This document shows, one piece after another, positions 1 to 45,704 of a DNA stretch of 45,704 bases. Origin of the DNA: Clostridiales bacterium (GTDB lineage Bacteria; Bacillota; Clostridia; Lachnospirales; Lachnospiraceae); NCBI GenBank assembly GCA_012839235.1, contig DUNS01000104.1, positions 1-45,704 on the forward strand, written 5' to 3'. Under the pieces are notes generated by a model. That model did no database searches and was not told where the DNA came from. It worked only from the letters and a program-made list of their open reading frames with translations. Numbering within the stretch: position 1 is the first letter of the stretch; each line of letters starts with the position of its first letter. The position numbers and the translations under genes are program-made.

Positions 1-146
1 AGAATTTTGGTAACGCTAGGGAGGTTCGAAAATTATTTGAGAATATGAAGATCGCATTAGCCACTAGAGTTCAGGAAAATCAACTTCAAGGAGATGACAG
101 AAGAATCTTTGTTGTAGATGATGTTATCGCTTATACCGAGAGGTAG
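1..146 (+). CDS. 3' end of AAA+ ATPase, CbxX/CfqX (SpoVK-like) family (partial)
   Basis: Only the last 47 codons are inside the window; the frame is open from base 3 and ends at TAG 144-146. The peptide begins NFGNAREVRKLFENM and continues through a helical, charged stretch. This matches the C-terminal lid of CbxX/CfqX-type AAA+ ATPases, where N-F-G-N-A-R is the sensor-2 region that contacts ATP. In Firmicutes such proteins are often annotated as stage V sporulation protein K-like. The ATPase core (Walker A and B) lies upstream of the window, so neither partner nor role can be read here. It converges on the DegV gene, with a shared hairpin between them. The family call is moderately sure; the specific function is unknown. 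Confidence 0.65.
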   Translation, partial: NFGNAREVRKLFENMKIALATRVQENQLQGDDRRIFVVDDVIAYTER

Positions 147-168
147 AATTATTTATATTAATGTGCAA

Positions 169-200
169 AATGCCATTGACCATATAAGGTCAATGGCATT
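169..200. terminator. Perfect hairpin between convergent genes, probably a bidirectional terminator
   Basis: A perfect 13-bp inverted repeat (AATGCCATTGACC paired with GGTCAATGGCATT, 6-base loop) lies 22 bases after the AAA stop and 8 bases from the DegV stop. It is flanked by A/T-rich sequence on both sides. The T tracts are short, so termination strength is uncertain. Confidence 0.65.
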
Positions 201-207
201 AATCATT

Positions 208-1044
208 CTAATAAGCAACTATTATTCCACCATCATTAGCATATAGGGTACTAATACCTGCTGTCTCCACAATTAAGAAGTCCTTAAAGGGAACTCTCTT
301 TAATATCTCATCCTTAAAATTAACTGCCCGTTCGTAACAGTTACAATGAGCAATTGTTAAAATACGTTCTTGAGGTCTAATAACATCATGCTCTATGTGT
401 TTTGCCATAGCTCCTAATGCTCTTATTATACCCCTTGCCTGATCAAGTCTATAGATTGTACCTTCTGGAGTCGCACCCATTACAAGCTTAATATTTAATG
501 TGTTAATAATAAAAGCCTGTAAGCCACTTAAACGGCCATTCTTTCTAAGATTTTCAAGACTTTCAAGGACAAAATTTGTCTTCATTCCATCACGGAATTC
601 ATTAATCTTCTTCATTACCTGATCAAATGATAAACCACTTTCTATAAACTCTTTCAATTTAATAGATAAGAGGGCTTGCCCAGCTGAAGCAGATCTGGAA
701 TCAATAACACCTATATTCTTATGAGGATTTTCTTCTTTATAAAGATTTTTAGCTAGTTCAGCACTATTATAAGAACCACTTAAATTTGATGAAAGAGTAA
801 TTACATATATATCACCATCAAAATCAAATTCCTTCATATAGTCCTCAGGTGAGGGACATGCGGATTTAGGACTATTGGGACTATCCTTCATCATTTTAAT
901 GAACTTCTTGACATCAAATGTTTCATCATCCCTTATTTCCTCGCCGTCTAGCATTAAAGTGAGGGGAACTAATCTAAAATGTGAATCCTCCCTCAATTCC
1001 TTGGGCAGATCAGTGCAACTATCCCCAATTATTCTATAATCCAT
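208..1044 (-). CDS. DegV family fatty-acid-binding protein (FakB-like)
   Basis: This 278-residue protein is the normal length for the DegV family. It has the N-terminal DSCTDLP strand-loop (residues 8-14), a SACPSP segment (61-66) at the position of the usual TSQPSP motif, and TLSSNLSGSY (83-92), which holds the Ser/Thr residues that bind the fatty acid carboxylate. Characterised members (FakB) present an exogenous fatty acid to the kinase FakA for phosphorylation and use in phospholipid synthesis. No FakA-like kinase is visible in the window, so the pairing is inferred. The gene stands alone. The start has a clear ribosome binding site (AAGGAGG, 7 bases before ATG). The fatty acid operon 9 kb away is a thematic neighbour only. 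Confidence 0.85.
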   Translation of the reverse strand: MDYRIIGDSCTDLPKELREDSHFRLVPLTLMLDGEEIRDDETFDVKKFIKMMKDSPNSPKSACPSPEDYMKEFDFDGDIYVITLSSNLSGSYNSAELAKNLYKEENPHKNIGVIDSRSASAGQALLSIKLKEFIESGLSFDQVMKKINEFRDGMKTNFVLESLENLRKNGRLSGLQAFIINTLNIKLVMGATPEGTIYRLDQARGIIRALGAMAKHIEHDVIRPQERILTIAHCNCYERAVNFKDEILKRVPFKDFLIVETAGISTLYANDGGIIVAY

Positions 1045-1324
1045 GGTGTATCCTCCTTATATAGATATATGACTATTATTCCATATTATCTGCAATTCTT
1101 ATCCATATCTAGCATATATCGCAGCTTATAATATACAGATGTGGTATACAATAATTTCTATTTCTATGACAAGTGATCCATATTACCATTGTCAATATTT
1201 GTTACCATATTATGTAGTTTCTATTACTATATGATAGCATACTCACATGATATTACAAGTAAAAAAATACAAATATCATATTATTTATAAAATATTAATA
1301 TTTAAAGACACCATGGATTAAAAA
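1045..1324. other. Intergenic stretch between degV and the htpG terminator
   Basis: This A/T-rich 280-base stretch holds the upstream region of the DegV gene. On the minus strand there is a weak promoter-like pair (TTGTCA, then TATACC after 18 bases, near 1145-1175), which I do not trust enough to list. I see no open frame with a ribosome binding site and no strong repeat. Confidence 0.4.
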
Positions 1325-1395
1325 TAGAGAGTCAAAACACCCATTTATGAATGACTTCCCCAATTTACATCCACAAAGTTGATTTTGACTCTCTA
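1325..1395 (-). terminator. htpG terminator hairpin
   Basis: A perfect 13-bp stem (TAGAGAGTCAAAA paired with TTTTGACTCTCTA) with a 45-base loop begins 11 bases after the htpG stop. On the minus strand the stem is followed by a short T run, as in an intrinsic terminator. The long loop is unusual. Confidence 0.65.
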
Positions 1396-1405
1396 ATGAC
1401 CACTA

Positions 1406-3457
1406 TTATTTAGCTAGTAGCAGCATAATTTCGTTACTTCTTTGAATAAATTTAGTCATTGCCTCTGGCTCTAATGGCTTATGACTTAACATAGCTAGAT
1501 CATAGAGCTGTTGGCATATCATCGAAGTATTATCACTTTTCTTATTGTCCATAATATATTGAACCAATTTATTATTAGCATTTAATACGAGTGTTTCATT
1601 ACCACCGAATGCACTTGGATCCATTCCCTGCATGTTGTACATTCTCATCATATCCTGCATTCTACGGCTTTCTTCTGAAAGAGTGACTATAGATGAGATT
1701 TTCTCATTCTTTAGCTTCTCAACCTTAACCTCTAGCTTTTCTTTACCAAGAGCCTCTTGGAAGAGCTCAGTCATTGCCTCAGAATTCTTCTTTAAGGCTT
1801 CCTCATCCTGCTTTGAATCCTCTTTAAAGCTATCTGTTAAATCAGCATCTATACGTTGGAATCTGATAGTCTGATCCTGATATTCCAGCTGGGAAATAAA
1901 TGGCTGATCTATATTATGAGTTAATATAAAGGCATCAATACCAGCATCCTTGAACATATTGATGTATTGGCTTTGTTGCTTCTCATCTGTTACATAGTAT
2001 ACTGTAGTCTTATCTTCTTCCTTGGTTTCCCCGCCTTGACCATCCTTAGCCTTGGCCCCATCAACCTTTTCCACTTTTTTATCATCAGTTTCAACAGCAG
2101 CCTCTGTAGTCTCAACTTTCTCAGTGTCATCCTCTGAATGCTTGCTATTTTCTATATATTCAGGTAGGGTTATATATTTACCCTCAAGGTTCTTAAAGAT
2201 GACTACATCCTTCATCTTATCTCTAAATTTGTCATCTTTTAAGCAACCAAACTTAATGAAAGGACTGATATCCTCCCAGTATTTCTCGTAATTTTCTCTT
2301 TCAACCTTATACATACCAGAAAGCTTGTCAGCGACCTTCTTGGTAATATAATCAGATATCTTCTTAACAAATCCATCATTTTGAAGGGCACTTCTGGATA
2401 CATTAAGAGGTAGATCTGGACAGTCAATAACACCCTTAAGCAACATAAGGAATTCAGGAATTACTTCCTTAATATTGTCTGCTATAAACACTTGATTACT
2501 GTATAGCTTTATTAGACCCTCTAAGGAATCATATTCTGTGTTAATCTTAGGAAAGTAAAGGATTCCCTTAAGGTTAAATGGATAATCCATATTCAGATGT
2601 ATCCAAAACAGAGGCTCTTTAAAGTCATGAAATACATTACGATAAAAGTCTTTATATTCCTCATCTGTGCAATCATTAGGATGCTTTAACCACAAAGGAC
2701 TAATATCATTAAGAGGCTTAGGACCTTTATCTTCTTTTTTTGTATCTTCTTTCTCTTCTGTTGCGTTGCCATCTTCATCAACAGTAGTCTCTATTACTTC
2801 TTCCTCTTCTTCCTCTACTGGAGCATTGGCATTAACAAAATATATCTCCACAGGCATGAAGGAACAGTATTTCTGAATTACTTCCCTTGCTCTATATTCA
2901 TTGGAAAACTCATAGCTTTCATCATTAAGATAAAGGGTAATAGTTGTACCACGGTCAGTCTTCTCTCCTTCACCCATCTCGAACTCTAATCCACCCTCAG
3001 ATTCCCAATGAACTGGGCTTGCCCCTTCAACCCAGGATAGGGTATCTATAGTTACTTTATCTGCTACCATAAAGGCAGAGTAAAAGCCCAATCCAAAATG
3101 TCCGATAATCTGATCATCATTGGTCTTGTCTTTATATTGCTCAATAAATTTTTTAGCTCCTGAAAAAGCTATCTGGTTAATATATTCCTTAACCTCATCA
3201 GAAGTCATACCTATACCATTATCAGCAAAAGAAATAGTCTTTTCCTCAGGGTTAACTGTTACAACTATCTTGAAATGATTATCCTCTGGAAGATCAGCTT
3301 CTCCCATAACCTCTAGCTTCTTAAGTTTAGTAATAGCATCATTACCATTGGAGATTAGCTCTCTCATAAAAATGTCATGGTCTGAATATAACCACTTCTT
3401 AATAATAGGGAATATGTTTTCTGAATTAATTGATAGATTTCCACGTTCTGTACTCAT
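1406..3457 (-). CDS. htpG: Molecular chaperone HtpG (Hsp90)
   Basis: Cytoplasmic Hsp90 chaperone of 683 residues; E. coli HtpG has 624. The N-terminal GHKL ATPase shows ELISNGNDA (33-41, with the catalytic Glu), DNGIGM (79-84) and GHFGLGFYSAFMV (119-131). The middle domain carries the LNVSRSALQ loop (351-359) with the ATP-contacting Arg. The extra length comes from two acidic, low-complexity insertions. The first, residues 212-250, sits at the junction of the N-terminal and middle domains, where eukaryotic Hsp90 has its charged linker. The second, residues 438-484, lies late in the middle domain. The start is ATG after AAGGAG. A CIRCE operator and promoter lie directly upstream, so heat-shock control by HrcA is expected. 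Confidence 0.95.
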   Translation of the reverse strand: MSTERGNLSINSENIFPIIKKWLYSDHDIFMRELISNGNDAITKLKKLEVMGEADLPEDNHFKIVVTVNPEEKTISFADNGIGMTSDEVKEYINQIAFSGAKKFIEQYKDKTNDDQIIGHFGLGFYSAFMVADKVTIDTLSWVEGASPVHWESEGGLEFEMGEGEKTDRGTTITLYLNDESYEFSNEYRAREVIQKYCSFMPVEIYFVNANAPVEEEEEEVIETTVDEDGNATEEKEDTKKEDKGPKPLNDISPLWLKHPNDCTDEEYKDFYRNVFHDFKEPLFWIHLNMDYPFNLKGILYFPKINTEYDSLEGLIKLYSNQVFIADNIKEVIPEFLMLLKGVIDCPDLPLNVSRSALQNDGFVKKISDYITKKVADKLSGMYKVERENYEKYWEDISPFIKFGCLKDDKFRDKMKDVVIFKNLEGKYITLPEYIENSKHSEDDTEKVETTEAAVETDDKKVEKVDGAKAKDGQGGETKEEDKTTVYYVTDEKQQSQYINMFKDAGIDAFILTHNIDQPFISQLEYQDQTIRFQRIDADLTDSFKEDSKQDEEALKKNSEAMTELFQEALGKEKLEVKVEKLKNEKISSIVTLSEESRRMQDMMRMYNMQGMDPSAFGGNETLVLNANNKLVQYIMDNKKSDNTSMICQQLYDLAMLSHKPLEPEAMTKFIQRSNEIMLLLAK

Positions 3458-3504
3458 TTTTACACTCCTTGCTCTTATATCATAAAAAATTTCCTATAGA
3501 TGAT

Positions 3505-3533
3505 ATAATAATACCTCAGTCTAAAAAAGTCAA
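3505..3533 (-). promoter_or_regulatory. htpG promoter (sigma-A type)
   Basis: On the minus strand TTGACT (3528-3533) and TATTAT (3505-3510) are separated by 17 bases, about 50 bases before the htpG start. The -35 box is 7 bases downstream of the CIRCE element, so a bound repressor would touch RNA polymerase. Confidence 0.75.
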
Positions 3534-3540
3534 GAGAAAA

Positions 3541-3567
3541 TTAGCACTCGTTTATGCCGAGTGCTAA
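3541..3567 (-). promoter_or_regulatory. CIRCE operator (HrcA binding site)
   Basis: TTAGCACTC, nine bases, GAGTGCTAA: an exact match to the CIRCE consensus, with perfect arms. It lies just upstream of the htpG promoter. HrcA represses class I heat-shock genes through this site. It is best known before groES and dnaK operons and is less usual before htpG. Confidence 0.93.
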
Positions 3568-3611
3568 CAAAAGTATAGCTGTTCCGCCTGCAAAGATATC
3601 TATACTTTTGT
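3567..3611 (-). terminator. Hairpin between the 3637-4131 gene and CIRCE
   Basis: A 12-bp inverted repeat (ACAAAAGTATAG paired with CTATACTTTTGT, 21-base loop) starts 26 bases after the stop of the upstream gene and abuts CIRCE. It has no proper T run, so it may be a weak terminator or insulator. Confidence 0.45.
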
Positions 3612-3636
3612 AAGGCTGAATAGTAACACAAAGTTT

Positions 3637-4131
3637 TTACTCCTCATATATAATTCCTTGGTGCTTTAATATCTCTTTTACTTTGCTATCCCACTCCTGC
3701 TCCAAGGTCTTATCCAATGTAAAGGTTTTAATCGCAGTACCTGTAATAATATGAAGCACATCTTTCTCAAAGCGCACATTCATATATAAGCCACCGATAT
3801 CCTCTACATTCATTTGCCCAGTCAGCCTTTCCATTAATTTTTCTGTAAGATTCCTTGGCAGTTGAAATACTATTTTTAATGATAGAGGGGTCTTATTACC
3901 TCTGATCATTGCAAAAGCTATGGATCTAATATCGCTCCACAAGGTAGCATGCTTCTCTACCCGCTCATCTAACTCTTCCTCTGTAAAAAAGCCTTTGTGA
4001 AACGAACCATTCATCTTGAAGCTGGTAAATGTCACAAGCTCCATATCCTTAACTATAAATGTATCAAAAACCTCCTGAGTTAAAAGCTTGGCCATAAATA
4101 TCTTAACTTCAGGTATTTTAAGTGAAATCAT
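3637..4131 (-). CDS. Conserved hypothetical protein, DUF5721-like
   Basis: This 164-residue soluble protein has no signal peptide or membrane segment. It begins MISLKIPEVKIFMAKLL and has a central stretch on RGNKTPLSLKIVFQLP. I recognise the general pattern of a Lachnospiraceae-restricted family, probably DUF5721, whose members lie near housekeeping genes; no function is known to me. The start is preceded by a GGGGAAG element. It is separated from htpG by its own hairpin and the CIRCE/promoter region, so it is probably a separate transcription unit. The family label is from memory and could be wrong; that the gene is real is supported by length, ribosome binding site and codon pattern. Confidence 0.6.
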   Translation of the reverse strand: MISLKIPEVKIFMAKLLTQEVFDTFIVKDMELVTFTSFKMNGSFHKGFFTEEELDERVEKHATLWSDIRSIAFAMIRGNKTPLSLKIVFQLPRNLTEKLMERLTGQMNVEDIGGLYMNVRFEKDVLHIITGTAIKTFTLDKTLEQEWDSKVKEILKHQGIIYEE

Positions 4132-4226
4132 CTATCTTCCCCGATTCATGTAATATTTTATCTAAATATATGAAGGCTTAAAGTCTAACTTATGTTTATA
4201 AATATATCTATACTGTAAATAGGAAA

Positions 4227-4901
4227 TTATATGTTCATATATTTCGATATTAAAAAAAGTATAAGCAAATGGGCTGGATAAAAGGTATAGAAGAAGTACT
4301 TCATACTCTTTCCCTTCTTCCCATTGTATATAGCAATAAAAGCCATTGACAATGTTGCTAAAACACTTATGCCACCAAGAATGGCACCAAATATTATAAG
4401 CATAGAAAGCACAAGAAGAATCTTATGTCCCCTAAACAGATAAAAGGCAACTATAAGTAGAACTCCTAAAAAATTATAATCAACTTCTAGGAAGAAAGCT
4501 ATAACACAAAAACTGATAATAAGTATAGAGTTAATTAAATTAAGGAGAACTTCTTTCTTAGAAAACTTGCTTTCTACTTCCTTCATAAGCACAATAAGCA
4601 AAAGTCCCAAGAAAAGTGTGAAGAATATATTCTGATGTCCCATATAGAAATTCCCATAGAAAGCCAGGTCAAATGGAAGCTCTGATACAAGAGCAAATAT
4701 CCCAAGCCTAGCAAGATATTTCTTAACATCCCTAGTGTGATAAAAACCTTCCACTATTAGAAAGGCGAATATTGGAAATGCCAGCCTTCCTATTGACCTA
4801 AAAATTAGGTAGGCCGTAGTATTAGATGGTATCATCACAACCCCGATATGGTCAATCAACATTGTAATTATTGCTATCATTTTCAACCCAAATGAACTCA
4901 T
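4227..4901 (-). CDS. TraX family integral membrane protein
   Basis: This 224-residue, highly hydrophobic protein has about seven predicted membrane segments. The N-terminal pattern (KMIAIITMLIDHIGVV, then RSIGRLAFPIFAFLIVEGFYHTRD) is characteristic of the TraX family. F-plasmid TraX N-acetylates pilin. Chromosomal clostridial members are not tied to conjugation and may be membrane acyltransferases of unknown substrate. No other conjugation gene is present here. It has the GAAAGG-CATGG start motif 13 bases before ATG. It follows the zinc-ribbon membrane protein gene by 23 bases, so the two are probably co-transcribed. The family is fairly sure; the substrate is unknown. Confidence 0.8.
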   Translation of the reverse strand: MSSFGLKMIAIITMLIDHIGVVMIPSNTTAYLIFRSIGRLAFPIFAFLIVEGFYHTRDVKKYLARLGIFALVSELPFDLAFYGNFYMGHQNIFFTLFLGLLLIVLMKEVESKFSKKEVLLNLINSILIISFCVIAFFLEVDYNFLGVLLIVAFYLFRGHKILLVLSMLIIFGAILGGISVLATLSMAFIAIYNGKKGKSMKYFFYTFYPAHLLILFLISKYMNI

Positions 4902-4924
4902 TTAATATACCATGCCTTTCTTTT

Positions 4925-5593
4925 TTATATATGCATCCTTTTATTCAATTCTGCTTTCATACTATCCCCTTCAAATATTATAAGCCCCGATAGACTTATG
5001 GCTGAAGCAGCCATACAGATAATTGATGGATAGAGTACGTTAAGCCAGCCAAACAGTATAAAGATAATTGGAATAAATCCAAAGAGCCCATCGATTAGTA
5101 GATAGATTATAAAATCCTTCACCCATATCTTTAATATCTTTGCCGCCACCTCCAAGACAAGTATTGCTCCTAGGCATATGAAAGGTATTACGTAATCAAT
5201 AGACCATCCAACCCATCCTAGAGAAAAATCCCATATTACAGAAAATACACTTATAAGGCCAACCTGCCATATTATTGTCTTTGGAATATTGTTTTTATTT
5301 CGAATGATAAAAAACAACATAATCCACATACAAAATATACCAGCAGCTACAAGAATAGACCATCGAGTCTCTGGTGTAACTATAGCATTAACCGCAATGC
5401 TAATTACAGTGGATGCAATTGAGATCATAAGAAGAATTCTTATAAATCCATTAAACTCCTGATATATAGTTGGTATCTGAGGAAATACATCCTCACCCAG
5501 TCCTTCCCCTTTCTGTTCGATGATACCTGAGCAAAGAGGACAGACCATATGACTTCCTTTTATATCTACCTTACAATGTTCACAGTACTGCAT
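4925..5593 (-). CDS. Zinc-ribbon membrane protein, DUF6320-like
   Basis: This 222-residue protein opens with a small zinc ribbon: MQYCEHCKVDI, then MVCPLCSG, giving C-x2-C and C-x2-C pairs about 12 residues apart. It continues with roughly six hydrophobic membrane segments from residue 50 to 210. The zinc ribbon should face the cytoplasm. This arrangement fits the DUF6320 family, which in Lachnospiraceae is often encoded beside an acyltransferase of the next gene's type. The start has GGAGG, 6 bases before ATG. A 120-base gap with a palindrome separates it from the acyltransferase gene. Its role is unknown; the neighbourhood suggests a part in transferring or handling an acyl group at the membrane. 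Confidence 0.65.
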   Translation of the reverse strand: MQYCEHCKVDIKGSHMVCPLCSGIIEQKGEGLGEDVFPQIPTIYQEFNGFIRILLMISIASTVISIAVNAIVTPETRWSILVAAGIFCMWIMLFFIIRNKNNIPKTIIWQVGLISVFSVIWDFSLGWVGWSIDYVIPFICLGAILVLEVAAKILKIWVKDFIIYLLIDGLFGFIPIIFILFGWLNVLYPSIICMAASAISLSGLIIFEGDSMKAELNKRMHI

Positions 5594-5650
5594 GTTTCCC
5601 CTCCTAGATAGATCATAAACAAAACATGTTCATGATCTTCGTACGACCCT

Positions 5651-5679
5651 AGTAGTATGCAAGTAAACTTGCAACTACT
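5651..5679. repeat. Palindrome between acyltransferase and DUF6320 genes
   Basis: AGTAGT-A-TGCAAGT is followed after two bases by ACTTGCAACTACT: a 13-bp inverted repeat with one bulged base. No T run follows on the minus strand, so an operator site is as likely as a terminator. Confidence 0.4.
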
Positions 5680-5712
5680 TACTTCGTTTTTATTATATCA
5701 TTATTATCCAGT

Positions 5713-6975
5713 TCACGTTACACTAGAAGTAATAACTACTTTAGCTCCCTCTGCTGTAAGCATTCTATAGAAATTCTTTTGAATATCTGTTCCGTCAAAT
5801 GGAGAAGCAAAACTTACAATTAGCTTATCCCCAAATGAGCACATAGCAATCTGGGGTCGTCTTGCACTATTAAAGCAGTTAAACAGATTTATATATGGTT
5901 CCAGCTCCTTTGCTACAGTAATCTTTCCTACATTAGAAAGTGTAGCAGTAATCCCCTTATCATTAATATTATTGGCAATTCTAAGAACCCAATCTTTAAT
6001 GAACAAGGGTACCACACGCATAAAAACATTATGCTCTAAGGCTGAGAGCCTATTCATATGGGTTCTAAGCTTCTCCTGAGTCAGTTCTCTGGCAAAAGCC
6101 TCCTTAACCTCTTTGATAATCGTTTGTAAATCATCACCGTTCTTACTAAAATCATAACTGATAGTTATTGTCCCAAAAAAGTTTCTTGCAGTAACCGACG
6201 GGAAAAAGCTTCTTAGATTAACAGGTATTGTAAGAACAACCGGATGTTTTTTTGATCTCTCTGCCATCTCATCATATATTGCTCTAATAAAAAGGGCAGT
6301 GAGATATACTGTTAAAGTGGTATTATGATTATGTGCAAGTGTTATAACCTCCTTCACACTCATAATTCCTTCAATTATCTTTAATCTATTGTCAATGGAG
6401 CGCCTTCCAGTAATACGATAAGCCTTTGGTACCTTAACCATTCGTAAAACCTTTTCTCCAGTATAGTGCTTCAAAAAGCTATCATCCATCTTCTGTGAAA
6501 ATGAGGCATCATATTCAAGAGTCGGCATCACATCCTTAAAATCTTCACTGTGTTTTATGGTAATGTAATAATGTAGCAGGGTCTTAAAAAAGGCCAAAGC
6601 ACCAGTACCATCAGCTATAACATGATATACCTCAAGGTTAATCCTTTTCTTATAATAGGTAACTTCAAATAGAAGATTCTTCTTATTAGGAACGTATAAT
6701 GTACTACAAGGAGGTTTATATTCCTCCCGAACCTCAGGTTTAATATCCGAACTTTCCAAATAGTACCAGAAGACTCCCTTTCTCAATACAGAATGATATA
6801 TAGGAAACAAAGTCATTGTTTTATTAAGGGCCTCCTCTAGAACATCCTTATCAACTTCCTCATTCAATTCACAGATAAAGCGAAAGACCTTCGTGTCCTT
6901 TTCATTTGTATTAGGAGGAAATATCTTGGCGGCATTATCAAGTTTTGTCCACTGAACCGGCCGTTTTCTTGTCAT
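5713..6975 (-). CDS. Condensation/alcohol acetyltransferase-like acyltransferase (HxxxDG)
   Basis: This 420-residue protein belongs to the chloramphenicol acetyltransferase-like superfamily that includes alcohol acetyltransferases, PapA proteins and NRPS condensation domains. The catalytic HxxxDG is visible as HVIADG at residues 118-123, in an alternating strand-helix layout. The C-terminal part has FGTITISYDFS and a late SFASPFDGT segment at the place of the usual structural motif. It should transfer an acyl group from an acyl-CoA or carrier protein to an alcohol or amine; the substrate cannot be read. The longest frame starts 12 codons upstream. ATG 6975 is preferred because it has GAAAGG-CAAGG 13 bases before it and the protein aligns from there. 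An HSL-type esterase gene lies upstream on the same strand. Confidence 0.75.
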   Translation of the reverse strand: MTRKRPVQWTKLDNAAKIFPPNTNEKDTKVFRFICELNEEVDKDVLEEALNKTMTLFPIYHSVLRKGVFWYYLESSDIKPEVREEYKPPCSTLYVPNKKNLLFEVTYYKKRINLEVYHVIADGTGALAFFKTLLHYYITIKHSEDFKDVMPTLEYDASFSQKMDDSFLKHYTGEKVLRMVKVPKAYRITGRRSIDNRLKIIEGIMSVKEVITLAHNHNTTLTVYLTALFIRAIYDEMAERSKKHPVVLTIPVNLRSFFPSVTARNFFGTITISYDFSKNGDDLQTIIKEVKEAFARELTQEKLRTHMNRLSALEHNVFMRVVPLFIKDWVLRIANNINDKGITATLSNVGKITVAKELEPYINLFNCFNSARRPQIAMCSFGDKLIVSFASPFDGTDIQKNFYRMLTAEGAKVVITSSVT

Positions 6976-7145
6976 ATTAGTATCCTTGCCTTTCTTCTGT
7001 ATGAACTTCATTCACACTAACATATAAACTTTTTACATGAATATCTCTAATCTTCATATTACCTAATGTTACAAAATAAATAAATCTATTATTCAATCTA
7101 TATTCCTTATTGGTTATTACATTCTTTGTAATCTCCCATTAATAT

Positions 7146-8063
7146 TCATTCCAAAAATTGATTAATCAATTCATAAGCCCGCTTGACATGTACAAAACGT
7201 TTAGGTAATGATATAAATCCGTGTAAAGCGTCCTTCATTCTATATACCTTCACATCATTCCCGAACTTATACAGTTTCTTTCCGTAAGCTTCTCCCTCAT
7301 CCCTTAATGGATCATAACCTGCTGTAATTATTAAGGTCTTTGGTTGATTTGATAAATCTTCAGATAATAAGGGGGCAAAATATGGATTATTCCTGTCATC
7401 ATCACAGCTTTGGTATAAATCCAGGTAATCATTTATTCTATTAGAAGTTAATAGGTAGTCTGTTCCAAATTCTCTAACTGAATCAAATGGGGTTGTCTCC
7501 CTATGGTCATTCCAAGTGGAGGGATATAATAATATCTGCTTTTTAGGCAGAAACTCACCACAATTTTTTGCCATTAAGGAAACTGATGCTGCAAGATTAC
7601 CTCCTGCGCTATCACCGATTAAGGTTATATTCTCAAGGGGAATATTAAAAATAGTAGCATCCATAAATATCTCCCTGGTTACAGCATAACAGTCGTTAAG
7701 AGCCGCGGGAAATGGATATTCCGGTGCTAGACGATAGTCCACCGACACTACCAAGTGCTTGGTTTGCTCTGCCATATTAGCACATACTTTAGTATAACTA
7801 TCTATATTACCTACAACGAATCCACCACCATGAAAAAAAATCAAAATACCTTCCGGTCTTACTCCATTAGCAGGGGCAAATATCCTTACTGGTATTTCAT
7901 GCTCTATACCAGGAATTACATGATCCCACATCTTATATAGTGGCTTAATATATGGATTTGCAATTGTATTAATCTGTCTTTTTATTTTATAAGTTTTTTT
8001 TATATCAATATCTGGGTATGATAGGGCTTTTAGTGCCATTTTCATTGCTTTATTAATTGCCAT
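7146..8063 (-). CDS. Alpha/beta hydrolase, HSL (acetyl-esterase) family
   Basis: This 305-residue esterase of the hormone-sensitive lipase type has the oxyanion motif HGGG (78-81), the nucleophile elbow GDSAGG (150-155, Ser152), Asp251 in the YDPLRDEG segment and His281 in HGFISLP. These form the expected catalytic triad. No signal peptide is seen, so it acts in the cytoplasm, probably on short acyl esters. It starts ATG after GAAAGGTGG and is the first gene of the minus-strand run that includes the acyltransferase, 134 bases downstream. A transferase and an esterase side by side suggest making and removing the same ester group; this is inference. A good sigma-A promoter lies just upstream. 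Confidence 0.88.
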   Translation of the reverse strand: MAINKAMKMALKALSYPDIDIKKTYKIKRQINTIANPYIKPLYKMWDHVIPGIEHEIPVRIFAPANGVRPEGILIFFHGGGFVVGNIDSYTKVCANMAEQTKHLVVSVDYRLAPEYPFPAALNDCYAVTREIFMDATIFNIPLENITLIGDSAGGNLAASVSLMAKNCGEFLPKKQILLYPSTWNDHRETTPFDSVREFGTDYLLTSNRINDYLDLYQSCDDDRNNPYFAPLLSEDLSNQPKTLIITAGYDPLRDEGEAYGKKLYKFGNDVKVYRMKDALHGFISLPKRFVHVKRAYELINQFLE

Positions 8064-8091
8064 AGAACACCACCTTTCATAATAAGTTAAT

Positions 8092-8119
8092 TCTATACTA
8101 AGTCGGTAAATAAAGTCAA
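8092..8119 (-). promoter_or_regulatory. Promoter of the esterase gene
   Basis: On the minus strand TTGACT (8114-8119) and TATAGA (8092-8097) are spaced by 16 bases, about 30 bases before the ATG. Confidence 0.6.
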
Positions 8120-8256
8120 TTAAATACTAATCTTTTGATATTTTTGATATTCTTCAAATAAACCAAGTACAAACCAACGGAAATACTCACCATGAAATCA
8201 TTTCTCCCTGCTTCTCTACTATAGATTATACAAAGCAGAATCATTACAAAATTTCC

Positions 8257-8284
8257 TTGCAAATTTGAGATTTTACGATACAAT
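8257..8284 (+). promoter_or_regulatory. Promoter of the ABC-F gene
   Basis: TTGCAA (8257-8262) and TACAAT (8279-8284) are spaced by 16 bases on the plus strand. Transcription would start near 8291, leaving a leader of about 180 bases before the ABC-F start codon. Confidence 0.5.
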
Positions 8285-8320
8285 ATTCATGATAGGTTGA
8301 TTAGGCAAAAAACATAGGAC

Positions 8321-8437
8321 ATTTATCAAGCTTATTTAAATAAAGGTCATAGACTTTTTGGATAAGTCCATACCAGCAAGGTATCTGCAAGCAGATACAT
8401 GGAAAATGACTAGCATTTGAGTTGCTGATCGATAAAT
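8321..8437 (+). promoter_or_regulatory. Structured leader before the ABC-F gene
   Basis: Nested inverted repeats fill this stretch. ATTTATC (8321-8327) pairs with GATAAAT (8431-8437). TCCAT and ATGGA enclose a perfect GTATCTGC-AA-GCAGATAC hairpin (8381-8398). AGCAA can pair with TTGCT. A four-codon frame (MEND) begins at 8399. Together with the distant promoter this suggests a regulated leader, but no terminator with a T run is evident. The rest of the 8064-8473 gap holds only the two promoters. Confidence 0.45.
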
Positions 8438-8473
8438 ATATATATGATAATAAAGAAAGGATTGTTTGTTTAT

Positions 8474-10114
8474 ATGATACAGGCTAATAATATTACCTTA
8501 AGACTAGGAAAGAGGGCCTTGTTTGAGGATGTTAATATCAAATTCACCGAAGGCAACTGCTATGGATTAATTGGTGCTAACGGTGCTGGCAAGTCCACCT
8601 TTTTAAAAATATTAAATGGACAGATTGAACCTACAAATGGAGATATCTTTATAACACCAGGACAGAGATTGTCCTTCTTACAGCAGGATCATTTTAAATA
8701 TGATGAGTACCAGGTACTTGATACTGTAATAATGGGTAATAAACGTTTATATGAAATTATGAAAGAAAAAGAAGAAATCTATGCCAAGGAAGACTTCACT
8801 GAAGAGGACGGTATTCGTGCTAGTGAATTAGAGGGTGAATTCGCTTCTATGGATGGTTGGGAAGCTGAGGCTAATGCAGCTACTCTTCTTAATGGCTTAG
8901 GAATTGATACAGAGCTTCACTATAAAAAAATGAGTGAATTAAGTGGTGGAGAAAAGGTAAAGGTTCTTCTGGCCCAAGCTTTATTTGGTGATCCAGATAT
9001 CCTATTACTTGACGAGCCTACTAACCACCTTGACTTAGATGCTATCCGTTGGTTAGAGGAGTTCTTAATTAACTTTGAAAATACAGTAATTGTTGTGTCC
9101 CATGACCGATATTTCTTAAATAAGGTTTGTACTCATATAGCAGACATTGATTACAGCAAGATACAGCTATATGCTGGTAACTATGATTTCTGGTATGAAT
9201 CTAGTCAGCTTATGGTTAAACAGATGAAGGATGCCAATAAGAAGAAGGAAGAAAAGATTAAAGAGCTTCAAGAGTTTATTCAAAGGTTCTCTGCTAATGC
9301 ATCTAAATCTAAGCAGGCAACCTCAAGAAAAAGAGCTCTTGAGAAGATAGAGCTTGATGATATTCGTCCTTCTAGTCGTAAGTACCCTTATATCGACTTT
9401 AGACCAAGTCGTGAGATTGGTAATGAGGTTCTAACCGTTGAAGGTATTTCAAAGACCATAGATGGTGTAAAGGTTCTAGATAATATATCATTTATAGTTG
9501 GCCATGATGATAAGATAGCATTCGTTGGTCCAGATACAATAGCGACAACCACCTTATTCCAGATACTTGCTGGAGAGCTAGAGCCAGATGAAGGTACTTA
9601 TAAATGGGGAATCACCACTAATGTGTCTTACTTCCCTAAGGATAACACCAAGCTCTTTGCTGGAGAGGAAACAATCACAGACTTCTTGATGCCCTTCTCA
9701 CCAGAAAAGGATGTTACCTATGTTCGTGGCTTCATGGGTAGAATGCTATTTGCCGGAGAAGAAGGCTCAAAGAAGGTTAATGTATTATCTGGTGGTGAAA
9801 GAGTTCGTGTAATGCTTTCAAAGATGATGATTGCAGGAGCCAATGTTCTAATACTTGATGAACCAACAAACCATCTTGACATGGAATCCATCACTTCACT
9901 TAATAACGGACTTATCAAATTCCCAGGGGTTGCTCTATTCACCTCCCAGGATCACCAATTTGTTCAAACCACAGCTAATCGTATTATGGAAATTGTTAAC
10001 GGTGGACTTATTGATAAGATTACAACCTATGATGAATATCTTGATAGTGATGAAATGGCTAGAAAAAGACAGGTCATGAAGATTAACGTAGAAGAGGATG
10101 TAATAGAAGAATAA
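8474..10114 (+). CDS. ABC-F family ATPase with a degenerate second ATP site
   Basis: This 546-residue soluble protein has two ABC domains and no membrane segments. ABC-F proteins bind the ribosomal E site and act in translation or antibiotic protection. Domain 1 is intact: GANGAGKST (34-42), LSGGE (156-160), LLLDEPTNHLD from 177, and SHDRYF with the switch His (210). A charged helical linker (about 240-300) joins the domains. Domain 2 keeps LSGGE (438-442) and LILDEPTNHLD, but its Walker A reads GPDTIATTT (352-360), with the ATP-binding Lys replaced by Thr358, and the switch His is replaced by Gln492 (SQDHQF). ATG 8474 is chosen over ATG 8444 because family members begin MIQANNITL and an AAAGGA lies upstream of it. 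Confidence 0.9.
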   Translation: MIQANNITLRLGKRALFEDVNIKFTEGNCYGLIGANGAGKSTFLKILNGQIEPTNGDIFITPGQRLSFLQQDHFKYDEYQVLDTVIMGNKRLYEIMKEKEEIYAKEDFTEEDGIRASELEGEFASMDGWEAEANAATLLNGLGIDTELHYKKMSELSGGEKVKVLLAQALFGDPDILLLDEPTNHLDLDAIRWLEEFLINFENTVIVVSHDRYFLNKVCTHIADIDYSKIQLYAGNYDFWYESSQLMVKQMKDANKKKEEKIKELQEFIQRFSANASKSKQATSRKRALEKIELDDIRPSSRKYPYIDFRPSREIGNEVLTVEGISKTIDGVKVLDNISFIVGHDDKIAFVGPDTIATTTLFQILAGELEPDEGTYKWGITTNVSYFPKDNTKLFAGEETITDFLMPFSPEKDVTYVRGFMGRMLFAGEEGSKKVNVLSGGERVRVMLSKMMIAGANVLILDEPTNHLDMESITSLNNGLIKFPGVALFTSQDHQFVQTTANRIMEIVNGGLIDKITTYDEYLDSDEMARKRQVMKINVEEDVIEE

Positions 10115-10130
10115 GACCATTTATATAAAA

Positions 10131-10172
10131 AGCAAGAAACTAAGTATTTACTTTCAGTTTCTTGCTTTTTTT
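10131..10172. terminator. Bidirectional terminator between ABC-F and accA
   Basis: An 11-bp stem (AGCAAGAAACT paired with AGTTTCTTGCT) begins 16 bases after the ABC-F stop. It is followed by seven T on the plus strand and five T on the minus strand. It should end both the ABC-F transcript and the acc/fab operon. Confidence 0.88.
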
Positions 10173-10208
10173 ATGACAAGAGAATTGGTTTACCAACTCT
10201 CTTGTCAT
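10173..10208. repeat. Long hairpin directly after accA
   Basis: A 17-bp stem with one mismatch and a 2-base centre (ATGACAAGAG... paired with ...CTCTTGTCAT) ends 1 base before the accA stop codon. It has no T run on either strand, so it may protect the 3' end of the operon mRNA before the true terminator. Confidence 0.6.
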
Positions 10209-10209
10209 A

Positions 10210-10995
10210 TTACATCATTCTAAACTTCTCATAACGCTTTATTAGAAGCTCCTCCTCAGGAAGTCCTATAAGCTCTTTAATATCTTTCTCTATTATGCTC
10301 CTAACCCTATCAATTATCTCCATAGGATTATTATGAGCTCCTCCAGCTGGTTCAGGAATTATTCCATCAATTACACCCAATTCCAATAAGTCATTAGCAG
10401 TAAGCTTCATATCGTTGGCTGCCTTTTCTGCTTTAGAGGAATCCTTATACAATATACTGGCAAAGCCTTCAGGAGATAGGATGGAATATATGGAGTTCTC
10501 CAGCATATATACCCTGTCAGCTACACCAAGTGCTAGGGCTCCACCACTTCCACCTTCTGATATCACTATGGATATGATAGGAGTCTTAAGAACCATCATA
10601 TCAGCTAGATTAGTGGCGATAGCTTCTCCTTGCCCCCTTTCTTCTGCACCGATACCACAGAATGCTCCAGGGGTGTCTATAAAACAGATAATAGGGCGGT
10701 GAAACTTCTCAGCCTGCTTCATAAGCCTTAGGGCCTTACGATAGCCCTCTGGATGAGGCATGGAAAAGTTCCTTCTTATATTCTCTTTGGTATTCCTACC
10801 TTTTTGTTGGGCAATAACTGTGATAGGTATTCCATTAAAAGAAGCAATACCACCTACTATAGCAGGATCGTCTCCATAATATCTATCCCCATGTAATTCT
10901 ATAAAGTCATCCAATAAACCTTCTATATAATCAAGACCCGTAGGTCTTACAGACATTCGAGCCAGCTTAACCTTCTCCCATGGTGTAACCTTCAT
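10210..10995 (-). CDS. accA: Acetyl-CoA carboxylase carboxyltransferase subunit alpha
   Basis: This 261-residue CT-alpha subunit pairs with AccD to move CO2 from carboxybiotin to acetyl-CoA, making malonyl-CoA for fatty acid synthesis. Seen in the sequence: [20 protein letters not shown], then [12 protein letters not shown], and the glycine-rich oxyanion region with [19 protein letters not shown] 10995 is preferred over the upstream TTG 11019 and ATG 11007, because GGAG sits 6 bases before it and the protein aligns from MKVTPWEKV. It is the last gene of the operon, separated from accD by 380 bases. That gap holds element A and two extra hairpins, a striking break in an otherwise tight operon. 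Confidence 0.95.
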
Positions 10996-11061
10996 ATCAT
11001 TCTCCATACCTTTCTTCAAAACCTACAAACTTTGGGCCATAGGCACAAAGTTGAAAGTTGC

Positions 11062-11085
11062 GTGTGAAAGATTTATCTTTCACAC
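11062..11085 (-). repeat. Perfect hairpin in the accA leader
   Basis: GTGTGAAAGAT and ATCTTTCACAC form an 11-bp perfect inverted repeat about 65 bases before the accA start. A second, smaller one (AACTTTG paired with CAAAGTT) lies between it and the start codon near 11032-11053. Together with element A they make this leader unusually structured. Confidence 0.55.
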
Positions 11086-11117
11086 TGACCTCCTTCCCAA
11101 ACCAGATATATGATGCT

Positions 11118-11390
11118 GGGATCAAAAGCCTTGAAAGAAATAACCTTTGTTAATTTGCACTAATATAGAAAACCTTAGTAATATGAAAAATATTTCAATG
11201 AGCAACTGTTTTTTAGTCGTTGGTACTTAGAACACGTACTATGTGTTCGGGTCTGTCTTATAGACCCTATGTACACATTACGACTAAAACCAAGCGAGAG
11301 CGTGTTGCGAATGAAATACTTTTTCATATTACATAAGCTTATTAAATATGCAAATTAGCAAAGTCATTATTATAATTAGCTTTTGATCCC
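11118..11390 (+). repeat. Structured repeat element, copy A
   Basis: Copy A of a three-member family. The core (11202-11308) has a closing stem GCAAC/GTTGC and an inner stem TTTTAGTCGT/ACGACTAAAA. Inside are the conserved GGTACTTA, a hairpin GAACAC...GTGTTC (11230-11248), a variable hairpin GGGTCT...AGACCC (11249-11267) and AAGCGAGAGCGT (11292-11303). Outside the core, long imperfect arms continue: AATATGAAAAA-TATTTCA (11180-11197) against 11312-11330; CTTTGTTAATTTGCA (11145-11159) against 11349-11363; and GGGATCAAAAGC (11118-11129) against 11379-11390. The right arm runs into the last codons of accD. The arms of A and C are related in sequence. No coding capacity is seen. The identity is unknown: a structured RNA or a small hairpin-type mobile element. 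Confidence 0.75.
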
Positions 11391-12278
11391 TACATCATGT
11401 AATTTTAGTATCTTAGTCAAGGTATCTCTTAGATCTTCCCTTGTCACAATCTTATCTATAAAGCCGTGCTCCAGAAGAAATTCCGATCTCTGAAAGCCTT
11501 CTGGTAGCTTCTGTCCTATAGTTTGTTCAATAACCCTTGGTCCGGCAAATCCTATCAGGGCTCCAGGCTCTGCAAGTATTATATCACCCAGCATAGCAAA
11601 ACTAGCGGTAACTCCACCAGTTGTTGGATCAGTTAGTACGGTCAGATATAGTAATCCTGCCTCCTTATGCCTTGCCACTGCCCCACTAACCTTAGCCATC
11701 TGCATAAGAGACATAATACCCTCCTGCATTCTAGCTCCACCAGATGCAGTAAATACTACGACTGGTAGACCTTCCTTAGTGGCCTCCTCCAGTAATCTAG
11801 TCAGCTTTTCACCAATTACAGTACCCATACTTCCCATGAAAAACTCCGGCTCCATAACAGCAATCATAAGCTCTAAACCGGCGATCCTACCCTTCCCTAC
11901 TATTACTCCGTCATATAGGCCAGTCTTCTCTCTAGCTTTATCAAGCTTCAACCCGTAATCAGGAAAATCTAGGGGATCCTTGGTGACCATTTCTTTGTCA
12001 TACTCTTGAAATGTATCCTTATCCAGTAGCATCTCTAATCTATCCTTAGCAGATATCCTAAAATGATAACCACAGTCCTTGCAAGTATTATAATTAGAGT
12101 CCAGATTCTTAGTATAGATCATCATATAGCAATTAGGACATTTGGTCATAATCCCTTGGGGTACATTGGGCTTTTCTTCCTCCGGAATCTCCTTAGAAGG
12201 TCCCTGTATTTCCTGTGGTCTAGCACGATATATGTTAGAAACAGCATATTTTTTCGCCCTAAATGGATTAAAGTTCAT
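11376..12278 (-). CDS. accD: Acetyl-CoA carboxylase carboxyltransferase subunit beta
   Basis: This 300-residue CT-beta subunit is the partner of AccA. Its N-terminal zinc ribbon is intact: C47-x2-C50 and C66-x2-C69 (KCPNC and TCKDCGYHF). The crotonase-like core follows, with [25 protein letters not shown] and [14 protein letters not shown], the oxyanion-hole glycines. Its start codon lies 1 base after the accC stop, so translation is coupled. The C-terminal codons overlap the right arm of element A, and the inverted counterpart of these last bases lies 250 bases downstream. The protein ends at about the normal length (VGIKS), so the element has not visibly damaged it. Confidence 0.95.
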
Positions 12279-12279
12279 A

Positions 12280-13617
12280 TTACATCATTCCTTCTATCAA
12301 GCCTGTATTATAGGTTCCACTTATAACCTCACTTTGCTCCAAGAGCTCATACTGAAATTCAGCATTGGTATTTATGCCATCAATAACCATTTCCACCAAA
12401 GCTCTTCTCATACGCCTAAGGGCTTCTTCTCTAGAGCTTCCGTATGCAATGATCTTAGCTAACATGGAATCATAGTGCGGCGGAATTGTATATCCAGGAT
12501 ATATGGCGCTGTCCACCCTGATACCATAGCCACCAGGTAGTAGAAGATTATCCACCCTTCCAGGGCTTGGGATGAAGCCCCTCTTAGGGTCCTCAGCATT
12601 AATACGACATTCTATAGCATGGCCTTGAAACTTTATATCCTCTTGACGATATGACAATTCCTCTCCCGCTGCAATCTTTATTTGCTGACTAACCATATCA
12701 ATTCCTGTGACCATCTCTGTAATTGGATGCTCAACCTGAATTCTTGTATTCATTTCCATAAAGTAATAATTACCATCACTATCAAGTAAGAATTCGATAG
12801 TACCAGCATTACAATAGCCGGAGGCTTTAGCCGCCTTAACTGCTGCATTACCCATCTTCTTTCTAAGCTCCTCTGTCATAACAGGAGATGGGGACTCCTC
12901 CATAAGCTTCTGATTTCTTCTTTGAACAGAACAATCCCTCTCTCCTAGATGAACCACATTACCCAGGGCATCCGCTAGTATCTGAAACTCAATATGCTTA
13001 GGATTTATAATTAACTTCTCCATATAAAGTGTATCATCACCAAAGCCTGCCTTAGCCTCAGCCTTAGCAGAATTAAAGGCCTTCTCCATATCCTCTGGCC
13101 TATATACCGCCCTCATTCCCTTGCCACCACCACCTGAGCAAGCCTTAATCATAACAGGATACCCAATCTTCTCTGCTATGGTCATTGCATCCAGGGCACT
13201 AGCTACATTACCGTCAGAACCTGGTATTACAGGTACACCGGCTTTTTTCATAGTCTCCCTAGCAGTAGATTTATTACCTAACAGATCAATTGTATCAGCC
13301 TTAGGGCCGATAAATGTTATATTACAATCTTCGCACATCCTTGCAAATGAACTATTCTCCGATAGAAAACCAAAGCCGGGATGTATTGCTGTTGCTCCAG
13401 TTAGTACTGTTGCAGTAATGATATTTTGAATATTAAGGTAACTATCCTTGGACTTAGCAGTCCCTATACATACTGCTTGATCAGCAAGCATTACATGCAG
13501 AGCTTCCTTATCCGCCTCAGAATATACTGCTACAGTCTCAATACCCATCTCTCTGCAAGTACGAATTATTCGGACCGCTATCTCACCCCGATTAGCGATT
13601 AATATTTTATTAAACAT
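12280..13617 (-). CDS. accC: Acetyl-CoA carboxylase biotin carboxylase subunit
   Basis: This 445-residue ATP-grasp enzyme carboxylates the biotin on AccB using ATP and bicarbonate. It begins [21 protein letters not shown], has the glycine-rich ATP loop [12 protein letters not shown], the [16 protein letters not shown] catalytic segment and a C-terminal biotin carboxylase domain with [11 protein letters not shown]. The longest frame has eight more residues, but ATG 13617 is the family start and carries GAAAGG-CAGGG 13 bases upstream. It lies between fabZ and accD; its stop is 1 base from accD. It is complete, with no oddity. Confidence 0.95.
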
Positions 13618-13677
13618 CGCAACCACCCTGCCTTTCATCACACTACCTCCTGAAAAGTGGTAGGATTTATTTCATAA

Positions 13678-14100
13678 TTATTGTATGGCAAATGTAATAA
13701 CTGCTGAAGCTGCAATATCATCATCAACATATACTGCACCATTGCCCACTCCAAAGCCACCCTTATTCTTGATAATCTCAACTTCAAGGCGAAGTACATC
13801 TCCAGGAACAACCTGTCTTCTAAACTTAACCTTATCCATTCCACCAAAGTACATGATCTTTCCGGCATACTCCTTTAGGCTTAGCATAGCCACTGCTCCT
13901 GTTTGAGCCATCGCCTCCAGTATTAGAACTCCAGGCATTACAGGCTTATCTGGAAAATGTCCTGCAAAAAAAGGTTCATTCATTGATACACATTTTCTTC
14001 CTACTGCCCTAACTCCAGGCTCAAGCTCATCAATACGATCAATTAAAAGCATAGGGGCTCTATGGGGTATTATTTTTTTTATTTCTTCAATATTTAACAT
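13678..14100 (-). CDS. fabZ: 3-hydroxyacyl-ACP dehydratase FabZ
   Basis: This 140-residue hot-dog-fold dehydratase removes water from 3-hydroxyacyl-ACP to give trans-2-enoyl-ACP in each elongation round. The active-site His48 (FFAGHFPDKPVMPG) and Glu62 (LEAMAQTGA) are present. No FabA, FabM or second FabZ is in the window, so the route to unsaturated acyl chains is not visible here. The start is preceded by GAAAGG-TATGG at 13 bases. The ATG in that motif opens a three-codon frame (MVI) that stops on the base next to the true start. It lies between accB and accC, 23 bases from accB. Confidence 0.95.
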   Translation of the reverse strand: MLNIEEIKKIIPHRAPMLLIDRIDELEPGVRAVGRKCVSMNEPFFAGHFPDKPVMPGVLILEAMAQTGAVAMLSLKEYAGKIMYFGGMDKVKFRRQVVPGDVLRLEVEIIKNKGGFGVGNGAVYVDDDIAASAVITFAIQ

Positions 14101-14123
14101 TCAAATAACCATACCTTTCATCA

Positions 14124-14600
14124 TTATCTTATGATGAATAGAGGCTGGCCAAATTCAACCATCTGCTCATTAGACACTAGTATCTTTACAACCTCTCCAT
14201 CAAAATCACTTTCGATCTCATTCATCAATTTCATAGCCTCAATTATACAAAGGGTCTGACCTTTCTTAACCTTATCTCCAACCTTTACATAAGGTGGCTT
14301 ATCAGGTGCAGGGGATGCATAAAAGGTTCCTACCATAGGTGATATTACCCTTTCCCCTTGAACCTCCTCTATCTGGAACTCTCCAAGGCCCCCATTCTCA
14401 AGACTATTCTCTCTTGTAGCTTTATTCTCACATGTATTATTCTGTCCAATAGTATATCCCGGATTTCCTTGCTGAATTGTAGTTATATTTCCATTATTCT
14501 TTTCAAGACAAATCCTAAAGCCCTCTTTTTCAATCTCAATCTTTGTCAAATCGGTCTGATTCATCTCATGCATAAGTTCAAGAATTTTCTTATATTCCAC
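14124..14600 (-). CDS. accB: Biotin carboxyl carrier protein of acetyl-CoA carboxylase
   Basis: This 158-residue carrier shuttles carboxybiotin between AccC and AccA/AccD. Its C-terminal biotinyl domain has the EAMKLM motif with biotinylated Lys124. The thumb-like insertion is present (ASPAPDKPPYVKVGDKV). Residues 35-80 form a polar Gly/Asn/Gln-rich linker, as usual. The start is GTG at 14600 with GGAGG 7 bases before it. It begins 2 bases after the fabF stop, so translation is probably coupled. Confidence 0.95.
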   Translation of the reverse strand: MEYKKILELMHEMNQTDLTKIEIEKEGFRICLEKNNGNITTIQQGNPGYTIGQNNTCENKATRENSLENGGLGEFQIEEVQGERVISPMVGTFYASPAPDKPPYVKVGDKVKKGQTLCIIEAMKLMNEIESDFDGEVVKILVSNEQMVEFGQPLFIIR

Positions 14601-14602
14601 TA

Positions 14603-15844
14603 CTATACCTCCAAGTTCTTAAAAATGAGAGTGGCATTGTGGCCACCAAATCCCAAGGAATTAGACATTGTGTAGGAAAGATTAGCAACTTCTCTTCCAA
14701 CCCCAGGAACATAATCTAAGTCACATTCTTCATCCTGTGTATTTAATCCAATAGTTGCAGGGATAAATCCATCAGTAATTGCTTTTACACATACAATTGC
14801 TTCTACAGCTCCTGCTGCACCTAACAAATGCCCTATCATTGATTTTGTAGAGCTTATAGGTATACTATAAGCCTTCTCTCCCATTGCCCTCTTAACAGAT
14901 TCAGTCTCAAACTTATCATTTAAAGGAGTACTAGTTCCATGGGCATTGATATATGAAAGCTCTGCCGGTGTAATACCTGCCTCTTCCATAGCTAGTTTCA
15001 TAGCTCTCGCAGCCCCTTGGCCATCTGGAGATGGAGAAGTAATATGGTATGCATCACAGGTAGCCCCGTATCCAACCACTTCTGCATATATCTTAGCACC
15101 ACGGGTTATAGCGTGGTCATAATCCTCAAGAAGAAGGATACCTGCACCTTCACCCATTACAAATCCATCTCTATCCTTATCAAATGGAATAGAAGCCCTG
15201 TTCTTATCTGTGCTAGTAGATAATGCTGTTAAGGAGCTAAAGCCTGCTACTGCAAGAGGAGTAATTGATCCTTCTGTACCCCCTGCAAGTATTAGATCAG
15301 AGTAGCCATGCTTAATACTTCTATATGCTTCACCAATACTGTGACTTCCTGTCGCACAAGCAGTTACAACATTAGTACATACTCCCTTAGCCCCAAACTT
15401 AATAGCAACATTCCCTGCTGCCATGTTGGTTATAATCATAGGTATAAACAAAGGATTAATTCTCCTAGGTCCTTTATCCAATAGCTTTTGTTCTTCTTTT
15501 TCAATGCTTTCAATTCCACCTATACCAGAGCCTACTATAACGCCGAATCTCTCTTTATCCACCTTATCAAGATCAATATTGGAATCTTCAATTGCTTCTT
15601 TAGCTGCTACTATAGCGAATTGTGAAAAACGCTCCATTCTCTTAGCTTCTTTAAAATCCATATATTCCTTAGGATTAAAGTTCTTTACCTCTGCAGCTAA
15701 TTTAACTGCATATTCATCTGTTGGAAATGAACTTATGAAGTCTATGCCACAAGTCCCAGCCTTTACGGCAGTAAAAAATTCTTCTACATTATTACCAATA
15801 GGAGTAATTGCTCCCATCCCTGTTACAACAACTCTGCGATTCAT
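14603..15844 (-). CDS. fabF: 3-oxoacyl-ACP synthase II (FabF)
   Basis: This 413-residue elongating condensing enzyme joins malonyl-ACP to acyl-ACP. The Cys-His-His triad is in place: Cys163 in VTACATGSH, His302 in NAHGTSTPLND and His339 in SMIGHLLGAAGAVE. ATG 15844 is chosen over the in-frame TTG 15850 because the GGAGG lies 8 bases before it, whereas TTG would be too close. It is in the tight fabG-fabF-accB stretch. With no FabB present, it should carry all long-chain condensations. Confidence 0.95.
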   Translation of the reverse strand: MNRRVVVTGMGAITPIGNNVEEFFTAVKAGTCGIDFISSFPTDEYAVKLAAEVKNFNPKEYMDFKEAKRMERFSQFAIVAAKEAIEDSNIDLDKVDKERFGVIVGSGIGGIESIEKEEQKLLDKGPRRINPLFIPMIITNMAAGNVAIKFGAKGVCTNVVTACATGSHSIGEAYRSIKHGYSDLILAGGTEGSITPLAVAGFSSLTALSTSTDKNRASIPFDKDRDGFVMGEGAGILLLEDYDHAITRGAKIYAEVVGYGATCDAYHITSPSPDGQGAARAMKLAMEEAGITPAELSYINAHGTSTPLNDKFETESVKRAMGEKAYSIPISSTKSMIGHLLGAAGAVEAIVCVKAITDGFIPATIGLNTQDEECDLDYVPGVGREVANLSYTMSNSLGFGGHNATLIFKNLEV

Positions 15845-15863
15845 AAACAAATCCTCCTTTACC

Positions 15864-16604
15864 CTACATTACCATTCCACCGTCTACCTGTATTACCTGT
15901 CCTGTAATATAGTTGGCGGCTTCAGAAGCAAGAAAACATACAACACTTGCTACCTCTTGGGCTGAGCCAAATCTTTTTAATGGAATATTGGCAATGCTTG
16001 CTTCTTTCACCTTATCTGGAAGGCTATCAGTCATATCTGTTTCAATAAACCCAGGAGCCACCGCATTGACATTGATTCCTCTGCCGGCTAATTCTCTTGC
16101 AGCTGACTTAGTAAGACCTATAACCCCTGCCTTAGAAGCTGCATAGTTAGCCTGCCCTATATTGCCTGTAACTCCCACAATTGATGACAGATTAATAATC
16201 TTTCCACTTCTTTGCTTCAACATAACTGCAGCTGTGTGCTTTATGCAGAAAAATGTTCCCTTTAAATTAGTACTTATTACTTTATCAAAGTCTTCTTCAG
16301 AAATTCTAATAAGTAGGTTATCCTTGGTAATACCAGCATTGTTTACTAAGATATCTAGACGACCAAATTCTTTAACAGTTGTACTAACAAGGTTCTTGGC
16401 ATCTTCTTCCCTACTGATATCTCCACAAATTGCAATTGCTTCTCCACCAGCCTCTTTAATCTCAGCCAACAATCCTTCAACTTGAGCAAAACTGCTTCTA
16501 TAATTTATTACTACCTTTGCACCTGCACGAATTAGTTCCAGCACAACTGCTCTACCAATTCCTCTAGCTGCTCCTGTTACCAGAGCCACTTTTCCATTAA
16601 GCAT
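15864..16604 (-). CDS. fabG: 3-oxoacyl-ACP reductase FabG
   Basis: This 246-residue short-chain dehydrogenase uses NADPH to reduce 3-oxoacyl-ACP. It shows TGAARGIG (10-17), NNAG (88-91) and the catalytic Ser141, Tyr154 and Lys158 (NYAASKAG). The longest open frame begins 22 codons upstream, but ATG 16604 is the family start (MLNGKVALVTG) and has GGAAAGG 9 bases before it. The extra upstream frame has no alignment value. It is separated from fabD by 180 bases containing a long hairpin. Confidence 0.95.
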   Translation of the reverse strand: MLNGKVALVTGAARGIGRAVVLELIRAGAKVVINYRSSFAQVEGLLAEIKEAGGEAIAICGDISREEDAKNLVSTTVKEFGRLDILVNNAGITKDNLLIRISEEDFDKVISTNLKGTFFCIKHTAAVMLKQRSGKIINLSSIVGVTGNIGQANYAASKAGVIGLTKSAARELAGRGINVNAVAPGFIETDMTDSLPDKVKEASIANIPLKRFGSAQEVASVVCFLASEAANYITGQVIQVDGGMVM

Positions 16605-16668
16605 AACACTATCCCTTTCCATTAACACAACTTTATTAGGTAAGAGGTACACAAGAAAGTTAATGCAC

Positions 16669-16745
16669 ATATACGATTAATAGTAATTCTGGAGCCTAAG
16701 CTAAGCAAAGGGTTGGAGCAGAAGAATTGACTATTAATCATATAT
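16669..16745 (-). repeat. Long hairpin between fabD and fabG
   Basis: An imperfect inverted repeat with arms of about 26 bases: ATACGATTAATAGT-AATTC plus TGGAGC on the left, and GGAGCAGAAGAATTG plus ACTATTAATCATAT on the right. No T run follows. It sits in one of only a few wide gaps in the operon, so it may stabilise, process or attenuate the mRNA. Confidence 0.6.
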
Positions 16746-16783
16746 ATTAGAATTACTACAGAATGTCCCTATTACCTATCGTT

Positions 16784-17719
16784 TTATCTTAATGCAGATA
16801 CTGTAGCTTCTAATGAAGCTAGATCCTCCACATTATATATGCCTAGCTTACGGTCTATTTTCCTTACAAACCCTGATAATGTCCTACCAGGACCAATCTC
16901 CACAAAATTTTTAATTCCATCAGCAATCATTCTTCTGATGGTCTGCTCCCAGAGAACACTGCTCATTACCTGTCTATATAATAAATCTTTAACCTCATCC
17001 AAGCTTCCTATATAATCCCCATGAACATTGCTTATAACAGGGGTTACCATAGATGACAGAACAATCTTGTCAAGCTCAGCCTTAAGTTTTTCTGCAGCAG
17101 GTTTCAACATGGAAGTGTGAAAAGGTGCACTAACTGGAAGGTCAACCGCCTTTAAAGCTCCAGCCTCTACACAAAGCTTTTTAGTCTCCTCCACCGCTTC
17201 TATTTCTCCACCAATAACAATCTGTCCAGGACAATTAAAATTGGCTGCTTCAACTATTCCATATTTACTTCCTTCTTGGCAGGCTTTTACTAACTTTTCT
17301 TCAGATAGTCCCAGTATTGCTGTCATTTTCCCCAGCCCCTTAGGAACTGCTTCCTGCATATACCTACCTCTTTTTTGTACTAGAGGAGCTGCCTGTGATA
17401 ATGTTAATGCTCCACTAGCAGTAAGGGCGCTATATTCACCAAGACTTAATCCTGCCATTAGATCTGGGATAATATCATGTTGTGATAATACACTATAAGC
17501 TGCTATTGACATTGTAACTATAGCTGGCTGGGTATTTTCTGTTAGGTCCAATATACCCTTCTCACCATCAAATACCAATTTAGCCATATCCATGTTAAGG
17601 CTATCACTAGCTTCATCAAATGTTTTCTTAGCTATAGTAAAATTATCATATAGCTCCTTACCCATACCTACATACTGAGCTCCCTGTCCTGCGAACAAAA
17701 ATGCTGTCTTATCCTTCAT
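16784..17719 (-). CDS. fabD: Malonyl-CoA:ACP transacylase FabD
   Basis: This 311-residue transacylase loads malonate from CoA onto ACP. It begins MKDKTAFLFAGQGAQYVGMG, with the GQGAQ oxyanion loop (11-15), nucleophile Ser92 in GLSLGEYSAL and catalytic His201 in SAPFHTSML. An upstream in-frame ATG (17731) would add MVIS. ATG 17719 is preferred because the family starts there and it lies 13 bases after GAAAGG-CATGG. It follows fabK by 18 bases, so the two are co-translated. Confidence 0.95.
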   Translation of the reverse strand: MKDKTAFLFAGQGAQYVGMGKELYDNFTIAKKTFDEASDSLNMDMAKLVFDGEKGILDLTENTQPAIVTMSIAAYSVLSQHDIIPDLMAGLSLGEYSALTASGALTLSQAAPLVQKRGRYMQEAVPKGLGKMTAILGLSEEKLVKACQEGSKYGIVEAANFNCPGQIVIGGEIEAVEETKKLCVEAGALKAVDLPVSAPFHTSMLKPAAEKLKAELDKIVLSSMVTPVISNVHGDYIGSLDEVKDLLYRQVMSSVLWEQTIRRMIADGIKNFVEIGPGRTLSGFVRKIDRKLGIYNVEDLASLEATVSALR

Positions 17720-17737
17720 ACTAATAACCATGCCTTT

Positions 17738-18664
17738 CTAAAAGCTTGCTAGAAGCTTATCAGCCTCAGCAAACATTTCCTCGATTATCTCCTTACAGCT
17801 TTGCTCCTTTTTAACAAGGGCTGCAATCTGTCCTGCCATAACGCTACCATAATCCATATCTCCATCAACCACAGCACGGGCAAGAGCTCCAACTCCTAGC
17901 TTCTCTAATTCCTCTAGGGAGGCTTTATTAGCTTCAAGCTTTACATATTCCCTTGCAAGCTTATTCTTCATTATCCTTACGGGATGACCAGTGCTTCGAC
18001 CCGTCACAATAGTATCTATATCCTTGGCATTAATAATTTTCTGTTTGTAGTTAGGATGTATATTACATTCAGTGGCAGTTAAAAACCTTGTACCTACCTG
18101 TACTCCTTCAGCTCCTAACATGAATGCTGCTGCAAGACCTCGCCCATCTGCTATACCTCCAGCTGCAATAACAGGAACATCAACGGCATCTACTATTTGA
18201 GGAACTAAGGCCATTGTTGTAAGCTCACCAATATGTCCCCCAGCTTCTGTACCCTCAGCAACAACAGCATCTGCCCCACCACGAACCATTTTCTTTGCTA
18301 TTGCAACAGAAGGAACCACTGGTATAATCCTGATCCCATGTTCCTTCCACATAGGTATATATCTAGAAGGGGTGCCTGCTCCAGTTGTAACAACTTTAAC
18401 TCCCTCTTCACAAACCATGTGGGCTATTTCTTCAGAATAGGGGCTAAGTAGCATTATATTCACAGCAAAAGGTTTATCTGTTAATTCCTTTGTTTTTCTA
18501 ACTTCTTCCCTGACATAATCAGTTGGAGCAGTTCCACTGGCAATAATTCCAAGTCCCCCTGCCATCGAGACTGCACTTGCTAGGGAAGAATCAGAAATCC
18601 TTGCCATAGCTCCCTGAAATATCGGGTATTCTATATCTAGTAATTCACATATACGTGATTTCAT
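17738..18664 (-). CDS. fabK: Enoyl-ACP reductase II FabK (FMN)
   Basis: This 308-residue flavin-dependent enoyl-ACP reductase of the 2-nitropropane dioxygenase-like TIM-barrel family catalyses the last step of each elongation cycle. It begins MKSRICELLDIEYPIFQGAMARISD, then has AGGLGIIASG, EGTEAGGHIGE and PVIAAGGIADGRG, the FMN phosphate-binding segment. No FabI-type reductase is in the window, so FabK is the likely sole enoyl reductase, which usually means triclosan insensitivity. ATG 18664 fits the family start; GGAGG lies about 11 bases before it. It sits between acpP and fabD. Confidence 0.93.
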   Translation of the reverse strand: MKSRICELLDIEYPIFQGAMARISDSSLASAVSMAGGLGIIASGTAPTDYVREEVRKTKELTDKPFAVNIMLLSPYSEEIAHMVCEEGVKVVTTGAGTPSRYIPMWKEHGIRIIPVVPSVAIAKKMVRGGADAVVAEGTEAGGHIGELTTMALVPQIVDAVDVPVIAAGGIADGRGLAAAFMLGAEGVQVGTRFLTATECNIHPNYKQKIINAKDIDTIVTGRSTGHPVRIMKNKLAREYVKLEANKASLEELEKLGVGALARAVVDGDMDYGSVMAGQIAALVKKEQSCKEIIEEMFAEADKLLASF

Positions 18665-18709
18665 ATAATCTAAATCCTCCATATATAGTAAGCTAATATT
18701 AGATGTCAA

Positions 18710-18762
18710 AAGTCAGTAATTATTCTAGTTCTAATAGGAGAAGTATGATTAATTACTGACTT
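18710..18762 (-). repeat. Perfect hairpin between acpP and fabK
   Basis: AAGTCAGTAATTA and TAATTACTGACTT form a perfect 13-bp stem with a 27-base loop, 20 bases after the acpP stop. On the minus strand it ends CTTTTG, a poor T run. A partial terminator here would give more acpP than downstream mRNA, as acyl carrier protein is needed in excess. Confidence 0.6.
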
Positions 18763-18781
18763 CTAGCTCTTGAAATAGCAA

Positions 18782-19012
18782 TTAGTTGTTTCTTTTCTCA
18801 AGATATTTTTGGATATCTCCAATAGTATCGATTCCCTCTACGTCTTCTGTTGGGATCTCAATACCAAATTCCTCCTCAAGAGCCATAATGACCTGGAAAA
18901 GATCAAGTGAATCTGCATTCAAATCATTTTTCAGGGAAGTTGCTTCTGTAAGCTCCTCTTTTTCTACTCCTAGTTGCTCTGCTACTACCTCTTTTACTTT
19001 GTTAAAATCCAT
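18782..19012 (-). CDS. acpP: Acyl carrier protein
   Basis: This 76-residue acidic four-helix carrier holds growing acyl chains on a phosphopantetheine arm. The attachment site is Ser35 in NADSLDLFQ, followed by the usual MALEEEFGIEIP helix. Length and charge are typical. The start is ATG, 11 bases after AGAAAGG. It lies between fabH (115 bases upstream) and fabK, with a hairpin after it. No phosphopantetheinyl transferase gene is in the window. Confidence 0.96.
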   Translation of the reverse strand: MDFNKVKEVVAEQLGVEKEELTEATSLKNDLNADSLDLFQVIMALEEEFGIEIPTEDVEGIDTIGDIQKYLEKRNN

Positions 19013-19127
19013 GTTGTTTCCATCCTTTCTTGATAGCTAACCTACTATAATTGTTTTATCAATTTCTAAATAATTAGCTTTATATAAATAAGTTTCTTTC
19101 TTGGGCTGATATAGCCGGCTATTACTT

Positions 19128-20138
19128 TTAACTCCAGTCCAGTACAACTGCTCCGCTGGTCATACCTCCACCAAAACCTACAAGTATAACCTTGTCACCC
19201 TTACTTAGGCTACCTGCTCTTGATGCTTCATCAAGGGCTATCCCTATAGATGCAGATGATGTATTACCATAGCGATCCAAATTCATGAAAAACTTAGAGC
19301 TAGGTATATTGCAGTTCTTTGCAACTGCCTCTATTATCCTACTGTTAGCCTGGTGAGATATAATACATGATATATCCTCAGCCCTTAAGTCTGCCCTAAG
19401 TATAGCTTCTTTAATCAGTGCTGAGACATTGCGGACTGCATATTTAAACACTTCCTGTCCTTCCATCCTTATAACTGATGATTTCTTATTAAATCCCATA
19501 TCCTGCATACTTTGGGCAGCAGGCACAACATAAGGATTAGATATAGGCAATGCCTCACATTGTAAAATGGAGTGCTTTGATCCATCACTAGATAGTATGG
19601 ACGTAATGATTCCTTTATTATCCCCAGCTTCACTGGCTGACAGGACTACTGCCCCTGCTCCATCACCAAAGAGTACGCAGGTGGATCTATCCTCCCAGTC
19701 CAATATCTTAGATATAGCATCTACTCCTATTACAAGAGCCTTATTATACATACCTGTCTCAATAAATTGTGAGGCAGTAACAAGGGCATATACAAAGCCT
19801 GTACAAGCAGCATTGAGATCAAAAGCTGCTGCCCCATCTACCTTCAGTCTTCCCTGTACCATACATGCAGCTGAAGGCATAAAGTAATCCGGTGTAATCG
19901 TTGCACATATGATCAAATCAATGTCTTCAGGGTTAATATCAGCATTCTTTATAGCTGCTTTAGCAGCCTCATATGCCATGTCAGTTGTTGTATCCTTCGA
20001 AGATATTCTTCTTTCTTTAATTCCTGTTCGTGAACTTATCCATTCATCGCTAGTATCAACTAGTTTTGCTATATCATCATTGCTGATAATATTATCTGGT
20101 GCATAGCTTCCAGTTCCTATGATAACTGTTCGTCTCAT
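19128..20138 (-). CDS. fabH: 3-oxoacyl-ACP synthase III FabH
   Basis: This 336-residue initiating condensing enzyme joins acetyl-CoA (or a branched acyl-CoA) with malonyl-ACP. The Cys-His-Asn triad is complete: Cys112 in NAACTGFVYAL, His262 in ISHQANSRII and Asn292 in DRYGNTSSASIG. The start is ATG with GGAGG 9 bases before it. It is the first biosynthetic gene of the operon, 33 bases after fabT. Primer choice (straight or branched) cannot be read with confidence from the sequence. Confidence 0.95.
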   Translation of the reverse strand: MRRTVIIGTGSYAPDNIISNDDIAKLVDTSDEWISSRTGIKERRISSKDTTTDMAYEAAKAAIKNADINPEDIDLIICATITPDYFMPSAACMVQGRLKVDGAAAFDLNAACTGFVYALVTASQFIETGMYNKALVIGVDAISKILDWEDRSTCVLFGDGAGAVVLSASEAGDNKGIITSILSSDGSKHSILQCEALPISNPYVVPAAQSMQDMGFNKKSSVIRMEGQEVFKYAVRNVSALIKEAILRADLRAEDISCIISHQANSRIIEAVAKNCNIPSSKFFMNLDRYGNTSSASIGIALDEASRAGSLSKGDKVILVGFGGGMTSGAVVLDWS

Positions 20139-20171
20139 TATTTAGGCCCTCCTATAGCAAGAACGTATATA

Positions 20172-20636
20172 CTAACTATTTTCATTTTTCCCTAATATAT
20201 AGATATCCTTTAGATGATCATTAAGCTTTCTTAGTCCCGTGAGTAGGATTTCCTCCTCTTCAGGGGTAAATGCATCAATAATAGCGTGAACCATATCCAT
20301 ATGGAATTTTTCATGAATACGATAGGCTAGCTTCCCTCTTTTAGTCAGGCTGACATTGACAATTCTTCGATCAGCATTGCTACGACTACGTTCCATGTAT
20401 CCTTTTTTGACTAGTTTATCAACTGCTGTAGTCAAAGTACCCATGGTTATCTCTAAGGTCTGGGCAATTTCTGACATGGTCCTTGAACCATACATACCCA
20501 CCGCTTCAATTGTGTGGATTTCTGTTATAGATATGTCGCTGAAGGCACCATGCTTAATTGAATATTCTTCTATACGATTAATATCATCGTATATTTCTAC
20601 CAGCATGTTATTAATATCCTTCATTTTCTCTTTCAA
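20172..20636 (-). CDS. fabT: MarR-family regulator of fatty acid synthesis (FabT-like)
   Basis: This 154-residue winged-helix regulator has a recognition region SRTMSEIAQTLEITMGTLTTAVDKLVKKGYMERSRS and a wing with NADRRIVNVSLTKRG. Its place as first gene of an acc/fab operon, and the TTTGA-CAA-TCAAA palindrome at its own promoter, identify it as FabT-like. FabT of streptococci and lactococci represses the operon with acyl-ACP as co-repressor. The longest frame runs on to 20912 but enters element B and the promoter, so it cannot be right. TTG 20636 has AAGGAG 8 bases before it; ATG 20624 (MKDINNML) is the alternative. The function is inferred from context. Confidence 0.88.
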   Translation of the reverse strand: MKEKMKDINNMLVEIYDDINRIEEYSIKHGAFSDISITEIHTIEAVGMYGSRTMSEIAQTLEITMGTLTTAVDKLVKKGYMERSRSNADRRIVNVSLTKRGKLAYRIHEKFHMDMVHAIIDAFTPEEEEILLTGLRKLNDHLKDIYILGKNENS

Positions 20637-20676
20637 GTAATTCACTCCTTCATAGTAATTGCTTTGCAATACAAAT

Positions 20677-20693
20677 AGTTTGACAATCAAAAT
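20677..20693 (-). promoter_or_regulatory. FabT-type operator
   Basis: The palindrome TTTGA-CAA-TCAAA (20679-20691) matches the FabT box TTTGA-TTA-TCAAA in both arms and spacing. It begins at the -10 box of the fabT promoter and covers the start of transcription, an ideal repressor position. It is the only strong copy found in the operon. Confidence 0.8.
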
Positions 20694-20720
20694 AATAAAC
20701 CATTTGAGACTATATGTCAA
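20692..20720 (-). promoter_or_regulatory. Promoter of the fab/acc operon
   Basis: On the minus strand TTGACA (20715-20720, perfect) and TATTAT (20692-20697) are separated by 17 bases. This is one of the best promoters in the window. It lies about 55 bases before the fabT start and 28 bases from the end of element B. Confidence 0.85.
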
Positions 20721-20747
20721 TATATTTGTATAAATATTAAGTTGTGA

Positions 20748-20954
20748 GGTTACAATTCTGCCCATTAATGTAACGAAAAGGACCTGGGGAGAGAAATGTT
20801 CCCATTGTGAGACGCTCTCGCTTAGTTCCATTCGTAGCGGATACGTAAGAACACATAGAACGTGTTCTAAGTACCGACGAATGCAAATACTCACCATGGG
20901 AATCATTTTCACCCTGGTCCTTACTTTAGACTTTATGTAGGCAAAATTGTAACC
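20748..20954 (-). repeat. Structured repeat element, copy B
   Basis: Copy B, with the conserved core on the minus strand (20807-20894). The closing stem is GTGAG/CTCAC instead of the GCAAC/GTTGC of A and C. The inner stem is CATTCG/CGAATG. The core keeps CGTCGGTACTTA, the GAACAC...GTGTTC hairpin and AAGCGAGAGCGT. The outer arms pair over about 65 bases (GGTTACAATT-TGCC, AGGACC-GGG, TTCCCAT-GTGA) but are largely unlike those of A and C. Pairing kept while sequence changes is strong evidence of selection on structure. It ends 28 bases upstream of the operon's -35 box. Confidence 0.75.
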
Positions 20955-20969
20955 AATATAGGTAATAAG

Positions 20970-21018
20970 AAAACCAAGAACATAGACTTATGGTTAGTAT
21001 GTTTATATCCCTGGTTTT
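20970..21018 (+). repeat. Hairpin between elements B and C
   Basis: AAAACCA-G pairs with C-TGGTTTT and, inside it, AACATA pairs with TATGTT. Read on the plus strand the stem runs into TTTTTAA, terminator-like. No plus-strand gene precedes it, so its role is unclear. Confidence 0.4.
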
Positions 21019-21059
21019 TAACTCTTGGGAAATATTATTGAAGCTAAGCTACAAAAGCA

Positions 21060-21260
21060 CTTTGTTGATTTGCATACAAGAAGTATATCTTAAGTAATAA
21101 AAAACATATCTCGAGGCGCAACTGTTTTAAGTCGTCGGTACTTAGAACACGTATTTTGTGTTCTTACGTACCGCTACGTACTTAAATCAAGTGAGAACGT
21201 GTTGCGCCTGAAATATGTTTTTTCATTGCTTATATAAACGTAAAAATGCAATCAACAAAG
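21060..21260 (+). repeat. Structured repeat element, copy C
   Basis: Copy C, with the core on the plus strand (21118-21205). The closing stem is GCAAC/GTTGC and the inner stem TTTAAGT/ACTTAAA. It has CGTCGGTACTTA, the GAACAC...GTGTTC hairpin, a variable ACGTA-CCGC-TACGT hairpin and AAGTGAGAACGT. In that last motif both sides of the two-base-pair stem differ from A and B (GC-GAGA-GC becomes GT-GAGA-AC), a compensated change around a GNRA-type loop. The outer arms (CTTTGTTGATTTGCA at 21060-21074 against 21247-21260; AAAAACATAT-TC-GGCGC near the core) resemble those of A. It lies 21 bases after glnN and could also act as its terminator. Elements B and C, with the hairpin between, fill the 645-base gap before glnN. 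Confidence 0.75.
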
Positions 21261-21281
21261 TACTTGCACCAGCTGCTTCTG

Positions 21282-23390
21282 TTAGATTTCGAACAGCAAC
21301 TCCCCATAAGTCGGAACTGGCCATAGTTCTTTGTCTACGATTAGTTCTAGGGAATCTATTATAACTCGTAAGTTGTTCATGGCTGGTATGACCATGTCTT
21401 TGAAGTAGGTTGCTCTTTCAACACCATCCTTCTTTGATACTGCTACACTTACTTGAATTAATAGTTCTTTATTAGCTAACTCTGCTTGAGATAAGAAGTT
21501 CAAGGTTTCCTGTAATAATTCCTTTTGAACCTCAACATTAGCATCTGGTAGAGCTTGCTTTATGGAATTAATAGAGTCAGCCAAACATCTGGTATACTTG
21601 ATTACAGCAGGTATATACTGCTGGTTAGTCATATATATCATAGTTCTGGCTTCAATATTAATTGTCTTTGAATAGCTTTCATATAAAACCTCAGATCTAG
21701 AATGAAGTTCATTGGAATTAAATACATGGTGCTTACCAAACAGCTCAATGGTCTTGTCCGTTGTCAGAGCTGGAATAGCATCCACCATAGTTCTAATATT
21801 AGGTAGACCTCTCTTATTAGCCTCCTTCACCCATTCCTCAGAATAACCATTACCATTAAATACAATACGATTATGATCTGTACAGGACTTTTTAATTAAA
21901 TCATGGACAGCTAGGTCAAAGTTATCAGCACTTTCTAGCTCATCTGCCATATCCTTAAGTACATCTGCAACTATAGTATTGAGGACTGTATTAGTCATAG
22001 CTACTGACATAGATGATGCTACCATACGGAATTCAAACTTATTACCTGTAAATGCAAATGGTGATGTACGATTACGATCAGCTGCATCCTTTTTAAATTC
22101 TGGAATGGTATGTACACCTACATTAAATCTACCACCATCTTTACAGCTTCTAGCTTCACCAGTCTCAATTAATTGATTAAGAACGTCCTCTAGTTGGGAA
22201 CCTACATATACGGATATTATAGCAGGAGGGGCTTCATTCCCACCTAATCGATGATCATTACCAGGATTACTGGCCGATATACGAAGAAGCTCAGGATGTT
22301 CATCAACCGCCTGCAAAACAGCTGCAAAAAATAAAAGAAACTGAATATTTTCATGAGGTGTCTTACCTGGTTCCAAAAGATTCTTACCTGTATTAGTTAG
22401 AAGTGACCAGTTATTATGCTTTCCAGAGCCATTAACACCTGCAAATGGTTTCTCATGAAGGAGGCAAGCTAGACCGTGACGATTAGCAACCTTCTTCATA
22501 CATTCCATAATTAGTTGGTTATGGTCCGTCGCTATATTACCAGTTGTGAATATTGGGGCTAGCTCATGCTGAGCTGGAGCAGCTTCATTGTGCTGGGTCT
22601 TCGCAGCAACTCCCATCTTCCAAAGCTCAGTGTTTAGCTCACCCATAAAGGACGCCACTCTTTCAGTAAGACTTCCATAATAATGATCGTCCATTTCCTG
22701 ACCCTTTGGAGGCATAGCGCCAAACAAGGTCCTTCCAGTAAAGATCAAGTCATCTCTCTTAAGATACTTAGCTTTATCTACTAAGAAATATTCCTGCTCA
22801 GGACCAACAGAGGTAGTAACCTTATTCACGTCCTCATTACCAAATAACCTGCATATTCTAACAGCCTGTTTACTAATGGCTTCCATAGATCTAAGTAGAG
22901 GGGTCTTCATATCCAGGGCCTCTCCTGTATATGAACAAAAGGCAGTAGGAATACATAAGGTAACACCGGCTGAAGTCTCTCTTAAAAAAGCTGGGGAAGT
23001 ACAATCCCATGCAGTATATCCTCTTGCCTCAAAGGTTGCTCTTAATCCTCCTGAGGGGAATGAAGAAGCATCTGGCTCCCCCTTTACTAACTCCTTACCA
23101 GAGAACTCCATAATAATCTTACCATCACTGGTAGGGCTTATAAAGGAATCATGCTTCTCAGCGGTAATTCCTGTCATAGGCTGGAACCAATGGGTATAGT
23201 GGGTAGCTCCTCTATCAATTGCCCAGTCCTTCATGGCATTGGCAACTATTTCTGCAACGCCTGAATCTAAGTCCTCACCATTTTCAATGGTTTTCTTAAG
23301 AGCCGCATATGTTTTCTTTGGCAATCTCTCTGCCATTTTTGCATCATTAAATACATCAATTGCAAAAATATCTGTTAGCTTTTCTTCCAT
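21282..23390 (-). CDS. glnN: Glutamine synthetase type III
   Basis: This 702-residue GSIII makes glutamine from glutamate, ammonia and ATP. The length separates it from GSI (about 450 residues). Visible are the N-terminal GSIII-specific part ([14 protein letters not shown]), the metal-binding [24 protein letters not shown], the [15 protein letters not shown] loop and [14 protein letters not shown]. The start is ATG, 12 bases after GAAAGG-CAAGG. It follows a YesL-like gene by 25 bases, and element C lies just downstream. GSIII is common in Bacteroidetes and some clostridia. No PII gene or glutamine riboswitch is evident nearby. Confidence 0.95.
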
Positions 23391-23415
23391 ATTATAACCT
23401 TGCCTTTCCGAAAGA

Positions 23416-24072
23416 TTATTCTAAATACCACTCATCAATACCGGTTTCCTCTCCGGCCCCTTGTGATTCTGGCATGTATTTTTTAAATATTCTTTCCATC
23501 AGTAAGGAAATTATTAATGTCGCTCCTGCTGGAATAATAAAAATCAAAATCGGCATAAAGAAAATTCCTATAGCACAGATAGCAATAATTGCAAACATCA
23601 CAACTGTGGAAGGGAGATGTCTCACCGACATAAATAATGCTGCCTTAAACAACTGCTTTATTGTCATCTCAAATCTAGATAAGATAGGAAATACATAAAT
23701 TGAAAAACAGATAAACATAACTGAAAGAGCTATAAATATACCTAATAATATGGAGCCGTTCTCTATTGCACTGGTGTTCATCCAAGCCCATAATATATCA
23801 AATCCTAAAAATAAAGCAATTATAGTCATAATAACCCCAGAGATTGCTCCCCTCTTAAAGTTCTGTTTGAAGGATTTGAAGAATTCCCTAAATAAATATC
23901 CTCTTTCTCTACGAATAGCTTTTACTGTTGTATAATAAAGAGCTGTTGTAGCTGGCCCGATTGTAATTATTGGTATGCAAATAAAAAACCAGATTACACT
24001 TAATATAATTATATCAGTCAATTTACTTAGTGTTGTAAAAAAACCATTCTCTAGATTAAAAAAACCACTCAT
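23416..24072 (-). CDS. YesL-like (DUF624) membrane protein
   Basis: This 218-residue protein has about five hydrophobic segments. The N-terminal pattern is of the DUF624/YesL family: [25 protein letters not shown], then [30 protein letters not shown], a conserved cytoplasmic loop. Family members often sit with carbohydrate ABC transporter genes, but here it is 25 bases upstream of glnN and probably shares its mRNA. Its function is unknown. The start has GGGAG, 7 bases before ATG. The link to nitrogen metabolism is positional only. Confidence 0.8.
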
Positions 24073-24145
24073 TTGTCATTCTCCCTTGTACTCATTTCTC
24101 TATATTCTAACACAATATCTCAATAGAGAAAAGTGAAATTATTCA

Positions 24146-24257
24146 CGAATAAGCAGATTGGTCCATAAAAATCAAGGATTTTATCAGACTTGTTTCAATA
24201 AAACTCATGAATTTTTCCGATAGGTACTACTGTAATAAGTTCATAATCTGCAAATTC
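24146..24257. repeat. Palindromic element D1, upstream of the YesL/glnN pair
   Basis: The ends are inverted repeats (CGAATAAGCAGATT at 24146-24159; AATCTGCAAATTC at 24245-24257). An inner AAAATC-AAG-GATTTT hairpin is present. The left end (CGAATAAGCAGATT-GGTCCATA) matches the reversed right end of D2. There is no coding capacity. With the terminator that follows, it fills the 306-base gap between rubrerythrin and the YesL gene. Confidence 0.6.
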
Positions 24258-24286
24258 AGGATAAATAAACACTGTTACTATATTAA

Positions 24287-24333
24287 TAGAACCTATAGCA
24301 AGTAACGAGTCCGTTAGTCTACTATAGGTTCTA
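24287..24333 (-). terminator. Probable rubrerythrin terminator
   Basis: TAGAACCTATAG and CTATAGGTTCTA form a perfect 12-bp stem 46 bases after the rubrerythrin stop. A small AACG-GACT-CGTT hairpin lies within the loop. The following T run is weak. Confidence 0.5.
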
Positions 24334-24378
24334 GTATAATACTTATTAGTATTAATATTATCTAGAAATTTCTATCTT

Positions 24379-24972
24379 CTAGTAGCAATCATCAAGCAAT
24401 TGGAAATATGCTCTAGAATGATTACAAGCTGGGCATAATTCTGGGGCTTCATCACCCTCATGAATATATCCGCAGTTTAAACATTTCCAGAATACCTTAC
24501 CATCTTTCTTAAACACAGTACCATTCTCAATATTCTCAAGAAGCTTACGATATCTAGCCTCATGATGTGCTTCTACTTTAGCAATGTTTAAGAAGCTTTC
24601 AGCGATATCTTCAAAACCTTCCTCTTTAGCAGTTTTAGCAAATGCAGGATAATCAATTTCAGCTTCTTCATGCTCACCATCAGCTGCAGATTTAAGATTA
24701 GCTTTTGTATCTCCATATGCAAATGGATATGTTGCATTAATGTCAACAGGTGCTGGATTCTCACCATCGAGATACTTTAATGCATGCTTCATGAATACCT
24801 TAGCGTGTTCTTTCTCATTCTCTGCAGTCTCTAAAAATATATTCTGAATCTGCTTATAGCCTTCCTTGCCAGCAACTGAAGCAAAGTAGGTGTATCTGAG
24901 TCTAGCCTGAGCCTCTCCAGCAAAAGACTTCATTAGGTTTTCAAGTGTCTTAGTTCCTCGTAAATTCGCCAT
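24379..24972 (-). CDS. rbr: Rubrerythrin
   Basis: This 197-residue non-heme iron peroxidase removes hydrogen peroxide in anaerobes, with electrons from rubredoxin or a reductase. The ferritin-like domain has the diiron Glu ligands in FAGEAQARLRY, ETAENEKEHAKVF and IAKVEAHHEARYRKLL. The C-terminal rubredoxin domain has WKCLNCGY and ELCPACNHSRAYF, four Cys for one iron. ATG 24972 is used, because the two TTG codons before it lie too close to GAAAGG-AAGG. It stands alone and is bracketed by palindromic elements D1 and D2. No clear PerR box was found. Confidence 0.95.
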   Translation of the reverse strand: MANLRGTKTLENLMKSFAGEAQARLRYTYFASVAGKEGYKQIQNIFLETAENEKEHAKVFMKHALKYLDGENPAPVDINATYPFAYGDTKANLKSAADGEHEEAEIDYPAFAKTAKEEGFEDIAESFLNIAKVEAHHEARYRKLLENIENGTVFKKDGKVFWKCLNCGYIHEGDEAPELCPACNHSRAYFQLLDDCY

Positions 24973-25006
24973 CAACAAATCCTTCCTTTCATCAAAGAGT
25001 TATATT

Positions 25007-25134
25007 AATAAGCAGATTAGGAGCTCAAATGCTGCGCATTTTCGCTCACGTTACACTTATCCATCCTATCCATAGACTTTCTTCAAGCAAGCTTGAGAAA
25101 GTCTCTATATAGTATGGACTAATCTGTTTATTCG
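25007..25134. repeat. Palindromic element D2, upstream of rubrerythrin
   Basis: Terminal inverted repeats AATAAGCAGATTAG (25007-25020) and CTAATCTGTTTATTCG (25119-25134) enclose a strong hairpin (AGACTTTCT, CAAGC, GCTTG, GAAAGTCT, about 25076-25104). Reversed, its right end matches the left end of D1. Its left end lies directly before the likely rubrerythrin -10 (TATAAC on the minus strand), so the element may supply part of that promoter. Confidence 0.6.
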
Positions 25135-25176
25135 AGGATATTTTACCATAGTCTTGGACAATTGTCATGGCTAATA

Positions 25177-26424
25177 CTAAATATTATGAATAAATAATCC
25201 GCTTCTTAGCTTTGGCTCAAACCAGGTGGATTTAGGAGGCATAAGTTTACCAGCATCCGACACTTCAAAGAGTTCTTGAATAGATGTTGGATACATGGTA
25301 AAGGCTACGGCTAAATCCTGTGACACTCGTCTCTCTAGTTCCTTAGTTCCGCGAATGCCTCCTATAAAATCAATGCGATTGTCAATTCTCGGATCCCCTA
25401 TTCCGAGAATTGGGCTTAATATATTATCATAGAGTAAGGATACATCTAAAGATGCCACAGGGTCATACTTTCTTTTATCATTGTCCCTATTGGACTTCAA
25501 TTTCAATATATACCATGTATCTTGAAGATACATACCAAATAGCCCTTTTTCATCTGGCTCAAAAGGTCCATCTTTCTTAACGGTTACTATAAAGTTTTTA
25601 GATAGCTCAGAGAGAAATTCCTCCCTAGTTAGTCCGTTAAGATCATATACTCCTCGGTTGTACGGTAGTATTTTTAGTTGATCATCTGGGAAAAGAACTG
25701 ATAAGAAATAGTTATACTCCTCATCCCCCCTATGATTAGGGTTAGCAGCTCTTCGTTTTAGTCCCACCTTAACAGCTGAAGCTGTTCTATGGTGGCCATC
25801 TGCTATATATATGGAATTAATATCTGCAAAGGCCTTACTTATAGTTTTAATCTCTTCCTCCCTGGAAATTCTCCATACTATATGGGTAACCCCATCAAGG
25901 GAGGTAAAATTATAAATTGGCTTCTCTTTCTTTGCCTTTGCAACTACTTCATTAATAACATCTATGGAACGATAGGCCAAGAATATAGGGCCCGTCTGGG
26001 CATTCAAGGTGTCTACATGGTTAATTCTATCAATTTCCTTATCTTCTCTAGTATTCTCATGCTTTAATATAACATTATTAAGATAGTCATCGATAGATGC
26101 ACAAGCAACAATACCAGTCTGGGATCTACCATCCATAATTAACTCGTATATGTAATAGCATTCTTGACTGTCTGTAATATATATTTTATCGGCTATCATA
26201 TTCTCAAGTATTTCCTTAGCCTTTTGATAAACTATACTATCATAAGGGTTAACGGACTCTGGCAGCTGAGTTTCAGCTCTGTCAACCTTTAAAAATGATA
26301 AAGGCTCCCTTAATGTCTCCTTCTTCGCTTCTTCCCTATTGTATACATCATAGGGTAATGCAGCCACTTTATCTGCAATATCCTCATTAGGTCTTACACA
26401 AATAAAAGGTCTTATTATCGCCAT
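25177..26424 (-). CDS. DUF1015 family protein with a DGHHR motif
   Basis: This 415-residue soluble protein starts MAIIRPFICVRPNEDIADKVAALPYDV, the typical DUF1015 opening. The most striking motif is YIADGHHRTASA (about residues 214-225), which resembles the DGxHR signature of ParB/sulfiredoxin-fold phosphotransferases such as archaeal free-serine kinase. It follows serA and serC in the same orientation. No phosphoserine phosphatase (SerB) is in the window, so a role at the phosphoserine step is a reasonable guess but not shown. The longest frame begins 29 codons upstream. ATG 26424 has AGGAGG 7 bases before it and matches the family start. A terminator-like hairpin separates it from serA. Confidence 0.85.
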   Translation of the reverse strand: MAIIRPFICVRPNEDIADKVAALPYDVYNREEAKKETLREPLSFLKVDRAETQLPESVNPYDSIVYQKAKEILENMIADKIYITDSQECYYIYELIMDGRSQTGIVACASIDDYLNNVILKHENTREDKEIDRINHVDTLNAQTGPIFLAYRSIDVINEVVAKAKKEKPIYNFTSLDGVTHIVWRISREEEIKTISKAFADINSIYIADGHHRTASAVKVGLKRRAANPNHRGDEEYNYFLSVLFPDDQLKILPYNRGVYDLNGLTREEFLSELSKNFIVTVKKDGPFEPDEKGLFGMYLQDTWYILKLKSNRDNDKRKYDPVASLDVSLLYDNILSPILGIGDPRIDNRIDFIGGIRGTKELERRVSQDLAVAFTMYPTSIQELFEVSDAGKLMPPKSTWFEPKLRSGLFIHNI

Positions 26425-26451
26425 TATCCTTCCTCCTATATTATGATTAAG

Positions 26452-26494
26452 GTGTAAAAAGCCCTGCTTATTGTATGGCAAGGGCAATTTACAC
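26452..26494 (-). terminator. Terminator or attenuator between serA and DUF1015
   Basis: On the minus strand GTGTAA and GCCCTTGC pair with GCAGGGC and TTACAC around a 10-base loop, and the inner GC-rich stem is followed by five T. It lies 28 bases before the DUF1015 start, so it may let only part of the transcription through. Confidence 0.6.
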
Positions 26495-26543
26495 AAAGTT
26501 AAAAGACTCATACTTCGATTTCAATGCATAAGTTATTCTAAAT

Positions 26544-27722
26544 TTATTTAATGATACGTACCTTTAATACTCCTTCTATGCTAGCAAGTTTGCTAACTAC
26601 ATCTTTGTTATCTGTGGACTCAACATCAATAATGGTGTATGCGTAATCCCCCTTGCTTTTGTTAACCAGATTAGAAATGTTAACATTTTCAGAGGAAATA
26701 GTATTGGTAAATTGAGATAGCATCTTAGGAATATTCCTATGGTGAATTGTTATACGGCCTGCCGCCTCACATATACCAGCTTCACAATTTGGATAGTTAA
26801 CAGAGTTCTTGATATTACCATTCTCAGCATAGTCCATTATTTGACGAACAGCCATCTTAGCACAATTGTCCTCAGATTCCTCTGTGGATGCACCAAGGTG
26901 AGGGATTGCTATAACATTATCCATATTAGCTGTCTTCACATTAGGGAAATCTGTAACATACTTTGCAACCTTTCCTGACTTAAGAGCTTCTTCCAAATCA
27001 TCATCATTGACAAGAAGGTCCCTTGAGAAGTTAAGAATTGTCACTCCATCCTTCATCATAGCGATGGTATTTTTATTAATCATTCCCTTGGTACTTAGCT
27101 CTGGTTCATCTTTCTCAATAAGAGGTACGTGTACTGTTATGTAATCACATTCCTTATAGATTTCTTCCTTGGTCTTAACATGAACAACCCCTCTTGAAAG
27201 ATTCCATGCACTATCCACTGAGATATATGGATCACATCCATAAACCTTCATTCCAAGGTGAGTTGCTGCGTTGGCAACAAGAACACCTATAGCACCAAGT
27301 CCGATCACACCAAGCTTCTTCCCTTGAATTTCTTTACCGGCGAACTTAGACTTACCTTTTTCAACTAGCTTAGCTACTGTAGGGTCATCCTTAACGGTCT
27401 GTACCCAATTAACTCCACCAATTATATCTCTTGATGCAAGCATGAGGCCCGCTATTACTAGTTCCTTAACTCCATTAGCATTAGCTCCTGGTGTATTAAA
27501 TACTACAATACCTTTTTCAGCACATTTGTCTAAAGGAATATTATTAACACCTGCGCCTGCTCTAGCAATTGCTAGAAGGTTATCAGATAACTCCATATCA
27601 TGCATTGCTGCACTACGAACTAAAATTAGTTGAGCATCATCAACACTATCTACTTTCACAAATTGATCATTAAACTCATCCAATCCAACTGAAGATATAG
27701 GATTAAGGCAATTATACTTCAT
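26544..27722 (-). CDS. serA: D-3-phosphoglycerate dehydrogenase
   Basis: This 392-residue enzyme catalyses the first step of serine synthesis, oxidising 3-phosphoglycerate to 3-phosphohydroxypyruvate with NAD. The Rossmann motif GVIGLGAIG is in the GKKLGVIGLGAIGVLVAN segment. The catalytic region includes NFSRDLLVNDDDL and IPHLGASTEESEDNCA. A C-terminal ACT domain (about 320-392) suggests serine feedback. The longest frame starts 21 codons upstream; ATG 27722 is taken because GGAG lies just before it and the protein aligns from MKYNCLNPI. It follows serC by 92 bases. Confidence 0.93.
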   Translation of the reverse strand: MKYNCLNPISSVGLDEFNDQFVKVDSVDDAQLILVRSAAMHDMELSDNLLAIARAGAGVNNIPLDKCAEKGIVVFNTPGANANGVKELVIAGLMLASRDIIGGVNWVQTVKDDPTVAKLVEKGKSKFAGKEIQGKKLGVIGLGAIGVLVANAATHLGMKVYGCDPYISVDSAWNLSRGVVHVKTKEEIYKECDYITVHVPLIEKDEPELSTKGMINKNTIAMMKDGVTILNFSRDLLVNDDDLEEALKSGKVAKYVTDFPNVKTANMDNVIAIPHLGASTEESEDNCAKMAVRQIMDYAENGNIKNSVNYPNCEAGICEAAGRITIHHRNIPKMLSQFTNTISSENVNISNLVNKSKGDYAYTIIDVESTDNKDVVSKLASIEGVLKVRIIK

Positions 27723-27814
27723 TATTCTCCTCATTTCTGCGCTGCTTTTTGCCCATATATAAGTTTGTGGATGCAGCGCGGACACAAACTTTCAAATAAA
27801 AGATTTTACATCTT

Positions 27815-28897
27815 TTACTTTATGCTACTCTCAAACTCCTTCATAAACTGAACTAACTTTTCTACACCCTCTATAGGCATAGCATTATATATGCTTGCTC
27901 TCATACCACCAACAGTTCTGTGGCCCTTTAGGTTAACAAATCCTGCAGCTTTAGCTTCTTTAACAAACTTAGCATCAAGCTCTTCATCACCTGTTACAAA
28001 TGGAACGTTCATAAGTGAGCGATCTTCTTTAACAACTGTTCCCTTAAATAACTTACTTTGATCTAGGAAGTCATAAAGTATAGCAGCTTTCTTTTCATTA
28101 TGAAGCTTCATAGCATCAAGGCCACCCATCTTCTTAATCCACTTAAATACCTTTCCACACATATAGATACCATACGCTGGAGGAGTGTTATAAAGAGATT
28201 TATTATCAGCATGAATTTTGTATTTTAACATTGTAGGAGTTCCAGCAAGTGTATCCTCGGTAATTAAATCCTCACGAATTATTGCTATTACAACTCCTGC
28301 AGGCCCAATATTTTTTTGAACACCACCAAATATAAGTCCGTATTGCTTCACATCAACAGGTTCAGACAAAAAGCAGGATGAAACATCGGCTACAAGATCC
28401 TTCCCCTTGGTATTAGGCAAGGTTTTAAACTTTGTACCATATATTGTATTGTTTTCGCATATATAAACATAATCAGCATCTTCAGATATTGGAAGATCAG
28501 AGCAATCTGGAATATATGAATAGGTCTTATCCTCTGAAGAGGCTATAGCATTAGCTTTACCGTACATCTGGGCTTCCTTGTAGGCTTTTTTTGCCCATTG
28601 TCCTGTTATTATGTAATCAGCAACTTTATTCTTCATTAGGTTCATAGGAACAGCGGCGAATTGCTGTGAAGCTCCCCCCTGTAGGAATAGCACCTTATAA
28701 TTTTCAGGAATATTCATTAGATCCCGCAGGTCTTTTTCTGCCTCTGTAATAATATCTCCGTACTCTTTAGATCGATGACTCATTTCCATAACTGACATTC
28801 CTGAGCCTCTATAATCCAGCATTTCGTCTGCGGCTTCTTGTAGTACTTCTGCAGGTAGCATAGCTGGTCCTGCTGAAAAGTTAAATATTCTTCCCAC
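27815..28897 (-). CDS. serC: Phosphoserine aminotransferase
   Basis: This 360-residue PLP enzyme converts 3-phosphohydroxypyruvate and glutamate to phosphoserine. It begins GRIFNFSAGPAMLP and has QGGASQQFAAVPMN and the PLP Lys195 in FGGVQKNIGPAG. The start is GTG 28897, with GGAGG 8 bases before it; the longer frame with MLRRLL is not supported by the family. With serA and the DUF1015 gene it forms a serine block. Upstream on the minus strand, TTGATA and TATTAT (18-base gap, about 28960-28990) may be its promoter. Confidence 0.94.
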   Translation of the reverse strand: MGRIFNFSAGPAMLPAEVLQEAADEMLDYRGSGMSVMEMSHRSKEYGDIITEAEKDLRDLMNIPENYKVLFLQGGASQQFAAVPMNLMKNKVADYIITGQWAKKAYKEAQMYGKANAIASSEDKTYSYIPDCSDLPISEDADYVYICENNTIYGTKFKTLPNTKGKDLVADVSSCFLSEPVDVKQYGLIFGGVQKNIGPAGVVIAIIREDLITEDTLAGTPTMLKYKIHADNKSLYNTPPAYGIYMCGKVFKWIKKMGGLDAMKLHNEKKAAILYDFLDQSKLFKGTVVKEDRSLMNVPFVTGDEELDAKFVKEAKAAGFVNLKGHRTVGGMRASIYNAMPIEGVEKLVQFMKEFESSIK

Positions 28898-29076
28898 TTT
28901 TTCATCCTCCTTATTTTTTAATATTGGTATGAGGTTTAAAAGCCTTCTTAACATTATAATAAATTTGCTTTTGACCCTATATCAATAATAAGATTTAAAA
29001 CTACATTGCTTTAATTTGATAAAGTATTAAGGTTATTATAGGGCTATGTTATTTTTTTGTCAATATCCCAAAACAA

Positions 29077-29127
29077 TTTGGCTTTAATAAAACAAGCAAA
29101 GCAGTTATTCGTTTTAAAAAAGCCAAA
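29077..29127 (-). terminator. ilvB terminator
   Basis: TTTGGCTTT pairs with AAAGCCAAA, with further A/T pairing inside, 8 bases after the ilvB stop. On the minus strand it is followed by TTGTTTTG. Confidence 0.6.
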
Positions 29128-29135
29128 ATGTTCCC

Positions 29136-30818
29136 TTATTTATTCTTATCTAAATCCTCTTCAGTAAATACTTCATCAATAGGAGCACCTGGTGCTACCA
29201 TTGGCCATACCTTATCATCACTATCTATAATACAGTCAATTAATACAGGCTCTTTTAGAGCTATTGCTTCTCTTAGAACCGGTTCTACTTCTTCCTTCTT
29301 AGTGATTCTATACGCCTTAGCACCCATAGCCTCCCCTAATTTAACAAAATCTACCTTATCTCCTAGGTTTGTGTGTGAATATCTCTGTCCATAGAATAGA
29401 GTCTGCCATTGACGTACCATACCTAGAACACGATTATTTAAAATCAGGTTAATAATAGGAATGTTGTAACGGGTTGCAGTAGCAATCTCATTCATGTTCA
29501 TACGAAAGCATCCATCACCTGCTATATTTACAACAGTTGCTTCAGGCTTACCCATTTTAGCACCAATAGAAGCACCAAGACCATATCCCATGGTTCCAAG
29601 ACCTCCTGATGTAAGGAAGGTTCTAGGATTTGTATATTTGAAGTATTGGGCAGCCCACATCTGATGCTGTCCAACCTCTGTAGATATAATGGCGTCTCCC
29701 CCTGTGATTTCATATAGTTTCTCTATTATATAAGGCCCGCTTAAGTTTTCATCCTTATATTTTAGAGGGAATTTATTCTTCATTTCAATTATGTGGTCAA
29801 CCCATTCCTTATGGTTCATGGGCTCCAGTCTTTCATTAAGTATCTTTAAAACCTCTTTTATATCTCCCACTATACTGCTATCAGTCATAATATTCTTATT
29901 GATTTCTACAGGGTCGATGTCAATCTGTAATATCTTTGCATCTCTTGCAAACTTGCTTGCATTACCTGTAACTCGATCTGAGAACCTTGCTCCCAAGGTG
30001 ATAAGTAAATCACATTGAGTTACACCTAGATTGGCTGTCTTAGTTCCATGCATACCAATCATCCCTGTGTATAGAGGATCTGTTCCGTCGAATGCTCCCT
30101 TGGCCATAAGTGTATCTGTAACAGGTGCATCAACCTTAGTGGCAAATTCTCTAAGCTCCTTAGCAGCATCAGATATGATAACTCCACCACCAATAAATAT
30201 AAAAGGTTTTTTAGAATTACGGATAAGCTCTATTGCATTATCTATATCCTCTTCTAATATATCATCTGTATATCTTTCTATAGGCTCTGGAATTGCTTTC
30301 TCATATTGAGTTTTTGCAGCTGTTACATCCTTAGTGATATCTATAAGGACAGGACCTGGCCTCCCACTACTAGCTATTCTAAATGCTTTTCTTATTACAT
30401 CTGCTAATTTACTAACATCCTTTACAATAAAGTTATGCTTTGTTATAGGCATGGTAATACCAGCTATGTCAACCTCCTGAAAGGAATCCTTTCCTAATAG
30501 ATTAACAGCTACATTGGCTGTTATTGCAACCATAGGTATACTATCCATATAGGCTGTAGCTATACCAGTTACAAGATTAGTTGCCCCTGGACCTGATGTA
30601 GCAAAGCAAACACCTACTTTACCTGTAGCTCTTGCATATCCATCAGCTGCATGGGAAGCTCCCTGCTCATGGGAGGTTAAAATGTGGTTAATCTCATCAC
30701 TATGCTTATATAATTCATCATAAATATTAAGAATAGCACCACCAGGATATCCAAATACGGTATCCACACCTTGCTCTTTTAAGCATTCAATTACTATCTG
30801 CGATCCGGTTAATATCAT
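29136..30818 (-). CDS. ilvB: Acetolactate synthase, large (catalytic) subunit
   Basis: This 560-residue ThDP enzyme makes acetolactate or acetohydroxybutyrate from pyruvate and 2-oxobutyrate for branched amino acids. Catalytic Glu51 lies in TSHEQGASHAADGYAR. The ThDP motif runs from GDGCFRMNMNE to NLILNN. The FAD-binding middle domain and QVGQHQMW-like segment (STEVGQHQMWAAQY) support the anabolic type. The start has GGAGG 7 bases before ATG. It follows ilvD by 16 bases. The regulatory subunit gene ilvN, usually next door, is absent here and must be elsewhere or missing. Confidence 0.93.
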   Translation of the reverse strand: MILTGSQIVIECLKEQGVDTVFGYPGGAILNIYDELYKHSDEINHILTSHEQGASHAADGYARATGKVGVCFATSGPGATNLVTGIATAYMDSIPMVAITANVAVNLLGKDSFQEVDIAGITMPITKHNFIVKDVSKLADVIRKAFRIASSGRPGPVLIDITKDVTAAKTQYEKAIPEPIERYTDDILEEDIDNAIELIRNSKKPFIFIGGGVIISDAAKELREFATKVDAPVTDTLMAKGAFDGTDPLYTGMIGMHGTKTANLGVTQCDLLITLGARFSDRVTGNASKFARDAKILQIDIDPVEINKNIMTDSSIVGDIKEVLKILNERLEPMNHKEWVDHIIEMKNKFPLKYKDENLSGPYIIEKLYEITGGDAIISTEVGQHQMWAAQYFKYTNPRTFLTSGGLGTMGYGLGASIGAKMGKPEATVVNIAGDGCFRMNMNEIATATRYNIPIINLILNNRVLGMVRQWQTLFYGQRYSHTNLGDKVDFVKLGEAMGAKAYRITKKEEVEPVLREAIALKEPVLIDCIIDSDDKVWPMVAPGAPIDEVFTEEDLDKNK

Positions 30819-30834
30819 ATATATTCCTCCAAGT

Positions 30835-32511
30835 TTAAGACAATGCCTTAGGTACCTCTAAGATTGCACCACGGTTACCTGAGGTTACCATAGCTACATA
30901 TCGGGACAGATAGCCCGTTGTTATCTTAGGTTTGCGGGGCTCCCACTTAGCTCTTCTTTTAGCTAGCTCCTCCTCAGATATATCAAAGGTGAGGGAATTC
31001 CCATTTATATCGATCCGTATTATATCTCCTTCCTCTACAAGGGCGATGTTGCCACCGACTGCTGCCTCAGGAGATACATGGCCTATACAAGCTCCTCTAG
31101 ATGCTCCAGAAAAACGGCCGTCAGTTATAAGTGCAACAGATGAGCCTAATCCCATGCCAATAATTGCACTGGTAGGGTTAAGCATTTCCCTCATTCCTGG
31201 ACCACCCTTTGGTCCTTCATATCTAATGACGACTACATCACCAGCTACTATCTTGCCTGACTTAATTGCTTCAACTGCTTCCTCTTCGCTGTCAAATACT
31301 CTTGCTGGACCTTCATGCTTAAGCATCTCAGGTGCAACAGCAGAACGCTTAACCACACCAGTATCAGGTGCTAGGTTACCACTTAATACAGCGATTCCTC
31401 CAGTTTCACTAAAGGGATTGTCTACTGGGCGAATTACATCAGTATCTCTGTTTATGCAATTCTTTATGTTCTCTGCAACTGTCTTACCCGTTACAGTTAT
31501 TAAATCTGTATTTAAAAGTTTCTTCTTATCTAATTCATTCATAACAGCGTAGACTCCGCCGGCTTCATTAAGGTCTTCCATAAAGACTGGCCCTGCAGGA
31601 GCTAGATGGCATAGGTTAGGTGTTCTCTTACTAATCTCATTGGCAATTGATATATCTAGATCAAATCCTGCTTCATGAGCTATTGCTGGAAGATGGAGCA
31701 TAGTATTAGTTGAACAGCCAAGAGCCATGTCAACTGTTAAAGCATTCATAAAGGCTTCCTTAGTTAGAATATCCTTAGGTCTGATATCCTTCTCTAAAAG
31801 CTCCATAATCTTCATTCCTGCTTGCTTAGCTAGACGAATTCTTTCGGAATAAACTGCTGGAATTGTTCCATTACCCCTTAATCCCATTCCTATTGCCTCT
31901 GTTAGACAATTCATAGAGTTAGCAGTATACATTCCTGAACAAGAACCACAGGTAGGGCAGACATTATTAACATAATTTTCAACCTCTTCCTCGGTCATAT
32001 TACCTGCACTATGGGCACCAACTGCTTCAAACATACTAGACAAGCTAGTTTTATTTTTATTAACACGGCCGGCAAGCATAGGACCACCACTAACGAATAT
32101 AGTAGGGATATTGACTCTAGCTGCTGCCATAAGTAAGCCAGGAACATTCTTATCACAATTAGGTATCATAACTAAAGCATCAAACTGATGAGCCATAGCT
32201 ACTGCTTCTGTTGAATCAGCTATAAGATCTCTGGTTACTAGAGAATACTTCATTCCCTGATGGCCCATTGCAATTCCATCACAAACTGCTATAGCCGGGA
32301 ATACCATAGGGGTTCCCCCTGCCATCAACACTCCAGCTTTAACAGCATCTACTATTTTATCCAGGTGCATATGACCTGGGACTATCTCATTATAGGAACT
32401 GACAATGCCAATAAGTGGTCTCTCTAACTCTTCTTTTGTAAACCCTAATGCATTGAACAATGATCTGTGGGGGGCCTGTGACATACCAGTTTTTACTGTA
32501 TCACTTCTCAT
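30835..32511 (-). CDS. ilvD: Dihydroxy-acid dehydratase
   Basis: This 558-residue iron-sulfur dehydratase makes the 2-oxo acid precursors of valine, isoleucine and leucine. Cluster cysteines appear in PNCDKNVPG (Cys119) and [18 protein letters not shown] (Cys185, 188, 191). The Mg-binding and active-site region at the C-terminus has [23 protein letters not shown]. The start is ATG, 12 bases after AGAAAGG. It is the first gene of the ilvD-ilvB unit. No T-box or leader peptide was recognised upstream. Confidence 0.95.
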
Positions 32512-32878
32512 ACAAACACCTTACCTTTCTTTTATACCAACGGAATTCCCTTTGTATGTTGAATATTGGATAATTATGAACAAATCCTTATATTTAAGAA
32601 ACTATGTAGATTTGAGTATTACAGAATATAATAAGTGATATTAGTATAAAAATCAATGAAAAAATGAAATATCTCACCAGATTTTTTACATTATTATTCA
32701 TAATTATACAAGGTATAACTATGGGGAATAGTAGAGAGAAAATCCTTTGGATTATTATGAGAAAATAAACAAGATTATTTTTAATCTTTATTGCTTATGG
32801 ACACTGTTCATGTTAAGATTCCTTTATATAAGATAAGTCATTTTCAATAGATTTGACCAACTAGGAGGATATTTAACA
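32512..32878. other. Divergent intergenic region ilvD / AI-2E permease
   Basis: This very A/T-rich 367-base stretch must contain promoters for both directions, but I cannot define a convincing -35/-10 pair for either. No T-box (no AGGGTGGNACCGCG-like sequence), no strong hairpin and no small gene with a ribosome binding site was found. Confidence 0.4.
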
Positions 32879-33940
32879 ATGAATCTAGATAAGCAAAAAG
32901 CATTTATTATCCGTGTTATATACATTGCAATAATTTTAAGCATTGTTTACTTTAGCATTAAGTATTTTTTGCCACTTCTTATGCCTTTTGTTATAGGTAT
33001 ATTCATCGCCTTTGCATTCAGATATCCCATTGATCTGATACAAAGCAAGTTGAAAATCAATCGTGTTATTGTTGCAATCATCTTCCTAATCTTTTTTTAC
33101 GCCATTGTTGGTCTTCTACTGAGCTTAATTGGATTTAAGGTCTTTAATTCTATTGCAGAATTATTCTATAGTCTTCCTGAACTTTACGACAAAACTATAG
33201 AACCGGCTATTAATACTATTGCTGATAACCTAATTCTTCATTTCCCAGGAATTCAGACCTATGTAGAAGAATTTTTATATGATATTAATGATACAATCTT
33301 CTCCTTTGTAAAAACTATGTCCTCCACAGCAGTTTCCGGAATCACAGGCATTGCTGGCCAGCTTCCTTCACTATTAATTAAGTTTATATTTACCATAGTG
33401 GCTTCCTTCTTCTTTACTATTGATTTTTACAAAATTGGTAATTTTATTATGAAACAATTTTCTGGTAAAGGTAAGGACATGGTTATTAAATTAAGAGATA
33501 ATGGTCTTGGTACTCTTGGGAAATTTATTAAGGCTTATGCAATTATTATAACTATAACATTTATCGAGTTGTCACTGGGCTTTACAATCCTTCAGGTTCC
33601 TAATGCTTTTGCCCTTGGTGCCCTGGTAGCCATAGTTGATATACTTCCTATTCTAGGAACAGGAGCAATACTTATTCCTTGGTCCATAATCTCCTTTATC
33701 CTAGGCAATTTTAAAATGGGAATAGGTATATTACTACTATATATCATAATTACTGTGGTTAGGCAGGCTATTGAGCCAAAGATTATAGGTCAGCAGATAG
33801 GACTTCATCCGATTATTACACTTCTACTTATGTATGTGGGTGCTCAATTAATGGGAGTTTTGGGCTTATTAATTCTTCCTATTATAGCAACAATAATTAA
33901 GACTTTAAATGATGAAGGTACAATTCATTGGTTTAAATAA
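32879..33940 (+). CDS. AI-2E family transporter (PerM/YtvI-like)
   Basis: This 353-residue integral membrane protein has about eight hydrophobic segments. The N-terminal half has three (from YIAIILSIVYFSIKYFLPLLMPF), followed by an extracytoplasmic loop with conserved spacing. The C-terminal half has the family pattern IVDILPILGTGAILIPW, then QAIEPKIIGQQIGLHPIITLLLMYVGAQLMGVLGLLILP. The family name comes from E. coli TqsA; clostridial members are as likely to be ion/H+ antiporters or sporulation-related YtvI proteins. The start has AGGAGG, 8 bases before ATG. It ends in a strong shared terminator. Confidence 0.85.
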   Translation: MNLDKQKAFIIRVIYIAIILSIVYFSIKYFLPLLMPFVIGIFIAFAFRYPIDLIQSKLKINRVIVAIIFLIFFYAIVGLLLSLIGFKVFNSIAELFYSLPELYDKTIEPAINTIADNLILHFPGIQTYVEEFLYDINDTIFSFVKTMSSTAVSGITGIAGQLPSLLIKFIFTIVASFFFTIDFYKIGNFIMKQFSGKGKDMVIKLRDNGLGTLGKFIKAYAIIITITFIELSLGFTILQVPNAFALGALVAIVDILPILGTGAILIPWSIISFILGNFKMGIGILLLYIIITVVRQAIEPKIIGQQIGLHPIITLLLMYVGAQLMGVLGLLILPIIATIIKTLNDEGTIHWFK

Positions 33941-33953
33941 GAATATTATATAT

Positions 33954-33989
33954 AAAAATTGAGGCAGCTATTAACTGCCTCAATTTTTT
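33954..33989. terminator. Bidirectional terminator between AI-2E permease and DUF1540 genes
   Basis: AAAAATTGAGGCAG and CTGCCTCAATTTTT form a perfect 14-bp stem with a 7-base loop and a T run in both directions. It serves the plus-strand permease and the minus-strand DUF1540 gene. Confidence 0.9.
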
Positions 33990-34033
33990 ATCTTTCCCAT
34001 TAATAAATTAAGTATGCTCCAAGGTAGACGCCC

Positions 34034-34210
34034 TTAGAACATTCCTTTTCTAGTAAACGTAGAACAGTCTGTTCCGTTAGAATCAGTGGTACTGATTTTC
34101 TCCACTTCAATTTTCTCTGCTGCGCAATGATCCCCTTTCATGTAGTATTCACATGTGTCAACAACACATTTGATTCCTTCATTGGGTTCACTCATTTTTT
34201 TTATTGCCAT
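34034..34210 (-). CDS. Small cysteine-containing DUF1540 protein
   Basis: A 58-residue protein, easy to overlook. It reads MAIKKMSEPNEGIKCVVDTC, then EYYMKGDHCAAEKIEVEKIS, then TTDSNGTDCSTFTRKGMF. The four Cys (15, 20, 29, 49) with spacing C-x4-C-x8-C-x19-C, and the ending CSTF, match the DUF1540 domain, thought to bind metal and common in spore-forming Firmicutes. Its function is unknown. It has GGAGG about 7 bases before ATG and a strong terminator 44 bases after the stop, so it is a real gene. The neighbouring LysM gene is on the same strand, 93 bases upstream. Confidence 0.88.
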   Translation of the reverse strand: MAIKKMSEPNEGIKCVVDTCEYYMKGDHCAAEKIEVEKISTTDSNGTDCSTFTRKGMF

Positions 34211-34226
34211 TTTTTGTCCTCCACAA

Positions 34227-34264
34227 TTAAGAAATATTAATGATTACTTCCTTAGTATTTCTTA
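34227..34264 (-). repeat. Hairpin between LysM and DUF1540 genes
   Basis: TTAAGAAATA and TATTTCTTAA form a 10-bp inverted repeat around an 18-base loop. It may end the LysM transcript or belong to the DUF1540 leader. A second pair, ATATGGAAT (34265-34273) and ATTCCATAT (34306-34314), overlaps the LysM stop. Confidence 0.4.
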
Positions 34265-34303
34265 ATATGGAATTTTTAATACACTTTTTAATTTAATAGA
34301 ACA

Positions 34304-35275
34304 CTATTCCATATATCCTGCTAACAAGCCTTCAATAAACATATCGCTCATTTCATAAATCTGTAATTCAATATCATCATAAATACTAATAGCCTGGATA
34401 TAGTTTTCTGATAAGAGGTCACCAACTGCAGTTGTTAACAAGTCAAGATGATCATATAGCATTGCGTTCCAATCTTCCTCACTCCAATATGGATTAAGGT
34501 TTCCTAAGAATGCTGCAAGCTGATCTGCATTCTCATGCCATCTATTTTGAGCATTATTATATGCATTGTTATCCCCAGCCTTTGCCGCCTGAACAACTTC
34601 TGCGGCTATTGTCAAATGACTAGTTAAAAGTTCTTCTAATTCAGCTGCTGCCTGCTCACCATAATAAGGCATAATGGCATTAGCAAAATCTACTGGATTC
34701 CTTAACAATCTATCAATTCCTGCTTCCAGCGTAGGCAGGTCAAATATGATTGCCTCAATTACATACATTGTCCAGAAGTAATGCTGGCTCCATAGCATAC
34801 GAAAATAGTTATAGGTATCCATGAAGCCCATGTAATCCATGTCATCGAACATGTCATCGTCCATTCCATCTCTCATAATACCATAAGGCATTTGGCCTCC
34901 TGGCATATTCTGGTAACTATTAATATTTTCGTTAGGTGTCATCCCATTTGATGTAGGTCCACTTGGTCTTTGATCTCTTGGCATAGTTCCACCTGGCATC
35001 GTTCCATTTGGTGTAGGTCCACTTGGTCTTTGCTCTCTTGGCATAGTTCCACCTGGCATCAGTTCAACTGGTCTGCCTTCAGGTCTAGTAGGGTAATAAC
35101 GGTATCCAGGGGCTATAGATATTACATGCCCAATCTGTAAATTGGTTGGATTAATTCCTGGATTCAAATCCATAATCGATTCCACAGTGGTATTGAACAC
35201 TTGGGCTAGCATCCATATAGTGTCGTATGGACGGATAGTATACTGCATTACAGCTTCCATAATATTATTCATCAC
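34304..35275 (-). CDS. LysM-domain protein with Pro/Gly-rich repeats
   Basis: This protein of about 320 residues has three parts. An N-terminal LysM domain (YTIRPYDTIWMLAQVFNTTVESI, then LNPGINPTNLQIGHVISIAPG) should bind peptidoglycan or spore cortex. A low-complexity Pro/Gly/Met region (about 60-150) contains two exact-length 20-residue repeats with TMPREQRPSGPTPNG-like text. A helical C-terminal domain has MLWSQHYFWTMYVIEAI and AAKAGDNNAYNNAQNRWHENADQLAAFL, a module seen in some clostridial and bacillar proteins often misnamed acetylglutamate kinase. No signal peptide is seen, so a spore-coat or mother-cell location is plausible. Possible starts are GTG 35275, ATG 35272 and ATG 35260; the last is best spaced from an AGGTGAT. 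Confidence 0.8.
   Translation of the reverse strand: MMNNIMEAVMQYTIRPYDTIWMLAQVFNTTVESIMDLNPGINPTNLQIGHVISIAPGYRYYPTRPEGRPVELMPGGTMPREQRPSGPTPNGTMPGGTMPRDQRPSGPTSNGMTPNENINSYQNMPGGQMPYGIMRDGMDDDMFDDMDYMGFMDTYNYFRMLWSQHYFWTMYVIEAIIFDLPTLEAGIDRLLRNPVDFANAIMPYYGEQAAAELEELLTSHLTIAAEVVQAAKAGDNNAYNNAQNRWHENADQLAAFLGNLNPYWSEEDWNAMLYDHLDLLTTAVGDLLSENYIQAISIYDDIELQIYEMSDMFIEGLLAGYME
34944..35063 (-). repeat. Two 60-base tandem repeats inside the LysM gene
   Basis: Units 34944-35003 and 35004-35063 differ at only a few bases and encode 20-residue Pro/Gly-rich repeats. Tandem, in-frame and nearly identical units suggest a recent duplication and possible length variation between strains. Confidence 0.9.
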
Positions 35276-35308
35276 CTATTATAAGTTCTATTTTAACTTA
35301 TGATACAC

Positions 35309-35354
35309 AAAGAAAAAGGTTCCATCATAGGGATTAGATAGAACCTTTTTCTTT
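35309..35354 (-). terminator. leu operon terminator
   Basis: AAAGAAAAAGGTTC and GAACCTTTTTCTTT form a perfect 14-bp stem with an 18-base loop, 54 bases after the leuD stop. T-rich arms allow termination in either direction. Confidence 0.85.
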
Positions 35355-35407
35355 CGAATATACAAAAAGGAGTGAACTAGCATTTTATATTAACCTAATA
35401 AGCTAGA

Positions 35408-35896
35408 CTAATATCTTTGATTTATATAGTTTATTAGACCTTCTGTCTTAATAATTCCTTGCATAAATTCAGGGAAAGCTTGCCCCCGGTACTTAGTACC
35501 TTTAGTCCGGTTATATATCATCCCTTCATCGAAATCCACTACTACCTCATCCCCTGCTTCTATGTTCTTAACAGCATCTGGGCACTCAATAATAGGAAGT
35601 CCAATATTGATTGCATTTCGATAGAATATCCTAGCAAAAGTTTCTGCAATAACGCAGCTGATCCCTGAAGCCTTTATAGCAATTGGAGCATGCTCTCTTG
35701 AAGACCCACAACCAAAATTCTTATTTGCAACAATAATATCTCCTGGCTCTACCCTAGAGACAAAATCAGCATCAATATCCATCATACATTTGGCTGCCAA
35801 TTCCTTTGGGTCGGAGGTATTAAGATATCTTGCAGGTATAATCACGTCTGTATCAACATTATCCCCGTATTTGTGTACCTTTCCATATACTTTCAT
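35408..35896 (-). CDS. leuD: 3-isopropylmalate dehydratase small subunit
   Basis: This 162-residue swivel subunit works with LeuC to isomerise 2- to 3-isopropylmalate in leucine synthesis. The substrate-binding [16 protein letters not shown] loop is present, as is the opening [16 protein letters not shown]. The short length is that of the HACN/LeuD2 type. The start is ATG, 12 bases after GAAAGG-TATGG. It is the last gene of leuB-leuC-leuD, 60 bases after leuC. Confidence 0.94.
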
Positions 35897-35956
35897 ATAA
35901 AAACCATACCTTTCTTCTATGCGAACAATGTTCTCATTAACCTGACAAACTTTATT

Positions 35957-37222
35957 CTAAAGTCCTAAATCCTTAGGGCCGGATATCTTACCGGTTACTG
36001 CTGTAGCTGCCGCCACTGCTGGACTAGCAAGATACACCTCAGATTTCACGTGACCCATTCTGCCAACAAAGTTTCTATTAGTGGTTGATACAGCTCTTTC
36101 CCCAGCAGCTAATATGCCCATATGCCCTCCTAGACAAGGACCACAGGTCGGTGTACTAACCACACCACCAGCTTTAATAAAGGTTGCCAATAAACCTTCC
36201 TCCATAGCCTGAAGATAAATAGCCTGAGTAGCAGGAAATACTATTAGTCTCATTCCTTTTGCCACTTTTCTTCCCGCAAGTACCTTCGCTGCAGCTCTTA
36301 GGTCTTCAATTCTACCATTTGTACATGATCCTATAACCACTTGATCAATCTTAATATCTCCAACATTATCAATTGTTCGAGCATTTTCTGGGAGATGTGG
36401 AAATGCTACTGTAGATTTGATAGTCGATAAATCTATCTCATATACTTCATCATATTCAGCATCTTCATCTGGTACAAATATGGAATACTTATTAGCACCA
36501 TGATCATCCATATACTTAAGAGTTTTTTCATCAACAGGGAATATCCCATTCTTAGCACCGGCTTCAATAGCCATATTAGCTATGGTGAATCTGTCATCCA
36601 TAGATAGATTTTTAATTCCATCACCAACAAATTCCATGGATTTATACAAAGCACCATCCACACCAATCATACCGATTATATGAAGAATTACATCCTTACC
36701 ACTTACCCATTCATCTGGCTTTCCACTTAGTACAAACTTAATCGCTGAAGGTACCTTAAACCATCCCTTACCAGTAGCCATACCCGCAGCCATATCAGTA
36801 CTTCCTACACCTGTAGAAAAAGCTCCCAGTGCACCATAGGTACAGGTATGGGAATCTGCACCTATAATTAAATCACCTGCTGCAACCAAGCCCTTCTCTG
36901 GCAAAAGTGCATGCTCTATTCCCATCTCACCGATCTCAAAGTAATTGGTAATATCCTGTTCCATAGCAAATTCACGCATACAAAGGCAATTCTCTGCAGA
37001 TTTAATATCCTTGTTAGGTGTAAAATGATCCGGTACTAAAGCTATCTTATCCTTATCAAAGACTTTATTAATTGTCATTTTCTCCATTTCCTTTATTGCT
37101 ATAGGAGCTGTTACATCATTGCCCAATACCATATCAAGATTCGCCTCTATTAGCTGGCCAGCCGTGACTTGTGAAAGCCCTGCATGGGATGCCAGAATCT
37201 TTTGGCTCATTGTCATTCCCAT
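35957..37222 (-). CDS. leuC: 3-isopropylmalate dehydratase large subunit
   Basis: This 421-residue aconitase-family subunit carries the [4Fe-4S] cluster; the Cys ligands are in [13 protein letters not shown] and [10 protein letters not shown]. It also shows [23 protein letters not shown]. The 420-residue length marks the archaeal/clostridial homoaconitase-like type rather than the E. coli type (466). The start has GGAGG 6 bases before ATG. It lies between leuB and leuD. A leuA gene is not in the window. Confidence 0.94.
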
Positions 37223-37268
37223 ATATTATTCCTCCCGTCTATATGAAACTTAATCAAATATCTTCATA

Positions 37269-38351
37269 TTAAATGTAGCTTGCTATTAGATCGCCCATTT
37301 CATTGGTTCCAACTAGCTTCATGCCCTCTGACATTATGTCAATTGTACGATTACCATCCTTTAATACTGATCTAACTGCTTCCTCCACCTTGTCAGCCTC
37401 CTCCTCTAAATCAAAGGAATACCGAAGCATCATAGCAGCTGAAAGTATTGTGGCAATAGGATTAGCCTTATCCTGTCCTGCAATATCTGGAGCAGAACCA
37501 TGACTTGGTTCATATAAGCCTAGCTTTTTCTCCCCTAAGCTGGCTGAAGGTAACATTCCTATAGAACCTGTGATCATACTAGCTTCATCAGATAGAATAT
37601 CTCCAAACATATTCTCTGTAAGAATTACATCGAACTGCTTAGGATCCCTAACAAGCTGCATGGCACAGTTATCCACAAGCATGTGACTTAGTTCAACATC
37701 TGGGTAGTCCTTTGCTACTTCCTCTATTACAGTTCTCCAAAGTCTTGAAGAATCAAGTACGTTGGCTTTATCTACACTACAAACTTTTTTTCTTCTCTTC
37801 CTAGCAATGTCGAATCCTCGCCTGGCAATCCTTCTTATTTCATTTTCATCATAAACCAATGTATCAGTTGCTTTACGGACACCATTCTCAGTAACTGTAC
37901 TCCGGTCTCCAAAGTAAAGCCCCCCTGTAAGCTCTCTCATTACAACCAAATCAAATCCATCACCGATTATATCTTCCTTAAGAGGACATGCTCCTTTAAG
38001 CTCATCAAATAATATAGCTGGCCTAATATTTGCAAACAACTTCAATCCTTTTCTAATTGCCAGTAAGCCTGCTTCTGGCCTAAGATGAGGAGGAAGTGAA
38101 TACCAATTAGATTGCCCTACATTGCCGCCGACAGCTCCTAGTAAAACAGAATCGCTATCTTTAGCTATCTTTAAAGCTTCATCAGTTAAAGGTACACCGG
38201 TCTCGTCAATAGATACTCCACCCATAAGAATCTCTTTATATACAAAATTATGGCTGTAAACTTCACCAACCCGATCAAGTATCTTTCTTGCTTGTGTAAT
38301 AATCTCTGGACCAATACCATCTCCGCCTATTAATGTAATCTTATATTCCAT
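37269..38351 (-). CDS. leuB: 3-isopropylmalate dehydrogenase
   Basis: This 360-residue NAD-dependent enzyme oxidises and decarboxylates 3-isopropylmalate. It begins [17 protein letters not shown] and has the substrate-binding [31 protein letters not shown] and the NAD-site [20 protein letters not shown]. The longest frame adds 18 residues. ATG 38351 is preferred, as it lies 13 bases after GAAAGG-CATGG and matches the family start. It is the first gene of the leu unit and diverges from a LysR gene. Confidence 0.94.
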
Positions 38352-38455
38352 CCTATCAACCATGCCTTTCATTTCAATATGGAAGATTCTATTATCTATT
38401 GCCATTTTAGCATATAGTTTGCTATAATTTAAAATACATATAAGACATATCCATT

Positions 38456-38470
38456 ATAACCCCCGGTTAT
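38456..38470. promoter_or_regulatory. Palindrome between leuB and the LysR gene
   Basis: ATAACC-CCC-GGTTAT has perfect 6-base arms and lies 18 bases before the LysR start. It is a candidate LysR-type or autoregulatory site in the divergent promoter region. The TATAAT at 38423-38428 on the plus strand may be the lysR -10. Confidence 0.35.
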
Positions 38471-38488
38471 GAAGAAGGAAGGAAGCCT

Positions 38489-39370
38489 ATGAACCAAAAC
38501 TTATCTTTATATAATATATTTAATTGTGTTGCTGAAAAGGAAAACATATCCCATGCTGCAAGGGCATTGTACATAAGTCAGCCCGCTGTTAGTAAAGCAA
38601 TCAGCTCCTTAGAGGATAATCTGAATGTAACCTTATTTATCCGTAGCTCAAGGGGGGTTAAGCTAACGCCAGAGGGCAGATTACTATATGACCATACCAA
38701 AAGTGCTTTTCAGACTATAGATAAAGCTGAAGATAGTCTAAAGAGAATTAATGACCTAGGTATTGGCCACTTAAAGATAGGAGCTAGTAATACCCTATGT
38801 AAATTTTTACTACTACCCTATCTAAAGGATTTTGTTAAGCAATATCCTCATATTAAGATAACTATAGAGAGTCAATCCACTTATCAGACACTGAAAAGAT
38901 TGGAGAACGGTTCACTAGATATAGGATTAGTTGCTAAACCTGACAATGAGAAAACCTTTGTCTTTAATTCCCTTGGATCTATTGAAGATATATTTGTTGC
39001 CACCCCCGACTATCTAGAGAATCTAAAGCAGAGAGAGGAAAGCGAGGATTTCTTTTCTGTAGCTAATATTATGCTATTAGATGAAGAGAATAACACCAGA
39101 ATATATATCGAAGAATATTTCCGTGACAATGATATCTCACCAAATAGTATACTTGAAGTGACCAATATGGATCTATTAATTGAATTCGCAAAGACAGGAC
39201 TTGGTGTAGCTTGCGTTATTAAGGAATTTGTAGAAACCGAACTATCAGATGGCACTTTAGTTCAACTTCCACTTAAGGTTCCAGTTAATAAAAGAGAGGT
39301 CGGCTATTCCTATATTAGCAATGCCTTCCTCTCAGATTCAATGCAAAAATTTATTGCATTTACTAGATAG
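38489..39370 (+). CDS. LysR family regulator, probably of the leu genes
   Basis: This 293-residue LysR-type protein has an N-terminal helix-turn-helix (NISHAARALYISQPAVSKAISSLEDNLNVTLFIR) and a C-terminal periplasmic-binding-protein-like effector domain starting near LKIGASNTLCKFLLLPYLKDF. It is transcribed away from leuB with 137 bases between the starts, the usual layout for a LysR regulator and its target, so leuBCD is the likely regulon. The effector may be an intermediate of leucine synthesis, as for LeuO-like and IlvY-like proteins, but that is inference. The start is preceded by GAAGGAAGG. Confidence 0.88.
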   Translation: MNQNLSLYNIFNCVAEKENISHAARALYISQPAVSKAISSLEDNLNVTLFIRSSRGVKLTPEGRLLYDHTKSAFQTIDKAEDSLKRINDLGIGHLKIGASNTLCKFLLLPYLKDFVKQYPHIKITIESQSTYQTLKRLENGSLDIGLVAKPDNEKTFVFNSLGSIEDIFVATPDYLENLKQREESEDFFSVANIMLLDEENNTRIYIEEYFRDNDISPNSILEVTNMDLLIEFAKTGLGVACVIKEFVETELSDGTLVQLPLKVPVNKREVGYSYISNAFLSDSMQKFIAFTR

Positions 39371-39389
39371 TATTATATTTACAGATTAG

Positions 39390-39417
39390 GAACGAGATAG
39401 GTAGCCCTATCTCGTTC
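39390..39417. terminator. Hairpin between convergent LysR and SH3 genes
   Basis: GAACGAGATAGG and CCTATCTCGTTC make a perfect 12-bp stem with a 4-base loop, 20 bases after the LysR stop. T runs are short on both sides, but position and stability support a shared terminator. Confidence 0.75.
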
Positions 39418-39426
39418 ACTTTGCAC

Positions 39427-39924
39427 TTATTCTGGGAGTTCTTCTATTTCTTCTTCCCCTTGGGCTGGTATGTCTGTAGGTGTAGGGATTGGAGTCGGAG
39501 TTGCTGTTGGTGGTTCCAGATATTCCGGCTTTTCTTCCACTACAAAATCCGCACTAACATACTTTAATACATCCTTATCCTTAAATATTGCCCAACCATC
39601 CCTAATTTCAACAACATCGATTTTCTCCCTATGTACTAAATGTCCAACAATATCGCCATTAGTATCTGGTGAGGATCTTACATTAAGTGTCGAACCAAAC
39701 TTTGATAGCATTATGTACATTGGTGTTGTCTCTAAAGAGTCTATATCTAATTCTTCTAATGGTGTTTCTAATTCTTCTATTTCGTCAGCTTGTTCATCTT
39801 CTTCTATTATAGGGGTAGGGCTAACGGTGGGTGTGGGAATAAAATCCTCAATCTTACTATCATTGCTGCAACCTCCCAAAGTCAAAACCATTAATCCTAA
39901 AGCTAAGTATTTTATACTTTTCAT
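39427..39924 (-). CDS. SH3-domain lipoprotein
   Basis: This 165-residue secreted lipoprotein has a signal peptide MKSIKYLALGLMVLTLGGC with lipobox LGGC (Cys19). A Thr/Pro spacer and acidic stretch follow (25-65). One bacterial SH3 domain (about 70-125) includes LNVRSSPDTNGDIVGHL and DGWAIFK. The Pro/Thr/Glu-rich tail (PTATPTPIPTPTD) should extend through the cell wall. It probably binds peptidoglycan; no enzymatic domain is seen. ATG 39924 is chosen over in-frame ATGs upstream because it starts the signal peptide and lies 13 bases after GAAAGG-CATGG. It stands alone between terminators. Confidence 0.85.
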   Translation of the reverse strand: MKSIKYLALGLMVLTLGGCSNDSKIEDFIPTPTVSPTPIIEEDEQADEIEELETPLEELDIDSLETTPMYIMLSKFGSTLNVRSSPDTNGDIVGHLVHREKIDVVEIRDGWAIFKDKDVLKYVSADFVVEEKPEYLEPPTATPTPIPTPTDIPAQGEEEIEELPE

Positions 39925-39954
39925 ATTAATTCCCATGCCTTTCAACTAAATCTA

Positions 39955-40080
39955 TATGATGCCGCAATGCGGCGTCTCAAAAATCCGGAAGAACAAGGAA
40001 TGAGCACCTTTGTGCAAATTTCGTGTTTCTTCCTGCGTAAAGATTTTATTCCTCACACTATACAGGAATTATAATATCAT
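39955..40080. repeat. Structured intergenic region before the SH3 gene
   Basis: A hairpin GCCGC-AAT-GCGGC (39961-39973) is followed by GGAAGAA-CA (39987-39995) pairing with TG-TTTCTTCC (40024-40033) around a GCAC-CTTT-GTGC loop hairpin. AAAATC and GATTTT may pair outside it. It may be the exporter's terminator, the SH3 leader, or an element of its own; it does not share the core of elements A-C. Confidence 0.4.
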
Positions 40081-40110
40081 ACTTTTGCACCCAGTCCAAG
40101 AAGAAGTTAT

Positions 40111-41901
40111 CTATTTTTCTTCCAAAAATTTGTATTGAGACATATATAGCTCGTAGTACTTACCTCTTAGCTTAATTAGTTCATCATGGCTACCCATTTC
40201 TTGAATAACCCCCTTATCAATATACATAATAGCGGTCGAGTTTTTAATTGTGGATAATCGATGGGCTATGATAAATGAGGTTCTATTGGCAAGAAGGTGA
40301 CTTAGTCCTTCCTGGAGTAAAACTTCAGTCTCTGTATCTATGCTGGATGTTGCTTCGTCCAGAATTAATATCTTTGGATCTGCCAACAGAGCTCTTGCAA
40401 AGCTTATCAGCTGCCTTTGGCCAACAGATAATCTAGTACCCCTTTCGTTAACCTCTGTTTTATAGCCCCTCTCTAGCTCCTCTATAAAATCATGGGCACG
40501 GACGATTTTTGCTGCCTTAATAACCTGCTCGTCAGTAGCCTCCATATTACCATAACGGATGTTATCCATAATCGTACCTGAGAATGTAAAGCTATCCTGA
40601 AGCATAACACCCATCTGCTTACGTAGGGACTTAATGGTAACCTTACTTATATCTATTCCATCTATTGTGATTAATCCAGAGTCAAGATTGTAAAAACGAC
40701 TAATAAGGTTAATTATTGTAGTCTTACCTGCTCCTGTAGGTCCAACAATTGCAATACTATCCCCTACATTTGCTTTGAAATTAACATTATTAAGTATTTG
40801 TACCCCATTTTCATAGCTAAAATTGACATCCTTGAATTCAACTTCACCTTGAATCTGAGGCATATCCACTGCCCCTTCAATATCCTTAACAGTTACCGGC
40901 TCATCTATGGTTTCAAATATTCTCTCCAAATAAGAAACAGCTGTCAATAAAGAGTTATAAAAGCTTGCCAGGGTATTAACTGGAGCCCAAAACCGTCCAA
41001 TATAACTAGTCATGGCAATAAGCACACCAACTGTTATTCCTTCTACATTATCACTAATCCATGCCACACCTAAAACATATATAGCTACTGAAGTCCATGT
41101 AGATATATTGTTAATGGCTGGCCATAGAAGAAAATTATACTTAACAGCATTCATCCAAGAATCTGCATACTCTTTACATAGTCTATTAAATATTCCTGTG
41201 TTCTCTTTCTCCCTTGTAAAGCTTTGAGTAACTCTTATACCATTGATACTCTCAGCAATATAGGCATTGAGATTGGAGGATTTATTACTGGATATCTGCC
41301 AAGCAGTTCTCTGTTTTTTCTTAATTGTGAATATTAAGATCATTAAAAGAGGTAAGCCAAGTAAGCAAACAATTGCTAATCTGAAGTTTAGAGCTAGCAT
41401 AAAAACAACAATGAAAATCAAGCTAAATAACTCAGTGATGGTATTAACTATACCATTGGACAACAAGTCACTAAGGCTATTAACATAGTTAACAACTCTT
41501 ACCTGTATTTTTCCATGGGGCCTGTCATCGTAATATGAAAAGGGTAGCTCCTGTAGATGTTTAAATATATCACTTCTTATGGTATGAATAATATCCTGCC
41601 CTATCTTTGCCATCAAGCTAATTCTCTTTCTTATTATTACGGCAATGATAAGGAAAATAACTAACATAAGTATACTAAGTGTAACTATACTCGTGATATT
41701 ACCATTAGGTATATGCTTGTCCATAATTTCCTTCATCATAATAGGTTCTAGCATCCCTAGAGCTGAGGAAATTGTCATAAGTAAAATCGTGAATAAAATT
41801 CCCTTTCGATGTGGTTTAATATAAGTTCCAAGCCTCTTTAGGTGGCTGATATTAAATTCGGTATCTAATGTCTCGTCAATATCATATTTGTTTCTAGCCA
41901 A
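40111..41901 (-). CDS. ABC exporter half-transporter, catalytic partner
   Basis: This 596-residue protein has an N-terminal six-helix exporter domain and a C-terminal ATPase. It shows Walker A GPTGAGKTT, a deviant signature LSVGQRQ and an intact Walker B with the catalytic Glu (LILDEATSSID), then IIAHRLST. The intact Glu and altered signature identify it as the TM288/BmrD-like member of a heterodimer, with the protein of the next gene. Such exporters remove drugs, lipids or peptides; the substrate is unknown. TTG 41901 is preferred (AGAAGGTGG 5 bases upstream, 8-base overlap with the upstream gene) over TTG 41925. Confidence 0.9.
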   Translation of the reverse strand: MARNKYDIDETLDTEFNISHLKRLGTYIKPHRKGILFTILLMTISSALGMLEPIMMKEIMDKHIPNGNITSIVTLSILMLVIFLIIAVIIRKRISLMAKIGQDIIHTIRSDIFKHLQELPFSYYDDRPHGKIQVRVVNYVNSLSDLLSNGIVNTITELFSLIFIVVFMLALNFRLAIVCLLGLPLLMILIFTIKKKQRTAWQISSNKSSNLNAYIAESINGIRVTQSFTREKENTGIFNRLCKEYADSWMNAVKYNFLLWPAINNISTWTSVAIYVLGVAWISDNVEGITVGVLIAMTSYIGRFWAPVNTLASFYNSLLTAVSYLERIFETIDEPVTVKDIEGAVDMPQIQGEVEFKDVNFSYENGVQILNNVNFKANVGDSIAIVGPTGAGKTTIINLISRFYNLDSGLITIDGIDISKVTIKSLRKQMGVMLQDSFTFSGTIMDNIRYGNMEATDEQVIKAAKIVRAHDFIEELERGYKTEVNERGTRLSVGQRQLISFARALLADPKILILDEATSSIDTETEVLLQEGLSHLLANRTSFIIAHRLSTIKNSTAIMYIDKGVIQEMGSHDELIKLRGKYYELYMSQYKFLEEK

Positions 41902-43660
41902 TATTACCACCTTCTTTCTTGGCAACTTCCATTATTTGGTCAAAATCTCCGTATTGATGATGGAATACAGTGTAATAATAACCTTTTTTATCAAGGAGTT
42001 CTTCATGTTTACCAGTTTCTATAATTCTACCATTGTCCAGAACCAAAATTTGGTCCGCAGCCTTTATAGAAGAAATACGGTGGGCAATTATAAATATAGT
42101 TCTATTGCCATCCAGATTCTTTAATTCTTTTTGTATTTGCGACTCAGTCTCCATATCTACTGCTGAAGTAGTATCATCTAATATAAGTATAGTAGGATCC
42201 TTAAGTAAAGCTCTTGCAAGAGATATTCTTTGCTTTTGTCCACCGGAGAGTCCTACTCCTCTTTCACCAACGATAGTATCATAACCATCTGTCATCCGCA
42301 CAATAAAGTTATGAGCATCTGCAATCTTGGCTGCTTCAACAACCTCTTCAAAACTGCAATCAGGACGTCCATAAGCAATATTACCTTCTATGGTATCAGA
42401 GAACAAGAATACATCCTGCATAGCAAGTCCTATATTACTACGCATGGACTGCAAATTATAGTCCTTAATATTTACTCCATCAATTTTAATAGATCCTGTA
42501 GTTACATCATAAAAGCGATTGAGTAAATTCATAAGTGTGGTTTTACCTGAACCTGTGGCTCCTATAATCCCTACCGTCTCACCAGGCTTGATATGTATAT
42601 TAATATCCTCTAAAATCATTTCTCCACCGGTTCTATAGCTTACATTGGAGAACTCAATCTCTCCATCCAGTTTTTCTTTAACAATTGAATTATCCTTATT
42701 GAATATTCTTGGCTCAACAATTGCCGTTGCATATATTTTTTCAACAGAGGTAACAAATCTTTGATAATCATTGGCAAGCCATCCAGCCTGTCTTAAGGGG
42801 TTGTTAAGCATCCAGAGGTAGCCACTGACAGTAACTAAGGTTCCGATAGTCATCTCCCCTTTAATAACCATAATTCCACCTACAAGATATAGAATTATAG
42901 TTAGTGAGTTAGCCAATATATCAAATACAGGAACATACTTTTTCCATATATTAGTGGCGTTTATTTCTGCATCTCTGTAGCCATCATTCTCCCTGTTGAA
43001 TTTCTCTATTTCATAATCCTCTTTGGCAAATGCTTTTACTACTCTGTTACCACTAACATTCTCCTGAACGAAAGTATTAAGACTAGAAAAATGTTTTCTG
43101 ATATTATGGAAGGCTGGCTTAACCTCTTTTAGTTGCTTATAGGTTGTAAAAATCGTAAAAGGCATTACAGCTATCATACAAAGAGCCAGTCTAAAATCCG
43201 CAATAAATATCATTATTAAAGCGATAATGAAAAGCAATGCATTTTCATAAGATCCATATATAACATAGGCTACAAAATGTCTTACTGCATCCATATCACC
43301 TGTCATTCGTGACATTAAGTCACCAGTTCTATTCTTGTTATAAAAACCGAAATCCTGAGCTAATAACTTTTTGTAAACATAATCTCTAAGGGTATATAAC
43401 ATCCCTTGAGAAGACTTTTCAAAAATTATCAAATACCAATATTTAAGAACAGTACGAAGAAGAGTTGTTACCACCATGATAATCATCATTAGTGGGAGTT
43501 TATCATATTCTCCTCCTTTAATAACATCGTCCACAACAATACCTGCTATCTGTGGATTTACAACTGCAATAGCACAAACAATTGTCACCAAACACATTGC
43601 AAATATTAATCTACCACGATATTTTTTCAAAAAAGAAAAGAACCAATTCATCGCTGCCAT
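41894..43660 (-). CDS. ABC exporter half-transporter, degenerate-site partner
   Basis: This 588-residue protein has six membrane helices, then an ATPase with Walker A GATGSGKTT, a canonical signature LSGGQKQ, and a Walker B in which Asp replaces the catalytic Glu (LILDDTTSAVD), then IIAHRIS. This is the TM287/BmrC-like member of a heterodimer. In the pair, one ATP site is canonical (partner Walker motifs with this LSGGQ) and one is degenerate. The start is ATG after GGAGG. It overlaps the next gene by 8 bases, so the two are made together. An AraC regulator diverges 327 bases away. Confidence 0.92.
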   Translation of the reverse strand: MAAMNWFFSFLKKYRGRLIFAMCLVTIVCAIAVVNPQIAGIVVDDVIKGGEYDKLPLMMIIMVVTTLLRTVLKYWYLIIFEKSSQGMLYTLRDYVYKKLLAQDFGFYNKNRTGDLMSRMTGDMDAVRHFVAYVIYGSYENALLFIIALIMIFIADFRLALCMIAVMPFTIFTTYKQLKEVKPAFHNIRKHFSSLNTFVQENVSGNRVVKAFAKEDYEIEKFNRENDGYRDAEINATNIWKKYVPVFDILANSLTIILYLVGGIMVIKGEMTIGTLVTVSGYLWMLNNPLRQAGWLANDYQRFVTSVEKIYATAIVEPRIFNKDNSIVKEKLDGEIEFSNVSYRTGGEMILEDINIHIKPGETVGIIGATGSGKTTLMNLLNRFYDVTTGSIKIDGVNIKDYNLQSMRSNIGLAMQDVFLFSDTIEGNIAYGRPDCSFEEVVEAAKIADAHNFIVRMTDGYDTIVGERGVGLSGGQKQRISLARALLKDPTILILDDTTSAVDMETESQIQKELKNLDGNRTIFIIAHRISSIKAADQILVLDNGRIIETGKHEELLDKKGYYYTVFHHQYGDFDQIMEVAKKEGGNIG

Positions 43661-43858
43661 CTAATCCCTCCTTATTAGTTGAGTACAAGCGCTAGAAATA
43701 GAAAGTCTATATTATTATATCGGTCATGTCAATTAAAAAAATGTAGATTGTTACTATTTTCATGTATTATATTATAATTAGACAAGATTTCTTCCTAATT
43801 AATGTTAACACATTGTAAGCATAATCTATCAATTAATAAAAATAATTTGAATTACCCA

Positions 43859-43887
43859 TTAACTAATTTTAGTGCTTATGATACAAT
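43859..43887 (+). promoter_or_regulatory. Probable promoter of the AraC gene
   Basis: TTAACT (43859-43864) and TACAAT (43882-43887) are spaced by 17 bases, about 100 bases before the AraC start. The remainder of the 43661-43987 gap is A/T-rich. On the minus strand it has a TTGACA near 43717-43722 that may belong to the exporter promoter. No repeat of note was seen. Confidence 0.45.
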
Positions 43888-43987
43888 AAATGAAAAGCAG
43901 ACTAATACATGGAAGATAAGTATTTTTTTGAGCTTAAGCTGCATTTCAAACATAAGAGTTTAATGAGTTTTTTAAGGAGAGAATCTA

Positions 43988-44860
43988 ATGGCCATTGATT
44001 ACGACATAACCTATTCTGATTTAAATCCAACAATCTTTTATGTGTCTAAAGTAAAGATGATTGATAATGGTGTATATCATGAGCATGATTATGCAGAAAT
44101 GTCATATGTTATATCCGGTAAAGCTAGATACCTTGTTGGGGATGAAGAATTCGATGTCGAAGCAGGGGATTTGGTCATATGCAATCCTGGGGTTAAACAT
44201 ACCCATATCGTGGTAAATCCAAAGGAACCTACTACAGAATTAATTATGGGGTTTACTGATTTTCAGTTTAAAAACATGAAGCCTAATTCCATCGAACTTA
44301 ATGATGGGGGCTGTGTTTTACATACAACAACTGAGATAAAGCAAAAATTAGCTATTCACTGCCATGGGATGATCGCCGAAAAGGAAAGCAACCATGTGGG
44401 ACAATACTTCATGCTAAAAACCCACATTATGCAGATGCTACTATTAATCATCCGAGAAATAGTTAATGTGGAAAGACCTATTCAGAAGGGTTATAATTTT
44501 GAAACCTATTCTAAGAGCTATGCTGTGAAACGCATAGTAAAATACCTTAATGAAAATTATGAAAACAAAATATCTTTAGAGCAAATAGCGCATAATATGT
44601 ATCTGAGTCCAGTATATATTTCCAAGATATTCAAAGAAGAAACTGGAGAATCTCCGATCAACTATTTAATTAAAATCAGATTGGAGAAGGCTAAGGAAAT
44701 CCTGCTTACAGAAGGTAGTGGCAGTATTAAAAGCATTGCTAATCAAGTAGGCTATGAAGATGTATATCACTTTAGTAAATTATTTAAGAAATATTATGGT
44801 TTGTCACCTTTATATTATAGAAAAAAGGCAATGAGCAAACTTAAAGACCAGTACAAATAA
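43988..44860 (+). CDS. AraC family regulator with cupin sensor domain
   Basis: This 290-residue protein has an N-terminal cupin-like domain (YHEHDYAEMSYVISGKARYLV, EAGDLVICNPGVKHTH) for binding a small ligand. Its C-terminal pair of helix-turn-helix motifs has ISLEQIAHNMYLSPVYISKIFKEE and IKSIANQVGYEDVYHFSKLFKKYYGLSP. The GYEDVYHFSKLFKK segment is the second HTH signature. It diverges from the ABC exporter and precedes the nitroreductase by 54 bases, so it may control either; the ligand is unknown. The start has AAGGAGAG, 6 bases before ATG. Confidence 0.9.
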   Translation: MAIDYDITYSDLNPTIFYVSKVKMIDNGVYHEHDYAEMSYVISGKARYLVGDEEFDVEAGDLVICNPGVKHTHIVVNPKEPTTELIMGFTDFQFKNMKPNSIELNDGGCVLHTTTEIKQKLAIHCHGMIAEKESNHVGQYFMLKTHIMQMLLLIIREIVNVERPIQKGYNFETYSKSYAVKRIVKYLNENYENKISLEQIAHNMYLSPVYISKIFKEETGESPINYLIKIRLEKAKEILLTEGSGSIKSIANQVGYEDVYHFSKLFKKYYGLSPLYYRKKAMSKLKDQYK

Positions 44861-44914
44861 GTTCGCCCATAAGTGTGAATTAAATTCGCACAGAAGAAAG
44901 GAATGATTGTCAAT

Positions 44915-45682
44915 ATGAATATGTATGAAGCTATTTTTTCAAGAAAATCAATTCGTCATTATAAAAATGAAGCAATTGAATGGGAAGTACTTTCAGATAT
45001 ACTACAATTCGCAGATGAACTTCCTAAGTTAGTTGACGATATTGCTATAGAGTTCAAGTTAGTAAGCAATATTGAAACAAAACAGGGCTTTTATGGACCT
45101 TTCACAGTAAAGGCTCCTTACTATATATGCATATCATCAGAAAAGAAGGGTGATTATCTAATTAACGCGGGATATATGATGGAGCAGATAAGTCTATACA
45201 TCACATCTAAGGGATTAGGTACTTGCTTTCTTGGGGGAGCAGCTCCTGGCAAGGGGCTGAAGGATACAATGAGATACGATTATGTTATCTCCCTTGCCTT
45301 TGGTATACCCTCTGGCACCCTTTATAGAGATAGTCACGAAGCAAAACGTCTAGATGAAGAAGAATTGGTTGTCTATAAGGAAGATGTAGATTCAGATATT
45401 AGACAGATGATCACTGCTGCTAGACTCGCTCCTTCTAGCTTAAATAATCAACCATGGAGATTCGTTGTTTATAAAAACCGTATTCATATCTTTATTAGAA
45501 AGAACATTGCCTTATATAAAGTAATGGACTCCATTAACAAGATAGATATAGGAATTATGCTGGCCAACCTTCTTATCGCTGCTGAAGAATTGTGGATCGA
45601 TGTATCAATCTCCAAACTAGACTCCTTAAAGAATAAGGACTTTAAAAATAATCAGTATGTTTTGACAATGACAATTGGTTAA
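44915..45682 (+). CDS. Nitroreductase family protein (TM1586-like)
   Basis: This 255-residue FMN-dependent oxidoreductase-like protein is made of two half-nitroreductase folds in one chain. The first half has AIFSRKSIRHYK, the usual flavin-binding opening. The second half contains ITAARLAPSSLNNQPWRFVVY, the strongest family motif. This two-part layout fits the putative TM1586-type nitroreductases; the substrate is unknown. The earlier in-frame ATG 44903 (MIVN) is less likely, because ATG 44915 lies 13 bases after AGAAAGG. It may be co-transcribed with the AraC gene. The last 22 bases of the window hold nothing recognisable. Confidence 0.8.
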   Translation: MNMYEAIFSRKSIRHYKNEAIEWEVLSDILQFADELPKLVDDIAIEFKLVSNIETKQGFYGPFTVKAPYYICISSEKKGDYLINAGYMMEQISLYITSKGLGTCFLGGAAPGKGLKDTMRYDYVISLAFGIPSGTLYRDSHEAKRLDEEELVVYKEDVDSDIRQMITAARLAPSSLNNQPWRFVVYKNRIHIFIRKNIALYKVMDSINKIDIGIMLANLLIAAEELWIDVSISKLDSLKNKDFKNNQYVLTMTIG

Positions 45683-45704
45683 AATAAACAAAATAAATAT
45701 ATTA

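What the first reader, a model, noticed from the sequence alone, without database searches (positions are those of the whole stretch)
11118..21260. A family of three structured elements with a conserved core and changing stems
Copies A (11118-11390, plus), B (20748-20954, minus) and C (21060-21260, plus) share, in the same order, CGTYGGTACTTA, a GAACAC...GTGTTC hairpin, a variable hairpin, and AAGYGAGARCGT. The helices around these motifs differ in sequence but still pair: the closing stem is GCAAC/GTTGC in A and C but GTGAG/CTCAC in B, and inner stems are TTTTAGTCGT/ACGACTAAAA, CATTCG/CGAATG and TTTAAGT/ACTTAAA. The small helix around GAGA is GC/GC in A and B but GT/AC in C, a paired change. 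This is what selection on an RNA (or folded single-strand DNA) leaves. I know no RNA family with this core and no protein is encoded, so it is a candidate new structured RNA or small mobile hairpin.
Basis: partly seen in the sequence, partly recalled or inferred. Interest (0 to 1): 0.88.

Follow-up and report, generated by a model that had tools for sequence, protein, structure and literature searches.

The report
Jumping DNA hairpins with conserved RNA-like cap
Three hairpin-shaped stretches in this gut-bacterium genome belong to a large, apparently unreported family of small gene-less jumping elements, tens to hundreds of copies per genome in some members of one bacterial family, whose tip keeps the same folded shape while its letters change in matched pairs, so something in the cell probably still uses that shape.

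Summary
A, B and C are three of at least 51 dispersed copies in the host genome. The family is common in Lachnospiraceae (30 of 99 genomes searched, host included, all in the host's family), reaches 262 arm matches in one genome, and no copy scanned reaches an Rfam gathering score over the core. Covariation is massive: in 99 aligned matches 27 of 29 pairs change on both sides and 94.2% of cells pair; 0 of 500 shuffles reach this. The core is a three-way junction with a GNRA mini-hairpin and a conserved internal loop. The copies are non-autonomous transposons: subfamilies differ in ends and target duplications (8 bp; about 7 bp) but share the core. In copies chosen by arm sequence the core is less diverged (4.1%) than the arms (11.3%). 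In GAM79 the core shares one transposon with TwoAYGGAY, an Rfam RNA of unknown function. Whether the cap works as RNA or as single-stranded DNA is unresolved: GNRA loops favour RNA; rare G-U pairs and no strand signal in G010 do not. No transposase, partner or transcript was found.

The parts
11112..11396 (+). Copy A, subfamily S1, whole element: long imperfect palindrome with structured cap. Ends GATGCTGGGATCAAAAGC / GCTTTTGATCCCTACATC resemble S1 ends seen in G010
   Evidence: no element at accD-accA in 29 of 29 relatives' loci
11193..11316 (+). Core of A as matched by model R1; carries one extra hairpin (GGGTCTG...TAGACCC) in the 3' strand of the internal loop
11376..11396 (-). End of A that now encodes the last six codons and stop of accD
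   Evidence: (translation and junctions)
20748..20954 (-). Copy B, subfamily S2 type, whole element; terminal repeat GGTTACAATT
20799..20903 (-). Core of B (closing stem GTGAG/CTCAC)
21040..21279 (+). Copy C, subfamily S1, whole element; right arm ends 2 bp from the stop codon of the gene at 21282-23390 (-)
21109..21213 (+). Core of C (model R1 match, E 6.2e-27)
21136..21173 (+). Most conserved hairpin of C: CGGTAC-TTA-GAACAC-loop-GTGTTC-TTAC-GTACCG, internal loop TTA/TTAC
21189..21200 (+). AAGTGAGAACGT of C: two-pair GNRA mini-hairpin plus flanking junction bases

Best explanation
A, B and C are copies of a family of small non-autonomous transposons of Lachnospiraceae. Shown: long inverted arms, defined ends and target-site duplications in subfamilies of two genomes, high copy number, a bias to gene 3' ends, and a cap that keeps one three-way-junction fold by paired changes while its letters turn over. 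Inferred: transposases supplied in trans move the elements; chassis with different ends carry the same cap; after insertion the cap folds on the + strand, most likely as RNA, and is bound by a conserved cell factor, because cores in resident copies diverge less than the arms beside them. The likeliest use is an RNA-level job at transcript 3' ends or boundaries that keeps such insertions tolerable. The factor and the exact job are not identified.
For: Mobility: S2 copies of G004 carry ends GTTACAGTTCAGCC and 8-bp duplications (13 of 24 listed end pairs agree at 7 or 8 of 8 bases, control 0.9%; 3 of the 24 are cross-pairings or chance pairings). S1 copies of G010: exact 7-bp direct repeats in 5 of 27 elements (one search gave 6 of 29 with one element counted twice, 0.04 expected, offset chosen as the best of many tried). 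No element at accD-accA in 29 of 29 relatives' loci (model search, 0 matches). Structure: 27 of 29 pairs with both-side changes, 772 cells, score 0.643 against 0.179 shuffled and at most 0.112 for slid controls. P6 loop: GNRA in 89 of 97 rows with loop letters, 89 of 92 four-letter loops (GAGA 34, GAAA 30, GCAA 9, GGAA 8, GGGA 6, GCGA 2). Core versus arms in 25 arm-selected copies: 4.1% against 11.3% for the arms (p 8e-8) and 8.2% for the P2 3' strand plus adjacent arm (p 0.002). Strand polarity: gene 3' ends within 200 bp lie to the right of the + core in S1 43:12, S2 17:5, others 51:28, S3 5:2 (p 3e-5, 0.017, 0.013, 0.45); no replichore polarity in A. sedimenticola, 29 hits. The same transposon in GAM79 carries the Rfam RNA TwoAYGGAY.
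Against: G-U pairs are rare for an RNA: 36 of 2756 cells in A3 (A-C 18, p 0.02). In G010, A-C mismatches (47) are no rarer than G-U (33), so these copies show no RNA-strand signal. The number of extra pair types is not above shuffles (79 of 500 as high). Not all of the cap is slow in G010: P5 12.3% (it covaries) and the P6 region 9.7%. Neighbouring transcripts mostly read the minus strand, not the strand with the GNRA loop, and no promoter or transcript was shown. Versions of 87-110 bp, too short for or without the core, exist, one with a perfect 8-bp duplication, so the core may not be needed for movement. Of 21 GAM79 elements read, 10 have a cap in which the loop strand and the GNRA loop are both replaced by hairpins and 1 has no cap. 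No transposase with these ends was found in the loci read.
Confidence: 0.55

Rival explanations
1. The cap acts as folded single-stranded DNA or a cruciform: a transposase, integrase-like or replication protein recognises the hairpin on one strand, and pairing is selected for Watson-Crick DNA pairs.
For: Very few G-U pairs (36 of 2756 cells) and no G-U preference in G010; the element is a near-complete palindrome; copies lie in either orientation to genes; GC-GAAA-GC mini-hairpins are, from memory, very stable in DNA too.
Against: GNRA loops with purine at position 3 are, from general knowledge, an RNA habit; duplications at the ends point to double-strand cut-and-join, not to single-strand peel-and-paste; no replichore polarity in one genome; a version too short for the core carries a duplication.
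Confidence: 0.27
2. No function: pairing is kept by a mutational process. Fold-back (template-switch) synthesis copies one arm onto the other, and gene conversion between copies spreads changes.
For: Almost only Watson-Crick exchanges; new hairpins appear inside loops (A; GAM79 variant caps); the same extra hairpin sits in S1 copy A and in S2 copies of C59, C237 and C192, which suggests exchange between copies.
Against: Unpaired core positions (TTAG/CTTAY, GNRA, junction bases) are conserved across genera, although fold-back copying alone would not conserve them; the core diverges less than the adjacent arm, which is paired too.
Confidence: 0.13
3. Independent sRNA or riboswitch genes that happen to be multicopy.
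For: Conserved three-way junction with GNRA loop; good covariation.
Against: No recurrent neighbouring gene in 59 loci (largest cluster 3 loci); both orientations, target duplications, hundreds of arm copies in one genome.
Confidence: 0.05

Closest known systems
TwoAYGGAY RNA (Rfam RF01731, clan CL00106)
   Same: Orphan structured RNA of gut Clostridia with a poorly conserved outer stem and a conserved tip; in GAM79 it is multicopy (30 hits) and shares one transposon with this core, 8 of the 30 within 250 bp of a core hit
   Different: Different tip (two AYGGAY loops). A, B and C give no RF01731 match; where RF01731 was found near a core it lies outside the core
MITEs; small bacterial repeats such as BOX, RUP, SPRITE, ERIC, Correia elements
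   Same: Typically under 500 bp, inverted ends, duplications, no gene, intergenic, stem-loop transcripts (review PMC10969869, passages read; PMC3049150, passages read)
   Different: Here a three-way-junction cap is conserved by covariation across many genera and shared by chassis with different ends and duplication lengths; the passages read describe no such case
IStrons (group I intron plus insertion sequence)
   Same: A structured RNA riding on a DNA transposon, described as making insertions harmless (PMC4227781, title and start of abstract in a search listing only)
   Different: No intron fold recognised by Rfam here, no open reading frame, insertions between genes
Integron attC sites and IS200/IS605 ends (recalled, not looked up)
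   Same: Function through a folded strand with variable stem sequence and conserved unpaired bases
   Different: Duplications and inverted terminal repeats are present here; the sequence core is unrelated as far as recalled

Membership tests
MITE (non-autonomous DNA transposon) | terminal inverted repeats | tested here: met
   GTTACAGTTCAGCC (S2), GATWTGAGTGTCAAAAGC type (S1), TAAATGGAAAGTTAG (GAM79, both ends found in 21 of 26 loci tested)
MITE (non-autonomous DNA transposon) | target-site duplication | tested here: met
   8 bp in S2/G004, 7 bp in 5 of 27 S1/G010 elements. Not evident by eye at A, B or C and not clear in GAM79 units
MITE (non-autonomous DNA transposon) | no transposase gene inside, short length | tested here: met
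   about 200-290 bp; GAM79 units 465-698 bp
MITE (non-autonomous DNA transposon) | an autonomous relative with the same ends | tested here: inconclusive
   six G004 loci with single ends read, none with a transposase; at least two are broken elements; no genome-wide search made
TwoAYGGAY RNA RF01731 | reaches the curated Rfam score | tested here: not met
   A, B, C: not listed at gathering or at E up to 5; the neighbouring module in GAM79 does match
Any described Rfam family | gathering-score match over the core | tested here: not met
   window, 20 diverse loci (only a T-box elsewhere in L082), 6 loci and 19 loci
REP/RAYT or IS200/IS605 elements | no target duplication (recalled) | tested here: not met
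   duplications present in S2 and S1
REP/RAYT or IS200/IS605 elements | Y1 transposase partner (recalled) | not tested
   no Y1 search was made
Retron or other reverse-transcriptase RNA | linked reverse-transcriptase gene | tested here: inconclusive
   no recurrent neighbour in 59 loci; no explicit search for reverse transcriptases

The most novel reading that the evidence does not exclude
Orphan structured RNAs of gut Clostridia, this core and TwoAYGGAY among them, are interchangeable RNA modules of a modular transposon system: one folded cap, with a GNRA loop and a receptor-like internal loop that work together, is carried by chassis with unrelated ends and transposases, lands at gene ends and stop codons, and acts on the transcripts of the genes it lands behind.
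Probability: 0.3. Interest if true: 0.88.

Novelty: new variant of a known kind. Interest (0 to 1): 0.72.

Why it matters
A repeat at this density (262 arm matches in a 4.1-Mb genome) in a bacterial family common in the gut would bear on gene 3' ends, assemblies and annotation genome-wide, yet nothing was found in print under the searches made (openly licensed PMC papers only). A fold conserved by paired changes across transposons with different ends separates 'what moves the element' from 'what the cell reads in it', which is testable. It also gives a context to TwoAYGGAY, catalogued in 2010 and called a family of unknown function in 2014 (passages of PMC2864571 and PMC4333381): in GAM79 it rides on the same mobile unit. 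Named strains that hold the pattern include A. sedimenticola CBA3638, GAM79, Anaerobium acetethylicum GluBS11 and Coprococcus catus VPIC661.

Tried and rejected
Rfam E-value hits on A-C (MIR2630, SNORD58, SNORD102, SNORA25, mir-728, snoZ168; all below their gathering scores) were rejected as chance. A gene partner: no recurrent neighbour in 59 loci. Phage or plasmid carriage: copy C found nothing in 50,697 phage and 72,556 plasmid records (blastn); two viral contigs held the pattern and were only scanned with R1 and Rfam. Orthologous retention: among own loci and 49 relatives' loci one site has both flanking genes shared (own and G013), holding different subfamilies; L108/L118 look, by eye, like one locus in two Mediterraneibacter species. 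Replication polarity: none in A. sedimenticola, counted by eye with ori assumed at base 1 and terminus at half (11 plus: 9 minus, then 4:5). tRNA calibration of the G-U share failed, no structures parsed. A first mismatch count over whole arms gave more A-C than G-U (197:93); with three Watson-Crick pairs on each side it reversed (9:26), so that test depends on filtering and I give it little weight. Copy-number figures are lower bounds (40 and 10 candidates scored per genome). The constraint estimate (1.7% against 13.3%) is biased because copies were chosen by core score; one search replaces it, with 5 of 30 loci dropped (four broken elements, one contig end). Its arm figure of 13.8% included a few host bases and the P6 region; one search gives 11.3% without them. 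Tip-deleted caps were kept.
Full report
What is there. Each is an imperfect palindrome with internal loops, capped by a branched tip. From the outside in: arms; closing stem P2 (GCAAC/GTTGC or GTGAG/CTCAC); long hairpin P3-P4-P5 with conserved YGGTAC-TTA-G...C-TTAY-GTACCR and a two-base bulge YT; a mini-hairpin P6 of two pairs closed by GNRA (AAG-Y-GNRA-R-CGT). Folding z-scores are -13.7 (A), -9.2 (B) and -9.5 (C), with 0 of 200 shuffles as low for each. Of the three, only A has an additional hairpin in the loop.

More copies. A pattern search found five exact cores and 0 in the reversed control. Thirteen copies (A2) gave 97.1% paired cells and 12 of 29 pairs with both-side changes, 0 of 500 shuffles; extra pair types did not exceed shuffles (192 of 500 as high). 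A covariance model from them (R1) found 63 matches at E up to 1 in the host genome; 51 have E up to 5.3e-9 and were analysed; six of the weakest overlap stronger hits on the other strand. By eye the 51 fall mainly into three kinds with quite different arms: S1 (GCAAC-TG), S2 (GTGAG-TATTTGCATTCG) and S3 (GAGACCGTTTGTCGCCATCGG).

Range. Of 99 genomes (host included) 30 match: 18 of 34 in the genus, 12 of 27 in other genera of the family, 0 of 38 in other families of the order. With a second model (R2), 12 of 391 genomes of the class match: the host, ten of the same family, and G272 of another family with nine weak hits. Named strains include A. sedimenticola (29 hits) and GAM79 (15 hits).

Covariation. 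In A3 (99 matches from 91 loci of relatives, GTDB and viral contigs) 27 of 29 pairs change on both sides, 772 cells do, 94.2% pair, and the score is 0.643 against 0.179 in shuffles and at most 0.112 in slid controls; 0 of 500 shuffles reach these four, while extra pair types are not exceptional (79 of 500). The alignment was fitted to the model, which favours the structure, and the rows are related. P6 loops are GNRA in 89 of 97 rows with loop letters (89 of 92 four-letter loops).

RNA or DNA. GNRA, with a purine at position 3 of all 89, speaks for RNA. G-U pairs speak less clearly: 36 G-U against 18 A-C of 2756 cells in A3 (p 0.02), 20:10 in own copies (p 0.10) but 33:47 in G010 (p 0.15). Overall G-U is rare. 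I recall several per cent as usual in structured RNAs, and could not calibrate this here.

Mobility. Two chassis thus share one cap. G010 holds 262 arm matches against 3 for the control. Broken forms are common: single arms, deleted tips, short core-less palindromes. At accD-accA, copy A is absent in all 29 relatives' loci read, and the model finds nothing in them; in the window the element end supplies accD's last six codons and stop.

Constraint on resident copies. To avoid choosing by core quality I took 30 G010 loci by an exact 21-base arm match; 25 could be aligned. Divergence from consensus is 4.1% in P2-P4 of the core, 12.3% in P5 (which covaries), 9.7% in the P6 region (enlarged in this genome), 8.2% in the P2 3' strand plus adjacent arm, 8.9% in the middle arm block and 12.6% in the end block. 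Core against arms without host flanks and without P6: 4.1% against 11.3%, p 8e-8; against the adjacent 3' stretch p 0.002. Gene conversion could contribute.

Polarity. In 251 distinct cores, gene 3' ends lie to the right of the + core 145 times and to the left 84 times (p 7e-5). Within 200 bp the ratio is 43:12 (S1), 17:5 (S2), 5:2 (S3, not significant), 51:28 (others), 116:47 together (p 6e-8). Genes were taken as long open frames, not annotations. Neighbouring transcripts thus mostly read the minus strand of the element. Replichore polarity was not seen in A. sedimenticola. Inverted pairs under 700 bp apart in the hit lists are minus-then-plus: L108/L118 (apparently one locus in two species), L120, L141, L157, L168, L174 (one partner cut by the contig end), L206, L212, L214, B/C of the window, C293, G210:C28; I saw no plus-then-minus pair under 700 bp, one at about 800 bp (G184:C2), and several same-direction neighbours (C299, G013:C1, L178, G006). 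This was counted by eye, from partly capped lists, after noticing the trend.

The modular units of GAM79. Here the core sits in 465-698 bp units with ends TAAATGGAAAGTTAG...CTAACTTTCCATTTA (both ends found, up to four mismatches each, in 21 of 26 loci) next to TwoAYGGAY, an Rfam RNA. GAM79 has 30 TwoAYGGAY hits; 8 lie within 250 bp of 8 of the 15 core hits, all divergent. Of 21 elements read, 10 have the usual cap (two of these without the TwoAYGGAY part), 10 have a cap in which the 5' loop strand and the GNRA loop are both replaced by hairpins, and one (L447) has no cap. L447, L455 and L460 also carry a further hairpin region. TwoAYGGAY also lies near cores in L106 (about 1 kb) and L206 (3 of 19 loci scanned, the third, L172, being GAM79 itself). 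Passages on TwoAYGGAY call it probably an RNA (PMC2864571) and a family of unknown function, perhaps CsrA-binding (PMC4333381); they do not call it mobile.

Verdict. Shown: a mobile, gene-less element family with a cap under structural conservation. Inferred: transposition in trans; selection on resident copies; RNA as the acting form; a role at transcript boundaries. Not found: transposase, binding partner, transcript, or a prior description (the 3161 candidates of PMC8040213 could not be compared by sequence, passages read).

Noticed in passing
G485 (GAM79, AP018536.1), 30 places; L444-L461: TwoAYGGAY RNA (RF01731) is multicopy and rides on 465-698 bp units with common inverted ends: an orphan Rfam RNA that looks mobile.
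   Followed up: partly
L437:3303-3464: A Clostridiales-1 RNA (RF01699) lies about 0.7 kb from a core/TwoAYGGAY unit in GAM79.
   Followed up: no
L351, L362 (G272, another family of the class): Nine weak matches; the two read have an ACTTAG-CTTRCGTATTTTGYAAG hairpin and a GCGTAAGC mini-hairpin: a remote relative or look-alike.
   Followed up: partly
L178:4452-5089 (Anaerobium acetethylicum): Four cores in tandem with a 178-bp period, same orientation.
   Followed up: no
L398-L404 (G006): Elements with an additional copy of the P4-P5 hairpin beside the cap, and an array of several modules within about 850 bp.
   Followed up: partly
window 11193-11316; G000 C59:6275-6398, C237:1680-1801, C192:32-153: A near-identical extra hairpin GGGTCTG...TAGACCC in the loop of S1 copy A and of S2 copies: exchange between subfamilies.
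   Followed up: no
L087 (own) and L057/L341 (G013): An intergenic site with both flanking genes shared holds an S2 element in one species and an S1 element in another.
   Followed up: partly
L418-L427 (A. sedimenticola): S3 copies about 95% identical but with similarity ending at different points on both sides; not the fixed ends expected of a simple transposon.
   Followed up: partly
L107, L127, L131, L163, L205 and others: MAGs titled Gastranaerophilales, Muribaculum or Muribaculaceae hold the pattern; possibly mis-titled bins.
   Followed up: no
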